From Candidimonas nitroreducens (GTDB taxonomy: Bacteria; Pseudomonadota; Gammaproteobacteria; Burkholderiales; Burkholderiaceae_B): a DNA stretch of 64,000 nt. Shown one piece after another: positions 1-64,000 of the stretch. Every line of letters starts with the position of its first letter. Within the stretch, counting starts at the first letter, position 1. The notes under the pieces are model-generated. The model was given only the letters and a program-made list of their open reading frames with translations, had not been told where the DNA came from and searched no databases. Where the stretch lies: assembly GCF_002209565.1 (NCBI RefSeq), contig NZ_NJIH01000011.1:186001-250000 (forward strand), given 5' to 3'. A program made the translations under genes and the position numbers.

Positions 1-700
1 AACGCTGTGATGTGATACGTGGCGCGATGGCGGCGATACTGAACGCAGCGATCGCGGGCCCTCCGGACAAGCATATGGGGTAGCCGATAGCGCGAACACC
101 TGTGACGACGGGCACGTCCATCATTGAATAGCCATGCCTACGCGTAACAGCCACGGTTTTCCGTATGGACTCGTCTGTAAATCCGGGAAAGCGGGCGATG
201 CGATCCGTATTGGCATCCATGGCTGCGTCCATCTCCGTATCCGACAACGTGGACAAAATGGCCATGCCACCTGCACCGATACCCAAAGGTCGCCGCGTCC
301 CGACATCAACCACGAATGTCTTGATCGGATAATGGCCTGCTCTACGATCGGCACAGATTGCCTCTACGCCAACACGTACCATTAGAAATACTGTGTCTCC
401 GGTTTCATCGGCAATGGCAGTTAGTAAAGATGCAGCCGTGTCCCGCAAATCACCCTGTTCGGATCCCATCAGCCCGAGATAGAACGAGAGAGGGCCAAGG
501 TGATAGCGTTTGTCGTCCTCGGTTTGCATCAACATTTGCTCCGCCACCAGGCATTTAAGCAAGCGATGTGCCGTCGATCTGTCTAAGCCCGTGCTGGATA
601 TCAAGTCAACAAGCTTGGGCCCTTCCCGATTGCGAGACGCTACATCGCGCAATAGGGCGATCCCACGTTCCAGGGATTGTGTGCCTGATCTCTCAGTCAT
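1..700 (-). CDS. IclR-family transcriptional regulator (C-terminus cut by window edge)
   Basis: An open frame runs without a stop from the ATG at 698-700 to the window edge, giving 233 codons of a protein that usually has about 250-260. Residues 1-75 look like the IclR winged helix-turn-helix (MTERSGTQSLERGIALL, then TGLDRSTAHRLLKCL as the recognition segment). The rest resembles the IclR effector domain, including a GVEAICADRR segment and, late, SMMDVPVVTGVRAIGYPI. IclR proteins are dimeric, effector-responsive regulators, often of catabolic operons. It diverges from the MmgE/PrpD gene at 829 across a 128-bp AT-rich gap, so it probably controls the 829-10865 genes and itself (inference). The effector cannot be told from the sequence. 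The true stop lies outside the window. Confidence 0.87.
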   Translation of the reverse strand, partial: MTERSGTQSLERGIALLRDVASRNREGPKLVDLISSTGLDRSTAHRLLKCLVAEQMLMQTEDDKRYHLGPLSFYLGLMGSEQGDLRDTAASLLTAIADETGDTVFLMVRVGVEAICADRRAGHYPIKTFVVDVGTRRPLGIGAGGMAILSTLSDTEMDAAMDANTDRIARFPGFTDESIRKTVAVTRRHGYSMMDVPVVTGVRAIGYPICLSGGPAIAAFSIAAIAPRITSQR

Positions 701-828
701 AAGTTTCCTAATTTCTTACATAGCAAGATTAAATTGTAGATCATCTAATTTAATAAGATCAAAATTCGGTCTGTACTTGGAATATCAATAAATAGATATC
801 TCACTATGTAAGATTATGGAGAATTAAT
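701..828. promoter_or_regulatory. Divergent promoter/operator region between the iclR-type gene and the catabolic operon
   Basis: This gap is much more AT-rich than its surroundings. A 10-bp sequence, tcttacatag at 714-723, recurs as its exact reverse complement, ctatgtaaga, at 804-813. The two copies sit at nearly equal distances (about 14-15 bp) from the two divergent start codons. Near the middle is an imperfect palindrome: attaaatt at 728-735 and aatttaat at 747-754, with tagat-c-atcta between. Such symmetry fits binding sites for a dimeric regulator or mirrored promoter elements; which one is inference. Confidence 0.55.
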
Positions 829-2223
829 TTGAGCAGTTTGAGTTCTTCCGCCGCCAAATGGTTTCTTGCTCTCAGCTACGACGATCTGCCCGTGGACATC
901 GTCGAGGAGACACATAGGGCAATCTTGAATACGATCGCAGTGGCAACCGCCGCCAGTGTGTTGGAGTACGGCTCACCTGTATGCGCCACAGCCAAAGATC
1001 TAGGCGGGATAGGTTCCGCGCATTTGTTCGGCTCGGGTGAGAAGACTTCTGCATCAGCTGCAGCCTTCGCAAATGCCACCATGTCAGCTGCTTTGGCCTA
1101 CGACGACTCGCATACCGAAACTTTAATCCACGTCTATGGCACCATCGTGAGCACCGTTCTGGCACTTGCACAGCAGCATGCGATCGATGGCAAGGAAGTT
1201 CTCACGGTCGTGGCTGGTGCCAGCGAACTGACATGCCGAATAGGTATGATCGCGCCGACCGCATTTCATCGAAATGGACTGCATCCCACCGGAATAATTG
1301 GTGCCTTCGGCGCGGCCTATGCGGCCGCGCGTTTGCTGCGTCTGTCCTATACGCAGACGGTTCACGCTATTGGAATCGTGGGGAATCTCGCATCGGGGAT
1401 AAATCAATGTTGGGTCGACGGAACTTGGTCTCAGTTGCTTGACAACGGCTGGGCTGCCCAGGCTGGGATCACCGCGGCGACGATCGCACGCCACGGCTAT
1501 ACCGGCCCCTCCGAAGTCCTCGAGGGCAAGCTGGGCCTGTTTCGCAGCCATATTCAACAGCCCGGCTATCCCTTCGATTTCGATTGCATGATCCACGATC
1601 TTGGCACCCACTGGGAGATGCGCGAGATTGAAATCAAGCCTTATCCATGTGGCCACGTCAGCCAACCTTTTGTCGACTGTGCACTCTCTTTGTACCGCCG
1701 CGGCTTGAAACACGAAGACATTGCATCAGTCACCTGCTTAGTGTCCGATTGGATGGTGCCTGTCGTCTGCGAGCCCTTGGAACGCAAACGGCGTCCAACA
1801 ACGGCTTGGCATGGTCGCGTCAGCCTGCCTTACACAATAGCCGAAACCTTATGGTTCGGTCGACTCGACGCCGAAAGCTACCGATCCGAGTACCTTGCAT
1901 CGCGAGAGCTTCTCGAATTGGCGGATCGGGTCAGCTATGAAATCGATACCAGCGTCAGGGGGGGGCGTACTTACAAGGGCTGGGTACGAGTGACCACGCA
2001 CGACGGTCGCTTGCTAGAAGAAATCAAATCCGAAGAAGATAGCTGCAAGCATATGCCGCGTGAAGTATTCCTCGACAAAATCCGGTGCTGTCTGCGCACG
2101 GGCGGCATCGAAGATCGCCATGAAGCACTGGTAGCCGCCGTGGAAAGACTGAATGACGCATCTTCCATAGTCGAAGTGATGGCAGCGTGTGACCCGACAT
2201 CGAGTCTGAAGGGAGGAAAGTAA
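829..2223 (+). CDS. MmgE/PrpD-family protein A (first of a tandem pair)
   Basis: A 464-residue protein of the MmgE/PrpD fold, which includes 2-methylcitrate dehydratase, cis-aconitate decarboxylase and iminodisuccinate epimerase. The start is TTG at 829, preceded by GGAG at 818-821; no in-frame ATG is better placed. Visible family features are YDDSH (91-95), FHRNGLHPTG (146-155) with H152, and IKPYPCGH (269-276) with K270. It departs from the family where a Lys and nearby His are normally found: residues 201-206 read SQLLDN, so Q202 and D205 replace them. The usual HPG after the DDSH segment is HVYG (101-104). It is 1 bp from the next, paralogous gene. The reaction is unknown; a dehydratase, decarboxylase, epimerase or isomerase acting on a polycarboxylate are all possible. 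Confidence 0.85.
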   Translation: MSSLSSSAAKWFLALSYDDLPVDIVEETHRAILNTIAVATAASVLEYGSPVCATAKDLGGIGSAHLFGSGEKTSASAAAFANATMSAALAYDDSHTETLIHVYGTIVSTVLALAQQHAIDGKEVLTVVAGASELTCRIGMIAPTAFHRNGLHPTGIIGAFGAAYAAARLLRLSYTQTVHAIGIVGNLASGINQCWVDGTWSQLLDNGWAAQAGITAATIARHGYTGPSEVLEGKLGLFRSHIQQPGYPFDFDCMIHDLGTHWEMREIEIKPYPCGHVSQPFVDCALSLYRRGLKHEDIASVTCLVSDWMVPVVCEPLERKRRPTTAWHGRVSLPYTIAETLWFGRLDAESYRSEYLASRELLELADRVSYEIDTSVRGGRTYKGWVRVTTHDGRLLEEIKSEEDSCKHMPREVFLDKIRCCLRTGGIEDRHEALVAAVERLNDASSIVEVMAACDPTSSLKGGK

Positions 2224-2224
2224 C

Positions 2225-3637
2225 GTGGCCTTGACTCAGTCCTTAAACCGCCAACTGGCTGTCTGGGCCTCTAATCTCGATTTGCGCAAGGTTCCTCCTG
2301 AGGTCGTCCATGCAACCAAGCTGAGGATTCTTGACATTGTGGGCGCCATGTTGGGTGGCTTGGATACAGAATTGGTTCAACAAGTGAGCGCCGCGACCCC
2401 CCCGTCGGGTGCACCGGATGCCGTTGGTCTCCCGGGCTTTGATATCCGCACAAACGCCAGAGATGCCGCCTTATTGATGGGCACGATGGCTTGCGTAATC
2501 GAATATGACGATTCGCATGTCTCGACCGGCGTACATCCGGGTTCTCCCATTGTTGCGACCGCGTTAGCGCTAGGCCAGCATCTCGACGTTTCCGGCAAAC
2601 AGCTGATCCGTTCCGTCCTGCTTGGTAACGAGCTCACATGCAGGTTGGGGCTGGTTGCTCCGGGCGCTTTCCATCGCGTGGGTTTTCATCCGACGGGAAT
2701 GGTGGGCGCGTTCGGTGCCGCATATACAGCGGCAAATTTGTATGGGCTGAATACAGAAGAAATACAGAACGCGACTGGTATCAGCGGTAGCTTCGCGTCT
2801 GGAATCATGGCATCTTGGGAAGACGGCACATCGGCCAAGTCTCTTCACGCCGGCTGGGGGGCGGCGGCAGGCATCGAAGCGGTGCGCCTCGCTTGTCATG
2901 GCGTGACCGGCCCCGCCGGCGTCTTCGAAGGACGGTTCGGCTTCTATCGCGCGCACGTCCAGAATTCGGATTGGATGCCTGATCATGGCGCAGCGGTGAG
3001 CGGCCTTGGCGAGCGATGGGAACTGCTCAATATCGCGCCGCGCGCTTATCCCTGCGGGCATTATATCCAGCCATTCATAGACGCTGCGCTATGGATCGCT
3101 CAACACAAACATTACGATCCAGCAGACATCAGCAAGGTCGTGTGCCTAGTCGCAGACTACATGGTGCCGCTTATCTGCGAGCCGGCGGCAGAGAAAGCGC
3201 GACCGATGACAACGTGGCACGCTCGCTACAGCTTGCCCTTCTGCATCGCCGAATGCTTGCTGTCTCGTAGCTTTACCAAACATAGTCTTTCCCCGAGCCA
3301 GTTGGTGGATCACGCTCATACCGTGCTAAGTGGCAAGGTCGGGTATGAGGTCAATTTAGCAGACGCAGACAGGGCTAAATGGAGCGGGGAAGTACGCGTC
3401 ACACTACACGACGGTAGTGTTCTCAAGCACCGCATAAATCATATGCGCGGTACCCCAGAAAACCCCATGACTGAAGAAGATCTCATGGCGAAGTTTATGG
3501 GTAATGCTCAGCACATAATCGCGCCGCAGATAGCCGAGGACTTCGTCGATCGCGTTATGAGACTGGAAAACCAGGAAAACGTCCGAACCACGCTGTCCTC
3601 AATCTGCCGCCCAGGCGGCATTGCTGATCTCAAATAA
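2225..3637 (+). CDS. MmgE/PrpD-family protein B (second of a tandem pair)
   Basis: A 470-residue MmgE/PrpD-family protein, clearly a paralogue of the preceding product (shared FHR-x-G-x-HPTG-x-x-GAFGAAY block). The start is GTG at 2225 with a strong GGAGG at 2212-2216, inside the end of the upstream gene, so the two are probably translationally coupled. It keeps DDSH (95-98), HPG (104-106), FHRVGFHPTG (149-158) and the canonical AKSLHAG (204-210) with K205 and H208. At the second usual lysine site it has R273 (PRAYPCGH) where protein A has K270. Thus each paralogue is altered at a different conserved site. Substrate and reaction are unknown; it may work with protein A as a hetero-oligomer or in a successive step. 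Confidence 0.87.
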   Translation: MALTQSLNRQLAVWASNLDLRKVPPEVVHATKLRILDIVGAMLGGLDTELVQQVSAATPPSGAPDAVGLPGFDIRTNARDAALLMGTMACVIEYDDSHVSTGVHPGSPIVATALALGQHLDVSGKQLIRSVLLGNELTCRLGLVAPGAFHRVGFHPTGMVGAFGAAYTAANLYGLNTEEIQNATGISGSFASGIMASWEDGTSAKSLHAGWGAAAGIEAVRLACHGVTGPAGVFEGRFGFYRAHVQNSDWMPDHGAAVSGLGERWELLNIAPRAYPCGHYIQPFIDAALWIAQHKHYDPADISKVVCLVADYMVPLICEPAAEKARPMTTWHARYSLPFCIAECLLSRSFTKHSLSPSQLVDHAHTVLSGKVGYEVNLADADRAKWSGEVRVTLHDGSVLKHRINHMRGTPENPMTEEDLMAKFMGNAQHIIAPQIAEDFVDRVMRLENQENVRTTLSSICRPGGIADLK

Positions 3638-3652
3638 TCAAGGAGACTCCAA

Positions 3653-4618
3653 ATGAAGCCAATCTTACCCCTCGCGCTTATGTCCTTTGCAATGGCCTTT
3701 ACGTCATCGCAAGCCGCTGACATCTATCCGTCGCGTCCTATCACCTTGGTGGTGCCAGGGCCCGCAGGCGGCGCCATCGACAACCCAGCGCGAATCCTTG
3801 CCGAAGCTATGGCCGAGAAACTTCATGGGAGTATGGTCGTGCTAAACGCCTCTGGTGCTGGAGGCACGCTCGCGACCGGCAGGGTAGCGCACTCTAGCCC
3901 CGATGGTTATACATTATTGTTTCATCATATTGGTGTTGCTACGGCGCCAGCGCTGTATAAGAAGCTACCTTACGACACACTCAAAGACCTCGCACCTATT
4001 GGCCTGTCGACCGAGGTACCGCTGATCGTCATCGCGCGCAAGAATCTTCCGCCGCACAACGTCAAGGAGCTCATGCCGTATCTAAAGAAGCTAGGCCCAA
4101 AAATTTTGTTGGCAACCGCTGGCCCAGGCAATGTTTCCGACCTCTGTGGCACTTTGCTGATGTGGAAGCTCGGTGACAAATTCACCACTGTGCCGTACCG
4201 CGGTTCTCCCCCGGCCTTGCTGGACATGATGAGCGGACGAGTGGATCTGATGTGCGATCAGACCAGTACCGCTGCATCTCAAGTCAAGGCGGGCGCCGTC
4301 AAGGCCTACGGCGTGGCGTCGAAGTCCCGCCTGCCTTTGCTGCCGAAAGTGCCAACGCTCGCGGAACAAGGTCTGGACTTCCAGTTCTCGATTTGGCAAG
4401 GGTTCTATGCCCCGGAGGGAACTCCTTCAGCCATTATCTCCAAGCTTTCGAAAGCGTTGCAGGCCGTCATCCAAGAGGACAGTGTCAAGAAGCGCTTAGA
4501 AGCCTACGGCATAACCACAGTGGATCCCTCGCGCGCGACTCCGCAGGCGCATACAGCATTCTTGAAAGAAGAGCTCAAGAAATGGGCCGACCTGTATAAA
4601 AACTCCCCCAAGCATTGA
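3653..4618 (+). CDS. Bug-family (TctC-type) periplasmic solute-binding receptor
   Basis: A 321-residue receptor of the tripartite tricarboxylate transporter family. It begins with a signal peptide (hydrophobic residues 4-16, likely cleavage after SSQA-A) and continues with the diagnostic YPSRPITLVVPGPAGGAID start of the mature domain, then SPDGYTLL and LPYDTLKDLAPIG. RBS is AAGGAG just upstream. Bug receptors bind carboxylates and other small acids in the periplasm and normally hand them to a TctAB membrane pair; no such pair is present here, a common situation in Bordetella relatives. Operon position directly after the MmgE/PrpD pair suggests that it captures the pathway substrate. Confidence 0.93.
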   Translation: MKPILPLALMSFAMAFTSSQAADIYPSRPITLVVPGPAGGAIDNPARILAEAMAEKLHGSMVVLNASGAGGTLATGRVAHSSPDGYTLLFHHIGVATAPALYKKLPYDTLKDLAPIGLSTEVPLIVIARKNLPPHNVKELMPYLKKLGPKILLATAGPGNVSDLCGTLLMWKLGDKFTTVPYRGSPPALLDMMSGRVDLMCDQTSTAASQVKAGAVKAYGVASKSRLPLLPKVPTLAEQGLDFQFSIWQGFYAPEGTPSAIISKLSKALQAVIQEDSVKKRLEAYGITTVDPSRATPQAHTAFLKEELKKWADLYKNSPKH

Positions 4619-4628
4619 GGGGATACAG

Positions 4629-5477
4629 ATGAGCCTAGAAAAAGCTGACGACGGCGTCGAGTACGAAATTTTGGCGATCCGCTATGCGACTACTAAATCG
4701 CGTCAAGTCCGTGATAACTTCATCAGTACTCACGACCTGCATGATGGCCCAATGCCCATGGATTTTTTCGTCTGGGCCGCGATACATGGCGATCGCGTGA
4801 TCTTGATCGACGGCGGAAGTGATGAAGAAACCTGCACGCGTCGAGGCTACCAGTTCTTGCGTTGCCCGGCCCAGGCCCTCGCGGGGCTCGGCTACGCCCC
4901 AGAATGCGTGACGGATCTGGTGATTACGCATATGCATTGGGATCACCTAGGAAATCTGGAGAAATTTCCCAAGGCTCGGTTCCATGTGCACAAGAGAGAA
5001 ATCGCGCATGCTACTGGTTGCGCTATGTGCCAACCAACCTTGCGCCGCCCCTATGACGTCAGTCAAGTATGCAGCGTGATCAAGGCGCTATACGCGGACA
5101 GAGTGCAGTTCAACCATGGGGAAACCCGCATCGCTCCGGGAATTACGCTGCACCATGTGGGTGGACATACACCGGGCTTGCAAGTAGTTCGAGTGCGCAC
5201 ACGCCGGGGTCATGTAGTGCTCGCCTCCGATGCCTTGCACTTCTATGCCAATTCGCTACTAAGCAACCCCTTTCCGGTAGTCGTTGACGTCCAGGACTAC
5301 CTGGAGGCGTTTCCGAAGATCCGGGGTTGGGCCGACTCATCAGATCACATTATTGCCGGACATGATCCGGTAGTCATGAGTATCTATCCACCGTGGTCAG
5401 AATTCAGCCGCGACATTGCCGTCAGGCTGGATGTCCCGCCCAAAGGCGAGCCTACGTCGCTTCTGCCCGTTGCGTGA
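4629..5477 (+). CDS. Metallo-beta-lactamase-fold hydrolase, AHL-lactonase-like
   Basis: A 282-residue cytoplasmic hydrolase. The zinc signature is complete: H101-M-H103-W-D105-H106, followed later by HVGGHTPG, an Asp in LASDAL and AGHDP, the order seen in N-acyl-homoserine-lactone lactonases and related dinuclear-zinc lactonases. ATG at 4629 lies 10 bp after the Bug gene, in the same operon. In this catabolic context it more likely opens a lactone or hydrolyses an ester intermediate than quenches quorum signals, but that is inference. Length and motif order fit the family. Confidence 0.85.
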   Translation: MSLEKADDGVEYEILAIRYATTKSRQVRDNFISTHDLHDGPMPMDFFVWAAIHGDRVILIDGGSDEETCTRRGYQFLRCPAQALAGLGYAPECVTDLVITHMHWDHLGNLEKFPKARFHVHKREIAHATGCAMCQPTLRRPYDVSQVCSVIKALYADRVQFNHGETRIAPGITLHHVGGHTPGLQVVRVRTRRGHVVLASDALHFYANSLLSNPFPVVVDVQDYLEAFPKIRGWADSSDHIIAGHDPVVMSIYPPWSEFSRDIAVRLDVPPKGEPTSLLPVA

Positions 5478-5522
5478 GCGAGATGCATAAGCATTAATTT
5501 TTGATTTATACGGAATATTGTA

Positions 5523-6971
5523 ATGAATGAATCCATATCAACGATTCAGGGCCTACCTCCGACGGGCTCGCTCATCAACGGCAAATGGCTGACATCCAAT
5601 CGTGCTTTTGACGTTCTGGATAAGTTTTCCGGGGGCGTGATTGAGACAGTGGCCGAGGCCGACCGTTCGCAGGTTGCTCAGGCGGTTCAGACGGCGGCAC
5701 AAGCGGCCCTTTCCGGCCCTCGCCCACCGTTTGAGCGCGCGACCGTGCTTCGCAAAGCGGCCTCTTTGATGGAGGGCTATCGACAGCGGTTCGTCGACAT
5801 CATGGTTGGCGAAGCCGGCTTTACCATCGCCGATGCCAGTGGGGAAATCGATCGAGCCACCGTTACGCTTAATCTTTCCGCGGATGAAGCCTTGCGTCTG
5901 ACGGGTGAAATGGTTCCATTCGGTGCAAGCCCAGGTGCGCATCGTCGTTTGGGTTTTACGCTGCGCTTCCCGATAGGGGTAGTGTGCGCTATCACACCCT
6001 TCAATTCTCCACTCAATACTGTGCTGCACAAGGTCGCACCCGCGTATGCGGGCGGTAACGCCGTAATCTTGAAGCCGTCGGCCTTTACGCCACTTACTGG
6101 CGCGTTATTGGGTGAGCTACTGCTCGAAGCTGGAATGGAACCGGAGTTTCTCTCAATAGTACAAGGGGGCGGCGATACAGTCGGGGCTGCACTGCTCGAG
6201 GAACAGGCCATCAATTTTTATACCTTCACCGGAAGTACAAGGGTCGGCCGAATCATCCAGCAAGCAGCCGGCTTGCGCCGCACACAAATGGAACTGGGTA
6301 GTATTGCCAGTACTATCGTTTGCGCCGACGCGGATTTGGAGCGCGCGATACCCAAAATCGCTAACGCAGGGCTACGCAAAGCCGGCCAGGTGTGCACTTC
6401 AGTGCAGCGGCTGTATGTTCAGCGCCCGATATTTGACGAAGTGACAAAGAGGCTGGTCGAATTCGCGGCGACTCTGCGTGCGGGGGATCCCCGTGATCCA
6501 GCAACTCGTGTTGGCCCGTTAATTACAGAGCAGGCGGCCATCCGGGCAGAATCCTGGATCGAAGAGGCGCGTGCACGCGGCGCTCAAATCTCGTGTGGGG
6601 GAAAGCGCACACGCTCAATCATAGATCCGGTTGTCATCACTGATGTGCCAGATGATGGGCGGGTATGGTGTCAGGAAGCGTTCGCTCCGCTATTGGTTTT
6701 ACGTCCCTTTGATGACTTCGAAGGCGCCATGAACGGCGCCAACGATACCCCGTTCGGCCTGTCTGCGGGTGTCTTCACTCAAGACATCGGCCGCGCCCTG
6801 CAAGCCGCCCATACCTTGCGGTTCGGCACAGTTCAAATCAACGAATCGTCCAGCGCCCGATCTGACGTGATGCCTTTTGGCGGAGTGAAGGACAGTGGCT
6901 TCGGCAAAGAAGGGCCGTCCTACTCGATCCGAGAGATGACCGAAGAACGTCTCGTCATCTTCAATCCTTAA
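5523..6971 (+). CDS. NAD(P)-dependent aldehyde dehydrogenase
   Basis: A 482-residue member of the aldehyde dehydrogenase superfamily. The catalytic set is visible: N161 in ITPFNSP, K184 in ILKPSA, the FTGSTRVG cofactor turn, E257 in MELGS, and the nucleophile C291 in KAGQVCTS. It oxidises an aldehyde to an acid with NAD(P)+. Next to an iron-type alcohol dehydrogenase, it suggests an alcohol-aldehyde-acid or aldehyde-forming aldolase step within the pathway. The start at 5523 has only a weak Shine-Dalgarno (GGAAT), and the 45-bp gap before it is AT-rich. Confidence 0.94.
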   Translation: MNESISTIQGLPPTGSLINGKWLTSNRAFDVLDKFSGGVIETVAEADRSQVAQAVQTAAQAALSGPRPPFERATVLRKAASLMEGYRQRFVDIMVGEAGFTIADASGEIDRATVTLNLSADEALRLTGEMVPFGASPGAHRRLGFTLRFPIGVVCAITPFNSPLNTVLHKVAPAYAGGNAVILKPSAFTPLTGALLGELLLEAGMEPEFLSIVQGGGDTVGAALLEEQAINFYTFTGSTRVGRIIQQAAGLRRTQMELGSIASTIVCADADLERAIPKIANAGLRKAGQVCTSVQRLYVQRPIFDEVTKRLVEFAATLRAGDPRDPATRVGPLITEQAAIRAESWIEEARARGAQISCGGKRTRSIIDPVVITDVPDDGRVWCQEAFAPLLVLRPFDDFEGAMNGANDTPFGLSAGVFTQDIGRALQAAHTLRFGTVQINESSSARSDVMPFGGVKDSGFGKEGPSYSIREMTEERLVIFNP

Positions 6972-7001
6972 TGCAGACAGGGTTTTTTACGGGGCTTCAT
7001 C

Positions 7002-8162
7002 ATGCTAAATGACATCTCCAGTTTTTTTTGTCCGACGCGCTTGTATATGGGCGTGGGTGCATATGTGCAGCTTGCAGACGTGATCCGTGTCAGTGGTTGC
7101 AAACGCATGTTTGTAGCACTGGACGCTGCATTGTTAGAGAGCGAATTTTATACGCGAGTGCGAAAGCTGCTGGAAGGATCGGGAGTAGCGATACAGCTTT
7201 TCAGCGATATCGAGCCCGATCCCAGTGTAGCCACGGTTGAGAAAGCCTTCAACGCCTGTAAATCTCATGAGGCGACAATGTCCTTGGCGATTGGGGGAGG
7301 TAGTACGATCGACGTCGCAAAGGCCGTGGGGATTCTATCCACGAATGGTGGCCGAATCCATGACTATGAGGGCATCGAAAAGTATTCGAAGCCGCCGCTG
7401 CCGCTGATCGTACTTCCAACTACCGCCGGTACCGGCTCAGAAGTCTCGGGATCTTGCGTGATCACCGATACCGAGAAGAATCTGAAGATGTCGATTCGTC
7501 ATGCGGCTTTCAACCCAGCATCGATCGCCATTCTCGATCCACTGGCCTTGCGTACCGTACCTGCTCACGTCGCGGCGCACTCGGGCATGGACGCGTTTGT
7601 CCATGCGTTTGAATCCTTTTTGTCCAGATTGGCAAATCCAGTGACAGACGCAATAAATATCCGAGCATTGGAATTGATTGCCGCCAATATCCGGCAATTC
7701 GTCGCCAATCGGGAGAATCTGCAAGCAGCGCTGAACATGTTGTGCGGATCTGCCTTGGCTGGCATTACTTTCGGTCAAACGGGCTTGGGAAATGTCCATT
7801 GCATGGCCCGATTTGTTGGTGCGTACTTCCATCTTTCACATGGCTTGTCGAATGCAATCTGCCTGCCGCAAGTGGCCCGCTTCAACATGATAGCCAACCC
7901 AGCCAAGTATGCTCGCGTCGCTTGCGCCATGGGCCGCCCGGCGCACGGTATTCCGCAGCTCGATGCCGCGGCCATGGCCATCGAGGCAATCGACTCTTTG
8001 TGTCGCGATCTAGGTATTCCATCTCGACTACGGGACGTAGGGGCAGAGCCCGAGGTATTCGATGAAATGGCCGAACTGTGCATCAAGGCCGGATACAACC
8101 GTTGGAATCCACGGCACACGACGACAAAAGATTTTCGGTCGCTACTCGACCATGCTTATTGA
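7002..8162 (+). CDS. Iron-containing (group III) alcohol dehydrogenase
   Basis: A 386-residue protein of the Fe-ADH/maleylacetate-reductase superfamily. The nucleotide motif GGGSTID is at 98-104, followed by the TAGTGSE segment (141-147). The four metal ligands expected for the family are seen: D197 and H201 in HSGMDAFVHAFES, H266 in GNVHCM and H280 in LSHGLSNA. It should catalyse NAD(P)-dependent alcohol/carbonyl interconversion in the cytoplasm. Close relatives include 4-hydroxybutyrate and lactaldehyde dehydrogenases; the substrate cannot be set. It lies 30 bp after the aldehyde dehydrogenase gene, so the two likely act in sequence. Confidence 0.92.
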   Translation: MLNDISSFFCPTRLYMGVGAYVQLADVIRVSGCKRMFVALDAALLESEFYTRVRKLLEGSGVAIQLFSDIEPDPSVATVEKAFNACKSHEATMSLAIGGGSTIDVAKAVGILSTNGGRIHDYEGIEKYSKPPLPLIVLPTTAGTGSEVSGSCVITDTEKNLKMSIRHAAFNPASIAILDPLALRTVPAHVAAHSGMDAFVHAFESFLSRLANPVTDAINIRALELIAANIRQFVANRENLQAALNMLCGSALAGITFGQTGLGNVHCMARFVGAYFHLSHGLSNAICLPQVARFNMIANPAKYARVACAMGRPAHGIPQLDAAAMAIEAIDSLCRDLGIPSRLRDVGAEPEVFDEMAELCIKAGYNRWNPRHTTTKDFRSLLDHAY

Positions 8163-8248
8163 ATTGGCGCATAAGCGCGATGCAAGCCTAGCGACACCTT
8201 CTGAATAATGAAAAGCGTCGCTCATATAAAACACAAGGAGACATTATT

Positions 8249-9241
8249 ATGCGAGTAGCCAGCACGTTACGGCAACAGTTTCGTAATCTCATAAGCATTG
8301 GTATGGCCGTCGGAATTTTATTTTCGGGCGCTGCGCGGGCGGCCGGATACCCGTCCCGACCTATTACATTGATCGTCCCCTACGCCGCGGGTACCAACGC
8401 AGATATGCTAGCTCGTGAGGTGGCGCCGCGCATGGGAGCACGCCTGGGTCAGCCTATCGTGGTGGTCAACAAACCAGGAGCAGGTGCCATCATTGGCACT
8501 CAGTCTGTGGCACAGTCGGCGCCGGATGGCTATACGCTGCTGTTCGGCGCCACGCAGACAGCGATTAATCCTTCGCTGTACAAAAAACTACCATATGACA
8601 CGATGAAGGCCCTGCGACCGGTCGTTCGTGTATCCAATCAGCCGATGGTCATGGTCATCGACAAGTCGATGCCCGCGCGCACTGTATCCGAGTTTGTCGC
8701 CTATGCAAAAAAACACCCGGACAAGCTCAATTACGCGGACACTGGCACTGGCAATTCGGTGCATTTGGCTGGAGCTTTCTTCACATCGGAGAGCTCGGTT
8801 CGGATACAGCGCGTGTCCTTCAACAGCTTTGGAGATCTGATGAGCGGAATGATGCGTGGGGACATCAATTTGCTCTTCTATCCGTATCAGGCCGTCGCCG
8901 GCCAGATTTCAGCTGGCTCCTTGCGTGCTTTGGCAACTACGGGTGACAAGCGTGCAGCATTTCTCCCAAACCTGCCCACGATGGTCGAACTGGGCTACAA
9001 AGGATTTGTACTGCCCGCCTGGCAAGGCATCTTCGTACCAGCCAAAACACCAGAATCTATCGTAGATGCGCTCTACCACTCTGTGGCCGATGCATTGAAA
9101 GATCCAAAAGTGCAGGAAAAGTTCCTGAAGACGGGTACCGAGGTGCGCGTCGAGTCACCACAGCAATTCGAGAAATTTTTCCAGGAACAAGTCAATAAAT
9201 ATCGAGGCTTGGTCAAGATGACCGGCGCCACCGTGAATTGA
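8249..9241 (+). CDS. Bug-family periplasmic solute-binding receptor (second in the island)
   Basis: A 330-residue TctC/Bug-type receptor. ATG at 8249 is preceded by AAGGAG at 8235-8240. A signal peptide (hydrophobic stretch about residues 15-30, cleavage near ARA-AG) leads to YPSRPITLIVPYAAGTNAD, then SAPDGYTLLFG and LPYDTMKALRPVV, all typical of the family. It is distinct from the Bug protein at 3653, so the island may take up two compounds or one with a backup receptor. No TctAB permease is nearby. It follows an 86-bp AT-rich gap that may hold an internal promoter (inference). Confidence 0.93.
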   Translation: MRVASTLRQQFRNLISIGMAVGILFSGAARAAGYPSRPITLIVPYAAGTNADMLAREVAPRMGARLGQPIVVVNKPGAGAIIGTQSVAQSAPDGYTLLFGATQTAINPSLYKKLPYDTMKALRPVVRVSNQPMVMVIDKSMPARTVSEFVAYAKKHPDKLNYADTGTGNSVHLAGAFFTSESSVRIQRVSFNSFGDLMSGMMRGDINLLFYPYQAVAGQISAGSLRALATTGDKRAAFLPNLPTMVELGYKGFVLPAWQGIFVPAKTPESIVDALYHSVADALKDPKVQEKFLKTGTEVRVESPQQFEKFFQEQVNKYRGLVKMTGATVN

Positions 9242-9255
9242 GGGGGTAAACGAGG

Positions 9256-10131
9256 ATGAAAATTGAAGTTCATAAGTATGGACGGCCTCTTGGGCATGAG
9301 ATATTGGGCGTCGACCTCAGCACCGGCATAGACGAGACAGATCTCAACCAGATCAAGGCTGTTTTTCATGAATGTGGTGTCGTGGTGCTGCGAGGCCAGC
9401 ATCTGACGCCAGACGAGCAGGTCTCATTCAGTAAGCGGCTTGGCGATCTAACGCATTACATGATCAACGATTACCTTTTACCGGGATATCCAGAGATATT
9501 CGTCGTTTCCAATATTATTGAGAACGGCAAGCCGATCGGATTGGAAGATGCAGGCAGTACTTGGCACAGTGACATGTGCTTCAGTGAGAACCCGCCTTAC
9601 GGTTCACTACTCTATGCGTTGGAGGTGCCAACCAAAAATGGGAAGGTGTATGGCGATACTTTATTTGGCAGCACACAGGCTGCCTACGATGCATTGCCGC
9701 AGTCAATGAAGCATCGCTTGGAAGGATTGAAGGTGGTGAACAGCTATGGTCGCTATATTGCCGGCAAGAAGGTAGCGAAGGTGCAAACCACGGGGGAGAA
9801 GAGTGCTGTGTTGAGGTTTGATATGCCCCCCGACATCGCGCAACCCCTCGTTCGGCGTCATCCCATCACTGGCCGCTGCTGTTTATATTTGAGCCAGGGA
9901 CTGTCTCATGAGATCGAGGGTTTGCCGGAGACGGAAAGTAAGGCATTGATTGCCGAACTTCTGGAGCACATGACCAGGCCCGAATTCACATATCGCCACA
10001 GCTGGCGTGTTGGCGATCTAGTTCTTTGGGACAATTGTTCCGCAATTCATCGCGCTACAGTGGATTATGCTTTGCCGCTGCGTCGCCTAATGTATCGAAC
10101 CACGCTCGCAGGACTGGGGAGGCCTCAATGA
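9256..10131 (+). CDS. TauD/TfdA-family Fe(II)/2-oxoglutarate-dependent dioxygenase
   Basis: A 291-residue non-heme iron oxygenase. The facial triad is H104-x-D106 in STWHSDMCF and distal H265 in NCSAIHRAT; arginines in LPLRRLMYR (276-277) are placed to bind the 2-oxoglutarate carboxylate. Family members hydroxylate taurine, sulfonates, aryloxyacetates, carnitine precursors and others, often cleaving a C-S, C-O or C-N bond by making an unstable hemiacetal-type product. In this operon it could start degradation of an ether, amine or sulfonate and yield an aldehyde for the aldehyde dehydrogenase, but the substrate is unknown. Its stop overlaps the next start (ATGA). Confidence 0.9.
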   Translation: MKIEVHKYGRPLGHEILGVDLSTGIDETDLNQIKAVFHECGVVVLRGQHLTPDEQVSFSKRLGDLTHYMINDYLLPGYPEIFVVSNIIENGKPIGLEDAGSTWHSDMCFSENPPYGSLLYALEVPTKNGKVYGDTLFGSTQAAYDALPQSMKHRLEGLKVVNSYGRYIAGKKVAKVQTTGEKSAVLRFDMPPDIAQPLVRRHPITGRCCLYLSQGLSHEIEGLPETESKALIAELLEHMTRPEFTYRHSWRVGDLVLWDNCSAIHRATVDYALPLRRLMYRTTLAGLGRPQ

Positions 10132-10865
10132 ACGATGATGCACAGCATATCCGCAAGGATCTCGCCGCATGCTATCGCCTGGTCGCCCACTATGGTATGA
10201 CCGACGTGATCTACAACCACATTACAGCCAAACTGCCGGGCCCCGAGCCGTTATTTCTTATCAATGGATTTGGATTGCACTACGATGAAGTGTGCGCGTC
10301 AAACCTCTACACCGTCAACCTGGCAGGTGATATCGTCAATCAGCCAGCAAGTATGACTTACGGCATTTCGCGTGCGGGCTACGTTATCCATGGTGCCATC
10401 CATGCTGCCCGGGAAGATGTGAAATGCATCATCCATACCCATACACGGGCGGGCTTGGCCATTTCGGCCATGAAAGAAGGTCTCATGCCGTTGACACAGA
10501 CGGCCATGCGGTTTCATGGGCGTATCGCCTATCATGATTACGAAGGCCCGGCTGTGGATGCTGGCGAGCAACGCAGATTGGTTGCCGATCTCGGGCCACA
10601 TAACGTCATGGTGTTGCGCAACCATGGGCTGCTGACATGCGGCAGCAGCATTGCGGAGGCGTTCAACCTGATGTGCTGGCTTGAGAGCGCTTGCCAAGCT
10701 CAGGTCAGCATTCTGTCCATGGGCAGGGAACTAACATTTCCTCCCATGGACGTTGTTGAGAAAACAGCTCATCTGTATGACCCTTCGGTACGTCATTTTG
10801 GATACTTAGAGTGGGCCGCGTTGCTTCGGATGCTAGATCGGACTGATCCGTCATATCAAGATTGA
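10128..10865 (+). CDS. Class II aldolase/adducin-family protein
   Basis: A 245-residue class II aldolase-domain protein. ATG at 10128 overlaps the dioxygenase stop as ATGA and has GGGGAGG at 10116-10122; a longer in-frame extension reading into the dioxygenase gene is not credible. Zinc-site histidines are H103 and H105 in IIHTHT and H166 in RNHGLL. Family members are zinc-dependent aldolases such as fuculose-phosphate aldolase, 3-oxo-tetronate 4-phosphate decarboxylases and 3-hydroxy-acid decarboxylases. As last gene of the operon it may cleave or decarboxylate a hydroxy/keto acid made upstream. Substrate unknown. Confidence 0.88.
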   Translation: MNDDAQHIRKDLAACYRLVAHYGMTDVIYNHITAKLPGPEPLFLINGFGLHYDEVCASNLYTVNLAGDIVNQPASMTYGISRAGYVIHGAIHAAREDVKCIIHTHTRAGLAISAMKEGLMPLTQTAMRFHGRIAYHDYEGPAVDAGEQRRLVADLGPHNVMVLRNHGLLTCGSSIAEAFNLMCWLESACQAQVSILSMGRELTFPPMDVVEKTAHLYDPSVRHFGYLEWAALLRMLDRTDPSYQD

Positions 10866-11074
10866 CATTTTGGAAGTCACGCAGCTGGCACGGCAGGCAC
10901 GTTCCCGGCCCCGACTGTCAGGAACAATGGTCGAGTGCATGGAAGTGCATGGACGGTATTGGGACAAGCCTGATATGAGCTAGTCGCTGCGAGAATGGCA
11001 GCTTCACTTTGTCTCGCTATTTATATCGCCTGCAGCTGTTGCTATGTTGGTTGGCCTATATATGACGGAGACCG
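10866..11074. other. Intergenic boundary between the lower-GC island and the pob block
   Basis: Base composition changes sharply here from the AT-richer island to the GC-rich pobA gene. It contains a short tandem duplication (gtgcatggaa/gtgcatggac) and a 6-bp-stem hairpin tgacgg-aga-ccgtca at 11063-11077 overlapping the pobA stop. No gene, integrase remnant or att-like duplication was recognised. Confidence 0.5.
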
Positions 11075-12430
<1,356 letters not shown>

Positions 12431-12480
12431 CTATTCATGGATCCACTGCTCTTGCCATATATCCTTTCGTACCCCATGCC

Positions 12481-13368
12481 ATGCGCAAGATAGACGTTCC
12501 CACCTACGAGTTATATGGCGAACACCGCCTCTGGCAGACGCCCGACCTGGTGCATTGCGAATCCATTGCCGACCGCAGCCGCTTGCACGATTGGCGGATC
12601 CGCCCGCATCGCCATCACGGCCTGCTGCAGTGGCTGTACCTGCGGCGCGGCCGGGCGCGGGTGGTGCTGGACGACTTGCGCCTCGAGATTTCCGGCGGCC
12701 GTGTGGTGGTGGCGCCCCAGTTGTGCGTGCACGGCTATGAGTTCTCGGCCGAGGCCCAGGGCAGTGTGGTGACCATGGCCTATCCGCTGATAGAACGGCT
12801 GAGCCGTGACGCCGACCAGACGTGGTCGGCGCTGGCCGCCCCGGGCGTATACAAGATGGGGCGTTCGGCCGACGATGCCCATGCCGCCATGGCCTTCGCC
12901 GCGGTGGCGCGCGAATACCCAGGCCGCGCCGCGCACCGCAGCCTGCTGCTCGAGGCCGCGCTTACCTCCATCTTGGTGTGGCTAGAACGCCATGCGGCGC
13001 GCAGCGTCGCCGAGCGCGGTGCGCAATCCAGCGGCCAGCGGCATTTCCGCCGCTACCGCCAATTGGTCGACGAGCATTATGCGGATCACTGGCCCATAGA
13101 GCGCTATGCCGCGCAGCTGGGCATCACCGCCGCGCACCTGAACGCGCTGTGCCGGCAGTGGGCCGAGCGCTCTGCGCTCGATCTGGTGCACGAACGTATC
13201 GTGCTCGAAGCCCGGCGCAGCCTCGTCTATACGTCTATGACGGTAAGCGTGGTGTCTTATTCGCTGGGCTTTGCCGATCCCGCTTATTTCACCCGCTTCT
13301 TCAAGCGCCGGGTGGGGGTGTCGCCGCGCGAGTTCCGGCTGCGCGGGCCGGGGCGCGCGTCAGCATAA
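12481..13368 (+). CDS. pobR: AraC-family regulator, PobR-like activator of pobA
   Basis: A 295-residue AraC/XylS protein. Residues 30-110 form a cupin-like sensor domain with HDWRIRPHRHHGLLQW, and the C-terminal 100 residues carry two helix-turn-helices (WPIERYAAQLGITAAHLNALCRQW; then VSVVSYSLGFADPAYFTRFFKRRVGVSPREFR). AraC-type PobR proteins sense 4-hydroxybenzoate and activate pobA. Divergent placement beside pobA supports this role. The following transporter genes start 118 bp downstream in the same direction and could be co-regulated. Confidence 0.88.
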   Translation: MRKIDVPTYELYGEHRLWQTPDLVHCESIADRSRLHDWRIRPHRHHGLLQWLYLRRGRARVVLDDLRLEISGGRVVVAPQLCVHGYEFSAEAQGSVVTMAYPLIERLSRDADQTWSALAAPGVYKMGRSADDAHAAMAFAAVAREYPGRAAHRSLLLEAALTSILVWLERHAARSVAERGAQSSGQRHFRRYRQLVDEHYADHWPIERYAAQLGITAAHLNALCRQWAERSALDLVHERIVLEARRSLVYTSMTVSVVSYSLGFADPAYFTRFFKRRVGVSPREFRLRGPGRASA

Positions 13369-13486
13369 TGAATTATCATCCGCAATGAATGCCGGACGGC
13401 CCCGCGCATAGGGCGCAGGCGGCTTGCGCTCCACGCGCCCCATGCGGCGCACGGCGACACGGCACAGCCTGGAAGGAGAAATCTCG

Positions 13487-14656
13487 ATGCAGATGCATAA
13501 ACTCGCAGCCGGTATTGCGCTGGCGCTGGGCGCCTGCGCCTCGGCCGGTGCGGCCGATCTGAAGGTCGGCATGGTGCTGCCCATGTCGGGGCCGTTTGCC
13601 GCCTACGGCAGGCAGATACTGGACGGGGCGCGCCTGTACATTGCCCAGCACGGCGATACGGTAGCGGGACGCAAGGTGGTGGTGCTGGTCAAGGACGACA
13701 CCGGCGTGGCACCCGAGATCAGCAAGCGCGATGCACAGGAATTCATCGTCAAGGACAAGGTCGATGTGCTCGCCGGTTTCGGGCTCACGCCCTCGGCCTT
13801 CGCGGTGGGGCCGCTGTCGGCTCAGGCCAAGGTGCCCATGGTGGTGATGAACGCGGCAACGTCGTCGGTGACCACCAAGTCGCCCTATATCGTGCGCACC
13901 TCGATGACGCTGCCGCAGGTGACGGCGCCGCTGGCCAGCTGGGCCGCCAAGCACGGTATCAAGAAGGTCTTCACGGTGGTGGCCGACTACGGCCCGGGCC
14001 ACGATGCCGAAAAGCAGTTCAAGAAGACCTTCACCGAAGCGGGCGGCCAGATCGTCGGCGGGGTGCGCACGCCGGTGAAAAACCCCGATTTCGCACCCTT
14101 CCTGCAGAAGGCCAAGGATGCCCACCCGGACGCGGTGTTCCTGTTCATCCCGGCGGGCGAGCAGGGCGTGGCATTCAGCAAAGGCTTCAAAGAACGCGGC
14201 CTCGACCAGGCCGGCATCAAGCTGATCGCCACCGGCGACCTCACCGATGAAGACGTGCTCGATGCCATGGGCGATGCGGCGCTGGGGGTGATCACCTCCT
14301 TCCATTACGCCGAGGCCCACAAGTCGCCCGAGAACCAGGCCTACGTGCAGGCCTATCATCAGGCCTACAAGGGCCACCGCGCCAACTTCATGTCGGTGGC
14401 GGGCTATGACGGCATGCACCTGATCTACGACGTGCTCAAGAAGACCGGCGGCAGCGCCGCCGGCGACAAGTTCATCGCCGCGGCCAAGGGCGATGCCTGG
14501 GTCAGCCCGCGCGGCCCGATCTCCATCGACCCGGCCACGCGCGACATTGTCCAGAACGTCTACATACGCAAAGTAGAGAAGGTCGACGGCAAGCTGCAGA
14601 ACGTCGAATTCGATCACGTGGCCGCTTTCAAGGATCCGGGCAAGCAGGGTTCCTGA
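13487..14656 (+). CDS. Liv-type ABC transporter substrate-binding protein, probably for an aromatic acid
   Basis: A 389-residue periplasmic type I binding protein. The start chosen is ATG at 13487, with GGAAGGAG at 13471-13478; an in-frame ATG at 13424 lacks such a site. A signal peptide (MHKLAAGIALALGACASAGA) precedes DLKVGMVLPMSGPFAAYG, the usual first strand and ligand loop of LivJ-like receptors. It heads a complete five-gene importer (binding protein, two permeases, two ATPases) beside pobA/pobR. Import of 4-hydroxybenzoate or a related aromatic acid is therefore likely, but the ligand is inferred from neighbours only. Confidence 0.92.
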   Translation: MQMHKLAAGIALALGACASAGAADLKVGMVLPMSGPFAAYGRQILDGARLYIAQHGDTVAGRKVVVLVKDDTGVAPEISKRDAQEFIVKDKVDVLAGFGLTPSAFAVGPLSAQAKVPMVVMNAATSSVTTKSPYIVRTSMTLPQVTAPLASWAAKHGIKKVFTVVADYGPGHDAEKQFKKTFTEAGGQIVGGVRTPVKNPDFAPFLQKAKDAHPDAVFLFIPAGEQGVAFSKGFKERGLDQAGIKLIATGDLTDEDVLDAMGDAALGVITSFHYAEAHKSPENQAYVQAYHQAYKGHRANFMSVAGYDGMHLIYDVLKKTGGSAAGDKFIAAAKGDAWVSPRGPISIDPATRDIVQNVYIRKVEKVDGKLQNVEFDHVAAFKDPGKQGS

Positions 14657-14713
14657 GCCGGGTAGGGGCCTGGACGACGCGGCGGCCGGCGCGCCGCCGC
14701 AACGGAATCTTCC

Positions 14714-15571
14714 ATGACTATATTCTTCGACGGCATCGCCTCGGGGGTGCTGCTCTTCCTGATCAGCGTCGGCCTGTCGGTGACGCTGGGGCTGATGAAC
14801 TTCATCAACCTGGCCCACGGCGCTTTCGCCATGTTCGGCGGCTACGCCTGCGTGGTGCTGCTCAACCGCTACGGCGTGCCGTTCCTGGCTGCGCTGCCGC
14901 TGGCGGCGCTGCTCTCGGCATTGCTCGGGGCCGTGCTGGAGCGTGTCCTGTACCGGCGCCTGTACCGCGCCTCCGATCTCGACCAGGTGCTGTTTTCCAT
15001 AGGGCTGGTGTTCATGTCCATGGCCGGCGCCAATTATTTCTTCGGGCCTACGCAGCAGCCCCTGGCGCTGCCTGCCTTCCTGCAGGGCCAGATACACCTG
15101 CCTGGCCTGGACGCCGGCGTCTACCGGCTGTTCCTCATCGCGGTGGGGCTGGCGATCGTGCTCCTGCTGCAATGGCTGGTGGTGCGCACCCGCTTCGGCG
15201 CGCAGCTGCGCGCTTCGGTCGACAACCAGCGCATGGCGCGCGGCGTGGGCATCGACGTCGATCGCGTGTTCAGCCTGACCTTCGCGCTGGGCTCGGGCCT
15301 GGCCGGCCTGGGCGGGGCGCTGGGGGTCGAGATGCTGGGCCTGGATCCGGGCTTCCCGGTGAAATACATTGTGTATTTCCTGATCGTGGTGGCCGTAGGC
15401 GGCAGCGGCAGCATCAAGGGTTCGCTCATCGCCGCCCTGATCCTCGGGGTCTGCGACGTGGCCGGCAAGTATTACGTGCCGCAGGCCGGCGCCTTCGTCA
15501 TTTACGCGGTCATGATCGTCATGCTGCTGCTGCGCCCGCAAGGCCTGTACGGCCGCCGGGCGGCGAAATGA
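14714..15571 (+). CDS. Liv-type ABC transporter permease (LivH-like)
   Basis: A 285-residue inner-membrane permease. Several hydrophobic helices are visible, with the LivH hallmark start FDGIASGVLLFLISVGLSVTLGLMNFINLAHGAF and a C-terminal GSIKGSLIAALILG loop that contacts the ATPase. It pairs with the LivM-like protein at 15765 to form the channel. It follows the binding-protein gene by 57 bp; the next gene is 193 bp away, across tandem repeats. Confidence 0.93.
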   Translation: MTIFFDGIASGVLLFLISVGLSVTLGLMNFINLAHGAFAMFGGYACVVLLNRYGVPFLAALPLAALLSALLGAVLERVLYRRLYRASDLDQVLFSIGLVFMSMAGANYFFGPTQQPLALPAFLQGQIHLPGLDAGVYRLFLIAVGLAIVLLLQWLVVRTRFGAQLRASVDNQRMARGVGIDVDRVFSLTFALGSGLAGLGGALGVEMLGLDPGFPVKYIVYFLIVVAVGGSGSIKGSLIAALILGVCDVAGKYYVPQAGAFVIYAVMIVMLLLRPQGLYGRRAAK

Positions 15572-15587
15572 GGCGGCTGGAACGAGC

Positions 15588-15740
15588 GCGCCCGCGCGGC
15601 CGCTCGGAGGACACGCTCCCTCTCGTGAGGATGATGTCGCGCCCGCGCGGCTGCCCGGAAGGCGTGTTCCATCCCATGGGGAGGATGTCGCGCCTGCGCG
15701 GCTGCCTGGAAGACGTGTTCCCTCCCCTGGGGAAGATGTC
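15588..15740. repeat. Three tandem copies of a 51-bp repeat between the two permease genes
   Basis: Copies lie at 15588-15638, 15639-15689 and 15690-15740, each starting gcgcc and ending atgtc, with no gap. Copies 2 and 3 are very similar; copy 1 is more diverged. The unit is 17 codons long and one plus-strand frame stays open through all copies, but no start or RBS supports translation. It sits inside an otherwise compact transporter operon. After the last copy comes AGGAGG at 15751-15756, the RBS for the next gene. Confidence 0.85.
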
Positions 15741-15764
15741 GCGTAGCGACAGGAGGATACGCAC

Positions 15765-16813
15765 GTGAGCCCCGCCGATGCCGCCGCCGATGCGCGCGAC
15801 GTTTCAGTCGAGCTGGGCCCGCTGCGCCGCGCGGCCCGCTGGACGGTCTGGGAATACCTGTTCTGGCTGCTGCCCGTGGCCGCCTATTTCGCCTTCGGCG
15901 ACAGCCTGCTTTTTCTCAGCCAGATCGCCATCACGGCCCTGTTCGCGCTGTCTCTGGATCTGATACTGGGATACGCGGGCATCGTGTCCCTGGGCCACGC
16001 CGCCTTCTTCGGGCTCGGGGCATATGCCGCCGGCCTGCTGGCCAAGTACGGCATGGGGGCGCCGCTGCTGGGGCTGGTGGCGGCCGCGGCGCTGGCCGGG
16101 TTCGCCGGCTTCGTCTCCAGCTTCCTGCTGCTGCGCGGCAACGACCTGACGCGGCTCATGGTCACGCTGGGCGTGTCGCTGATGCTGTTCGAGCTGGCCA
16201 ACAAACTCACCGACCTGACCGGCGGCGTCGACGGCCTGCAGGGCGTGGTGCTGCGCCCGCTGCTGGGGCGCTACGAGTTCGATCTGTACGGGCGCACCGG
16301 CTACATATACTGCGTAGTGGTGCTGTTCGCGCTGTTCTGGCTGGCGCGGCGCCTGGTGCACGCGCCGCTCGGCCTGGGGCTGCGCGGCGTGCGCCAGAAC
16401 ATACTGCGCATGCCGGCGCTGGGCGTGCCCGTGCATCGCCGGCTGGTGCTGATCTACACGGTGGGCGCCGTCTACGCGGGCGTGGCCGGCGCGCTGCTGA
16501 CGCAGACCAATGCCTTCGTGTCGCTGGACGTGCTCAGCTTCCAGCGCTCGGCCGAACTGCTGGTGATGCTGGTATTGGGCGGCGCGGGCAGCCTGTACGG
16601 GGCACTGATCGGCGCGACGGTATTCATGGCCGCCCACGATCTGCTGGCGGGGCTCAATCCGCAGTACTGGCAGTTCTGGCTGGGCCTGTTCCTGGTGTTG
16701 ATCGTGCTGTTCGCCCGCGACGGCATCATGGGCGGCCTGCGGCGCCTGCAAGCCGCCGTCCGCAGGGCGAGCCGCGGCAGCGGCGCAGGCGGCCCGCGCG
16801 AGGCGGACGAGCC

Positions 16814-16817
<4 letters not shown>
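15765..16817 (+). CDS. Liv-type ABC transporter permease (LivM-like)
   Basis: A 350-residue inner-membrane protein starting at GTG 15765 after AGGAGG. After a roughly 25-residue cytoplasmic N-terminus it has many hydrophobic helices, with LDLILGYAGIVSLGHAAFFGLGAYAAG typical of LivM permeases and a VLGGAGSLYGALIGA ATPase-contact loop. It forms the membrane pore with the LivH-like protein. The stop overlaps the start of the next gene as ATGA, so the ATPase gene is translationally coupled. Confidence 0.93.
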
Positions 16818-17558
<741 letters not shown>

Positions 17559-17566
<8 letters not shown>

Positions 17567-18281
17567 GCTGCTGCGCCTCGAAGGCGTCTGGGCGGGCTAC
17601 GGCAGCGCCATGGTGCTGGAAGACATCGCGCTGACATTGCGGGAAGGCGCGAGCCTGGCGCTGCTGGGCCGCAATGGCATGGGCAAGACTACCCTGCTGG
17701 CCACGCTGATGGGCGCGGCGCGGCTGCGGCGCGGCCGCATGTGGCTGCGCGGTGCGGATCTGGCGCGCGTGCCGCCGCAGCGGCGCGCGGCGGCGGGCCT
17801 GGGCTGGGTGCCCCAGGAGCGCGACATCTTCGCCTCGCTTACGGTTGAAGAGAACCTGGCCGTAGCCGCGCGGCCAGGCGCCTGGGATCTGGCCGCGGTC
17901 TATGGCCTGTTTCCGCGCTTGCGCGAACGCCGCGGCAACCTGGGCAGCCAGCTGTCGGGCGGCGAGCAGCAGATGCTGGCCATGGGCCGCGCGCTCATGC
18001 TCAACCCGCGCATTATGCTGCTGGACGAGCCGCTCGAGGGGCTCGCGCCGCTTATCGCCCAGGAACTGCTGGGCATCATCGGCGACATGGTGCGCCAGGG
18101 CGGCATGAGCGTCATATTGGTCGAGCAGCACGCGCGCCAGATTCTGCCGCTGACCGAGATGGCGCTGGTACTGGAACGCGGGCGCGTGGTCTACGACGGC
18201 AGCAGCGCCGCGCTGGCGGCCGACCCGGGCCGGCTGGATCAGTGGCTGGGCGTGGCCGCCCGAGGCGCGACAGCACCGTAG
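17559..18281 (+). CDS. Liv-type ABC transporter ATP-binding protein (LivF-like)
   Basis: A 240-residue ABC ATPase. ATG at 17559 starts within the end of the LivG-like gene; an earlier in-frame ATG at 17448 lies deep inside that gene and is not credible. Walker A is GRNGMGKTT, the signature LSGGEQQMLAMGRAL, Walker B IMLLDEPLEGLAP, and the switch histidine is in VEQHAR. It is the last gene of the importer operon (13487-18281). Confidence 0.94.
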
Positions 18282-18300
18282 TTCCATTTCCAAATCAAAC

Positions 18301-18349
18301 GTGTACTTTGGCAGCTTCGTTTCAACCGTGCACTTTGGCAGCTTCGTTT
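18301..18349. repeat. Two tandem 22-bp direct repeats (27-bp period) downstream of the importer operon
   Basis: The sequence gtgtactttggcagcttcg at 18301-18319 (repeat continues to 18322) recurs at 18328-18349 with one change. They lie in the 177-bp convergent gap between the LivF-like gene and pcaCD. A third, weaker echo (gtgtactgtctgcgcttcg) follows at 18360. No hairpin with a T-run was seen; function unknown. Confidence 0.7.
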
Positions 18350-18458
18350 GCCGTACCAGGTGTACTGTCTGCGCTTCGCTTGCGCGTTCACGATTGATTG
18401 AAAAATAGAATTACAGGCGCTGCGTGAATCGCCAGAGGGCCTCAGGCAGCGATGTGCG

Positions 18459-19730
18459 TCATTCGGCGCGCGGCCGCAGCTCGGCGAGGAATTCCTCGAC
18501 CGCGGCGGCGAAAGCCTCGGGCTGCTCGGCCACCGCCAGGTGCGAGGCCTGGGGAATGACGACCAGGCGGGCATCGGGTATGGCCTGCGCCATGGTTTCG
18601 GACATGGCCACCGGCGCACCCTGATCCAGTTCGCCGGCGATGACCAGTGTCGCGGCGCGTATGCCCGCCAGGCGCGAAGTGGTGTCGACCGTACCCACTG
18701 CATGGCAGCAGCCGATATAACCGGCCCGATCCGTGCCCACCAGCCGGCGGCGGAAGGCCGCCACCGTGCCCGTGTGCGACTGGCGGAAGCCGTCGTGGAA
18801 ATAGCGCTCCATGACGGCGTCGGCGATGGCTTCTATGCCCTGGGCGCGTACGGTGGCGATGCGCTCGCGCCAGGCGGTGCGCACCGTCTCGGGGTAGCCC
18901 GAGGTGGAATTGGCGATAACCAGGGCCGAGACCAGGTCGGGATGGCGCAGGGCGAGTTCCTGGCCCACCATGCCGCCCATGGACAGGCCGATCCAGGTCA
19001 CCGGCCCGGTTTGCAGCTCGCGCAGCAGGTTCGCCGCGTCTTCGGCCAGCTCGGCCATGGTGTAGGGCCCTTCGGGGGAGTCCGAGCCGCCGTGGCCGCG
19101 ATGATCGTAGCTGACCACGGTGTAGTCGGCGGCCAGCCGGTTGGCCAGGAAGTCCCACATGTCCAGGTCGCAGCCCAGTGCGTGGCTGAGCACGACCACG
19201 CCCCGCGAGTCGGCGCGGCGCGCTTCGCGCACGCTATAGCACAGGGCCGGGCGGGCGCGCGTCGAGCCCATGCGGCCGACCCCGGGATGGTCGGCCTGCA
19301 GCGGCGAGGCCGGGGCCAGTTCATAGCCCAGCGCCGGGCCGATCTCGCGCAGGATCTTCTGCGCCAGGGCGAAAGCGGTATTGGCCGCGGGCACGCCGGC
19401 GTAGACGCCGATCTGCATCAGCACTTCCTTGAGTTCGTCGGGCGTAAGCCCGGTCTCGCCGCCTTGCAGGCCGGCGCGCACGTGCAGTTCGAATTCTTCC
19501 CAGCGGCCCATGGCGGCGGTGATGGACAGCACGATGCAGCGCCGGGTCTGGGCCGGCAGCCCCGGCCGGCTCCAGATCTCGTGCCAGGCGAAGCGCGTGA
19601 TCATGTTCTGGAATTCGGCGGTGAAGTCGGTGGCATTGCCCAGCGACCGCTCGACCCAGGCCTCGCCCAGGATGGCGCGGCGGTTGCGCAGGCCGCGTTC
19701 AAGGTCGTGATCGATAGGGTCTAGGCTCAT
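18459..19730 (-). CDS. pcaCD: Fused 4-carboxymuconolactone decarboxylase / 3-oxoadipate enol-lactonase (PcaC-PcaD order)
   Basis: A 423-residue two-domain enzyme of the protocatechuate branch of the beta-ketoadipate pathway. Residues 1-135 match carboxymuconolactone decarboxylase (RSLGNATDFTAEFQNMITRFAWHEIWSRPGL). Residues 155-423 are an alpha/beta hydrolase of the enol-lactonase type with nucleophile S250 in GLSMGG, DHRGHGGSD before it, and H397 in QASHLAV near the end. The fusion carries out two consecutive steps from 4-carboxymuconolactone to 3-oxoadipate. The domain order, decarboxylase first, is the reverse of the Streptomyces PcaL type (lactonase first). The start is ATG at 19728-19730; upstream extension to 19928 has no support. 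Other pca genes are not in the window. Confidence 0.93.
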   Translation of the reverse strand: MSLDPIDHDLERGLRNRRAILGEAWVERSLGNATDFTAEFQNMITRFAWHEIWSRPGLPAQTRRCIVLSITAAMGRWEEFELHVRAGLQGGETGLTPDELKEVLMQIGVYAGVPAANTAFALAQKILREIGPALGYELAPASPLQADHPGVGRMGSTRARPALCYSVREARRADSRGVVVLSHALGCDLDMWDFLANRLAADYTVVSYDHRGHGGSDSPEGPYTMAELAEDAANLLRELQTGPVTWIGLSMGGMVGQELALRHPDLVSALVIANSTSGYPETVRTAWRERIATVRAQGIEAIADAVMERYFHDGFRQSHTGTVAAFRRRLVGTDRAGYIGCCHAVGTVDTTSRLAGIRAATLVIAGELDQGAPVAMSETMAQAIPDARLVVIPQASHLAVAEQPEAFAAAVEEFLAELRPRAE

Positions 19731-20165
19731 GGCGTACTCTTCGGTTTGAGGGTTGGGGTTGGCGGCATGCATGCGCCCAAAGGCGCGGGCAGTCCGCAAA
19801 TGGGATGGCAGAGCAATGAAATCGATTGTGCCATACCGTGCGCGCTCTGCAGCCGATAGCGGCGGCCGGTGTCCGCGGAGTGTTCGCATAGAGCCTCGTT
19901 GCTGCGCGGACACCTGGCATACGGCCAAGCCCGGCCTCGTGAGCGGCGCGTTTTTTCAGGGCCTTCACTGTTCGCGCATGAGAATTGCCCGCTGCATCCG
20001 TCAGATATAATTTTCGCCGTCAATACGAGTGATATATGGGCATTCAGGGGCGCTGCGATAATAATGCGCTGCGCCGCAGAGACCGATGGAGTCAGGAATA
20101 CGGCGGGCTCCTCATCACGCTTTGACCTGGCAAGTCGCAGTGTCAGTCTTCTCCTGGGCGTGCAT
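19731..20165. other. Divergent intergenic region between pcaCD and the LysR-type gene
   Basis: A 435-bp stretch without a convincing gene. It should carry the pcaCD promoter and that of the LysR-type gene. The part near 20000-20070 is AT-richer (tataattttcgccg, then gatatatgg). Open frames that cross it are extensions of the flanking genes and lack RBS support. No clear operator could be fixed. Confidence 0.5.
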
Positions 20166-21116
20166 ATGGATCTCAAACGTCTTGAGTATTTTCTGCTGGT
20201 TGCCGATCATGGCAGCTTTTCTCGCGCGGCCAGTATCATCGGTGTGTCACAGCCGGCACTGGGGCGCCAGGTTCAGCGTCTCGAGAAAGACTGCGGTGCC
20301 AGGCTGCTTTATCGGCATGGCCGCGGCGTATCGCTGACGCCCGAGGGGCTCGACTTCGCCGACCGGATACGCCCGCTAATCCGGGATCTGGCGCTGGCCA
20401 TGGAAGGCCCGGCGGCAGCCCAGCGGCCGCTATCGGGCGAAATTACCATAGGGATGACGCCCACTCTCATGTCTCTGATGGGGCTGCATTTGCTGCAGAA
20501 GCTGCGAGAGGTGCACCCGGGGATCAAGCTGAATTTTCTTACCGGCTACAGCGGCTACGTGCACGAATGGCTGGTCGACGGCCGTCTCGATATTGCCATT
20601 TTGCATGATGCGCGCCGATCCCGGCATATCGCGGTGGATTTTCTCGCCAGCGCGCGGTTGTTTCTGGTGTCGCATCCCGATGCCGCAGCCGCCGAAGGCT
20701 TCATCTCGGGGGCTAGTGTTCCGGCCCGCAGCCTGGCCCGCTTGTCGCTTGCGCTGCCCAGCCGCACACATGGTCTGCGTCGGACGCTGGAGGCCGTGGC
20801 TTCCAAGCTGGGTATTGCATTGCGTGTCGATTATGAACTCGACACTCTGGAACTGCTGAAGGATGTGGCTCTGGCCGGCGTGGCCCACACTGTTCTCGCA
20901 TTGCCTGCCGTGGCCGGGGAGGTCATGAGCGGGTCATTGAAAGCCGTAGCGTTGCGTTCGCCGCCCGTCGAGACGCGCTTGATGGTGGCCACTTCTTTAA
21001 ACCGGCCGCAGACGCAGGCCGGCCGGGCCGTGCTCGAAGCCATTCGTCCCGTCCTGGTTAGCTCCATCGAGCGTAGCCCGATTCCGCTGCACATGGCCGT
21101 GGCGCAGGCACGATGA
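20166..21116 (+). CDS. LysR-family transcriptional regulator
   Basis: A 316-residue LysR-type protein. The N-terminal winged helix is textbook: MDLKRLEYFLLVADHGSFSR followed by AASIIGVSQPALGRQVQRLE and GVSLTPEG. The effector domain starts with LSGEITIGMTPTL, close to the NAC/CynR-like subgroup. ATG at 20166 begins the standard LysR N-terminus, although the Shine-Dalgarno is weak; earlier in-frame starts would add a non-homologous tail. It lies between pcaCD (divergent) and the amidohydrolase-Bug operon (same direction), and could regulate either. Effector unknown. Confidence 0.9.
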   Translation: MDLKRLEYFLLVADHGSFSRAASIIGVSQPALGRQVQRLEKDCGARLLYRHGRGVSLTPEGLDFADRIRPLIRDLALAMEGPAAAQRPLSGEITIGMTPTLMSLMGLHLLQKLREVHPGIKLNFLTGYSGYVHEWLVDGRLDIAILHDARRSRHIAVDFLASARLFLVSHPDAAAAEGFISGASVPARSLARLSLALPSRTHGLRRTLEAVASKLGIALRVDYELDTLELLKDVALAGVAHTVLALPAVAGEVMSGSLKAVALRSPPVETRLMVATSLNRPQTQAGRAVLEAIRPVLVSSIERSPIPLHMAVAQAR

Positions 21117-21458
21117 ATCCGTGCTGCGGTGCACCGGCTCGCCTGTTCGCCGGCGCCGCACTATGGATCCCTGCGTGAGCGGCCCGTCGGAGTCCATATG
21201 TCTCTTGGCCTGAACAGGCCCTAAAGCAAATCGGCATAGCTGATAGAAGCGATAAGTTATTGGACAAAGTTCCGCGGCGGGACATAATCTTTGAATAAGT
21301 TCAGGCCTGCACGAAGCCGGCCCGGCTCGACGAACAACATATATACGGGGAGACCATGCCCAGGGACTTGCGCGGCGGCGCAGGGGCCGCTGCCGCAGCC
21401 CGCACCGGAGGCCGTCCGCTTGAGGCCACGGTGCTGCGAACCCCGGATGGGGGACTCC
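21117..21458. other. Intergenic region upstream of the amidohydrolase operon
   Basis: A 342-bp stretch with no gene recognised. It holds the sigma-70-like promoter at 21260-21288 and so a leader of roughly 160 bp before the first gene. A T-N11-A type element (atcggcatagctgat, 21228-21242) lies just upstream of the -35 and could be a LysR site, which is a guess. Confidence 0.45.
21260..21288 (+). promoter_or_regulatory. Sigma-70-type promoter for the amidohydrolase-Bug-lyase-odhA genes
   Basis: TTGGAC at 21260-21265 and CATAAT at 21283-21288 are separated by exactly 17 bp. The element lies in a locally AT-rich patch, points towards the gene at 21459, and is downstream of the LysR-type gene. 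Confidence 0.55.
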
Positions 21459-22271
21459 ATGACAAAGAACATTCCGGCCGGGGCGGTGGATTGCCACGCC
21501 CACGTCACGCAGGCTGATGCGTCGGGGCCGCAGGGGCCGAATGCCGCGCATTCCGGAAACCATAGCGTCGAAGCGTACCTCGATGTACTGGATGGCGGCG
21601 GCATATCCCGCGGTGTATTGACGGCCCCGAGCTTTTACGGCACCGACAATTCGCTGCTGCTCTCGGCATTGGCTCGATCGGGGGGGCGCCTTCGGGGTAC
21701 GGCGACCGTCGCCCCTTCGATAGACGCGGCGGCACTCGGCCAGATGCACGATCTCGGTGTGGATGGAATCCGGCTCAATTATATTGGCCGCAAAGAGTTC
21801 ATCGATCTGTCTACGCCCGACTACCAACGGCTGTTTTCCCTGCTCTGCGACCTGGACATGCATGTGGAGTTGTGGATCTATTCAGAGACGCTGCCGCAGG
21901 TGGCGCCGCATTTGCAGAAAAGCCGCGTGAAAGTCGTGCTCGATCATTTCGGCGGGCCACAGCCGAAAGACGGCACGGGGGCCGGGGACGTCTCTCCGAT
22001 ACTTGAGCTTTTGGCGCAGGGCCGCACTTGGGTGAAGCTTTCGGCGCCTTTCAGGCAGCGTGGCGTCCACCTCCAACCATGCGTGGATGCATTTCTCGAC
22101 GCGGGAGGAGAGGAGCGCCTTGTATGGGCTTCTGACTGGCCATTCGTCCGGTTTGAAGACTCGGTCACATATGCGCAGTGCATAGACTGGTTGTTCGAAT
22201 GGATCCCCGACGAGCGGATTCGGAACCGGATACTGGTCGAAAACCCCAAGAGCCTGTTTGGTTTCAGTTGA
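21459..22271 (+). CDS. Amidohydrolase family 2 (TIM-barrel) hydrolase, lactonase-like
   Basis: A 270-residue metal-dependent hydrolase. The DCHAHV motif (H13, H15) opens the barrel, with LDHFGG and WASDWPF supplying later metal or catalytic residues, and LVENPKSLFGF closes it. This pattern is that of the amidohydrolase-2 family, which contains 2-pyrone-4,6-dicarboxylate lactonase, sulfomuconolactone hydrolase and related enzymes. ATG at 21459 is preceded by GGATGGGG; a second in-frame ATG at 21447 is possible. It starts an operon with a Bug receptor and a PEP-mutase-family lyase, so it probably opens a lactone or hydrolyses a carboxylated ring derivative. Substrate unknown. Confidence 0.85.
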   Translation: MTKNIPAGAVDCHAHVTQADASGPQGPNAAHSGNHSVEAYLDVLDGGGISRGVLTAPSFYGTDNSLLLSALARSGGRLRGTATVAPSIDAAALGQMHDLGVDGIRLNYIGRKEFIDLSTPDYQRLFSLLCDLDMHVELWIYSETLPQVAPHLQKSRVKVVLDHFGGPQPKDGTGAGDVSPILELLAQGRTWVKLSAPFRQRGVHLQPCVDAFLDAGGEERLVWASDWPFVRFEDSVTYAQCIDWLFEWIPDERIRNRILVENPKSLFGFS

Positions 22272-22314
22272 TCAGCGAGCGTTTGTGCTGAGACCCATTC
22301 ATCGGAGAACGATA

Positions 22315-23265
22315 ATGAATACTTTATATCGAGCCTTGGCGGGAGCGCTGGGGTGCATGTTTGCGGCCATCGTCTGGGCGGCGCCACCCATGACGCTGAT
22401 TTGGCCCGCTTCTCCCGGCGGCGGCGGCGATCTCTACTTCCGGATCATTTCCAAAGTCATGGGCGCCAAGGGAGTGAATCTGGTCGTCAGGAATGTCCCC
22501 GGAGGCGGAGCCACGATCGGCGTCCAGGAGGTGCTGCACTCCAAGCCGGACGGCAACACGATCGGCGGAGTCTGGACGGGGCCGATCTCGATTTCTCCGC
22601 ATACACTGGGGGTGCCCTACAAGCGCGACGATTACATACCGGTGCTGCAGTTCAGCAGCGCGCCCTACGTATTGTGCACAAGGCCCGATTTTCCCGCGAA
22701 TACCGGGGCGGAACTCATAGAGCTCGTCAAGAAGAACCCGAACAAATACACGTACGGTACCGATGGCCCGGGCGGGCTGGGGCAGCTTGCGGCGACGCGA
22801 ATCTTCATGGCGTTCGGCACTTCCGAACGCGATATCCCCTACAAAGGGGCTTCGGAGTCGAGCCTCGCCATGCTCAGCGGCGTGGTCGACATGTATTCGG
22901 GCACGATTCCCACTATTCTTCCGCACGTCAAGAGCGGCAAGGCCAAGTGCCTGCTGTTGACTTCGGCCCGGCACAACCCCGCGCTTCCGGGGGTGTCCAG
23001 TCTTGCGGATGTAGGAATACCCAAGGAGGAATCCCTGTTGTGGCGCGCCATCCTGGTTCCCAAGGGTACGCCCGCCGCCGATATCGAGCGGGTCGAGAAA
23101 TTGTTCGAGGATGCAGCGCGGTCGCCGCAGGCTCTGGCTTTCCTGAAGCAGGTCGGAGAAACGCTGGAGCTTTTGAAGGGCAAGGAACTGAAAGCATCGT
23201 GGGATCGTGAATACGAGGCATATGGAAAGATCGTCAAATTGGCCGGCATGGCCCGCAAGCAGTAG
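22315..23265 (+). CDS. Bug-family periplasmic solute-binding receptor
   Basis: A 316-residue TctC/Bug-type receptor. ATG at 22315 with GGAG about 10 bp upstream; a signal peptide (hydrophobic segment about residues 5-20, cleavage near VWA-AP) is followed by MTLIWPASPGGGGDLYFR, SKPDGNTIGG and a long C-terminal domain. It is more diverged from the family consensus than the other Bug proteins here: the opening YPSRPI is absent and the glycine loop is extended. Operon position suggests that it binds the substrate for the amidohydrolase and lyase. Confidence 0.88.
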   Translation: MNTLYRALAGALGCMFAAIVWAAPPMTLIWPASPGGGGDLYFRIISKVMGAKGVNLVVRNVPGGGATIGVQEVLHSKPDGNTIGGVWTGPISISPHTLGVPYKRDDYIPVLQFSSAPYVLCTRPDFPANTGAELIELVKKNPNKYTYGTDGPGGLGQLAATRIFMAFGTSERDIPYKGASESSLAMLSGVVDMYSGTIPTILPHVKSGKAKCLLLTSARHNPALPGVSSLADVGIPKEESLLWRAILVPKGTPAADIERVEKLFEDAARSPQALAFLKQVGETLELLKGKELKASWDREYEAYGKIVKLAGMARKQ

Positions 23266-23329
23266 GTTTCTCCGCGACGGGGCGCGAGCATCGGCCGGAT
23301 TGCGGGCAAACAGGTGAAGGAGTGTCGAA

Positions 23330-24214
23330 GTGGCTGTGAAATCTACTGCAAGGCAACGATTCCGCGAAATTCTGGGCCGCTCGGGGTGTACCCAGGCGGC
23401 GTCGATTTTCGACCCATTGTCCGCACGTATTGCGAGCCTGCAGGGGTGGGAGCTGTGCAAACTATCGGGCTCCGTGGGCAAGTTCTCGAATCTGGCGGTT
23501 CCCGACGACATCCCCATGGCCAATATGTCGGATCTGGTCGACTTGTGCTGGAGGATCAACCGGGTATGCGATGCGTGTCTGGTCGTCGATGCCGACGATG
23601 GCGGCGGCAGCGCCCTGAATGTATTCCGTACGGTCAGAGAGCTGGAAGCGGCGGGCGTTGCGGCGATAGAGATCGAGGACAATACCGTTCCGCAGCGTTT
23701 TGGCGTTGCGCAACGGCGCCATGAAATGATCGTCTCGCAGGAAGAGCAGGTTGGCAAGCTGTGTGCGGCGGTCGAGGCGCGGCAAGATTGCTCCACCGCC
23801 ATTGTGGCACGCACGAGCGCTCTCAATGAGCTGCCTCGCGATGATGCGATGCGGCGGATCAGCGCTTATTCCGCTACGGGGGTGGATGCCATAATGCTGC
23901 CCGGCATGGCGCACGGAAGAAGCGACATCGAGGCGGCAATGCAGGCCACCGACCTGCCCCTGCTGCTGCTGCGCATTCCGGAAGACGTCCTCGGGGACAC
24001 GGACTTCCTTGAGCGAGCCAGGGTACGCGTCCGGTATCAGGAAAGCATCCTGTACTCCATCGTGGTGAAAGCCATGGACGATTGCCTGCGTCATTTGCAG
24101 AATGGGGGAACGGCGGCGGAGCTGGCGGATCGGACGGCCGAAGCCCGGCTGCTCCGATCGGTGGATCGCACCTATGACATGCAGGCGTGGCAGGACAAGT
24201 ACGTGCGCGGGTGA
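23330..24214 (+). CDS. Isocitrate lyase/PEP mutase-family enzyme
   Basis: A 294-residue enzyme of the isocitrate lyase/phosphoenolpyruvate mutase superfamily. GTG at 23330 is preceded by AAGGAG at 23317-23322. The metal-binding motif VDADDGGG (86-93) and IEIEDNTVP (113-121) are clear. The catalytic KKCGH loop of true isocitrate and methylisocitrate lyases is missing; this place reads PQRFG followed by AQRRH, which suggests an oxaloacetate decarboxylase, carboxyphosphonoenolpyruvate mutase-like or dimethylmalate lyase-like activity. It would make or break a C-C (or P-C) bond in a 2-oxo acid. It is followed by a stand-alone odhA-type gene, and both may be linked in 2-oxo-acid metabolism. Confidence 0.85.
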   Translation: MAVKSTARQRFREILGRSGCTQAASIFDPLSARIASLQGWELCKLSGSVGKFSNLAVPDDIPMANMSDLVDLCWRINRVCDACLVVDADDGGGSALNVFRTVRELEAAGVAAIEIEDNTVPQRFGVAQRRHEMIVSQEEQVGKLCAAVEARQDCSTAIVARTSALNELPRDDAMRRISAYSATGVDAIMLPGMAHGRSDIEAAMQATDLPLLLLRIPEDVLGDTDFLERARVRVRYQESILYSIVVKAMDDCLRHLQNGGTAAELADRTAEARLLRSVDRTYDMQAWQDKYVRG

Positions 24215-24325
24215 TCCGTGCGCCGCCGGCCCGAAGGCGCAGGCATCCGGCTGCGCCGCGTTCGGGCCGGACAGGGGCGGGGCTGGCCGATCCAGGCGCC
24301 ATCTATATTGCTCAAGGAGCCGGCA

Positions 24326-27010
24326 ATGATGCGGGATCTCGGGTTTGCGCCTTTTGCGCCTACGGCGGTTTCGGCGTCGTACCTGGAGTTCATGTACGAG
24401 AAATACAGAAGCGATCCGTCGTCGGTGGGGCCAGGCTGGTGCAGCGTCTTCGAGTATGCCGACGCTTGGTCAATCGAGCCCGGCGCGGCCGCGCATGCGG
24501 CATCGGCGGGGGGCGGCGGCGCCGATCGGATCTTGCGTGCCGAGTGGCTGCGCAGGCGCGGCCATCTGTATGCGGACGTAAATCCCTTGAAAGGCCCCGG
24601 CGGGGCCTTGCCGGGCGGCCGGGCAATGCTTCCGGCGCTGCAGCCGCTGGCCGTGCCGGATCCCGACGCGCTCGAGCCGCTATACACCGGCAAGCTGTCG
24701 GTCGAGTCGTCGCATATAGACAATATCGCATTGGTGCGATGGATCGATGCCTGGATGGAATCCGGGCTTCCCCCTTTGGATGAAGTAGCGCTGCGCCGCG
24801 CCCACTTCCGGCTGGTGCAGGCGGAAGAATTCGAGCGCTTCCTCGGCAAGCGGTTTCCGGGGAAAAAGCGGTTCGGGCTGGAGGGGGCGGAATCCGCTGC
24901 GGTACTCCTGGATCGGCTGCTGGTTCGGGCGGCCGATCAAGGCATCGACGAGGTGCTGATAGGCGGCATGCATCGGGGACGTCTGAATCTGATGGCCAAT
25001 GTACTGGGCAAGCCACTGGAGGCCTTGTTCGCGGAATTCAAAGGAGCGTATCCCTTCGCCGGCCTCCCGGCCGACAGCGCGGATGTTCCCTACCATCTGG
25101 GCCTGCGCACGGTTCTGCGTATCGGAGGGCGGGAATTGCGGATCACACTCCTGCCCAATCCCTCCCATCTGGAGGCAGTCGACCCGGTGGTGCTCGGTGG
25201 GGTTCGGGCCGCGCAGGATGCGAGGCCGGATGCTGACCGCCGCCGGGTGCTCGGTGTCATTCTCCACACCGATGCCGCTGTTGCCGGGCAGGGGGTCGTG
25301 GCCGAGACGCTGCAGTTATCGGGCATCGAGGCTTACACCACGGGCGGCACGATACATGTCGTCATCAACAACCAGATCGGGTTCACGACACAGCCCGAAG
25401 AAGGCCGTGCCTCGCAATATTGCACGGGCCCCTGGAAGGCCATAGACAGCCTGATCCTGCACGTCAACGGCGATTCTCCCGAGGCGGTGATCCGGGCGGC
25501 CGACATGGCCATGAGTTGCCGCATTCAGCATGGCTGCGACGCCGTGATTGATCTGCTCGCCTATCGTCGCAATGGCCACAATGAAATGGATGAACCCAGG
25601 TTCACCCAGCCTTTGCTGTATCGTCAGATCGATGACAAGCCTGCCGTACGCGAGCTGTTCGAGAACCATTTGATGGAGCTGGGGGTCATGTCCGCGGAAG
25701 ATTGCGGGCAAGTGGCGGCGGCATACCGCCAAGAGCTTGCCGGCGGCTACGCTGGCGCGGGCGCCCATGTGCCGGCTGCCAGCACGGAGCCCGGCGAAGG
25801 CGGGTGCGAAGCCGCAAGCCGGGCGATGCGCGACGCAGCGCAGTGTGACCCCGGAACCGGGCTCGATCGCGAGGAGGTGCTGCATCTGCTCGAGTCGATA
25901 TCCACCGTTCCTCCCTGGATGCAGCTAGGGGACAAGCTGCGGCGACTGGTCGAGGAAAGAGCATTGCCAGAAAAAGGCGTGGCGTGGGCCACGGCAGAGG
26001 CGCTGGCCTTGGGCAGCTTGCTCATGAAAGGCATTCCGGTCAGGTTCAGCGGCCAGGATTCGCTGCGGGGCGCCTTCTCGCAGCGCCATTTCTGTTTGGT
26101 CGATACGCGCACCGGCGCCCGCCACGTGACCTTGGACAACCTCGGTGCTCCGGCCCGCTTCGTTGCGGTGAACAGCCCTTTGTCGGAATATGCGGCGCTG
26201 GGGTTCGAATACGGCTATAGCCTCATGCAGCCCAGTACGTTGGTCGTCTGGGAGGCGCAGTTCGGGGATTTCGCCAATGGCGCACAGGTGATGATCGACC
26301 AGTTCATTTCCAGTGGCAAGGCGAAATGGCGGCAGGCGTCGAAACTGGTGATGCTGCTGCCGCACGGACTGGAAGGGCAGGGGCCCGAACATTCGTCGGC
26401 CCGCATCGAGCGTTATCTGCAGTTGGCTGCGGGGGACAATCTCATGATTGCGAATCCCACGACTCCGGCAAATTACTTTCATTTATTGCGAAGGCATGTA
26501 TTGTCTGGCTCAGCCTGTCCGCTGGTCGTCATGGCGCCGAAGACGCTGTTGAGGCTGCCTGCCGCCGTGTCTGCGCTCGAGGACTTCGGCACCGGCACGG
26601 CGTTCAAACCCGTCATCGTTACGACACCTGGCCCGGCGCCGAGCCGGATCCTGTTCTGCTCCGGCAAGATAGCCTACGAGCTGGAGCGGGAACGGGAACG
26701 CCGCCAAGCGTGGGACGTGTCGATCGTGCGCATCGAAAGCCTCTATCCTGTCCCGACGGAAGCTCTTGCCGATATTGTGCGATATCGGCTCGATGCCGAA
26801 CTGGTTTGGGTTCAGGAAGAGCCAGAGAACATGGGAGCCTGGGCCTGGTACGACAGAAAACTGGAGGACATCGCCAGATCCGTGGGCCATCGTTCGCCAC
26901 GTTTTGTATATCGGGGCCGGGCGCCGTCGGCTTCGCCGGCTGCCAGCTTTCATGGCAATCATGACACCGACCAGGCGGCCATCGTTGCATCGGCATACAG
27001 TCGTTGCTAG
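24326..27010 (+). CDS. 2-oxoglutarate dehydrogenase E1-like protein, stand-alone paralogue
   Basis: An 894-residue thiamin-diphosphate enzyme homologous throughout to SucA/OdhA. ATG at 24326 follows AAGGAG at 24314-24319. Visible blocks are SYLEFMYEKYRSDPSSVGPGW (N-terminal E1o motif), MHRGRLNLMANVLGKP, NPSHLEAVDPVVLGGVRA, HTDAAVAGQGVVAETLQLS, VINNQIGFTT and YRRNGHNEMDEP. Unlike the housekeeping gene, which normally heads odhA-odhB-lpdA, there is no E2 or E3 gene here. It is shorter than usual (about 930-950) and has DVPYHLG where DVKYHLG or similar is typical. It could supply E1 to the general complex, or act alone as a 2-oxo-acid decarboxylase or carboligase. Its stop overlaps the convergent stop of the next gene. 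Confidence 0.9.
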   Translation: MMRDLGFAPFAPTAVSASYLEFMYEKYRSDPSSVGPGWCSVFEYADAWSIEPGAAAHAASAGGGGADRILRAEWLRRRGHLYADVNPLKGPGGALPGGRAMLPALQPLAVPDPDALEPLYTGKLSVESSHIDNIALVRWIDAWMESGLPPLDEVALRRAHFRLVQAEEFERFLGKRFPGKKRFGLEGAESAAVLLDRLLVRAADQGIDEVLIGGMHRGRLNLMANVLGKPLEALFAEFKGAYPFAGLPADSADVPYHLGLRTVLRIGGRELRITLLPNPSHLEAVDPVVLGGVRAAQDARPDADRRRVLGVILHTDAAVAGQGVVAETLQLSGIEAYTTGGTIHVVINNQIGFTTQPEEGRASQYCTGPWKAIDSLILHVNGDSPEAVIRAADMAMSCRIQHGCDAVIDLLAYRRNGHNEMDEPRFTQPLLYRQIDDKPAVRELFENHLMELGVMSAEDCGQVAAAYRQELAGGYAGAGAHVPAASTEPGEGGCEAASRAMRDAAQCDPGTGLDREEVLHLLESISTVPPWMQLGDKLRRLVEERALPEKGVAWATAEALALGSLLMKGIPVRFSGQDSLRGAFSQRHFCLVDTRTGARHVTLDNLGAPARFVAVNSPLSEYAALGFEYGYSLMQPSTLVVWEAQFGDFANGAQVMIDQFISSGKAKWRQASKLVMLLPHGLEGQGPEHSSARIERYLQLAAGDNLMIANPTTPANYFHLLRRHVLSGSACPLVVMAPKTLLRLPAAVSALEDFGTGTAFKPVIVTTPGPAPSRILFCSGKIAYELERERERRQAWDVSIVRIESLYPVPTEALADIVRYRLDAELVWVQEEPENMGAWAWYDRKLEDIARSVGHRSPRFVYRGRAPSASPAASFHGNHDTDQAAIVASAYSRC

Positions 27011-27951
27011 CGTCCTGCTCCCGGGCGGCTCTGCCGCCGCCCGGGCAGGGTGGCCAGCAGCAGGCCCGCCAGTGCGATGGCGAAGGCCAACAGCTGCGTC
27101 GCCGACAGGGGTTCGCCCAGCACCAGGATGCCGACCAGTGCGGCGCTGATGGGCAGCATCACGGTGAATACGCCGGCCTGCGAAGCGGGCACCGATTTCA
27201 GGCCCGTCATCCACAGCCACACCGTCCAGACGCTGGCCGCCAACCCATAGAACAAGAGCAGCAGCCAGATGCCCGGGGTGACGCTCTGGAAATCGAAGCG
27301 GCTGGCGCTGTACAGGCCGAAGGGCGTCATCAGCGTGAAGCCCCACAGATTGATGACGGCGCTGATGCGCTTGGGGCCCAGCACCGCGGTCAGGCGCTTG
27401 CCGATCACCGCATACGAGGCCTCGCACAGCACGGCGCCGAAAAGCAGCAGGTCGCCCAACAGCATGCTGGTGGCCGTGGCCCCGGCTGCCGCGGCCGCGG
27501 CCGCGCCGCCGCGGGTCAGCGCCAGCAGGCCTATGCCCAGCACGCCGCAGGCCACGGCCGCCCTGGTGCGCGGGCCTATGCGTTCCTTCAGGAACAGCCG
27601 GCTCATCAGCGCTATGGTGGCCGGGATCGCCGACATGATGACTCCGGCCGATACTGCCGAACTCAGGCTTACGCCGTACACCATGCACAGCGTGAACAGG
27701 AAGTTGCCGAGAAATGATTCGAGGAAGATGAGTGTGCGGGTGTGCGCCGACAGCGGCGCTTCGGTGGCCGGCTTGCGCAGCCAGCGCAGCATCGCCACCG
27801 CACCTATGCCGAAGCGCAGCCAGGCCAGCAGAAACACGGGCATGGCGGCGGCCAGCGGCCGCGACAGCGCCACATAGCTGCCCACCAGCGACATGCTCAG
27901 CGCCAGGCAGCCGTAGGCCGCCGCGCGGCTACGCAGCAGTGTCGTCGTCAT
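27007..27951 (-). CDS. EamA/DMT-family transporter
   Basis: A 314-residue inner-membrane protein with about ten hydrophobic helices in two repeated EamA units (first around SLVGSYVALSRPLAAAMPVFLLAWLRFG, second around GTFATSMLLGDLLLFGAV-type helices and the QAGVFTVMLPISAALVGILVLGEPLS block). Proteins of this drug/metabolite superfamily usually export amino acids or metabolites. ATG at 27949-27951 was chosen as it begins right before the first helix; the Shine-Dalgarno is weak. Substrate unknown. Its stop shares bases with the odhA-like stop on the other strand. Confidence 0.87.
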   Translation of the reverse strand: MTTTLLRSRAAAYGCLALSMSLVGSYVALSRPLAAAMPVFLLAWLRFGIGAVAMLRWLRKPATEAPLSAHTRTLIFLESFLGNFLFTLCMVYGVSLSSAVSAGVIMSAIPATIALMSRLFLKERIGPRTRAAVACGVLGIGLLALTRGGAAAAAAAGATATSMLLGDLLLFGAVLCEASYAVIGKRLTAVLGPKRISAVINLWGFTLMTPFGLYSASRFDFQSVTPGIWLLLLFYGLAASVWTVWLWMTGLKSVPASQAGVFTVMLPISAALVGILVLGEPLSATQLLAFAIALAGLLLATLPGRRQSRPGAGR

Positions 27952-28107
27952 GAACCGGCACGCGGGCCGCCTCCGTGGATGAAGAGTCGTCGCGCCCTGC
28001 GTTGTTCGTCTTGTGTGTATGGACGCGCACCCTGCGCCGGCCACCTTGTTCAGCCTGGTTTTGCATGGATTCGCGACCTGTTGATCGGTGTCAGCAGACC
28101 CTGCGCC

Positions 28108-29748
28108 TCAGACGTCGATCGCCGCCGTCGAGGCGGCGCGCTTGCGCAGCTCGAACTTCTGGATCTTGCCCGTGGAAGTCTTGGGCAGCTCGCCGAAGAT
28201 GAACTGGCGCGGCACTTTGAAGCCGCTCAGGTGCTGGCGGCAGTGCGCTTCCAGTTCCTGGGCAGTGGCCGAGGCGCCGGCCTTCAGCTCGACGAAGGCG
28301 CAGGGCGTCTCGCCCCATTTCGGGTCGGGCCGCGCTACTACCGCCGCTGCCAGCACCGCGGGGTGGCGGTACAGCACGTCTTCCAGCTCGATGCTGGATA
28401 TATTCTCGCCGCCCGAAATGATGATGTCTTTGCTGCGATCCTTGATCTTGACGTAGCCGTCGGGGTACATCACCGCCAGGTCGCCGGTGTGGAACCAGCC
28501 TCCGCGGAAAGCCTCGCGCGTGGCATCGGGGTTCTTCAGGTAGCCCTTCATGGTGATGTTGCCGCGGAACATGATCTCGCCCATGGTCTCGCCATCGGCC
28601 GGCACCGGCTGCATGGTTTCGGGATCCAGCACCGAGATCGCGTCCTGCAGGTGGTAGCGCACGCCCTGGCGCGCATTGAGGCGGGCGCGCTCGCCCACGT
28701 CCAGCGCGGCCCAGTCTTCGTGCTGCGCGCAGACCGAGGCGGGGCCGTAGACTTCGGTCAGGCCGTAGACGTGCGTAAGCTCGAAGCCCAGCTGCTCCAT
28801 GCCTTCGATCATGGCGGCCGGGGGCGCGGCGCCCGCCACCATGGCGTGCACCTTGTGCGTGATGCCGGCCTTCATGGCCTCGGGCGCGTTGATCAGCAGG
28901 TTGTGCACGATGGGCGCGCCGCAGTAGTGGGTGACGCCGGCGCTGCGGATCAGGTCGAAGATGGCCTGGGGGTCGACCTTGCGCAGGCAGACGTTGACGC
29001 CGGCGCGCGCCGCCACCGTCCAGGGGAAGCACCAGCCGTTGCAGTGGAACATGGGCAGCGTCCACAGGTACACGGCATGCTTGGGCATGTCCCATTCCAG
29101 GATGTTGCTGATGGCGTTGGTGTAGGCGCCGCGGTGGTGGTAGACCACGCCCTTGGGGTTGCCGGTGGTGCCGGACGTGTAGTTCAGGCAAATGGCATTC
29201 CATTCGTCTGCGGGCGGCTGCCACGCGTATTGCGGATCTCCGCCGGCCAGCAGGGCTTCATAGTCGAGTTCGCCGATGCGCTCGCCGGGGCCGGTGTATT
29301 CGGGGTCGTCGATGTCTATCACCAGCACGGGGTGGTCGACCTTGCCGAGCGCCGCCGCGACCAGCGCGCTGAATTCGCGATCCACCAGCAGCACCTTGGC
29401 CTCGCCGTGATTCAGCATGAAGGCGATGGTATCGGGATCCAGCCGCGTGTTCAGCGTATTGAGCACGGCGCCGCTCATGGGCACGCCGAAATGCGCCTCG
29501 ACCATTTCCGGGATGTTGGGCAGCATGGCAGCCACCGTGTCGCCGATTCCTATGCCGCGCGCCGCCAGTGCGCTGGCCAGGCGCCGCGAGCGTTCGTAGG
29601 TCTGCCCCCAGTTGCGGCGCAGCTTGCCGTGCACGACGGCGCTGCGTTCGGGATAGACGGCGGCGGCGCGTTCGATGAAGCTCAGGGGGGTGAGCACGGC
29701 ATAGTTGGCAGCCGTCTTGTCCAGGTCTTGTTCGTAGATATTGCCCAT
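28108..29748 (-). CDS. Acyl-CoA synthetase (AMP-forming), fatty-acid type
   Basis: A 546-residue adenylate-forming ligase. Core motifs are all present: YTSGTTGNPKG (ATP loop), YGLTEVYGP, GWFHTGDLAV with the hinge, IKDRSKDIIISGGENIS and PKTSTGKIQK with the C-terminal catalytic lysine. It activates a carboxylic acid to its CoA thioester; similarity of motif spacing is to medium/long-chain fatty acyl-CoA synthetases such as AlkK. ATG at 29746-29748 with GGAAGAG upstream. It is a single gene between hpnE and the EamA gene. The exact acid is unknown. Confidence 0.92.
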   Translation of the reverse strand: MGNIYEQDLDKTAANYAVLTPLSFIERAAAVYPERSAVVHGKLRRNWGQTYERSRRLASALAARGIGIGDTVAAMLPNIPEMVEAHFGVPMSGAVLNTLNTRLDPDTIAFMLNHGEAKVLLVDREFSALVAAALGKVDHPVLVIDIDDPEYTGPGERIGELDYEALLAGGDPQYAWQPPADEWNAICLNYTSGTTGNPKGVVYHHRGAYTNAISNILEWDMPKHAVYLWTLPMFHCNGWCFPWTVAARAGVNVCLRKVDPQAIFDLIRSAGVTHYCGAPIVHNLLINAPEAMKAGITHKVHAMVAGAAPPAAMIEGMEQLGFELTHVYGLTEVYGPASVCAQHEDWAALDVGERARLNARQGVRYHLQDAISVLDPETMQPVPADGETMGEIMFRGNITMKGYLKNPDATREAFRGGWFHTGDLAVMYPDGYVKIKDRSKDIIISGGENISSIELEDVLYRHPAVLAAAVVARPDPKWGETPCAFVELKAGASATAQELEAHCRQHLSGFKVPRQFIFGELPKTSTGKIQKFELRKRAASTAAIDV

Positions 29749-29921
29749 GATGTCTCTTCCTGGTTTTGGGTAACTGGCCATGGCACCCCGAGGCCGCAGC
29801 CGCTGGCTCGTTTCCGCGGCTAGCCTGCGACCGGGGTCGAAGGCGATTCCTGTTCTGGAAAAATCAATTCATCCTACCCCGTTCCGCGCGCGCTTGTCCA
29901 CGCGGCCACGGCGTGTCGCCA

Positions 29922-31415
29922 TTACTGTGTCGAGCGCCCGCCCGCCAGTGCGGACACGGCCAGCGCCGCCGCGCGCCGGCCGCTGCGCACCGCGCCTTCC
30001 AGCGCCGCCGGGTAGCCGGTGTCGGTCCAGTCGCCGGCCACCCATATCCGTGGCCAGGGCGTGGCGTTGCCGGGGCGGGCCAAGCCGGGCACGGCGGCAA
30101 AGGTGGCGCGCTTGTCCACCAGCAGCTCGCTGGCGATGACTTCCGGTATGGGGGGCAGGGCGGCGCTTTGTGCGCGCAGCTGGGCCTGGATGCCGGCGGC
30201 CAGATCCGAGCGGCTCAGTTGCGCCGCGGCGCGGGCGTCGCTGACTACGACCGTGGCGGTAGGCGGAGCGTCCGGGGAATCCGCGCCATCCGGCATGCCG
30301 GGGGCCGCCGCGATTCCCGGCCGCGGCGGCGGGCGCTCGAACAGCCATTGCCCGTGCCAGCCGCGGGCGGGGTCGTCTTCCAGCATCAGCATGGGCCAGG
30401 GCAAGTTCCAGGGCCGTGCCAAGCGCAGCGTCAGGGTGGCAATCGGCCGGTAGTCGAAGGCGTCCAGCTCGTCCAGGAAGGCCGCACCCGAAAGGGTGCG
30501 CTCGGAAGCCGCGCAGCGGGGCGTGCCCGCAGTTGAATCCGTCCCGCCCGGAACTGTGCTGCCAGGAGCCCTCGCATCCCGGAGAGCTTGGCTGACAGGA
30601 AGCCCGCCGGCCGCGTCCGACGGGCACTGGCGCAGCAGGCGCTGCGCCACCGGCACATTGCTTGCAAGTATGGCGGCGTCGAAGGCCATGCCGTCGAGCT
30701 CGACGTGCGTCGGGAACCACGCCAGGCGGCGCACGGCGTGGCCATAACGTATGTCGAGCAGGGCGGCGGCGTCCGCCGGCCACAGCTCCGACAGGCCAGT
30801 GCGGGGCAGCAGCATGTCCGACGCGGATCGCGGGCCGCCCAGGCTGTCGCGCAGCACATGGGCCAGGAGCTGTGCACAGGCCTCTTGCGGGGCGGTGTTC
30901 AGCGCCGCCAGGCACAGTGGCCGCCAGAAACGGCGCATCAGCCGATTGGACTGGCATTCGGCCCTCAGCCACTGTTCCACGGTGGCCGCCGGCGGGGTCT
31001 GCCACAGCTGGCGCTGCAGTCGCCGCATCAGCGCCGCCAGCGCGCAGCGATCCGGCCAGCCCAGGCCGCGGGCCGTGGCGATGCCGGCCAGCAAGTGCAG
31101 GGGCCGCGGCAGTCGCGGCCAGGCCTGCAGGCGATAGTGGCCGTCGGCCGAGCGCAGCCCCAGGCCCAGGCGCTGCAGGCGCTGTTCGGGATCTATGCCC
31201 AGTTCCCGCATCAGCGCCAGGGTTTCGGTATAGGCACCCAGCAGAATGTGCTGGCCGTTGTCGATGCGCATGCCCAGCGTGGCGGAATCCACGCTGCGGG
31301 CGCGGCCGCCGGGCTCGCGGCCCGCCTCGAACAGCGTGGTTTCCCAGCCCAGCTCGCGCAGCCGCAAGGCGGCGGCCAGTCCCGCCCAGCCGGCGCCCAC
31401 GACCGCCGCTTTCAT
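29922..31415 (-). CDS. hpnE: Hydroxysqualene dehydroxylase HpnE (FAD-dependent)
   Basis: A 497-residue amine-oxidase-type flavoprotein that reduces hydroxysqualene to squalene in hopanoid synthesis. The dinucleotide fold is VVGAGWAGL (G7, G9, G12), with GGRARSVDSATLGMRIDNGQH and the closing WVAGDWTDTGYPAALEGAVRSG FAD motif. ATG at 31413-31415 overlaps the hpnD stop (ATGA). Two low-complexity stretches rich in A, G, P, S, T and D (about 265-312 and 364-387) look like insertions compared with the compact family domain and help explain the above-average length. It ends the hpnC-hpnD-hpnE series. Confidence 0.92.
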   Translation of the reverse strand: MKAAVVGAGWAGLAAALRLRELGWETTLFEAGREPGGRARSVDSATLGMRIDNGQHILLGAYTETLALMRELGIDPEQRLQRLGLGLRSADGHYRLQAWPRLPRPLHLLAGIATARGLGWPDRCALAALMRRLQRQLWQTPPAATVEQWLRAECQSNRLMRRFWRPLCLAALNTAPQEACAQLLAHVLRDSLGGPRSASDMLLPRTGLSELWPADAAALLDIRYGHAVRRLAWFPTHVELDGMAFDAAILASNVPVAQRLLRQCPSDAAGGLPVSQALRDARAPGSTVPGGTDSTAGTPRCAASERTLSGAAFLDELDAFDYRPIATLTLRLARPWNLPWPMLMLEDDPARGWHGQWLFERPPPRPGIAAAPGMPDGADSPDAPPTATVVVSDARAAAQLSRSDLAAGIQAQLRAQSAALPPIPEVIASELLVDKRATFAAVPGLARPGNATPWPRIWVAGDWTDTGYPAALEGAVRSGRRAAALAVSALAGGRSTQ

Positions 31416-32275
31416 TGGCGCAGGCGCCGGATCACTCCGCGGCCGCCGCCCACCCAGGTTTTCCAGGCGAGCCAGAACTTGCGTATGGGGGTGAGCGAAA
31501 TGCGCTGCTCCAGCACATGCCAGCCGTCGCGCTCGATTTCGTCGAGCAGCGCGTGATAGATGGCGGCCATCATCAGCCCGGGACGCTGCGCGCGGCGGTC
31601 GGCCTCGGGCAGTTCCTGCACCGCCTCGCGGTATAGCTGCCTGGCGCGCGCGGTCTCGAAACGCATCAGCTCCCGGAAGCGTTCGGAATATTGGCTGTCG
31701 AGAATCTCGGTGGCCTTGACGTCGTGCTGCTGCAGGTCTTCGACGGGCAGGTAGATGCGGCCGCGCCGCGCATCGTCGCCTATATCGCGGATGATATTGG
31801 TGAGCTGGAAGGCCAGGCCGAGTTTGCCGGCATAGGCCAGGGTGGCGGGCTGCGTATGGCCGAAGATGCCGGCCGACAGCTCGCCCACCACGCCGGCGGC
31901 GCGCCAGCAGTATGTGCGCAGCTCTGCCCAGTCCATATAGCGTGCCTGATCCAGATCCATTTCCATGCCGTCGACGATCTCGATCAGGCGTGCGGCGTCC
32001 AGCCCGCAGGGGCCTATGTGAGGGGCCAGCGCTTGCGTGACGGGGTGTTCGGCCTGGCCGGCAAACATCTTTTCGACTTCGGCGCGCCACCAGGCCAGCT
32101 TGATGCGGGCCACGGACGGATCGCTGCATTCGTCCACCACGTCGTCGACCTCGCGGCAGAAGGCGTACAGGGCGGTGATCGCCTTGCGCCTTTCGGGCGG
32201 CAGGAACAGGAATGCGTAATAGAAGCTGGAGCCGCTGCGGGCGGCCTTGTCCTGGCAGTATTCGTCGGGGCTCAT
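31412..32275 (-). CDS. hpnD: Presqualene diphosphate synthase HpnD
   Basis: A 287-residue squalene/phytoene synthase-family enzyme that condenses two farnesyl diphosphates to presqualene diphosphate. Both Asp-rich magnesium motifs are clear: DDVVDE (44-49) and D164-IG-DD (164-168) in NIIRDIGDDARRGRIYLP. Gene order hpnC-hpnD-hpnE, with this protein directly coupled to HpnE, defines it against HpnC. It starts at ATG 32273-32275, 100 bp after hpnC. Confidence 0.94.
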   Translation of the reverse strand: MSPDEYCQDKAARSGSSFYYAFLFLPPERRKAITALYAFCREVDDVVDECSDPSVARIKLAWWRAEVEKMFAGQAEHPVTQALAPHIGPCGLDAARLIEIVDGMEMDLDQARYMDWAELRTYCWRAAGVVGELSAGIFGHTQPATLAYAGKLGLAFQLTNIIRDIGDDARRGRIYLPVEDLQQHDVKATEILDSQYSERFRELMRFETARARQLYREAVQELPEADRRAQRPGLMMAAIYHALLDEIERDGWHVLEQRISLTPIRKFWLAWKTWVGGGRGVIRRLRQ

Positions 32276-32375
32276 GCTTTATGGAATTGCGGGTTCGTGG
32301 TTCGGCCCGCCGGGCGGGCAAGTGTGCGTAGCCGGCGGGCCGCGGCCTGTGCCCGCGGCGGCCGGGCTTGCCGCA

Positions 32376-33206
32376 TCAGCGCAAGGCGCGCCACAGCAAC
32401 AGCGCCCAGTCGCTTTTGCGCAGCGTCGGCCGGTGGTGGAATACGTCGTAGTGTATCCGTTCCAGCCGTTCCAGGATGCGCAGGCCGCCGTGGGCCACCA
32501 TGCGCAATTCCAGCCCGATGCGCCCGGGCAGGCGGCGCGCCAGCGGCAGGCCGGCCTGCAGCATTTCGCGCGCCTGCGCGGCCTGGGCGCGCATCAGCTG
32601 CTGCCAGGCTGGGCCGGTGTCGCCGCGTGCGATCTGCGCCTCGTCCACGCCATGGCGGCGCAGTTTTTCACGCGGCAGGTAGACGCGGCCCTTGGCCCAG
32701 TCCACGGCGACGTCCTGCCAGAAGTTGACGAGCTGCAGGCCGGTGCATAGCGAGTCGGCTGCGCGCAGGTTTTCGGGCGACACCGCCTGGTACAGGTGCA
32801 GCATGAGCCGGCCCACCGGATTGGCCGAACGCGAGCAATAGTCCAGCAGCTGCGCGTCGCTTTCGTAGCGGTGCAGGCGCACGTCCTGCTCGAAGGCCGA
32901 GAGCAGGTCGAAAAAGCATTGCAGGGGCAACTGGTGCTGCTTGATGCTGCGGGCCAGCGGCACGAAGACCTCGGCCAGGGGGTCGCCGCCGGCCAGCGCC
33001 AGCGTGCCGGTGCCGATGTCCTGCAGCGCGCGGCGGTAGGCTGCCAGCCGGCGCAGGCGGCTGGCGTCGTCGTCGCTGCCTTCGTCGGCGATGTCATCGG
33101 CACTGCGCGCATAGCGATAGATGTCCCTGACCGGCCCGCGCAGGCGCGCGGGCAGCAGCAGCGAGGCAACCGGGAAGTTTTCGTAATGGTCGACGGCCAT
33201 GGGCAA
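32376..33206 (-). CDS. hpnC: Hydroxysqualene synthase HpnC
   Basis: A 276-residue squalene/phytoene synthase-family protein that turns presqualene diphosphate into hydroxysqualene. It begins with VDHYENFPVASLLLPARLRGPV, a start characteristic of HpnC, and carries SADDIADE (36-42) and NFWQDVAVDWAKGRVYLP as the two Asp-rich motifs. A second ATG two codons downstream (33200) could be the true start. It is the first gene of the hpnCDE set and diverges from alr over 274 bp. No squalene-hopene cyclase gene is in the window. Confidence 0.93.
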   Translation of the reverse strand: MPMAVDHYENFPVASLLLPARLRGPVRDIYRYARSADDIADEGSDDDASRLRRLAAYRRALQDIGTGTLALAGGDPLAEVFVPLARSIKQHQLPLQCFFDLLSAFEQDVRLHRYESDAQLLDYCSRSANPVGRLMLHLYQAVSPENLRAADSLCTGLQLVNFWQDVAVDWAKGRVYLPREKLRRHGVDEAQIARGDTGPAWQQLMRAQAAQAREMLQAGLPLARRLPGRIGLELRMVAHGGLRILERLERIHYDVFHHRPTLRKSDWALLLWRALR

Positions 33207-33351
33207 AGCGCGAAAGATGTTGCAGGTCGTTCCATTTTAAGTGCCTGCAGGCAGCCTGCCACGGCCGCCGGGCGGCGCGCCGGTATCGCGCCGGTATCGG
33301 CATGTATCCGCGGCCGGCAAGGCCCCGCCGGATGGCTTGGTGCGGCCGGGC

Positions 33352-33380
33352 TTGCATCCGCACGCTGTGTAAACTATTGT
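33352..33380 (+). promoter_or_regulatory. Possible sigma-70 promoter for alr
   Basis: TTGCAT (33352-33357) and TATTGT (33375-33380) are spaced by 17 bp in the alr-hpnC divergent gap, about 100 bp before the alr start. The local sequence downstream is AT-richer than the surroundings. Match to consensus is moderate. Confidence 0.35.
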
Positions 33381-33480
33381 TACTGCGCTCTTAACTTGTC
33401 CACGCAAACTGAATTAGACTTCGGCATGTCCGGCCCGGCCCGACGAAAACCGGCCGCACATGCAGACTACGGGAACACTC

Positions 33481-34614
33481 ATGCCTCGCCCCATTTCGGC
33501 GCACATTTCATGGTCGGCCATGCGGCACAATCTGCTCGCGGTCCGGCGTCACCTGGACAGCCCTCGGGTTGCCGCCGACCGCGCCCGGCCGCACGTATGG
33601 GCGGTGATCAAGGCCAATGCCTATGGCCACGGCATACTCAATGCCGTGCAGGGCTTTGCCGCGGCCGATGGCCTGGCGATGCTCGATCTCAACGAGGCGG
33701 TGCGCTGCCGCGAGGCCGGCTGGAGCGGGCCGATTCTGCTGCTGGAAGGCTTCTTCGAGCCCGCCGATATTCCTGTGTTGGATCAACATCGTATATCTAT
33801 TACCGTGCATTGCGCCGAGCAGCTCGACATGCTGGAGCAGGCGTCGGTAGGCCGTCCGCTGGATGCCATGGTGAAGCTGGACAGCGGCATGAACCGCCTG
33901 GGATTCCAGCCCGCCGAGTACCGGCCTGCGTATGGCCGCGCCCTGGCCTTGCAGCAGCGCGGCGTGCTGGGCGCTTTGGGCCGCATGACCCATTTCGCGC
34001 GCGCCGACGATGACGCACAGGCTACGGCGCGGCAAATAGCCGTGTTCGACGAGGCCGCGCGCGGCCTGCCCGGCTCGGCCAGCCTGTGCAATTCCGCCGC
34101 GACCCTTACCGACGGCCTGTGGGCGCGCTGCGTGGCGGCCGGCGAACAATGGGTGCGGCCCGGCATTTGCCTGTATGGCGCCACGCCTTTCGATGAGCGG
34201 CCGGCGGCGGGGCTGGGGCTGCGGCCCGTCATGACCCTGCGCTCGCGCCTGATCAGCGCTCACGTGCTGCCAGCCGGTGCCGGCGTGGGCTATGGCTACA
34301 CCTACACGGCGCCGCACGATACGCGGGTGGGCGTGGTCGCCTGCGGCTACGCCGACGGCTACCCGCGCCATGCGGCCACCGGTACGCCGGTCTGCGTGGG
34401 CGGCGTAATGACGCGCACTCTCGGCCGTGTTTCCATGGACATGCTGGCGGTCGACCTGGATCCGGTGCCGCACGCGGAAGTCGGCACCGAGGTCGTGTTG
34501 TGGGGCGAAGGCGGGCCGCCGGTCGACGATGTGGCCCGCGCCTCGGGCACCGTGGGCTATGAGCTGCTGTGTGCCCTGGCGCCGCGCGTGCCCGTGCACA
34601 TCGAGCGGGACTGA
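33481..34614 (+). CDS. alr: Alanine racemase
   Basis: A 377-residue PLP enzyme that interconverts L- and D-alanine for peptidoglycan. The PLP lysine is K44 in VIKANAYGHG; CNSAAT, GYGYTYTAPHD (with the catalytic tyrosine region) and GRVSMDMLAVDL are all present. The start is set at ATG 33481 (MPRPISAHISW), which gives the usual N-terminus; an ATG seven codons upstream (33460) is also in frame. It lies before radA and an SDR gene on the same strand. Confidence 0.94.
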   Translation: MPRPISAHISWSAMRHNLLAVRRHLDSPRVAADRARPHVWAVIKANAYGHGILNAVQGFAAADGLAMLDLNEAVRCREAGWSGPILLLEGFFEPADIPVLDQHRISITVHCAEQLDMLEQASVGRPLDAMVKLDSGMNRLGFQPAEYRPAYGRALALQQRGVLGALGRMTHFARADDDAQATARQIAVFDEAARGLPGSASLCNSAATLTDGLWARCVAAGEQWVRPGICLYGATPFDERPAAGLGLRPVMTLRSRLISAHVLPAGAGVGYGYTYTAPHDTRVGVVACGYADGYPRHAATGTPVCVGGVMTRTLGRVSMDMLAVDLDPVPHAEVGTEVVLWGEGGPPVDDVARASGTVGYELLCALAPRVPVHIERD

Positions 34615-34713
34615 TTTTTTGCCTGGCGGATCCAGGCGGCATGCGGGCGGCGAGAAGCAGGGCCGGCGGGTGTCGACCCGTGCGGCGCGAGGTTTTTTTC
34701 TAGGGATCGAATC

Positions 34714-35430
34714 GTGAAAGACAAATGCGTACTGGTTACCGGGGCCACTAAAGGCATAGGCTGGGCCATTGCCCGGCGGCTGGCCGACATGGGCTGTCAT
34801 GTGGTGGGGCTGGCGCGCCACACCCAGGAAATCGACTTCCCGGGATACCTGTACTCATGCGATCTGCAGAACGCCGGCGAAACGGAAGACATATTGCGTG
34901 TCATCCGCGAAAAGTATCCGGTGGACGCGATCGTCAACAACGTCGGGGTCGTGAAGCCCGAGCCGCTGGGCGAGGTGGATCTGGCCTCGCTCTACGAAGT
35001 GCTGGATCTGAACGTGCGCGTCGCGGTGCAGGTCGTGCAGGCCTTCGTGCCGTCCATGAAGGCGCGCAAGGAAGGGCGCATCGTCAACATCTGCAGCCGT
35101 GCCACGCATGGTTCGATATGGCGCACCAGCTACTCCGCGGCCAAGAGCGCCCTCATAGGCTGTACCCACACCTGGGCGCTGGAGCTGGCCGAATACGGCA
35201 TTACGGTCAACGCCGTGTCGCCCGGCCCGATCGAGACCGAGCTGTTCCGCGTCAACCAGCCGGTAGGCAGCGAGGGCGAGAAAAAAGCCCTGGCTTCGAT
35301 TCCCATGGGCCGCCTGGGCCAGCCAGCCGAGGTCGCGGCCGCGGTCACTTTCCTGCTGTCCGACGAGGCGGGCTACATCACCGGCCAAGTGCTGGGCGTG
35401 GACGGCGGCGGCAGCCTGGCGGGGCGTTAG
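34714..35430 (+). CDS. Short-chain dehydrogenase/reductase
   Basis: A 238-residue classical SDR with the NAD(P) motif TGATKGIG (9-16), NNVG (75-78), and catalytic Y140 and K144 in TSYSAAKSA. PGPIETELF follows at the usual place. It uses NAD(P)(H) to oxidise or reduce a carbonyl or alcohol group; substrate unknown, with 3-oxoacyl-ACP reductase-like enzymes as nearest in form. GTG at 34714, about 100 bp after alr, with AGGGAT upstream. Not obviously linked functionally to its neighbours. Confidence 0.9.
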   Translation: MKDKCVLVTGATKGIGWAIARRLADMGCHVVGLARHTQEIDFPGYLYSCDLQNAGETEDILRVIREKYPVDAIVNNVGVVKPEPLGEVDLASLYEVLDLNVRVAVQVVQAFVPSMKARKEGRIVNICSRATHGSIWRTSYSAAKSALIGCTHTWALELAEYGITVNAVSPGPIETELFRVNQPVGSEGEKKALASIPMGRLGQPAEVAAAVTFLLSDEAGYITGQVLGVDGGGSLAGR

Positions 35431-35599
35431 ACATAAGGCATTAGGGCTGCAGTGCTTTGACATGGGGGCCGCGCCCCAGGCCCAAGCTGCCGGCGGCATC
35501 GCCCCGGGCTGATCCGGCAGCCCGATCTGATTCCGCGCTCCGTGCCAAGGCCGCCGCCGGCTTTGGCCGAGCCGGATGCCCGTCCGGTTACACTGTCGC

Positions 35600-36955
35600 A
35601 TGGCCAAAACCAAGACCACCTATATATGCAATGAGTGCGGCGGCTCCAGCCTGAAATGGGCGGGCAAGTGCCCGCATTGCGGAGCCTGGAATTCCCTGCA
35701 GGAATCCGTCGAATCCGAGCCCGGCGGGCACCGCTACGCGCCGCTGGCGGGCGCCGCCAGCGCGGTGCTCAACCTGGCCCAGGTCGAGGCGCGCGAACAG
35801 CCGCGCCAGCCCTCGGGCATTGCCGAATTCGACCGTGTGCTGGGCGGCGGCCTGGTGTCCGGCGGCGTGGTGCTGATCGGCGGCGACCCGGGCATAGGCA
35901 AGTCCACGCTGCTGCTGCAGGCGCTGGTGTCGCTGTCGCACGCCGTCAATGTCTTGTATGTGTCGGGGGAAGAGTCCGCCGAACAAGTAGCCCTGCGCGC
36001 CCGCCGCCTCGACCTGGACACCAGCGGAGTAAGCCTGCTGGCCGAGATACGCCTCGAGGCCATCGTCGCCGCCCTGACCGAGCACCGGCCCGGCGTGGCC
36101 GTCATCGATTCCATCCAGACCCTGTACTCGGGCGAACTGAGCGCCGCGCCTGGCTCGGTGTCGCAGGTGCGCGAATGCGCCGCCCAGCTTACCCGCCTGG
36201 CCAAGCAGACCGGCATCGCCATCGTGATGATCGGCCACGTCACCAAAGACGGCTCGCTGGCCGGCCCCCGGGTGCTGGAGCACATCGTCGACACGGTGCT
36301 GTATTTCGAGGGCGACACGCATTCGGCGTTCCGCCTGGTGCGCGCCTTCAAGAACCGCTACGGGGCGGTCAACGAGCTGGGTGTGTTCGCCATGACCGAC
36401 AAGGGGCTGCGCGGCGTGAACAACCCTTCCGCGCTATTCCTGTCGCAGCACGAGCAGGGCGTATCGGGTTCCTGCGTGATGGCCACGCAAGAAGGCACGC
36501 GGCCGCTGCTGGTCGAGATCCAGGCCCTGGTCGACGGCGCCAACGCGCCCAACCCGCGGCGCCTGTCGCTGGGCCTGGAGGGCACGCGCCTGGCCATGCT
36601 GCTGGCGGTGCTGCACCGCCATGCCGGGGTCGTCACCTTCGACCAGGACGTGTTCGTCAATGCCGTGGGCGGGGTCAAGATCACCGAACCGGCGGCCGAT
36701 CTGGCAGTGCTGCTGGCCATCATGTCGTCGCTGCGCAACCGGCCCCTGCCGCGCGGCCTGGTGGTGTTCGGCGAGGTCGGGCTGGCCGGCGAGATCCGGC
36801 CCGCGCCGCGCGGCCAGGAGCGCCTGCGTGAGGCCGCCAAGCTGGGGTTTTCCACGGCACTCATCCCCAAGGCCAACGCGCCGCGCCAGGCCATCGAGGG
36901 CCTGGAGATCTGGGCGGTCGACCGCGTCGACGCGGCGATCGCCCGTGTGCAGTAA
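35600..36955 (+). CDS. radA: DNA repair protein RadA
   Basis: A 451-residue RecA-like ATPase that promotes branch migration in recombinational repair. The N-terminal zinc finger is C10-x2-C13 and C24-x2-C27, Walker A is GGDPGIGKST (94-103), and the RadA-specific motif appears as KNRYG (KNRFG in E. coli). The last 150 residues are the Lon-protease-like domain (LAVLLAIMSSL, VVFGEVGLAGEIR). ATG at 35600 gives the normal MAKTKTTYIC start. Confidence 0.97.
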   Translation: MAKTKTTYICNECGGSSLKWAGKCPHCGAWNSLQESVESEPGGHRYAPLAGAASAVLNLAQVEAREQPRQPSGIAEFDRVLGGGLVSGGVVLIGGDPGIGKSTLLLQALVSLSHAVNVLYVSGEESAEQVALRARRLDLDTSGVSLLAEIRLEAIVAALTEHRPGVAVIDSIQTLYSGELSAAPGSVSQVRECAAQLTRLAKQTGIAIVMIGHVTKDGSLAGPRVLEHIVDTVLYFEGDTHSAFRLVRAFKNRYGAVNELGVFAMTDKGLRGVNNPSALFLSQHEQGVSGSCVMATQEGTRPLLVEIQALVDGANAPNPRRLSLGLEGTRLAMLLAVLHRHAGVVTFDQDVFVNAVGGVKITEPAADLAVLLAIMSSLRNRPLPRGLVVFGEVGLAGEIRPAPRGQERLREAAKLGFSTALIPKANAPRQAIEGLEIWAVDRVDAAIARVQ

Positions 36956-37096
36956 GGCAGGCGCATCGCAAGCAGGTGGCGCCTCGCAGGCCGTGTCCAG
37001 TGGGCGCGGGTTTCGACCAGCCGCTTTGAAACGCATGTGGCAAGCGGCAATGATCCCGAGTAGCGGGCAGAATTCGGCAAAATCAGGAGTCGTCAG

Positions 37097-37963
37097 TTGG
37101 AGTGGTATTTAGTCGGCTTGGGCTGCCTGCTGGCGGGGGCCCTGATAGGTTTCACCGGCGGGGTGCTGGGCATAGGCGGAGGCCTGCTGGCCATTCCCTT
37201 GCTGGGCCTGGTGTTCGACATGCCGCAACAGGCGGCGCAAGGCACGGCGCTGGTGATGGTGCTGCCGGCGGTGCTGCTGACGGTGCGCAAGTACAACCAG
37301 CGGGCGCGCATCGACTGGCATGCGGCGGCGGCCGGGGCGGCGGGTTCCATCGTGTTCACCTGGATCGGCGCGCGCATCGCGCTGGGCATCGACCCGATAT
37401 TGCTGCGGCGGGTCTATGCAGCCTTCATCCTGTGCATCGCCATTTTCTATTTCTTCCAGAGCCGGCCCAGGAAAAACAAGACCGTTGCGAAGGGGGGAGA
37501 ATCGGGCAGGATCGGCGCCCGCAAGGGGGCATCCGATAAATTTGCGGCCGGCAAGGCTGCCTCGGGCAAGGCCGCCCAGCCCCCGCCCGCGCGCAGCCCT
37601 GCGCAGGTTCACAAGGGCTGGTTTGCCCTGGTGGGGGTGATGGCCGGCATGGCCAGCGGCATCTTCGGCGTGGGTGGCTCGGTGCTGGCGGTACCGTTCC
37701 TGACGACATATTTTCGCCTGTCGCAGACCTCGGCCCAGGCCCTGGCCCTGAGCATGATCGTCCCGGGCGTGGTGGTGGCGCTGGCCACTTACACGGCGCA
37801 CGGCCAGGCGCACTGGCTGATCGGCCTGCCCCTGGCCGCGGGCAGCATCTGCTGCGTGCCTTATGGGGTGCGCTGCGCCTACGCCATGCCCGAGCCGCGG
37901 CTGAAGATGATATTTGCGCTGATGCTGCTGGTGATAATCTTTCTGCTGTTGATCAAGGCCTGA
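37097..37963 (+). CDS. TauE/SafE-family membrane permease
   Basis: A 288-residue integral membrane protein of the sulfite exporter TauE/SafE family. It shows the duplicated glycine-rich segment GFTGGVLGIGGGLLAIPLLGL (19-39) and MASGIFGVGGSVLAVPFLTTYF, each starting a four-helix half. TTG at 37097 has CAGGAG at 37084-37089. The central loop (about 122-173) is an unusually long, Lys/Gly/Ala-rich linker. Members export sulfite, sulfoacetate or related anions, but the substrate here is unknown. It is 9 bp before kdkA. Confidence 0.9.
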   Translation: MEWYLVGLGCLLAGALIGFTGGVLGIGGGLLAIPLLGLVFDMPQQAAQGTALVMVLPAVLLTVRKYNQRARIDWHAAAAGAAGSIVFTWIGARIALGIDPILLRRVYAAFILCIAIFYFFQSRPRKNKTVAKGGESGRIGARKGASDKFAAGKAASGKAAQPPPARSPAQVHKGWFALVGVMAGMASGIFGVGGSVLAVPFLTTYFRLSQTSAQALALSMIVPGVVVALATYTAHGQAHWLIGLPLAAGSICCVPYGVRCAYAMPEPRLKMIFALMLLVIIFLLLIKA

Positions 37964-37972
37964 GGGGCTGTT

Positions 37973-38800
37973 ATGCCTGAAGATTCCTGCGCTGAACTGG
38001 CCTTGCCGGGCGGCGCCATGCGCTACGATCCGCGGCGGCTGGCCCATCCCGGCGGCTTCCTGTTCGATCCGCAGGCGCCGGCCAACGCCGCCGTGCCGGT
38101 GGGCGAGGGCGGCCGGCAGGCGGCCTGGTTCACCCAAGGGGAATACGGTGCCGCCGTGCTGCGGCATTACCGCCGCGGCGGCCTGGTGGCGCGCATCAGC
38201 CGCGACCGCTATGTGTGGGCCGGCGCCGGGCGCAGCCGTTCCTATGCGGAATTCGAGCTGCTGCGCTATATGCACGCGCGCGGCCTGCCCGTGCCCGCGC
38301 CGCTGGCCGCGGCCTGGTGGCGCAGCGGCTGCACTTATCGCGCCGCCATACTGGTCGAGCGCCTGCCTGGCGTGACCACGCTGGCCTCGGTTCTGCGGTC
38401 GCCCAAAGATGCCACGGGCGCGGACTATGACGGCCGATCTCCGGAGGAAGATTCAAGCAGCGCGTCGGGGCACGATGCGTCCGGAGAGGGGGCATCGCAG
38501 CATCGCCTGCTGGTTGATCGGGGTTTGCCCAGCCAACAGGCGGTGGCGTCCGCCATCCACGCGATGCACCAGGCCGGGGTCTGGCACGCCGACCTGAACG
38601 CCTACAACATCCTGCTCGACCGGCAGGGCGCGGCCTGGCTCATCGATTTCGACCGCGGCCGCCGCGGCAAGCTGACGCCGCGGCAGCGCCGCGACAATCT
38701 GCTGCGGCTGCGGCGTTCGCTGCTGAAGGTGGCGGGCGAGCCGGGCCTGGCCTATTGGCAGGGCCTGGAGCAGGCCTACCGGCGCCTGGGTGAGGCATAA
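37973..38800 (+). CDS. kdkA: 3-deoxy-D-manno-octulosonic acid (Kdo) kinase
   Basis: A 275-residue protein-kinase-fold LPS kinase that phosphorylates the first Kdo residue of the inner core, as in Bordetella, Haemophilus and Vibrio. N-terminal residues 50-110 match KdkA (WFTQGEYGAAVLRHYRRGGLVARISRDRYVWAG, then SRSYAEFELLRYMHARGLPVP). Catalytic loop is H205-A-D207-LNAYN and metal site DFD (225-227). Residues 142-188 form a hydrophilic, low-complexity insert between the N-lobe and the catalytic loop that is not expected in the family; the coding of this part looks less GC-biased. Membrane-surface enzyme, cytoplasmic side. Confidence 0.9.
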   Translation: MPEDSCAELALPGGAMRYDPRRLAHPGGFLFDPQAPANAAVPVGEGGRQAAWFTQGEYGAAVLRHYRRGGLVARISRDRYVWAGAGRSRSYAEFELLRYMHARGLPVPAPLAAAWWRSGCTYRAAILVERLPGVTTLASVLRSPKDATGADYDGRSPEEDSSSASGHDASGEGASQHRLLVDRGLPSQQAVASAIHAMHQAGVWHADLNAYNILLDRQGAAWLIDFDRGRRGKLTPRQRRDNLLRLRRSLLKVAGEPGLAYWQGLEQAYRRLGEA

Positions 38801-38825
38801 TGCGGGCTTGCGATGGATAGCCGGC

Positions 38826-38842
38826 CCGTCATGCAATGACGG
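38826..38842. terminator. Small hairpin after kdkA
   Basis: A perfect 7-bp stem, ccgtcat-gca-atgacgg, lies 25 bp after the kdkA stop. There is no T-run, so intrinsic termination is doubtful; it may be only a weak or Rho-linked signal. Confidence 0.25.
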
Positions 38843-38926
38843 CCGAGTCGATGCAGTGCCGGCCGGGCTGCAGAGCCGCTGCGTGCGCTGCTATATGGCG
38901 CACGGCGGCAATAGTCAGGAGATACG

Positions 38927-39283
38927 ATGAAATCCGTGGAACTTTACGGTTTGGAAAAATGCAGCACGTGCCAGAAGGCCAGGGCCTGGCTGGACGAGCA
39001 CGGGCAGGCCCACAACTTCGTCGACTACCGCGAGCACCCGATCGCGCCCGCGCGCCTGAAGCAGTGGGCGCAGCAGTTGGGCGGTTGGGAAAAGCTCGTG
39101 AACCGGGCCTCGATGACCTGGCGCAATCTGCCGCAAGAGCGCAAGCAGCCGGCCGACGATGCACAGTGGCTGGCTCTTGTCGCCGAATATCCGGCGCTGG
39201 TGCGCCGGCCCGTGACCCTCATGCCCGACGGCACAGTCGCGGTGGGGTTCACCGACAAGAAATACGCCGCGCTGTTCGCCTGA
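38927..39283 (+). CDS. ArsC/Spx-family thioredoxin-fold protein (YffB-like)
   Basis: A 118-residue protein of the arsenate reductase/Spx family. The CSTCQKA motif (C12 and C15) follows a thioredoxin-like first strand, VELYGLEKCSTCQKARAWLDEHG, and the C-terminal half has the family RRPVTLMPDGTVAVGF. YffB-like members use glutathione or thiols; the arsenate-binding arginines cannot be confirmed by eye. ATG at 38927 after AGGAGATACG. It is short but full length. Confidence 0.88.
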   Translation: MKSVELYGLEKCSTCQKARAWLDEHGQAHNFVDYREHPIAPARLKQWAQQLGGWEKLVNRASMTWRNLPQERKQPADDAQWLALVAEYPALVRRPVTLMPDGTVAVGFTDKKYAALFA

Positions 39284-39344
39284 TGCGGCCGTACCCATGC
39301 GATCGGTGTGTTTGCGATCGGGGCGTTTGGACTAGGAAAGAAAA

Positions 39345-40025
39345 ATGTTGAGCCAGCAAGAACTGAAACAGCGTGTCGCCGCGGCGGCCGTCGAATATGT
39401 GTTGCCCTTCATGGGCGCCGACGTCGTGCTGGGCGTAGGCACGGGCTCCACCGCCGACCTGTTCATCGACGCCCTGGCGCTGCATCGGCAGCGCTTCAAG
39501 GGGGCGGCGGCCAGTTCCGAACGCAGCGCCGCGCGCCTGGCGGCGCACGGCATCAAGGTCTACGACCTGAACGAGGTGCAAGGCATGCCCGTGTACGTGG
39601 ACGGCGCCGACGAAATGGATGCCGGCCTGAACATGATCAAGGGCGGCGGCGGCGCGCTCACGCGCGAGAAAATCGTTGCCTCGGTGGCCGAGCGTTTCGT
39701 CTGCATCGCCGATGAATCCAAGCTGGTCGAGCGGCTGGGCGCCTTTCCCCTGCCGATCGAGGTGATTCCCATGGCGCGCGCCAGCGTGGCGCGGCGGCTC
39801 GAGCTCATGGGCGGGCGGCCGCAATTGCGCAGCGGTTTCGTCACCGACAATGGCTGCCAGATCCTCGACGTCGCAGGGCTGCGCATCGATGTTCCCGCAA
39901 GCATGGAAGCCGAGATCAATAATATTCCGGGTGTCGTCACTTGCGGCCTGTTCGCCATTGCCGGCGCGAACGTGGCTCTGCTGGCCACGCAGCAGGGCGT
40001 GCGCGAACTGCGCCGGCCGTCATGA
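39345..40025 (+). CDS. rpiA: Ribose-5-phosphate isomerase A
   Basis: A 226-residue enzyme that interconverts ribose-5-phosphate and ribulose-5-phosphate in the pentose phosphate pathway. Signature segments are [24 protein letters not shown], and [14 protein letters not shown], which supply the phosphate loop and catalytic Asp/Glu/Lys residues. ATG at 39345 is preceded by AGGAAAG. Length is usual for the family. Confidence 0.97.
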
Positions 40026-40149
40026 AGCCGTAACAATCCCCGTGTAGCCTGCCGTGTTGTATCCCGTCGCGGGCCGCGGCGGCGCCGTGCTGCTTGCCGG
40101 CGCCCGCGCAAACCCCCGCGGCTTATCGCAACATGACACTGGGCCGCAC

Positions 40150-40857
40150 ATGTCCGAACACACCAACAAGCAATTCGACGCCGATCTCGAAGCCATCCGC
40201 ACGCTGTTCCTGAGCATGGGAGGCGTGGTGGAAGCCATGGTGAGCCTCAGCATGCTGGTGCTGGCCGAAGGCCGGGAAGACCAGGTCGAACGCGTACGCG
40301 CCCGCGAGCGCGAAGTGAACCGGCTGGAAGTCGAGATCGATGAGCGCATCGGCCTGCTGATCGCGCGCCAGCAGCCCGCGGCCATTGACCTGCGCCTGCT
40401 GTTGTCGGTGTCGAAAATGCTGACCGACATGGAGCGCTGCGGCGACGAGGCCAAGAAGATCGCCAAGACCGCGCGCAGGCTGCATGAGTCGACCGCGCAG
40501 CCGGATCCGCTGGAAGGCATGGATCGCATGGCCTCGCGGGTCACCGGCATGTTGCGCGACGTGCTGGACGCCTTCGCGCGCCAGGACACGCCCAAGGCCT
40601 CGAGCGTGCTGTGGGCCGACGAAGACGTGGATCAGGACTGGAAGGCATGCCGGCGCAACGCCATCGAGGGCATGGCTGCGCTGCGCGATCCGGCCGCCAT
40701 TGCCGGGGTGTTCGAACTGGTGTTCATCGCCCGTTCGCTGGAACGTATCGGCGACCATGCCAAGAACATGGCCGAGCAGGTAATTTATCTGGTGCACGGC
40801 GCCGACGTGCGGCACACCGGCCTGGAAAACGCCGCGCGTCTGGTGCGCGGGGAATAG
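40150..40857 (+). CDS. phoU: Phosphate transport/signalling regulator PhoU
   Basis: A 235-residue all-helical protein with two PhoU repeats (first E-x-x-R-x-x-E-x-x-VNRLEVEIDERIG; second from about 120, with LERIGDHAKNMAEQVIYLV near the end). The pattern RLLLSVSKMLTDMERCGDEAKKIA is diagnostic. PhoU restrains the PhoR-PhoB response when phosphate is ample by working with PstSCAB. No pst or phoBR gene follows here; an isolated phoU is unusual compared with the pst operon arrangement. ATG at 40150 gives the conventional start; the RBS is weak. Confidence 0.94.
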   Translation: MSEHTNKQFDADLEAIRTLFLSMGGVVEAMVSLSMLVLAEGREDQVERVRAREREVNRLEVEIDERIGLLIARQQPAAIDLRLLLSVSKMLTDMERCGDEAKKIAKTARRLHESTAQPDPLEGMDRMASRVTGMLRDVLDAFARQDTPKASSVLWADEDVDQDWKACRRNAIEGMAALRDPAAIAGVFELVFIARSLERIGDHAKNMAEQVIYLVHGADVRHTGLENAARLVRGE

Positions 40858-40909
40858 GGCGCACGCCCTCCGCGCGGGGCGGTGGCTGAATGAAGCCGAA
40901 GAATTGAAG

Positions 40910-40940
40910 CTGAAAGGGCGCCGCAGCGGCGCCCTTTCAG
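40910..40940. terminator. Strong stem-loop terminator between phoU and yggX (probably bidirectional)
   Basis: A perfect 14-bp inverted repeat, ctgaaagggcgccg at 40910-40923 and cggcgccctttcag at 40927-40940, with a 3-base loop. The A-rich left base and T-containing right base fit a bidirectional terminator in the convergent gap between phoU and yggX, although the T-run is short. Confidence 0.75.
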
Positions 40941-41048
40941 TGTGAGCCCGGCCCTGGCGGGCTTGCGGCTCGGGTCTTTATTCTTTTCGAAGCACCCTGC
41001 TAGGCAGGCGCCGCCGGAATTCGATCCGCCATTTGCGCCAGACCGGCC

Positions 41049-41321
41049 CTAGTTCGAGGGGGGCACGTAGCCCGGGGCGTCGACCGCGGAGTCCTCGAAC
41101 AGAAAGCTTTCCATCTGCTGGGCCAGGTATTTGCGCGCGCGGGCGTCGGCCAGATTCAGGCGGTTTTCATTCACCAGGCGCGTCTGGATGCCGATCCATT
41201 CCTGCCAGGCCTCTTTGGAAATGCTTTGCCAGATGCGCGTACCCAGGGGCCCCGGATAAGGCGGGAAGTCCAGCCCTTCGGCCTCGCGCTTGAGCTTTAC
41301 ACATTGAACCATACGTGCCAT
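41049..41321 (-). CDS. yggX: Fe(II)-trafficking protein YggX
   Basis: A 90-residue protein matching YggX, which protects iron-sulfur clusters under oxidative stress and may carry iron. [28 protein letters not shown] is the conserved start with its single key cysteine (C7), and [25 protein letters not shown] follows. Length is the family norm. ATG at 41319-41321 is preceded on its strand by AAGGTG. Confidence 0.96.
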
Positions 41322-41810
41322 GGCGGTACACCTTGCTGCGGATTGATCGATGGCATGTATTGTACCGCCCGCTGTACTGCCACGCCGCCGCGCAGGCGTG
41401 GCGCACCGGTACGCGCGCCCATCCCCGGGTGCCGGGCCCGGCGCGGCCTGCCGGCGGCTCGGCCGCCGCCCGGCGTGAGGTTCGGTTCCATAGGGGCGGC
41501 CAGGAATGGGTGGCTGGCACGGTCAGACAAACCACGTGGCACGTAGGGCCAAGACAATCGAGACCGGGCGGCATAGAGTGGCAGCGAAGCTCCGGCTTGA
41601 ATTCGGGTGCGGCAAGTAATGCTATCCATATCTTGTGCGGCCGATTGCAGCGATGAAGAATTGCAACGGACGGCCGATGGCGGCCGATTCCGGGCGATAT
41701 AAGAATTGTGTATAGGAGGCCGGCGAAGCATGCCCTGTTGCGGGATTGGCCTGGCATCGGGGTTTCGCTGGCACTGGGTAGGAACGGAAAATAACTGCGA
41801 GGAGGCAGCT
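41322..41810. other. Long divergent intergenic region between yggX and the Bug-cupin-amidohydrolase operon
   Basis: 489 bp in which no convincing gene was found. On the minus strand a TACAAT box at 41359-41364 lies at a good distance for the yggX start, though a matching -35 is poor. On the plus strand, AT-richer sequence (gatataagaattgtgtata, 41696-41714) may hold the operon promoter. An AGGAGG and ATG at 41730 are in frame with the receptor gene and give an alternative longer start. Confidence 0.5.
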
Positions 41811-42800
41811 GTGAGATCCATTTCCAGGCTTGTCGTAAGTTTTGCCCTGTCGGTAGGCGTAGGCGCAGCCGGCAGCTTGTCGCCGACCGCTTCTTTTGCG
41901 CAAACGCTGGCGGGGAAGCAGCTGCGCCTTATCGTTCCCGCCCCGCCCGGGGGCGGATTCGACAGCCTCGCCCGCTTGGTCGCCACTAAAGTCAGCGAAA
42001 ACCTGAAGACTTCGGTCATTGTAGAGAACCGCCCCGGGGCCGGACAGCAGATCGGAACAGCCGTCGCGGCCCGGGCTGCGCCGGACGGCACGACCATACT
42101 GATGGTGGGTACGAACTTCACTACCAATCCGCTCTTCAATCGAAATCTGCCCTACGATGCGCTCAAGGATTTCGAACCGGTAATGATCATGGCCCAGACG
42201 CCGTTCATGCTGGTGGCCACCCGGACTCTTCCGGTCACGACTCCTCAGGAATTCGTGGCCTATGCAAAAGCACACCCCGGACGCTTGAGCTATACGGCCA
42301 CCCAGCCGCGCGGCGCCGCGCAACTGGCGGCCGAGCTTTTGAAGCTGGACGCCGGGATAAACATGACATTTGTTCCTTACCAGGGCAGCGCGCCCGCGCT
42401 GACCGATCTTATGGCGGGCAGGGTGCAAGTAATGGTCGACGCGCCGGTGACCTCCATGCCTCACGTCAAGGCTGGCGCTTTGCATGCCTTGGCCCTTACC
42501 TCGGCGACCCGCAGCCCTTATCTGCCCGACATCCCTACGCTGGCGGAATCGGGCTGGCCGCACATCGATGTCACGGCCTGGGCGGGGCTGGTGGTGCCGG
42601 CGCGCACGCCCAAAGAGGATGTTGCGTGGCTCAATGCCGCTTTTACGAAAGCTTTGTCCGATCCCCAACTGCAGAAAGCGCTCGCGGCTCAATACTGGGT
42701 CGTCACGCCGAGTTCGCCCGCAGAAACGAGGAAGTTCCTCGACAAGGAAATGAAGCGATGGGCCGACCTGGTCGCGCGTGCCAAGTTGACGGTCAATTGA
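41811..42800 (+). CDS. Bug-family periplasmic solute-binding receptor (first gene of a three-gene operon)
   Basis: A 329-residue TctC/Bug receptor. The start chosen is GTG 41811, five bases after a strong GAGGAGG, because it gives a clean signal peptide (RSISRLVVSFALSVGVGAAG, cleavage near SFA-QT). An ATG 27 codons upstream (41730) also has AGGAGG and is the alternative. The mature part reads LRLIVPAPPGGGFDSLARL, AAPDGTTILMVG, LPYDALKDFEPVM and a long C-terminal lobe with TPEV-like TPKEDVAWLN. No TctAB genes are nearby. It probably feeds the cupin and amidohydrolase downstream. Confidence 0.92.
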   Translation: MRSISRLVVSFALSVGVGAAGSLSPTASFAQTLAGKQLRLIVPAPPGGGFDSLARLVATKVSENLKTSVIVENRPGAGQQIGTAVAARAAPDGTTILMVGTNFTTNPLFNRNLPYDALKDFEPVMIMAQTPFMLVATRTLPVTTPQEFVAYAKAHPGRLSYTATQPRGAAQLAAELLKLDAGINMTFVPYQGSAPALTDLMAGRVQVMVDAPVTSMPHVKAGALHALALTSATRSPYLPDIPTLAESGWPHIDVTAWAGLVVPARTPKEDVAWLNAAFTKALSDPQLQKALAAQYWVVTPSSPAETRKFLDKEMKRWADLVARAKLTVN

Positions 42801-42840
42801 CCCCTGATGGACACATGTTTGCGTAATGGAGAGAACAAAA

Positions 42841-43218
42841 ATGGAACCTGTAGGAAACGTCGCGGATCTTCCATGGGAAGACGGGTCTGTGCTGCGCGGG
42901 GCGCGTGAGTTTCAGATCATGGAGCTTGTGGCGAATGATCCGACATATACGAAAGCGTTCAGTCTCGAGTATGTCCGTATTTCCCGGAACGGCCATTCGG
43001 TGACGCACGTCAACTCGTGCAGCCACTTTCTGTATGTGCTGGACGGGGTGGGCGAAATCACGATCGAAGACCGCACCTGGCCTTTGCGTGCCGGATCCTA
43101 CGCAAGAGTCAAGGGAGGCAAGCGCCACTCGCTGCGCAACCAGGGCGACGGCGATATGTATGTGCTGGCCGTCTACGATCCTCCGCGGGTCACCGACACA
43201 TCGACCAAGGTAGGCTAG
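42841..43218 (+). CDS. Cupin-domain protein
   Basis: A 125-residue single cupin barrel. Metal-site residues are suggested by HVNSCSHFLYVLDGVGEITIED, with the second cupin motif ARVKGGKRHSLRNQGDGDMYVLAVY. ATG at 42841 is preceded by GGAGAG at 42828-42833; the ATG at 42826 overlaps that ribosome site and is unlikely. It may be a small isomerase, a metal-dependent enzyme or a ligand-binding accessory; function not assignable. It lies between a Bug receptor and an amidohydrolase, 4 bp before the latter. Confidence 0.85.
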   Translation: MEPVGNVADLPWEDGSVLRGAREFQIMELVANDPTYTKAFSLEYVRISRNGHSVTHVNSCSHFLYVLDGVGEITIEDRTWPLRAGSYARVKGGKRHSLRNQGDGDMYVLAVYDPPRVTDTSTKVG

Positions 43219-43221
43219 GCG

Positions 43222-44550
43222 ATGGAAGATCGAACCATAGTTTTCGCCGTAGGCCGCCTTATCGATGGCCGCAGCCCCGAACCCAGGCCCGACGTATCGG
43301 TGGTGGTGCGTGGTTCGCGGATCATCGAAGTGCGCCCCACAGAGGCCCTCGATATTCCCGAGGCCTCCGATTGCTTGAGAGTCGATCTTACGGATCGCGT
43401 GTTGTTGCCGGGCCTGATCGATTCCCATGTCCATTTGTGGGGAGAGCTGACGCTCGATCATTTCCACAATATAGGCGTGCCCAAAGAAGTCAAAATTCTG
43501 CGGGCTGCGCGGGATCTGGAAAGCCTCATCAAGGCGGGCTTCACTTCCGTCAGGGACTGCGGAAGCAAATTCGCCGTCCATCTTCGCACCGCGGTCGAAG
43601 AAGGGACGCTGCTGGGGCCGAGGATCGTGACGCCGTACTGCTGGCTGAGCCACACGTCGGGCCATGGCGATCTGACGTTTCTGCCGCCCGAATGGGCGGA
43701 CGTCGTATCGATCAAGTCCCGGATTGTGGATGGTGTCGACCAGTGCAGGAAAGCGTGCCGGGAGCACTTCCGCATCGGAGCCGATTTTTTGAAAGTCGTT
43801 ACGTCGGGCGGAATAATGTCCGAAATCGTAAGCGCCAAAGAGGCGCAGTTCACTCTGGACGAGGTGCGTACGGTCGTTGAGGAAGCCGATCGGGTGGGTA
43901 CGTTCGTGGCCAGCCATGCGGGTGGAAATGCGGGAGTGCGCTTGGCGCTCGAGGCGGGGGTGAAAACCATTGAACACGGGTACTTCCTGGACGATCCCGA
44001 GGTGTTCGAGCTGATGCTTGAAAAGCGTATTGTCTATGTGCCTACGCTATGCGTAAGCAAGAAGCTCGCGCAGGGCGCGGCATACGGGGTCGGCAGTATT
44101 GCCGTGCGCAAGGCGCAGGAAACATTGGGGCCGCACAGCCGGGCTTTCCAGCTTGCCAGATGTGCTGGCATTCCCATCGCAATGGGTACGGACTTTGTCG
44201 GCGGGCCCTTGCTGCCGCATGGAGAAAATGCCCAAGAACTGGAGAATCTGGTCGAAGGAGGGATGACCCCCATGCAGGCGATCATGGCCGCCACCCGCGT
44301 TGCATCGATGGCGCTGGGCTTGCCCGATGAGATCGGCACAATTCAAGAGGGCAAGTCAGCCGACTTGCTGGTCGTTGACGACGATCCGTTGGGGAATATT
44401 TCCGTTTTGACAAAGAAGAACCATATACGCATGGTGGTCAAAGAGGGGCAGGTCTTGGTCGACAAAGACGGGAAGGCCGGGGCTCCGTGCGAAATTCGTT
44501 CTCCGTTCACGGTGTCGGCCGCGGCCTCGGCGCCCGCAGGCGCCCGGTAG
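43222..44550 (+). CDS. Metal-dependent amidohydrolase, imidazolonepropionase/prolidase-like
   Basis: A 442-residue amidohydrolase-superfamily enzyme with a beta-sandwich N-terminus (residues 5-60) and a TIM barrel. The metal motif is DSHVHLWGE (H69, H71), a likely carboxylated lysine occurs in DFLKVVTSGGIMS, later histidines in SHAGG and IEHGYF, and the catalytic Asp in MGTDFVGG. The closing segment GTIQEGKSADLLVVDDDP is typical. This subgroup contains imidazolonepropionase-like and Xaa-Pro dipeptidase-like hydrolases of cyclic amides or dipeptides. In an operon with a Bug receptor and cupin, the substrate is unknown. ATG at 43222. Confidence 0.9.
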   Translation: MEDRTIVFAVGRLIDGRSPEPRPDVSVVVRGSRIIEVRPTEALDIPEASDCLRVDLTDRVLLPGLIDSHVHLWGELTLDHFHNIGVPKEVKILRAARDLESLIKAGFTSVRDCGSKFAVHLRTAVEEGTLLGPRIVTPYCWLSHTSGHGDLTFLPPEWADVVSIKSRIVDGVDQCRKACREHFRIGADFLKVVTSGGIMSEIVSAKEAQFTLDEVRTVVEEADRVGTFVASHAGGNAGVRLALEAGVKTIEHGYFLDDPEVFELMLEKRIVYVPTLCVSKKLAQGAAYGVGSIAVRKAQETLGPHSRAFQLARCAGIPIAMGTDFVGGPLLPHGENAQELENLVEGGMTPMQAIMAATRVASMALGLPDEIGTIQEGKSADLLVVDDDPLGNISVLTKKNHIRMVVKEGQVLVDKDGKAGAPCEIRSPFTVSAAASAPAGAR

Positions 44551-44579
44551 GTAGACGGGCGCCGAGCCGCACAGCGCGC

Positions 44580-45935
44580 CTACAGCCGCTTGATGAAGAT
44601 CAGGCTGTTGCGCGAACGGTTGTAGTGCGCCTGGCGTTCGCGCGGCAGGTCGGCGATGCCGCCCTGCACGAAGCCGCGCTTCATGAACCAGTGCGAGGTG
44701 CGCGTGGTCAGCACGAACAGGCGCCTGGCGCCCAGGGCGCGCGCCTTGGACTCGATGTGGCGCAGCAGCATCTCGCCCTCGCCCGTGCCCTGCCATTCGG
44801 GGTGCACGATCAGGCAGGCCATCTCGGCCATGCCTTCGTCCAGGTAGGGCATGAGGGCCACGCAGCCGTATATCACGCCGTCGTGCTCGAGCACGGTGAA
44901 CTTCTCGACGTCGCGCTCGATCACCGCGCGGCCGCGCGGCACCAGCGTGCCGTCGGTCTCCAGCGGTTCGATCAGCTGGACGATGGCGCCGACGTCATCG
45001 ACCGTGGCCGGGCGCAGGTCGTCCAGCGTGTCTTCGACGACCATGGTGCCCACGCCGTCGTGGGTAAAGATTTCCAGCAGTATGCTGCCATCCAGGGTGT
45101 AGGGCACCAGGTGGGCGCGGGCCACGCCGCGCTTGACCGCGCGCGAGGCGTGCGCCAGGAACGAGGCCGTGTCCTCGTCCAGCGTGCCCTCGGCCAGCAG
45201 CGCGTCGGCGTCTTCGCGGGCCAGCTCGGTGTCGACGTCGCCGTTGTGGTCGCGCACGGTGCGCCCCTGGGTCAGGAAAATCAGCTTCTCGGCGCGCATC
45301 GACACGGCCACGCTGGTGGCCAGGTCTTCCATGGCCAGGTTGAAGGCCTCGCCTGTGGGCGAGAAGCCCAGCGGCGAGAGCAGCACCACTGCGCCCTGGC
45401 TGACGATGTTGCGCAGTGCGTCCATATCCAGCTTGCGCACGGTGCCGGTGTGCTTGTAGTCAACGCCGTCGATGATGCCCACCGGCCGCGCGGTTACGAA
45501 GTTGCCCGAGATGACGCGGATGTGGGCATGCGACATGGGGGTGTTGGGCAGTCCCTGGCTGAAGGCGGCCTCGATGTCCAGGCGGATTTCGCCCGCGGCC
45601 TCTTTGGCGCATTCCAGCGCCTCGACGCTGGTGGGCTCGGTGCCGCGCCCGAACTGCGTCTGGAAGCCCTTGAGGCGCAGCTGTTCGTTGACCTGCGGGC
45701 GCGAACCGTGCACCAGCACCAGCCGCACGCCCAGCGCCGACAGCAGCGACAGATCCTGCACCAGATTGTTCAGCGCACCGTCGCCGACGAGTTCGCCGCC
45801 GAACGCCACGACGAAGGTTTTGCCCCGAAAATCATGCACATAGGGCGCCACCTCGCGGAACCAGCGCACGAACTGGGCGGGGGCGAATTCGGGCGCGTCC
45901 TGCGCGGATACGGTGTCTACGTCGTTGGTGGCCAT
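44580..45935 (-). CDS. argA: Amino-acid N-acetyltransferase (N-acetylglutamate synthase)
   Basis: A 451-residue enzyme of the first step of arginine synthesis, acetylating glutamate with acetyl-CoA. Residues 1-290 form an amino-acid-kinase-like domain (GKTFVVAFGGELVGDG, LVLVHGSRPQVNEQL, LSPLGFSPTGEAFNL), which usually carries the arginine inhibition site, and residues 300-450 a GNAT domain (DDVGAIVQLIEPLE, CLIVHPEWQGTGEGEMLLRHIE, LFVLTTRTSHWFMKRGF). ATG at 45933-45935 is the standard start; the very long open frame upstream runs antisense through hrpA. It diverges from hrpA. Confidence 0.95.
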   Translation of the reverse strand: MATNDVDTVSAQDAPEFAPAQFVRWFREVAPYVHDFRGKTFVVAFGGELVGDGALNNLVQDLSLLSALGVRLVLVHGSRPQVNEQLRLKGFQTQFGRGTEPTSVEALECAKEAAGEIRLDIEAAFSQGLPNTPMSHAHIRVISGNFVTARPVGIIDGVDYKHTGTVRKLDMDALRNIVSQGAVVLLSPLGFSPTGEAFNLAMEDLATSVAVSMRAEKLIFLTQGRTVRDHNGDVDTELAREDADALLAEGTLDEDTASFLAHASRAVKRGVARAHLVPYTLDGSILLEIFTHDGVGTMVVEDTLDDLRPATVDDVGAIVQLIEPLETDGTLVPRGRAVIERDVEKFTVLEHDGVIYGCVALMPYLDEGMAEMACLIVHPEWQGTGEGEMLLRHIESKARALGARRLFVLTTRTSHWFMKRGFVQGGIADLPRERQAHYNRSRNSLIFIKRL

Positions 45936-45996
45936 GTCTTCCGGTTGGCGGGGTGGGGCGAATATGGGCGTCCCACGTGGGGAACATCGACGCAAA

Positions 45997-46004
45997 ATTA
46001 TAAT
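45997..46004. promoter_or_regulatory. Palindromic -10 element shared by divergent argA and hrpA
   Basis: ATTATAAT is its own reverse complement and contains TATAAT on both strands (45999-46004 plus; 46002-45997 minus). It lies in the 96-bp argA-hrpA gap at sensible distances from both starts. Matching -35 boxes are weak on each side. Confidence 0.45.
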
Positions 46005-46031
46005 AACTGCTGCCGCAGGTACAGAAGATTT

Positions 46032-49000
46032 ATGCAAGAGTCCGTTAAAACACCCCTCAAAACAGTTGCGAATATGCCGCGCCGCCCCGCGCCGGGCCGC
46101 CCCAGGCCGGCGGCCGCCGTGCGTGCGCTGCCGGCTATCACTTATCCTGACGATCTGCCGGTCAGCGCGCGCCGCGGCGATATTGCCGCGGCGATCCGCG
46201 ACCATCAGGTGGTCATCGTCTGCGGCGAGACCGGCTCGGGCAAGACTACGCAGCTGCCCAAGATCTGCCTGGAACTGGGGCGCGCCGAGTACGGCATGAT
46301 CGGCCACACCCAGCCGCGCCGCCTGGCGGCCACTTCGGTGGCGCGCCGCATCGCGCAGGAACTCGGCACCGAGCTGGGTGACTGGGTGGGCTACCAGGTG
46401 CGTTTCAGCGACCGCACCGGGCGGGCCGCGGCCGTCAAGCTCATGACCGACGGCATCCTGCTGGCGGAATCGCAGCGCGACCCGCTGCTGCGCAGGTACG
46501 GCACCATCATCATCGACGAGGCGCACGAGCGCAGCCTGAACATCGATTTCCTGCTGGGCTTCCTGCTGCAGCTGCTGCCGCGCCGCCCCGATCTGAAGCT
46601 CATCATCACTTCGGCCACCATCGACGCCGAGCGCTTCTCGCGCCATTTCGCGCGCCAGGGCAAGCCGGCGCCGGTGGTCGAGGTGTCCGGGCGCCTGTAT
46701 CCGGTGGATATCCTGTACCGGCCGGTGGCGCAGGACAAGCCCGAGGCCGCGGGGGGCGATACGGGGCGCGGTGCGCGCGCCGGTGCCGACGAAGAGCGCG
46801 ACCTGATCGACGCGGTGGTCGACGGCGTGGCCGAGTGCGCGCGCCATGGGCCGGGCGACGTGCTGGTGTTCCTGCCCGGCGAGCGCGAGATCCGCGAGGC
46901 GGCCGAGGCGCTGCGCAAGCAGCATCCGGCCGGCGCCGAGATCCTGCCGCTGTATGCGCGCCTGTCGCAGGCCGAGCAGGAACGCATCTTCCGGCCGCAG
47001 GGCAATAGCCGGCGCATCGTGCTGGCCACCAATGTGGCCGAAACCTCGCTGACGGTGCCGGGCATACGCTACGTGGTCGACAGCGGCCTGGCGCGCATCA
47101 AGCGCTATTCCTGGCGCAACAAGGTCGAGCAGCTGCGCATCGAATCGATCAGCCAGGCCTCGGCGAACCAGCGCGCCGGGCGTTGCGGCCGCATCGGCCC
47201 CGGGGTGTGCGTGCGCTTGTACGACGAAACCGACTTTCGCGCCCGGCCGGCCTACACCGACCCGGAAGTGCTGCGCTCTTCCCTGGCGTCGGTAATCTTG
47301 CGCATGAAGGCGCTGCGGCTCGACGACATCGAAAGCTTCCCCTTCGTCGACGCGCCCAGCGGCCGCGCCATCGCCGACGGCTACCAGGTGCTGCAGGAAC
47401 TGGGTGCCCTGGACGATGCCAACCGCCTGACCGAGGTGGGGCGTGAACTGGCGCGCCTGCCGGTCGACCCGCGCGTGGCGCGCATGGTGCTGGCGGCGCG
47501 CGACCAGCAATGCCTGGCGGAAATCCTGGTGATCGCCGCCGCCCTGTCGGTGCAGGATCCGCGCGACCGCCCGGCGGCCGAGCGCGATGCCGCCGAGGCC
47601 GCGCAGGCGCGCTACGCCGACGATAAATCGGAATTCCTGTCCTATCTCAAGCTGTGGCGCTGGTACCAAGAGCAGGTCGGCCACAAGGCCTCGCAGCGCA
47701 AGCTGGTGGCGCTGCTGCGCCAGAACTTCCTGTCGCCGCTGCGGCTGCGCGAGTGGCACGACGTCCATACCCAGCTCGCGGCCCTGGCCGGCGAACAGGG
47801 CTGGCGCACCAATCAATTGCCGGCCACCTACGAGCAGGTGCACATGGCGCTGCTGGCCGGGCTGCTGGGCAATATCGGCCTGAAAAGCGAAGAGGGCGCC
47901 GGCTACCTGGGGGCGCGCGACATCCGCTTCCACATACACCCCGGCTCGCGCCTGGTGAAAAAGGCCGGCCGCTGGATCGTCGCGGCCGAGCTGGTCGAGA
48001 CCACGCGCCTGTATGCGCGCTGCGTGGCGAAGATTGACCCGGTGTGGCTGGAGCGCGCCGGCGCGCACCTGCTGCGGCGCAACTGGTCGGATCCGCGCTG
48101 GGAAAAGAAAGCCGGGCAGGTCGTGGCCAACGAGCGCGCCACGTTATACGGGCTGCCGGTATACCACGGCCGCCGGGTGCATTACGGCAAGATCGACGCG
48201 GCCGCCGCGCGCGAGCTGTTCATCCGCCAGGCCTTGGTGCCGGGCGAGATCGACAGCGAGCTGCCCTTCGTAGTGCAGAACCGGCGCCTGATCGCTTCGA
48301 TCGAGAAGCTCGAGCACCAGTCGCGGCGCCCCGACATTCTGGTCGACGATGCGCTGATCTACGCCTTCTACGACCGCCTCATCCCGGCCGACGTGTGCCA
48401 GACCGCGACGCTGGAAAAATGGGTGCGCGGGCTGGACAGGCAGGCCGCGCAGGCGCTGCTGCTGACGCGCGACGCGCTGATGCGCCACGAGGCTGCCGGC
48501 GTCACCACTGACGTCTTTCCCAAGAAGGTCGAGTGGCAGGGCGTGCAGATGGCTCTGGACTATCACTTCGAGCCGGGCTCGGTGCGCGATGGCGTCACGC
48601 TGACGGTGCCGCTGTTCGCCCTGAACCAGATCGACCCGCAGCGCTGCGAGTGGCTGGTGCCGGGCATGCTCAAGGAAAAAGTGCTGCAGCTGTTGAAGTC
48701 GCTGCCGCAGAAACTGCGCCGCCACTGCGTGCCGCTGCCCGACTATGCGGCAAGCTTCTACGAACGCTGGTTCGAGCGCGCCGACGATCCGCAGCAAGGC
48801 CTGCTGGAGGCCCTGGCCGAAGACATGTGGGAACACGTCAAGGTGCGCCCGGCGCGCAGCGACTTCAAGCTGGAAACGCTGGCGCCGCACCTGTTCATGA
48901 ACTTCAAGGTGGTCGACGAGCACGGCCGCATGCTCTCGGGCGGGCGCAATCTGGATCAGCTCAAGGCCGAGCACGGCCGCCAGGCCCAGGCCTCGTTCCA

Positions 49001-49892
49001 GAAATTCGCCGCGCGCGACGACCAGGTGGCGCAGGCCCTGGCGCACGAGAACCTCACTTCATGGAGCTTCGGCACGCTGCCCGAGATCATGGAGATCCGG
49101 CGCAAGGGCCAATCCTTCATCGGCTACCCGGCGCTGGTGGATCGCGGCACGCACTGCGAACTCGACGTGTACGACGACCCCGCGCAGGCGCGCCAGCAGC
49201 ATCGGGCGGGCCTGCTGCGCCTGTTCCGCCTGGGCCTGCGCGACCAGGTGAAGTTCCTGGAAAAGAACTTGCCCGAGATCACACGCATGGGCATGCTGTA
49301 CATGAGCCTGGGCACGCAGGAAGAACTCAAAGAGCAGATCATCGACTGCGCGCTGGAACAGGCCTGCCTGGCCGAACCCTGGCCGGTGGACGAGGCAAGC
49401 TTCGAGGCGCGCCGCGCCGAGGGCAAGGGCAGGCTGGGCCTGGTGGCCCAGGAAATCGCCCGGCTGGCCGGCCAGATACTCAACGAATGGGCGGCCTTGC
49501 AGAAGAAGCTGCCGCAGGCCAAGCCACATGCGCAGGCCTACGCCGACCTGCAGCAGCAGCTCGGTGGCCTGATGGGCAAGTGGTTCGTGCGCGACACGGC
49601 CTATGGCCAGCTGGTGCACTATCCGCGCTACCTGAAGGCCGCGCAGGCACGCATCGACAAGCTGCGCGCCGACGCGGCGCGCGATGCGCGGCTGATGGCC
49701 GAGATGGCGCCGCTGCTGGTGCAATACCAGCGCGCCCGTGCGGCGCTCAAGGGCGCGGCCGATGCGCGGCTGGACGAGTTCCGCTGGATGCTCGAAGAGC
49801 TGCGCGTGGCCTTGTTCGCGCAGGAACTGCGCACGCCCATGCCGGTGTCCGTGAAGCGCCTGGTCAAGGCCTGGGAGGCCCTGCGTCGCTGA
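46032..49892 (+). CDS. hrpA: ATP-dependent RNA helicase HrpA (DEAH family)
   Basis: A 1286-residue DEAH-box helicase. Walker A GETGSGKT is at 65-72, DEAH in IIDEAHERSLNIDF, the SAT motif in ITSATIDAERFSRHF, and QRAGRCGRIGPGVCVRLYDE is motif VI. After the helicase core come the winged-helix and OB-type regions and the long C-terminal domain typical of HrpA (ITRMGMLYMSLGTQEELKEQIIDC). A Gly/Ala/Arg-rich linker after the first helicase lobe (near QDKPEAAGGDTGRGARAG) appears longer than usual. ATG at 46032; an ATG 14 codons later is an alternative. HrpA is linked to mRNA processing and resolving stalled ribosomes. Confidence 0.95.
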   Translation: MQESVKTPLKTVANMPRRPAPGRPRPAAAVRALPAITYPDDLPVSARRGDIAAAIRDHQVVIVCGETGSGKTTQLPKICLELGRAEYGMIGHTQPRRLAATSVARRIAQELGTELGDWVGYQVRFSDRTGRAAAVKLMTDGILLAESQRDPLLRRYGTIIIDEAHERSLNIDFLLGFLLQLLPRRPDLKLIITSATIDAERFSRHFARQGKPAPVVEVSGRLYPVDILYRPVAQDKPEAAGGDTGRGARAGADEERDLIDAVVDGVAECARHGPGDVLVFLPGEREIREAAEALRKQHPAGAEILPLYARLSQAEQERIFRPQGNSRRIVLATNVAETSLTVPGIRYVVDSGLARIKRYSWRNKVEQLRIESISQASANQRAGRCGRIGPGVCVRLYDETDFRARPAYTDPEVLRSSLASVILRMKALRLDDIESFPFVDAPSGRAIADGYQVLQELGALDDANRLTEVGRELARLPVDPRVARMVLAARDQQCLAEILVIAAALSVQDPRDRPAAERDAAEAAQARYADDKSEFLSYLKLWRWYQEQVGHKASQRKLVALLRQNFLSPLRLREWHDVHTQLAALAGEQGWRTNQLPATYEQVHMALLAGLLGNIGLKSEEGAGYLGARDIRFHIHPGSRLVKKAGRWIVAAELVETTRLYARCVAKIDPVWLERAGAHLLRRNWSDPRWEKKAGQVVANERATLYGLPVYHGRRVHYGKIDAAAARELFIRQALVPGEIDSELPFVVQNRRLIASIEKLEHQSRRPDILVDDALIYAFYDRLIPADVCQTATLEKWVRGLDRQAAQALLLTRDALMRHEAAGVTTDVFPKKVEWQGVQMALDYHFEPGSVRDGVTLTVPLFALNQIDPQRCEWLVPGMLKEKVLQLLKSLPQKLRRHCVPLPDYAASFYERWFERADDPQQGLLEALAEDMWEHVKVRPARSDFKLETLAPHLFMNFKVVDEHGRMLSGGRNLDQLKAEHGRQAQASFQKFAARDDQVAQALAHENLTSWSFGTLPEIMEIRRKGQSFIGYPALVDRGTHCELDVYDDPAQARQQHRAGLLRLFRLGLRDQVKFLEKNLPEITRMGMLYMSLGTQEELKEQIIDCALEQACLAEPWPVDEASFEARRAEGKGRLGLVAQEIARLAGQILNEWAALQKKLPQAKPHAQAYADLQQQLGGLMGKWFVRDTAYGQLVHYPRYLKAAQARIDKLRADAARDARLMAEMAPLLVQYQRARAALKGAADARLDEFRWMLEELRVALFAQELRTPMPVSVKRLVKAWEALRR

Positions 49893-50077
49893 GCGGCTTT
49901 GCATGCGTGGGGGCGACGGCGTTGCCCATGCTTGCCGCGGCCGCGCCGCGGCGGCGCGTCGCTCCTCGGCGGAAGGGCTGTTTTGCAGTCGCGCCGCAAG
50001 CCTTTCAGGGTGAACGAGTCGTGGCCGTTTGCGACGCCGCGCCTGCTTGTCCTTGCGCGCGAAGCCTCAAGACCGCG

Positions 50078-51292
50078 CTACTTTTCCGCGGCCGGGCCGC
50101 TCTGGATGATGCCGCGGCTTTCCCAGTCCTCGCGGGTCGCGGCGTCGATGCCGAGGCTGTCCAGCACACGCTCGGTGTCCTGCCCCAGGCCGGGCGCCGC
50201 GCTGCGCATTTCGCCGGGCGTGGCGCTGAGCTTGGGCACGATGCCGGGCAGTTCGATCGGTGTGCCGTCGGCAAGCTGGCTTTGCAGGATCATGTCGCGC
50301 GCCCGGTAGTGCGGGTCGGCGCAGATGTCGGCGATGTCGTAGACCCGGCCCGCCGGTATGCGCGCCTCGTGCAGTTTTTCCAGCACGGCGTCCAGGCTCA
50401 GGCCGCGGGCCCAGGCGCCGATGGCGGCGTCTATGGTCTGTGCGTGCCGGGCGCGGCCGTCGTTGTGGGCATATTCGGGGTTGGCGGCCATGTCCTCGCG
50501 TCCGATGACCGCCATCAGCCGCTTGAAGATGCTGTCGCCGTTGCCGGCCACCAGCGCGTACTTGCCATCGGCGCACACATAGGCATTGCTGGGCGTAATA
50601 CCCGGCAGGCTGCTGCCCGCGGGCTGGCGCACGGCCTTGAACACCGAGTATTCCGGCAGCAGGCTCTCCATCATGTTGAATACCGATTCGTACAGGGCCA
50701 CGTCGACCGATTGCCCTTCGCCGCCGTTCTGTTCGCGGTGGCGCAGCGCCAGCAGCACGCCGATCACGCCATGCAGCGCGGCCAGCGAGTCGCCTATGGA
50801 CACGCCCACGCGCACCGGCGGGCGGCCCGGTTCGCCGCTCAGGTGGCGCAGGCCGCCCATGGCTTCTCCAATCAGGCCAAAGCCCGGGCGGTCGCGGTAC
50901 GGGCCGGTCTGGCCGTAGCCCGAGACGCGCAGCATGATCAGGCGCGGGTTGAGTTGGTGCAGGGCGTCCCAGCCCAGGCCCCATTCCTCCAGTGTGCCCG
51001 GACGGAAGTTTTCGATCAGGATGTCGGCCTCGGCCGCCAGGCGGCGCACCACGTCCTGGCCTTCCGGCTGGCGCAGGTCCAGCGCCAGCGACTGCTTGTT
51101 GCGCGACTGCACCGCCCACCATACCGAGGTGCCTTCGTGCAGCATGCGCCACTTGCGCAGCGGGTCGCCCGTGCCGGGCGGCTCGATCTTGATGACTTCG
51201 GCGCCGAATTCGCCCAGCATCTTGGCGGCGAACGGCCCGGCGATGAGCTGGCCCAGTTCCAGCACGCGTATTCCACTCAAAGGTTTCAGCAT
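50078..51292 (-). CDS. CaiB/BaiF-family (class III) CoA transferase
   Basis: A 404-residue family III CoA transferase, which moves CoA between carboxylic acids through an aspartyl-CoA anhydride. The likely catalytic residue is D168 in SIGDSLAALHG, aligned with Asp169 of formyl-CoA transferase. Other hallmarks are RVLELGQLIAGPFAAKMLGEFGAEVIKIEPP, NKQSLALDL and VSGYGQTGPYRDRPGFG. ATG at 51290-51292 gives the standard MLKPLSGIRVLELG start, though with a weak ribosome site. Substrate unknown (formyl-, succinyl- or other acyl-CoA). It stands alone between hrpA and lpxO. Confidence 0.93.
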   Translation of the reverse strand: MLKPLSGIRVLELGQLIAGPFAAKMLGEFGAEVIKIEPPGTGDPLRKWRMLHEGTSVWWAVQSRNKQSLALDLRQPEGQDVVRRLAAEADILIENFRPGTLEEWGLGWDALHQLNPRLIMLRVSGYGQTGPYRDRPGFGLIGEAMGGLRHLSGEPGRPPVRVGVSIGDSLAALHGVIGVLLALRHREQNGGEGQSVDVALYESVFNMMESLLPEYSVFKAVRQPAGSSLPGITPSNAYVCADGKYALVAGNGDSIFKRLMAVIGREDMAANPEYAHNDGRARHAQTIDAAIGAWARGLSLDAVLEKLHEARIPAGRVYDIADICADPHYRARDMILQSQLADGTPIELPGIVPKLSATPGEMRSAAPGLGQDTERVLDSLGIDAATREDWESRGIIQSGPAAEK

Positions 51293-51525
51293 GGCGGGTA
51301 AGTTCGATGAAAAATGAAAATAGTGAATAGTAAATGGAGCGGGGACGCGTTCGTCCAGCGTGCTTGCGGCGGCCCGGCTCCCCGGCGGCAGGGCCGGTGC
51401 GGCGCGCGCGCGGCGGCGCATGGCGCGTTGCCGCGCGGCGCTGGCGGCATAATCGTAGTATGCGTCGGGCGTGCAGGAAAGAAAAAGTGTACGCCCGCCG
51501 CGGGTCTTGCGGACGGCCGCCCCGC

Positions 51526-52425
51526 TCAGATGAGCACGAAGCCTGCGATCGCGGCCAGGATCAGGCCATACTTGGCGGCCTTGTAGGCTTTGTGGTTCCA
51601 GCGCTTGAAGGCGCGCCGCTTTTGTTCGAGGCGCCAGTGCAGGTAGGTCAGGCGATTGATGGCGCCGGTCTGGTCGCCGCCCTCGTTGGGAGAGCTGGCC
51701 GCCGACATCACCACCCGCCCGAACCATTGATTCAAGCGGGCGGCCCAGCGCCAGCGCAGCGGCCGCTCGATGTCGCAGAACAAGATGATGCGGTTGGCGC
51801 CGGTGTCGTTGGCCGCGCTGTGGAGGTAGGTTTCGTCAAACACGATGCTGCGCCCGTCGCGCCAGCTGTAGCGCTCGCCGTCGACGTCGATGTGGCAGGC
51901 GTCGTCGTTGGGCGTGGCCAGCCCCAGATGGTAGCGCAGCGAGCCGGCATAGGGGTCTCGATGCGGGTTGAGGCGGCCGCCGGGCGGCAGCTCGGCGAAC
52001 ATGGCGGCCTTGACCCCCGGTATGCCTTCCAGCAGCGCCACCGTGTGCGGGCACAACTCGCGCGCCGACGGGTGGCGCGCGTCATACCATTTCAAGTAGA
52101 AGCGCTTCCAGCCGTACTTGAAGAACGAATTGAAGCCTATGTCGTCGTGTTTTTCGGCGGCCTTGATGTGCTGCAGCCGCGACAGGTTCAGCGCCTCGTC
52201 GCGTATGACCCGCCAGTTGGCGTCCAGCGCCGCCAGGCCCGGCAGTGTGTCGGAGGCGATATAGGGGGTGGTGGGAACCCTCGAGGCCAGCACCATCAGT
52301 GCATTGATGGGAGCCAGCAATATGGAATGATCCAGAAACTGCCGCCGCAGCGGCAGACGCATCTTGCCGCGGAAATGTATGAAAAGAATGGCGAGTATCC
52401 AGATCGCCGCAAGCAGCCATTTCAT
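51526..52425 (-). CDS. lpxO: Lipid A hydroxylase LpxO-like (aspartyl/asparaginyl beta-hydroxylase family)
   Basis: A 299-residue Fe(II)/2-oxoglutarate dioxygenase with an N-terminal membrane helix (3-17) and a C-terminal hydrophobic tail (LILAAIAGFVLI). The iron site is H155-R-D157 in LNPHRDPYAGSLRYHLGL with distal H202 in YLHSAAND, and R212 may bind 2-oxoglutarate. LpxO adds a 2-hydroxyl to an acyl chain of lipid A at the inner membrane and is present in several Bordetella relatives. General aspartyl beta-hydroxylase-like proteins cannot be fully excluded, but the two-helix membrane layout and the LPS genes nearby support LpxO. Confidence 0.82.
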   Translation of the reverse strand: MKWLLAAIWILAILFIHFRGKMRLPLRRQFLDHSILLAPINALMVLASRVPTTPYIASDTLPGLAALDANWRVIRDEALNLSRLQHIKAAEKHDDIGFNSFFKYGWKRFYLKWYDARHPSARELCPHTVALLEGIPGVKAAMFAELPPGGRLNPHRDPYAGSLRYHLGLATPNDDACHIDVDGERYSWRDGRSIVFDETYLHSAANDTGANRIILFCDIERPLRWRWAARLNQWFGRVVMSAASSPNEGGDQTGAINRLTYLHWRLEQKRRAFKRWNHKAYKAAKYGLILAAIAGFVLI

Positions 52426-52618
52426 GGCAGGCCTGTTACATGATGAATCCAGCTCGATTTTCGTGTAAGCCTTGCTGTTTGTCCGTGTGCGGTAATTTCA
52501 ATTTGTTTCGCGGGGCGTACGGCCCCACGCGGGCTCGAGGGCTGTCCAGGCGGCCGGATCCGACCCCCGCGAGATCGCGGCAGCAAGTGGCACGAGCCAT
52601 ACTCCCGGCGCGGCGACT

Positions 52619-52634
52619 CTGGGTACAATCCCAG
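52619..52634 (+). promoter_or_regulatory. Dyad with a -10-like core directly before the dnaE start
   Basis: CTGGG-TACAAT-CCCAG (52619-52634) ends one base before the dnaE ATG (52636). TACAAT is a good -10 box, and a transcript from it would start at or next to the ATG. No Shine-Dalgarno is present upstream of the ATG. A good -35 was not found. It may be a promoter for a leaderless transcript, or a hairpin covering the start. Confidence 0.4.
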
Positions 52635-52635
52635 C

Positions 52636-55600
52636 ATGACAGCCGCTACATCACCCGCCTCTTTCGTACACCTGCGCGTCCACTCCGAGTTCTCGGTGGT
52701 CGACGGCATCGTGCAGATTCCCGACCTGGTCAAGGCCGCGGCCGATTTCGGCCAGCCGGCGGTCGCCCTGACCGATCTGGCCAACGTCTTCGGGCTCATC
52801 AAGCTGTACAAGGCGGCCCGCTCCAAGGGGGTCAAGCCCATCGCCGGATGTGACATCTGGTTGCAGAACGACGAAGACCGCGAAAAACCGTTCCGTCTGC
52901 TGTTGCTGGTTACCAACCATCAGGGCTATCTGAACCTGTGCGACCTCTTGACCCGGGCCTGGCTCGACAACCAGTATCGCGGCAGGGCGGAAGTGCGCCG
53001 CGAGTGGCTCGAAGGCAAGAAAGGCCTGATTCTGCTGTCCGGGGCGCGCGGCGGCGACGTCGGGCACGCGCTCGAGGCCGGCCGCGAGCAAGAGGCGCGG
53101 GCGCTGGCGCGCCGCTGGGCTGGCCAATTTCCCGACCACTACTATATAGAGCTGCAGCGTGCCGGCGCCGATGGCGACGAAGCCTACGTGCAGGCCGCGC
53201 TGCGCCTGGCCGCCGAGCTGGGGCTGCCGGTCGTGGCCACCCACCCGGTGCAGTTCATCGCCGCCCAGGATTTCCGCGCCCACGAGGCGCGGGTCTGCAT
53301 CGCCGAAGGCGAGCAGCTAGCCAACGCGAAGCGCGTGCGGCGCTTTACCGACGAGCAATACCTGCTCAGCTCCGACGAAATGGCGCAGCGTTTTGCCGAC
53401 GTGCCCTCGGCGCTGGCCAATTCGGTCGAAATCGCGCGGCGCTGCAATCTGACGCTGGTTCTGGGCAAGCCGCGCCTGCCCAATTTCCCCACGCCCGACG
53501 GCGTGTCGCTCGACGATTACATGGTGCGTCTGGCGCGCGAGGGCCTGGAGCGGCGCATGATGCAGTTGTTCCCCGACGAGGCCGAACGCCAGGCCAAGAC
53601 CGAGCAGTATCGGGAGCGGCTGGAATGGGAATGCAAGACCATCGTCAGCATGGGCTTCCCGGGCTACTTCCTGATCGTTGCCGACTTCATCAATTGGGGC
53701 AAGCACAACGGCGTGCCGGTGGGCCCCGGGCGCGGCTCGGGCGCCGGTTCGCTGGTGGCATTCTCGCTGGGCATCACCGATCTGGATCCGATACGCTACG
53801 ACTTGCTGTTCGAGCGCTTCCTGAATCCGGAACGGGTATCCATGCCCGACTTCGACATCGATTTCTGCCAGGACAACCGCGAACGCGTCATCGATTACGT
53901 CAAGCACAAATACGGCAAGGAAGCGGTCAGCCAGATCGCCACCTTCGGCACGCTCGGCGCCAAGGCCGTGGTGCGCGACGTCGGCCGCGTGCTCGAGATG
54001 CCCTACAGCCTGTGCGACGGGCTGTCCAAGCTGATTCCCTTCAATCCCGCCGACCCCTGGTCGCTGGAACGCACGCTCGAGAACGAGCCGGCCTTCAAAG
54101 AACGCTACGAGCAAGACGAAGAAGTGCGCGCGCTGATCGACCTGGCCCGGCCGCTGGAGGGCCTGACCCGCAATATCGGCATGCACGCCGGCGGCGTGCT
54201 GATCGCACCGGGTAAGCTGACCGATTTCTGCCCCTTGTACTGCCAGCCCGGCTCCGACAGCAACGCCGTGTCGCAATTCGACAAAGACGATGTCGAAGCC
54301 GCCGGCCTGGTCAAGTTCGACTTCCTGGGCCTGCGCAACCTGACGATTCTCGACTGGGCGGTGCGCTTCGTGCGCCGCTTCAACCCCAGCCTGCGCGACT
54401 TCGACGTGATGGCGCTGCCGCTGGACGACCCGCAGGCCTACAAGCTGCTCAGCGAAGCCAATACCACCGCCGTGTTCCAGCTCGAAGGGCGCGGCATGAA
54501 AGAGCTGCTCAAAAACCTGCGGCCCAACACCTTCGAAGACATCATCGCCATGCTGGCGCTGTACCGGCCGGGGCCGCTGGAGTCCGGCATGGTGGTCGAC
54601 TTCGTCAACCGCAAGCATGGCCGCGCCGAGGTGGATTACTTCCATCCCGATCTCGAGTCCGTGCTCAAGAGCACCTACGGCGTGATCGTCTATCAAGAAC
54701 AGGTCATGCTGATCTCGCAGATCATCGGCGGCTATACCCTGGGCGGCGCCGACCTGCTGCGGCGCGCCATGGGCAAGAAGAAGGCCGAGGAAATGGCCAA
54801 GCACCGCGAGATCTTCGAAAAGGGTGCGGTGAAGAAGGGCTACGACGCGGCCCTGGCGGTCAAGCTGTTCGACCTGATGGAAAAATTCGCGGGCTACGGC
54901 TTCAACAAGAGCCATTCGGCCGCGTACGCGCTGATCGCCTACCAGACGGCCTGGCTCAAGGTCTATCATCCCGCCGAGTTTCTCGCCGCCACCTTGTCCT
55001 CGGACATGGACGACACCGACAAGGTGCAAGTGTTCTGGAAGGATGCCCTGGCCAACGGTGTAGAAGTTTTGCCGCCGGACGTCAATGCCTCGCCGTACCG
55101 CTTCGAACCCGTGGAAGACAGCCACACCCGCGAGGGCCGGCCGCCGCGCACCATGCGCTACGGCCTGGGGGCGGTCAAGGGCACGGGGCAGGCCGCGGTC
55201 GAAGAAATCATACGCGCCCGCGAAGAGCAGGGCGCCTACACCAGCCTGTTCGATTTCTGCCGCAAAGTCGACCGCCATACGGTCAACCGCCGCACCATCG
55301 AGGCGCTGATACGCGCCGGCGCTTTCGACAGCATCGAAGAAAACCGCGCCGCGCTGCTGGCCACCGTGGGCAATGCCATAGAAGCCGCCGAGCAGGCCGA
55401 GCGCAGCGCCAACCAGGTGTCGCTGTTCGCCGACGACAGCAACGACATTGTGCAGGGCGAGCTGGCCAAGGTGCTGCCCTGGGATCTGCAGACCCGGCTG
55501 ACCGAAGAGAAGTCGGCTCTGGGCTTTTATTTCAGCGGCCATTTGTTCGACGCCTGGCGCGACGAGGTGCGCCGCTTCGCTCCGCAGCCGCTGGCGCGCC

Positions 55601-56190
55601 TGCAGCCCTCGCGCAACCTGCAGTGGTTCGCCGGCGTGCTGGCCGCGGTGCGGCCCAAGATGACGCGCCGCGGCAAGATGCTGTATGCGTCGCTGGACGA
55701 CGGCTCGGCCCAGATCGAGGTAGCCATCTTCAACGAACTGTACGAGCTGCACCGCAACCGCCTGAAGGAAGACCGCCTGGTCATCATCCAGGGCAAGGTC
55801 AGCCACGACGACTATTCCGGCGGCCTGCGCGTCTCGGCGGAATCGTTGTTCGACCTGCAGCTGGCGCGCGAGGCGCGCGCGCGGGCACTGCGCATCACGC
55901 TCAACGGCAACGCCGATGCGGCGCGCCTGCGCCAGGTGCTGGATCCGTTCCGCGCAGCGGCGCCTGCCGCTGCGCCGGCCCATAACGGCAGCGGGGCAGT
56001 GGCCAACGGCGCCGCACTCGCGGCTGCCGTTGCGCCGGTGGCGGGCGTGCCCGTCGAAATCGCCCTGCATCGCGCCGGCTACGCCTGCACCATACGCCTG
56101 GGCGACCAGTGGCGGGTGCGCATGGCCGACGATCTGCTCGAACAGCTGGGCGACTGGGTTCAGAACGACAGCATAGAGGTGGCCTACTGA
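52636..56190 (+). CDS. dnaE: DNA polymerase III alpha subunit
   Basis: An 1184-residue replicative polymerase. The N-terminal PHP domain is clear ([13 protein letters not shown], then [19 protein letters not shown]); several PHP metal histidines are replaced, as usual in Gram-negative DnaE. The polymerase core has [54 protein letters not shown] with catalytic aspartates, and [23 protein letters not shown]. The C-terminus has the OB domain and an Ala/Gly-rich linker (about 1105-1140) before the last tau-binding part. Length is close to the family norm. The stop overlaps the next gene's start (TGATG). Confidence 0.98.
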   Translation: [1184 protein letters not shown]

Positions 56191-57290
56191 TGCGCTCCTT
56201 GCGCATCGTGCATTCCGAGGCGGCTACCAGTTTCGGCGGCCAGGAAGGACGCATCTACAAAGAAATGCACGCCATGCGCGAACGCGGCCACGAGGTCGAG
56301 GCGATCTGCCAGCCCGATGCCCAGCTGGCGGCGCGGCTGTCGGGCGCAGGCTTCCGGGTGCACACGCTGCCCATGGACGGCGTGCCCAATTACCTCATGG
56401 GCGTGCTGCGCATTCGTTCGATACTGCGGCGCGGCCGCTACGATGTGCTCAACACGCACAGCCGTCGCGACACGGTCATTGCCGCGGCCGCGGGCCGGCT
56501 CGCCGGCACCCCCCTGATCGTGCGTACGCGCCACCTGTCCAGCAAGGTCGGCTCGCTCTGGTCGTACACCGGCCTGCCTCATTGCGTCATCACCGTCAGC
56601 GATCATGTGCGCCAGTACCTGATAGAGCGCGGCGTGCCCCCCGCGCGGGTCGCCACGGTGTACTCGCCCATCGTGCTGCCGCCGCCGGTCGAACACTCCA
56701 CCTTGCGTGACGAGCTGGGCCTGGCCGATACCGACATAGTGGTGGGCTGCGTGGCCGTCATGCGCGCCACCAAGGGGCACCGCGACCTGATCGACGCCAT
56801 GCTGCCGCTGCTGCGTACGCGGCCCGCCCTGCACCTGGTGTTCGTGGGCGGCGGCTCGCCCGTATTCGAGCAGACGCAGGCCTACGTCGCCGAGCTGGGC
56901 ATGCAGGCGCGCATCCATCTTATGGGCATGCGCCGCGACGTGCCCAATCTGCTGGCGGGTTTCGACATTTTTGCGCTGGCCACGCGCCAGGAGGCATCCG
57001 GCACCGTCTTCGTCGAGGCGCAAGCCAGCGGTCTGCCGGTGGTCGGCACCGACGTGGGCGGCGTGTCCGAAATGATGCGCGCCGGGCAGACCGGTTTTCT
57101 GGTGCCCCTGGACGACCGCGCGGCGCTCTCGGAGGCGCTGCGGCGCCTTGTCGACGAGCCCGATCTGCGGCGCAGCATGGGGCGGGCCGGGCGCGACATG
57201 GTGCGCGGCGAGGGCATGTTCTCGCCCGAGCGGCTGGCCGAGCGCACCGAAGAAGCCTACTTGCGCTGGCTGCAGGAGCGAGGCAAATGA
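56190..57290 (+). CDS. Glycosyltransferase family 4 (GT-B), LPS core cluster
   Basis: A 366-residue GT4 enzyme. ATG at 56190 shares its first base with the dnaE stop, so translation is coupled to dnaE. The N-terminal Rossmann half has SFGGQEGRIYKEMHAMRERGHEV, and the C-terminal half the family EX7E motif (E268-E276 in QEASGTVFVEAQ), followed by GLPVVGTDVGGVSE. It transfers a sugar from a nucleotide donor to the LPS core or O-antigen, on the cytoplasmic membrane face. Donor and acceptor unknown. Confidence 0.92.
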   Translation: MRSLRIVHSEAATSFGGQEGRIYKEMHAMRERGHEVEAICQPDAQLAARLSGAGFRVHTLPMDGVPNYLMGVLRIRSILRRGRYDVLNTHSRRDTVIAAAAGRLAGTPLIVRTRHLSSKVGSLWSYTGLPHCVITVSDHVRQYLIERGVPPARVATVYSPIVLPPPVEHSTLRDELGLADTDIVVGCVAVMRATKGHRDLIDAMLPLLRTRPALHLVFVGGGSPVFEQTQAYVAELGMQARIHLMGMRRDVPNLLAGFDIFALATRQEASGTVFVEAQASGLPVVGTDVGGVSEMMRAGQTGFLVPLDDRAALSEALRRLVDEPDLRRSMGRAGRDMVRGEGMFSPERLAERTEEAYLRWLQERGK

Positions 57291-58135
57291 GGCAGGCGCA
57301 CAACGTTCCGGTACTGATGTACCACCACATCACTCCGCACGGCGGCATGATCGCCGCTACGCCGCAGGTCTTCGAGCAGCAGATCGCCGGCCTGGCGCGC
57401 GCCGGCTACCGTTCGCTGGACACCCGCGAATTCCTGGGCCATCTGCGCGGCGAGCCGGTGCCGCCCAAGTCGGTGCTGATCACCTTCGACGACGGCTACC
57501 TCGACAACTGGGTGCATGCCCATCCCGTGCTGCAGCGCTACGGCATGAAAGCGGTGCTGTTCGTGGTGACGGGCTGGGTGGGCGAGGGCGCGCCGCGGCC
57601 GCACGCCGGGCAGGGCGCGGCGCCCGATTGTCCCGATCACCATGCCTGCATGCAGCGGGTCGAGCAGGGCCGCCACGACGAGGTCATGGCGCGCTGGAGC
57701 GAGCTGCAGGCCATGCGCGCCGCCGGCACCTTCGAGATCTACAGCCACACGCACAGCCATACGCGCTGGGACAAGCAGTATGCGCAAGACCCGGCGCGCA
57801 AGTGCGAAATGCTGGAACGCGACCTGGCGCTGTCGCGCCAGGCGCTCGAGCAGCACATGGGTACGGCCGGCGAGCAGCTGTGCTGGCCGCAAGGCTACTT
57901 CGATGCCGACTACTTGCGCATCGCCCAGGCCGCGGGCTTTCACTACCTGTACACCACGGACGCCTTCGGCCAGAACGTGGCGGGAACCGATCCGCTGCAC
58001 ATCCACCGCTTTGCCGTCAGCAACCGCGGCGGTTCGTGGCTGCTGCGGCGCCTGGCGCTGGTCGGCCATCCCTTTTTCGGCCCGCGCTACCACGCCTGGA
58101 AGGCATGGAAGAAGCGCCGCAGGAGCCGTGCATGA
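57287..58135 (+). CDS. Polysaccharide deacetylase (NodB domain), first of two
   Basis: A 282-residue carbohydrate esterase 4-type deacetylase. Its start overlaps the previous stop (ATGA). NodB motif 1 is LITFDDGY (D68, D69), motif 2 SHTHSH (H154 and H158), and the QGYFDADYL region supplies a later arm. An extra loop between motifs 1 and 2 (about 98-135) contains two cysteines (C115, C121) and many His/Asp residues, possibly a second metal site. It probably removes N-acetyl groups from an LPS core or O-antigen sugar precursor, as known for deacetylases in Bordetella-type LPS clusters; the true substrate is inferred. Confidence 0.9.
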   Translation: MRQAHNVPVLMYHHITPHGGMIAATPQVFEQQIAGLARAGYRSLDTREFLGHLRGEPVPPKSVLITFDDGYLDNWVHAHPVLQRYGMKAVLFVVTGWVGEGAPRPHAGQGAAPDCPDHHACMQRVEQGRHDEVMARWSELQAMRAAGTFEIYSHTHSHTRWDKQYAQDPARKCEMLERDLALSRQALEQHMGTAGEQLCWPQGYFDADYLRIAQAAGFHYLYTTDAFGQNVAGTDPLHIHRFAVSNRGGSWLLRRLALVGHPFFGPRYHAWKAWKKRRRSRA

Positions 58136-58983
58136 GCACGGCCCGAGGCGCCGTGCAGCCGCAGGCCGTGCCTATGAGCCGCGCCGGCGTGCAGGCAGGC
58201 AGAAGGCTGTCGGTCATCATCATCACCAAGAACGAGGCGGCGCATATTGCCGCCTGCCTCGAATCGGTCGCGTTCGCCGACCAGGTCGTGGTGCTGGACT
58301 CCGGCAGCACCGACGGCACGCCGGACATGGCCCGCCAGGCGGGCGCGCAGGTGCACCACACGGCGGACTGGCCGGGTTTCGGCCCGCAGAAGAACCGGGC
58401 GCTGGATCTGGCCGACGGCGACTGGGTGCTGTCGGTGGATGCCGACGAACGTGTCCCGGCTGAGCTGGCTGCCGAGATACGCCGGGTGGTCGCGGCGCCC
58501 GCCCACGACGGCTATGAAATCGCGCGCTTGTCCGACTTTTGCGGCAGCCCCATCCGCCATAGCGGTTGGTGGCCCGACTACGTGCTGCGCCTGTTCCGGC
58601 GCGGCGCCGCGCGCTTCAGCGACGACGCGGTGCACGAGCGTGTGGTGCTGCAAGGCGCGCCCGGTCGCTTGCGCGGGCACCTGCGCCATTACCCCTATGC
58701 CGATCTCGAGGCTCTGGTGGCTAAGATCAACCGCTATTCCACCGATGCCGCGGCCATGATGCATCGCCGCGGCAAACGGGCCGGCGCGCTCGCCGCGGTG
58801 GGGCATGGTTTCTGGACCTTCGTGCGCATCTACCTGATGCGCCGCGGCTTCCTCGACGGGCGCCGCGGGCTGGTGCTGGCCGGCGCGGCGGCGGCCGGCA
58901 GTTTTTTCCGCTATGCCAAGCTGATGTTGCTGTCGCAGGACGATGCGGCGCCGCGCGCGCCGGCGGACAAGGAGCGATCCTGA
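58132..58983 (+). CDS. Glycosyltransferase family 2, WaaE/KdtX-like
   Basis: A 283-residue GT-A enzyme, start coupled to the previous gene by ATGA overlap (58132); ATG codon 15 is a possible alternative. LSVIIITKNEAAHIAACLESV starts the domain, VLDSGSTDGT and LSVDADERVPAELAAEI (D103-A-D105) follow. This is the form of LPS inner-core glucosyl/heptosyl transferases of the WaaE/KdtX group, and the late hydrophobic segment may be a membrane anchor. It probably acts on the LPS inner core. Substrate unproven. Confidence 0.9.
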   Translation: MSTARGAVQPQAVPMSRAGVQAGRRLSVIIITKNEAAHIAACLESVAFADQVVVLDSGSTDGTPDMARQAGAQVHHTADWPGFGPQKNRALDLADGDWVLSVDADERVPAELAAEIRRVVAAPAHDGYEIARLSDFCGSPIRHSGWWPDYVLRLFRRGAARFSDDAVHERVVLQGAPGRLRGHLRHYPYADLEALVAKINRYSTDAAAMMHRRGKRAGALAAVGHGFWTFVRIYLMRRGFLDGRRGLVLAGAAAAGSFFRYAKLMLLSQDDAAPRAPADKERS

Positions 58984-59169
58984 GGCCGGCTTTCGGATGG
59001 GCGGCGCAGGTATTTTCCAGGGCATCTCGCAGGGGCCGTGCGATGTCCGAACCTCCCACCTCGCGGCCTGCTGCCGCTCTGATTTGCCAGGTACAGCACA
59101 GCGAGCAGGGACTCTGCCGTGTCCGTGCTCATGCAAGCGGCGCAGGGGCAGAAATGGAATAATGTGCCG

Positions 59170-59892
59170 ATGATTCCAGTGCTCATGTACCACCAGATCG
59201 GCCAACCCGCCGCCAAAGGAACGCCATACCGCGGGCTGACCGTGCATCCGGCCGATTTCCGCCGCCAGATGTCCTGGATGCGCCGCTTCGGCTACCGGGG
59301 CCTGTCCATGCGCGAGCTGCTGCCCTATCTGGCCGGCGAGCGGCAGGGCAAGGTGTTCGGTATCACCTTCGACGACGGCTACCGCAATGTGTACCAGAAT
59401 GCGCTGCCGGTCTTGAGCGAGCTGGGATTTACTGCAACTAATTATTTCGTCGTGCACCAGCTGGGCGGCGGCAACGTCTGGGACGCCGAAAAGGGCGTGC
59501 CGCTTGCGCCCCTCATGTCGCGCGAAGAAATGCGCGCCTGGGCTGCGGCGGGCCAGGAGGTGGGCTCGCACACGCTGGATCACGTCCATCTGCCGCGCAT
59601 TTCCGCCGAGCTGGCCGAGCAGCAGATCCGTCAATCCAAGACACAACTTGAAGATCTGGCGGGCGTCGAGGTCAGCGCGTTTTGCTATCCTTACGGCCAC
59701 GAAACCCCTGCGCTGCGGAACATGGTGCGCAATGCGGGCTATCTGAATGCCACGACTACGCAGCGCGGGCTGGCGCGGCGTTCGGACGACCGCTATGGCA
59801 TTCCGCGCGTCACCGTGGCGCGTTCCACGCATATACTGCGCTTCTTGCAGAAATGCTTGACCCGCCTGGAAGACCGGCGGCGGCAGGATTGA
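59170..59892 (+). CDS. Polysaccharide deacetylase (NodB domain), second of two
   Basis: A 240-residue deacetylase. The start MIPVLMYHQIGQP at 59170 gives the usual N-terminus; GTG 59119 would add 17 residues and is less likely. NodB motif 1 is ITFDDGYRNVYQNALP (D68, D69), motif 2 is GSHTLDHVHL (H134, H138), and FCYPYGHETPALRNMV is motif 3. It lacks the inserted cysteine loop of the first deacetylase, so the two probably act on different sugars. It lies after a 186-bp gap in the LPS cluster. Confidence 0.9.
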   Translation: MIPVLMYHQIGQPAAKGTPYRGLTVHPADFRRQMSWMRRFGYRGLSMRELLPYLAGERQGKVFGITFDDGYRNVYQNALPVLSELGFTATNYFVVHQLGGGNVWDAEKGVPLAPLMSREEMRAWAAAGQEVGSHTLDHVHLPRISAELAEQQIRQSKTQLEDLAGVEVSAFCYPYGHETPALRNMVRNAGYLNATTTQRGLARRSDDRYGIPRVTVARSTHILRFLQKCLTRLEDRRRQD

Positions 59893-59919
59893 TCGACCGT
59901 TCGCGAGGCATACGACGAA

Positions 59920-61206
59920 GTGGTAAACAAAATGGATAGGGCGGGCGGCCCCTTGGAATTGATGGCTTCATTGGGCGCGTTCCTGTTCTTCTGTCTGATG
60001 CTGGCGGTGCCTTCGGGCTATTCTTATGGCGCCGCCTTGCTGCTGCTGGCGGGGCTGCTGTTCTGTGCGCAGCGCCCGGCTCTGGGCCTGAGCCGCGAAG
60101 ACCGCATGCTGGCCTGGCTATTGCTGGCCAATACGCTGATCGCACTGGCCATATTCCTTTTGCATGGCGACGAGCTCAAGACCATCGACCAGTCCAGCCG
60201 CTACGCCATGGCGATTCCGATCATGTGGCTGGCCATGCAGCGGCCGCCGCGCCGATCCTGGATATGGGCGGGCGTGGCGCTGGGTGCGATTGCCTCGGTG
60301 GGCATTACGCTGTGGCAGCGCCACTGGGAAGGCATAGACCGGGCCACGGGCTTCGTCACCAGTGCGATTCCCTATGGCGACATAGGGCTGATGATGGCGA
60401 TATTGTGCGCCGCGGCCCTGTTCTCTCTGTCCGGCGCGGCGCGAGGCCGGGCATGGCCATGGGCCTGCTTGCTGGGTCTGGGTGTGCTGGCCGGCCTGTT
60501 CAGCTGCGTGGCTTCGGAAACGCGCGGGGCGTGGATCGCGCTGCCCCCGGTCGCGGTGATTTTCTGCGTGGCGTTCGGACGGCGGCGCGACCTATGGCGG
60601 CTGCTGGGTGCTGGGGTGGCCGGCGTGGCCGTGCTTGCCGCCGTGTTCGTCATGATGCCCGACCAAGGACTAAAGGCGCGCAGCTTCGAAGCGGTTCGGG
60701 AAGTGCAGATGTACCTGCACGAGCGCAATTCGGGCACCTCGGTCGGGGCGCGCCTGGAAATGTGGCGCATGGCGCTCGAGCACATACCCAAGAAGCCCCT
60801 GCTGGGCTGGAGCTACGCGCAGTACGAGGCTCAGGTAAAGCGCGAAACCGTGGCGAACAAGGCCAGCCCGTTCGTGGCCACCCTGGCCAATACCCATAAC
60901 AATTATCTGGAAGTCTGGCTGCACCAGGGCTCGTTCGGCCTGCTGGCGCTGCTCGCCTTATATTGGTGCGCGCTGCGCGGCTTTTGCAGGCGCCTGCGCC
61001 ATCCCGACCTCAATGTGCGCGTGCTGGCGGTATCGGGCGCCTCGGTGATGGCTTCGTTCTTCCTTTTCGGCTTGACCCAGGTGATTCTAGGGCGTAACAA
61101 TGGGGTGTTATTCTTTCTCGTGAGCCTGGCGGTGTTCTGGGGCTGTATGCGGCACGAAGAGGGCCTGGCGCCAGGCCTTGCGCGCCCGACCCAGGCCAGC
61201 CCCTGA
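59920..61206 (+). CDS. O-antigen ligase (WaaL/Wzy_C family) membrane protein
   Basis: A 428-residue integral membrane protein with about ten to twelve hydrophobic helices. SETRGAWIALPPVAVIF and, in a large periplasmic loop, LANTHNNYLEVWLHQGSFGLLALLALY match the conserved Arg and His regions of O-antigen ligases. It probably joins O-antigen or another glycan to lipid A-core on the periplasmic face. GTG 59920 is used; ATG 59932 with GAAGTGG upstream is equally possible. It is 4 bp from the next gene. Confidence 0.88.
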   Translation: MVNKMDRAGGPLELMASLGAFLFFCLMLAVPSGYSYGAALLLLAGLLFCAQRPALGLSREDRMLAWLLLANTLIALAIFLLHGDELKTIDQSSRYAMAIPIMWLAMQRPPRRSWIWAGVALGAIASVGITLWQRHWEGIDRATGFVTSAIPYGDIGLMMAILCAAALFSLSGAARGRAWPWACLLGLGVLAGLFSCVASETRGAWIALPPVAVIFCVAFGRRRDLWRLLGAGVAGVAVLAAVFVMMPDQGLKARSFEAVREVQMYLHERNSGTSVGARLEMWRMALEHIPKKPLLGWSYAQYEAQVKRETVANKASPFVATLANTHNNYLEVWLHQGSFGLLALLALYWCALRGFCRRLRHPDLNVRVLAVSGASVMASFFLFGLTQVILGRNNGVLFFLVSLAVFWGCMRHEEGLAPGLARPTQASP

Positions 61207-61210
61207 CCGC

Positions 61211-62368
61211 ATGCCCAGACTGAATATTGCCTTTGTCGTCGATCGCTTCGGCAGCCGCTACGGGGGCGCCGAAGCCTATGGCGTGGCGCTCATGCGCGAA
61301 CTCGCCCGCGGCCACGACGTCACCGTATACGCTCGCAGCTACGACCGCGCCTGCGGGCTGGATCTGCCCTTCGTGCGCCTGGCCTTCTGGTCGGGCTGGC
61401 CCAGCTGGCTGCGCGTGCTGCTGTTCGCGCGCCGCGCCGCGCGGCTGACCCGCGGCCGGTACGATATCGTTCATTCGCACGTCAACGGCAGCTGCGGCGA
61501 CGTCGAGGTCGTGCACGTCACGCCGGTGCGCTACAGCTGGAAGGTGCGCAGCCTGCCGTGGCACAAGCGCCTGCTGGCGGCCATCAGCCCCCGGGTCGGC
61601 ACCTATCTGGCGCTCGAGCGCGGGCGCGTCGCGCCGCGGCCGGGCCATCGCACGGTGGCCGTTTCAGGGCTGATTGCACAACAATTGCGCGCCGCCTATG
61701 GCGAGTCGCTGCAGGCTCCGGTGATTCCGCCGGGCGTCAGCCGGGCGCCCGAGGCCGATCCGGCGCAACGCCTGCGCGTGCGCAGCGACATGGGCTGGTG
61801 CGAGACCGATCGCGTGTGCCTGCTGGTGGCGCGCAACCCCATGCGCAAGGGGCTGCCCACCGTGGCGGCGGCGCTGGCAAGCCTGCCGCCGCACTACAAG
61901 CTGCTGGTGGTGGGCGGCAGGGCGCTGGCGCGCGAATTCCTGGACGGGCATGCCGATGCGGCGCTGCGGGCGCGCGTCGGCCTGGTGGAAACCACTTCGG
62001 ACGTGGCGGGCTATTACCAGGCGGCCGATCTATACGTGCACCCGACCTTGAATGACAGTTTCGGCATGGCGCCGCTGGAGGCCATGTCTTTCGGCCTGCC
62101 CGTGATACTCAGCCCCAGCCCTTGGTGCGGTTTCGCGCAGTATGTCGAGCCTGGCCGCGAGGCCCTGGTGCTGTCGCACCCCGAAGACGTGCAGGAATTG
62201 GCGGCGGCGATTGCCCGGGTCTGCGAAGACGGCGGCCTGCGCGCCGCCCTGGTAGAGGGCGGCGCCAAGGTGGTGGAGCGGCACAGCTGGGCCGAGGCGG
62301 CGCGCCGCTACGTCGGCCTGTACGAAGAGATTCTGGCCGAGAAGGCCCAAGCGCCAGCCGCGCCCTAG
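61211..62368 (+). CDS. Glycosyltransferase family 4, LPS core type
   Basis: A 385-residue GT-B enzyme. MPRLNIAFVVDRFGSRYGGAEAYGVALMREL is the acceptor half, and NDSFGMAPLEAMSFGLPVI gives the EX7E-like donor motif with Asp in place of the first Glu. PPGVSRAPEADP and NPMRKGLPTVAAAL fit heptosyl/glucosyl transferases of the WaaG type. It lies 4 bp after the ligase gene. Its stop overlaps the stop of the convergent YdcF-like gene. Confidence 0.91.
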   Translation: MPRLNIAFVVDRFGSRYGGAEAYGVALMRELARGHDVTVYARSYDRACGLDLPFVRLAFWSGWPSWLRVLLFARRAARLTRGRYDIVHSHVNGSCGDVEVVHVTPVRYSWKVRSLPWHKRLLAAISPRVGTYLALERGRVAPRPGHRTVAVSGLIAQQLRAAYGESLQAPVIPPGVSRAPEADPAQRLRVRSDMGWCETDRVCLLVARNPMRKGLPTVAAALASLPPHYKLLVVGGRALAREFLDGHADAALRARVGLVETTSDVAGYYQAADLYVHPTLNDSFGMAPLEAMSFGLPVILSPSPWCGFAQYVEPGREALVLSHPEDVQELAAAIARVCEDGGLRAALVEGGAKVVERHSWAEAARRYVGLYEEILAEKAQAPAAP

Positions 62369-63123
62369 ATCCAGCCGCGTATCCAGTACGCCAGCATCCC
62401 CGCATATTCCTTGATGATCGAGCGGCTGGCGTCCAGCGCCCGCATGCTGGGCAGCCAGAACGAAAACCCCGAGTCCACGGGTACGTAGATCTGCGGAGCG
62501 GACGGCGCCGCCGTGGCGATGATGCCTTGCTTGCGGAACACCGCCATGGCGCGCGGCATGTGCAGGGCCGAGGTCACCAGCAGAATGCGGGTGATGTGCA
62601 GGGCCTTGAGCTTGGCGGCGGTGTACAGCCCGTTTTCATGCGTATTGCGGCTGCGGGTCTCCAGGATCATGGCGCTTCTGGGTATGCCTTGTTCTTCCAG
62701 GGCATGGGCCATGACCTGCGCCTCGCTGGTGCGGCCTTCCAGCGCCGCCCCGGACAGCACGATCAGCGGCGCGCGCTGCGCCTTGTACAGAATGGCGGCG
62801 GTATCCACGCGCGGCGCCGCCGTCTCTTTGTCGTAGGGTTCGAACCAGTTGGGGCGGTTGTTGGCCGTGTTGCCGCCCAGCACGACGATGGCGCCCGCGG
62901 TCGGCAGCTCGGCCGGCAGCTGCTGCGGGTAGATCTGTTCCAGCCTGCCCCCCGCCCATAGCGTAGTGGCGGGCAGCGACCAGAAAACCGCCCAGCACAC
63001 CCCGCAGGCGGCCAGAAACAGGGCCGTCTTGCGGCGCCTGGCCATGAACAGAACCAGTGCGACCACCAGCAGGGTGATGCACAGATTCAGTGGGATGACC
63101 AGGTTGGTGAAGAAAATTGCCAT
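62365..63123 (-). CDS. YdcF/DUF218-family membrane protein
   Basis: A 252-residue protein with an N-terminal pair of hydrophobic segments (about 2-23 and 29-50) and a DUF218 domain: AIVVLGGN, LIVLSGAALEG, TRSRNTHENGLYTAAKLKAL and LVTSALHMPRAMAVFRKQG. Relatives such as ElyC and SanA affect envelope integrity and polyprenyl-phosphate-linked glycan assembly, which suits the LPS cluster. ATG at 63121-63123 is two bases after the stop of the heptosyltransferase-type gene, so they form one operon. Exact function unknown. Confidence 0.87.
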   Translation of the reverse strand: MAIFFTNLVIPLNLCITLLVVALVLFMARRRKTALFLAACGVCWAVFWSLPATTLWAGGRLEQIYPQQLPAELPTAGAIVVLGGNTANNRPNWFEPYDKETAAPRVDTAAILYKAQRAPLIVLSGAALEGRTSEAQVMAHALEEQGIPRSAMILETRSRNTHENGLYTAAKLKALHITRILLVTSALHMPRAMAVFRKQGIIATAAPSAPQIYVPVDSGFSFWLPSMRALDASRSIIKEYAGMLAYWIRGWI

Positions 63124-63125
63124 TG

Positions 63126-64000
63126 CTATTGATCGGGGTCTTGGCGCAAGAGTTCGCAAGCCGTATCTCGCACCTGATCCAGCGTCGGCCAGCGCGTCGA
63201 TGAGCCCAGGCAGGTAGCGCGCGGCGACCAGGGGCCGGTGCGGGTGCGCTCGGTGACGCCAAACAGGGTCAATTGCCGGGCGTCGGCCGCCGCGGCGATA
63301 TGGGATACACCGGAATCATTGCAGACGACCAGGCCGGCCAGAGCTGTGAGTGTAGCAAAAGCCCCCAGGTGCAGAGGCGCCAGGCGCAGCGCGGTGGGGG
63401 CGTTGGCGTTGGCCTCGGCCAGTTCTGCGGGCGGTGGGCACATGGCCACGACGTGGCCGAGCTCTTGCAGGCTGCGCGTCAGTGCGTCGAAATGGGGCCA
63501 GACCTTGACCCGGCCGCGGTGCAGGCCGGTGGCGGTGGGGGCGATCAGTACGAACCTGCCGGGTTCCAGGCCCGCTTCGGCCGCGGCCTGTCTTCCCAGA
63601 GCCAGATTGCGCGCGGACAGTTTCAGCCCCAGCCGCGGCCCCGGCCTGTTCGACTTGGTGGCCAGGCCCCAGCGCGTCAGTGCCTGGGACGTAGCGTGGT
63701 ACCAGGATTCGACCGCGTGCAGCGAGGCCGGAGGCTTGCGCAAGGGCCAGCGCAGGATCAGGCTGCGTCCGTCGTCGCGATAGCCGGCACTGGGTACGCC
63801 GGCGAATTTGAACACCATGGCGCTGGACAAAGAGTCGGGCAGCAGCAGGCCGCGCGTGTGCACGTGGCGGGATTTTTTCCTGTGGGCGTCGACCGCTGCC
63901 CGGTCTTCGCGCCAGCGTCCGTGCATTTCGACGAAGCCGGCCAGGTCGTAGGCGGAAAGCAGGTCGCGCGCCCAGGGACGGGCGCAGGCCACGACCGGCA
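63126..64000 (-). CDS. Glycosyltransferase family 9 (heptosyltransferase-type), N-terminus beyond the window
   Basis: At least 291 codons open from the window edge; family members have about 330-350 residues, and the first in-frame GTG at 63992 is within the fold, so the true start is outside. The C-terminal half is typical: GRFVLIAPTATGLHRGRVKVWPHFDALTRSL and VCNDSGVSHIAAAADARQLTLFG, the ADP-heptose site region. The family adds L,D-heptose to the LPS inner core. The visible HTRGLLLPDSLSSAMVFKFAGVPSAGY is the family N-terminal segment with substrate loop. Donor sugar not proven. Confidence 0.88.
   Translation of the reverse strand, partial: PVVACARPWARDLLSAYDLAGFVEMHGRWREDRAAVDAHRKKSRHVHTRGLLLPDSLSSAMVFKFAGVPSAGYRDDGRSLILRWPLRKPPASLHAVESWYHATSQALTRWGLATKSNRPGPRLGLKLSARNLALGRQAAAEAGLEPGRFVLIAPTATGLHRGRVKVWPHFDALTRSLQELGHVVAMCPPPAELAEANANAPTALRLAPLHLGAFATLTALAGLVVCNDSGVSHIAAAADARQLTLFGVTERTRTGPWSPRATCLGSSTRWPTLDQVRDTACELLRQDPDQ

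Follow-up and report, generated by a model that had tools for sequence, protein, structure and literature searches.

Adjacent MmgE/PrpD paralogs of Candidimonas nitroreducens with different active-site replacements are probably two enzymes of altered specificity

Two neighboring genes of Candidimonas nitroreducens encode MmgE/PrpD family proteins, here called A and B, that differ from each other at both active-site lysine positions. Do the two proteins divide one active site between them, or is each an enzyme in its own right? The window that we analyzed is a stretch of 64,000 nucleotides (contig NZ_NJIH01000011.1, positions 186,001 to 250,000). An initial annotation had described the changes as complementary losses, and offered as explanations either a hetero-oligomer with divided roles or two enzymes tuned to different steps. 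The evidence favors the latter reading. Our best explanation, to which we assign a probability of roughly 60%, is that A and B have diverged into two enzymes, each active by itself, that serve different steps or substrates of one probably laterally gained catabolic operon. By analogy with solved relatives, each probably forms a homodimer.

Gene layout, fold, and neighborhood

The genes lie head to tail, separated by one base as the initial annotation had noted, and a GGAGG-like site for B sits within the 3′ end of A; given the one-base spacing, translational coupling is likely. Both proteins score far above the Pfam cut-off of 32.1 bits for the N-terminal domain (MmgE_PrpD_N; 178.5 bits for A, 202.9 for B) and the C-terminal domain (MmgE_PrpD_C; 70.6 and 94.5 bits). 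Single-chain AlphaFold2 models (pLDDT 93.1 for A and 93.7 for B; pTM 0.93) contain the helical and lid domain fold of iminodisuccinate (IDS) epimerase and ACOD1, matched over nearly the full length. The ten best PDB chains for each model are cis-aconitate decarboxylase, Bacillus subtilis IRG1, and IDS epimerase, with TM scores normalized to query length of 0.80 to 0.86 for A and 0.82 to 0.87 for B. Compared directly with 2HP0, 6R6T, 7BR9, and 7BRA, the models give TM scores of 0.82 to 0.91. IDS epimerase (2HP0/2HP3; TM 0.85–0.91) is also the best single-sequence PDB match of both proteins. Human and mouse cis-aconitate decarboxylases (ACOD1/IRG1, CAD) share the fold at 19 to 25% identity over the structural alignments. 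2-Methylcitrate dehydratase (PrpD/MmgE) shares it at 14 to 17% identity, with TM scores (query length) of 0.69 to 0.84 against full-length chains, and the one NCBIfam PrpD model that matched gave 36.7 bits for A and 37.8 for B against a cut-off of 950.

Downstream of the pair, and divergently upstream, lie genes for a regulator, receptors, a hydrolase, dehydrogenases, a dioxygenase, and an aldolase, which by their predicted functions make up a pathway-like operon (Table 1). Several have relatives at two other loci, L026 of a beta-proteobacterial metagenome-assembled genome (G507) and L027 of genome G508. The best NCBIfam models for the regulator, BhcR and PcaR/PcaU, both score far under cut-off. 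Domain and family model scans of the nine neighbors returned no itaconate-degradation-like gene. The first 10 kb of the window have a G+C content of 53 to 56%, compared with 60 to 71% beyond 12 kb and 59 to 70% per kb upstream of the regulator. This low G+C content, together with the rarity of A described below, suggests that the stretch with the operon was probably gained by lateral transfer.

Table 1. Coordinates of genes and active-site codons within the window
Feature	Position	Strand	Basis and remarks
IclR-family regulator, divergent from operon, cut by window start	2..700	-	Pfam HTH_IclR, IclR_C
A+T-rich intergenic region, presumed promoter/operator (inferred)	701..828	.	sequence
ORF A, protein A, MmgE/PrpD family	829-2223	+	TTG start, 464 aa, PF03972 + PF19305
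A87 and A90, replacing H85 and D88 of IDS epimerase	1087..1098 (A codons 87-90)	+	alignment
A H101, catalytic His99, kept	1129..1131	+	alignment
A Q202 ... D205, replacing K198 ... H201	1432..1443	+	alignment
A K270, K266 equivalent, kept	1636..1638	+	alignment
ORF B, protein B, MmgE/PrpD family	2225-3637	+	GTG start, 470 aa, PF03972 + PF19305
B K205 ... H208, K198 ... H201 equivalents, kept	2837..2848	+	alignment
B R273, replacing K266	3041..3043	+	alignment
TctC/Bug-type periplasmic receptor	3653..4618	+	PF03401; relative after B′ in L026, 67% identical
Metallo-beta-lactamase-fold hydrolase, lactonase-like	4629..5477	+	PF00753; AidB/AiiA lactonase models far under cut-off
Aldehyde dehydrogenase	5523..6971	+	PF00171; 0/25 NCBIfam models shown at cut-off
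Iron-containing alcohol dehydrogenase	7002..8162	+	PF00465/PF25137; 0/15 NCBIfam models at cut-off
Second TctC/Bug-type receptor	8249..9241	+	PF03401; relative before TauD gene in L027, 61-62% identical
TauD/TfdA-type dioxygenase	9256..10131	+	PF02668; L027 relative 63% identical
Class II aldolase/adducin-like protein	10128..10865	+	PF00596, NF005451 above cut-off; start set by comparison with L027 (ORF list start, 10026)

Active-site residues and a proposed mechanism

Residues are numbered as in IDS epimerase, counted along the 2HP3 rows of the alignment, in which H85, D88, Y145, H150, K198, and K266 land on their published numbers. According to PMC12290011, H85, D88, H99, H150, K198, and K266 coordinate the dicarboxylate and are stated to be conserved in all members. 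At these six positions A has A, A, H, H, Q, and K, with D at position 201, and B has C, E, H, H, K, and R, with H at 201. The published set is thus incomplete in both proteins: A is without H85, D88, and K198, and B is without H85 and has arginine at 266. The sequence and PDB alignments bear out the residues named by the initial annotation (Q202, D205, and K270 in A; K205, H208, and R273 in B). A has further losses that the annotation had not mentioned, namely H85 to A87 and D88 to A90. In B, C90 occupies the H85 position and E93 that of D88. The catalytic His99 corresponds to H104 of B, and the His150 equivalent of A is H152. The column of the second base of IDS epimerase and (S)-(R)-methylsuccinate isomerase (Tyr145/Tyr148) holds histidine in both proteins.

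When a profile built from 22 relatives is aligned to human ACOD1 chains, Lys207 and Lys272 of ACOD1 fall in the same columns as K198 and K266, so that this alignment upholds the assignment of both lysine sites to the active site. The active site of the human enzyme includes His103, His159, Lys207, Lys272, and Tyr318 (PMC12259180), and docking to the B. subtilis protein named D91, H102, H151, K200, K266, and C271 (PMC7347537). A and B share the His103 and His159 columns with cis-aconitate decarboxylase. Unlike that enzyme, A lacks the equivalent of Lys207 and B that of Lys272, leaving the trio of Lys207, Lys272, and His103 incomplete in each, and the same profile alignment has glycine in both proteins in the column of His277. 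Changing H103 or H277 of human ACOD1 to alanine is reported to abolish activity, and changing H159 to reduce it (PMC11814083); A retains equivalents of H103 and H159, without one of H277. According to PMC7347537, the essential His277 is likewise not conserved in B. subtilis IRG1. Methylsuccinate isomerase of the PA0881 type shares the family and a proposed enolate mechanism (PMC12290011); of its set of His88, Glu91, Lys202, and Lys266, A has only a part and B an altered version.

The differing residues are therefore real, as the initial annotation had it; the word complementary fits less well. To judge from the alignment, A is without the whole subsite (H85, D88, K198, and H201), whereas B shows a single conservative lysine-to-arginine replacement at the other lysine.

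These residues allow a mechanism to be proposed. A published scheme has histidine acting as the base and the enolate stabilized by one or both lysines (PMC12290011). The reaction center would be kept in both proteins, with His99 (H101 of A, H104 of B), His150, and a cationic residue at 266 (K270 of A, R273 of B). In A, the second carboxylate-binding subsite would have been rebuilt through H85A, D88A, K198Q, and H201D. Since the far clamp is lost, a substrate with a noncarboxylate far end is predicted; a hydroxyl, amide, or amine there might interact with D205. B would retain most of the subsite (E93, K205, and H208, with H85 changed to C90), and its arginine at 266, next to the forming enolate, would hold the charge but be a poor proton donor. 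The lactonase-like, dehydrogenase, and dioxygenase neighbors would suit a pathway that degrades an imported acid, hydroxylated or branched.

Conservation, family survey, and origin

The L026 locus encodes counterparts of both proteins, A′ (70% identical) and B′ (56%); gene order and residues are the same, and the spacing is 13 bases if B′ starts at 2299. At L027, Bug, TauD, and aldolase genes lie upstream of A″, of which the first 232 residues (75% identical, with Q and D as in A) precede the contig end. A protein search of that genome found no close relative of B (best match 37%), which the contig end may account for. Around Q202/D205, 25 of 26 positions are identical in A, A′, and A″, compared with 157 of 232 over the part common to all three; around R273, B and B′ agree at 18 of 19 positions, compared with 258 of 470 overall. 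Sliding windows as well conserved as these number 6 of 207 in the A set and 9 of 452 in the B set, the stretches themselves counted, and the two stretches are thus among the best conserved but are not unique. Because A′ and B′ carry the same residues and A″ the same Q and D, the changes are neither decay nor sequencing error or drift. The higher identity of A between the two genomes, together with its lower pN (0.215 versus 0.304 for B; pS near saturation), argues against decay of A.

A is rare. Among 268 genomes of the family, at E ≤ 1e-95, matches were confined to its own genome, G944, G1010, and G994; by contig number and coordinates, G1010 is the genome of L026 and G994 that of L027, and orthologs, these two counted, occur in 3 of the 268. 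A search of 101 genomes matched 14 at E ≤ 1e-60, the best besides A itself at 42% identity, and one of 369 genomes of the class at E ≤ 1e-90 returned only A's own genome. An ortholog search of genome contigs found two loci, and plasmid records held no relative of A at 60% or more. In these genome, contig, and plasmid searches, no ortholog of A was seen beyond the window, L026, and L027. With B as the query, 399 genomes of the order yielded at E ≤ 1e-80 B itself and otherwise matches of 40% or less.

The family around these proteins is large. C. nitroreducens has 30 members, G507 and G508 have 48 and 20 by protein search, and a Pfam search found 71 in G064, 42 in G071, and 23 to 38 in each of four more genomes. 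We scored 214 members, after dropping eight rows (five duplicates or fragments and three short). The sample is nonrandom: tandem loci of six genomes were chosen deliberately, most other G064 members were high-ranking matches, relatives recruited with A and B as queries are included, and related sequences count singly. His99 is present in 212 members. Lysine occupies position 266 in 207 and arginine in the remaining seven, so that all 214 have one or the other. K198 is kept in 180 and replaced in 34; D88 is D or E in 193 and absent in 21; H85 is missing in 63 and H150 in 40. Of the seven with arginine at 266, only B, B′, L046 8251-9660, and L117 keep K198, and L006, L137, and L162 have lost it; L137 also lacks H99, as does one other member. 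Genome match lists showed no family neighbor beside L006, L117, or L137.

K198 is also absent in 19 of the 21 members without D/E88, the class to which A belongs, as would be expected if both residues serve one subsite. A naive Fisher test on the 214 related rows gives p of about 5e-16. On the tree, built with the active-site columns masked, five independent pairs changed the same way in a mean of 3.2 cases and the other way in 0.0, which is not significant, and the coupling is therefore a hint. Minimum changes on this tree are eight for D88, 11 for K198, and six for K266. The supposedly universal dicarboxylate clamp is thus repeatedly lost while His99 and Lys/Arg266 stay, and the dicarboxylate set of PMC12290011 describes known enzymes and is not a membership criterion, not being universal across the 214 members. 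Since His99 and K/R266 are kept despite the losses of K198 and D88, members without K198 look like active enzymes of changed specificity.

A and B belong to one well-supported clade of nine members (100/99), within which they are not sisters. B groups with a canonical protein, G043 L011 (39–40% identical to B; 100/99), and A groups with the canonical G000 C32:305736 (42% identical to A; 97/89, or 88/87 with G944 included). These two and plasmid proteins of Sphingomonas sp. JE1 and Azotobacter salinestris, in the same clade, keep K198, H201, and K266, unlike A and B. In the stretches examined no MmgE/PrpD gene adjoins any of the four; C32 has one about 5 kb away. As A and B are not sisters and each has a canonical relative, each site changed separately, and this tree is at odds with a plain duplication in which one site was then divided. 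The G944 relative groups with A with moderate support (92/76), and the glutamine at 198 may be older than the pairing of A with B. The A branch combines a long stem (0.9–1.0 changes per column) with short tips (about 0.25), as would suit an enzyme that acquired a new function and has kept it since.

Tandem pairs and the case for a shared dimer

A hetero-oligomer would most simply take the form of an obligate or preferred A–B heterodimer on the family's dimer interface, with two different sites, one step each, and perhaps handover of an intermediate. The one-base spacing with its likely translational coupling, and the persistence of the order as A′–B′ at 56 to 70% identity, are what such a heterodimer would lead one to expect, and solved MmgE/PrpD relatives dimerize through the same interface (PMC7347537). 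Other tandem pairs tell against it. We scored 29 tight same-strand pairs from nine genomes, leaving aside the orthologous A′/B′ and the G944 pair; all four lysines are kept in 20, one pair type recurs in seven genomes, and the complementary pattern occurs once, in A/B itself. In the G944 pair (L208), the second gene shares 40% identity with A and likewise carries glutamine at 198; by eye, its residues at D88, H150, and 201 are I, Q, and H. The partner, from a different lineage (28% identity to B), has methionine at 198 and keeps K266. With the changes in A and B so unequal, and with K198 replaced in 34 of the 214 members and K266 in seven, three of them lacking a family neighbor, the tandem-pair states, the tree, and the G944 pair leave unsupported the initial annotation's view of complementarity as the sign of a divided hetero-oligomer, and with it a split site.

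One further pair in the C. nitroreducens genome (C29, L046) is counted for a heterodimer and against our best explanation: 8251-9660 carries K266R, and its neighbor 5882-7213 carries D88S, H150R, and K198V. This pair is looser, another gene, an ORF of 343 aa, lying between its members. That one genome has two complementary-looking neighbor pairs might exceed chance, the numbers being too small to say. With 5882-7213 as the query, 300 genomes of the order gave only itself at E ≤ 1e-60, and plasmids no relative at 60% or more. We also considered canonical-plus-degenerate pairs as a general rule and rejected it, since K198 is absent from 10 of the 58 positions in the 29 pairs, compared with 34 of the 214 members, and no enrichment appears from the counts alone; array proteins entered the 58 once per pair, and the ten include L164 166-1581, a poorly aligned protein that is not among the 214.

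In human ACOD1, Lys272 contacts Asp93 and Lys421 across the domains, and the site sits between the helical domain and the lid (PMC12259180 and PMC7347537). If these contacts are read as within one protomer, there would be no obvious way for the lysine of one subunit to repair the site of the other. Taken together, a heterodimer is possible, gene order being its support, but rather unlikely. A specific hetero-oligomeric form, in which a clampless A with an enolate lysine and a clamped B with an enolate arginine catalyze consecutive steps in a shared dimer, we regard as distinctly improbable; titles and abstract openings of open-license PMC papers described no MmgE/PrpD hetero-oligomer. That A is a noncatalytic partner or regulator of B would account for the loss of H85, D88, K198, and H201, but H101, H152, and K270 are still present in A, which is more conserved than B, has a rebuilt loop that is the same at all but one of its 26 positions across three genomes, and retains, though not H277, the equivalents of ACOD1 H103 and H159, on which activity is reported to depend (PMC11814083). 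We think this role more improbable again. Least plausible, and very improbable, is neutral drift among redundant paralogs: a genome with 30 members, and replacements at these sites that are not rare among the 214, give it room, yet orthologs at 56 to 75% identity share the states, and pN is low against a near-saturated pS.

Against our best explanation, of two separately active enzymes, we count also that the D88/K198 coupling loses significance once relatedness is considered, that the lysine-to-arginine change at the enolate lysine of B could impair catalysis, that both proteins have glycine in the ACOD1 His277 column, and that A and B are adjacent in both genomes where this is visible, which a hetero-oligomer would explain equally. 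On balance, the pair is real, conserved, and mildly surprising, and altered specificity of two enzymes describes it better than a split active site does. Should A act on a substrate that has no second carboxylate, the chemistry known for this large and mostly uncharacterized family would widen. A is a conserved exception to the family clamp, and A and B, the C32 protein as a canonical relative, and both G944 proteins form a matched set for testing this.

Base composition at the window start

G+C content is 53-56% in the first 10 kb of the window and 60-71% beyond 12 kb. The segment of about 11 kb at the window start (see table), which opens with a divergent regulator gene, is probably a laterally gained catabolic block.

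Coordinates and loci of the features discussed.
Feature	Location	Strand	Remarks
Low-G+C block, about 11 kb	window 1-10900		begins with divergent regulator gene
PobA-like flavoprotein gene	window 11075-12421		after low-G+C block; named by eye
Phosphonoacetaldehyde hydrolase gene	L026 4845-5675	opposite to A'/B'	NCBIfam TIGR01422, above cut-off
Second MmgE/PrpD neighbor pair	L046 5882-9660		contig C29, same genome as A/B
Recurrent tandem MmgE/PrpD pair	L152, L156, L161, L163, L149, L092, L078
Canonical plus Arg198/Trp201 MmgE/PrpD neighbors	L148, L150, L132, L159

MmgE/PrpD and receptor genes in the genome

The whole genome of C. nitroreducens (5.6 Mb) holds 30 MmgE/PrpD genes. Its TctC/Bug receptor genes number at least 150, a lower bound from scoring 150 of 298 first-look candidates. 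In a second neighbor pair (L046), one protein carries K266R and the other has lost K198, D88, and H150 (iminodisuccinate epimerase numbering); one ORF lies between the two genes.

Neighboring MmgE/PrpD genes across genomes

One type of tandem pair was found repeatedly, in seven genomes, with H85, D/E88, H99, H150, K198, and K266 present in each of the two members. In four genomes, a canonical protein has a neighbor in which Arg replaces K198 and Trp replaces H201; the two genes are 1.2 kb apart in L159. A phosphonoacetaldehyde hydrolase gene lies near A' and B', the orthologues of the window's tandem genes A and B in a beta-proteobacterial MAG.
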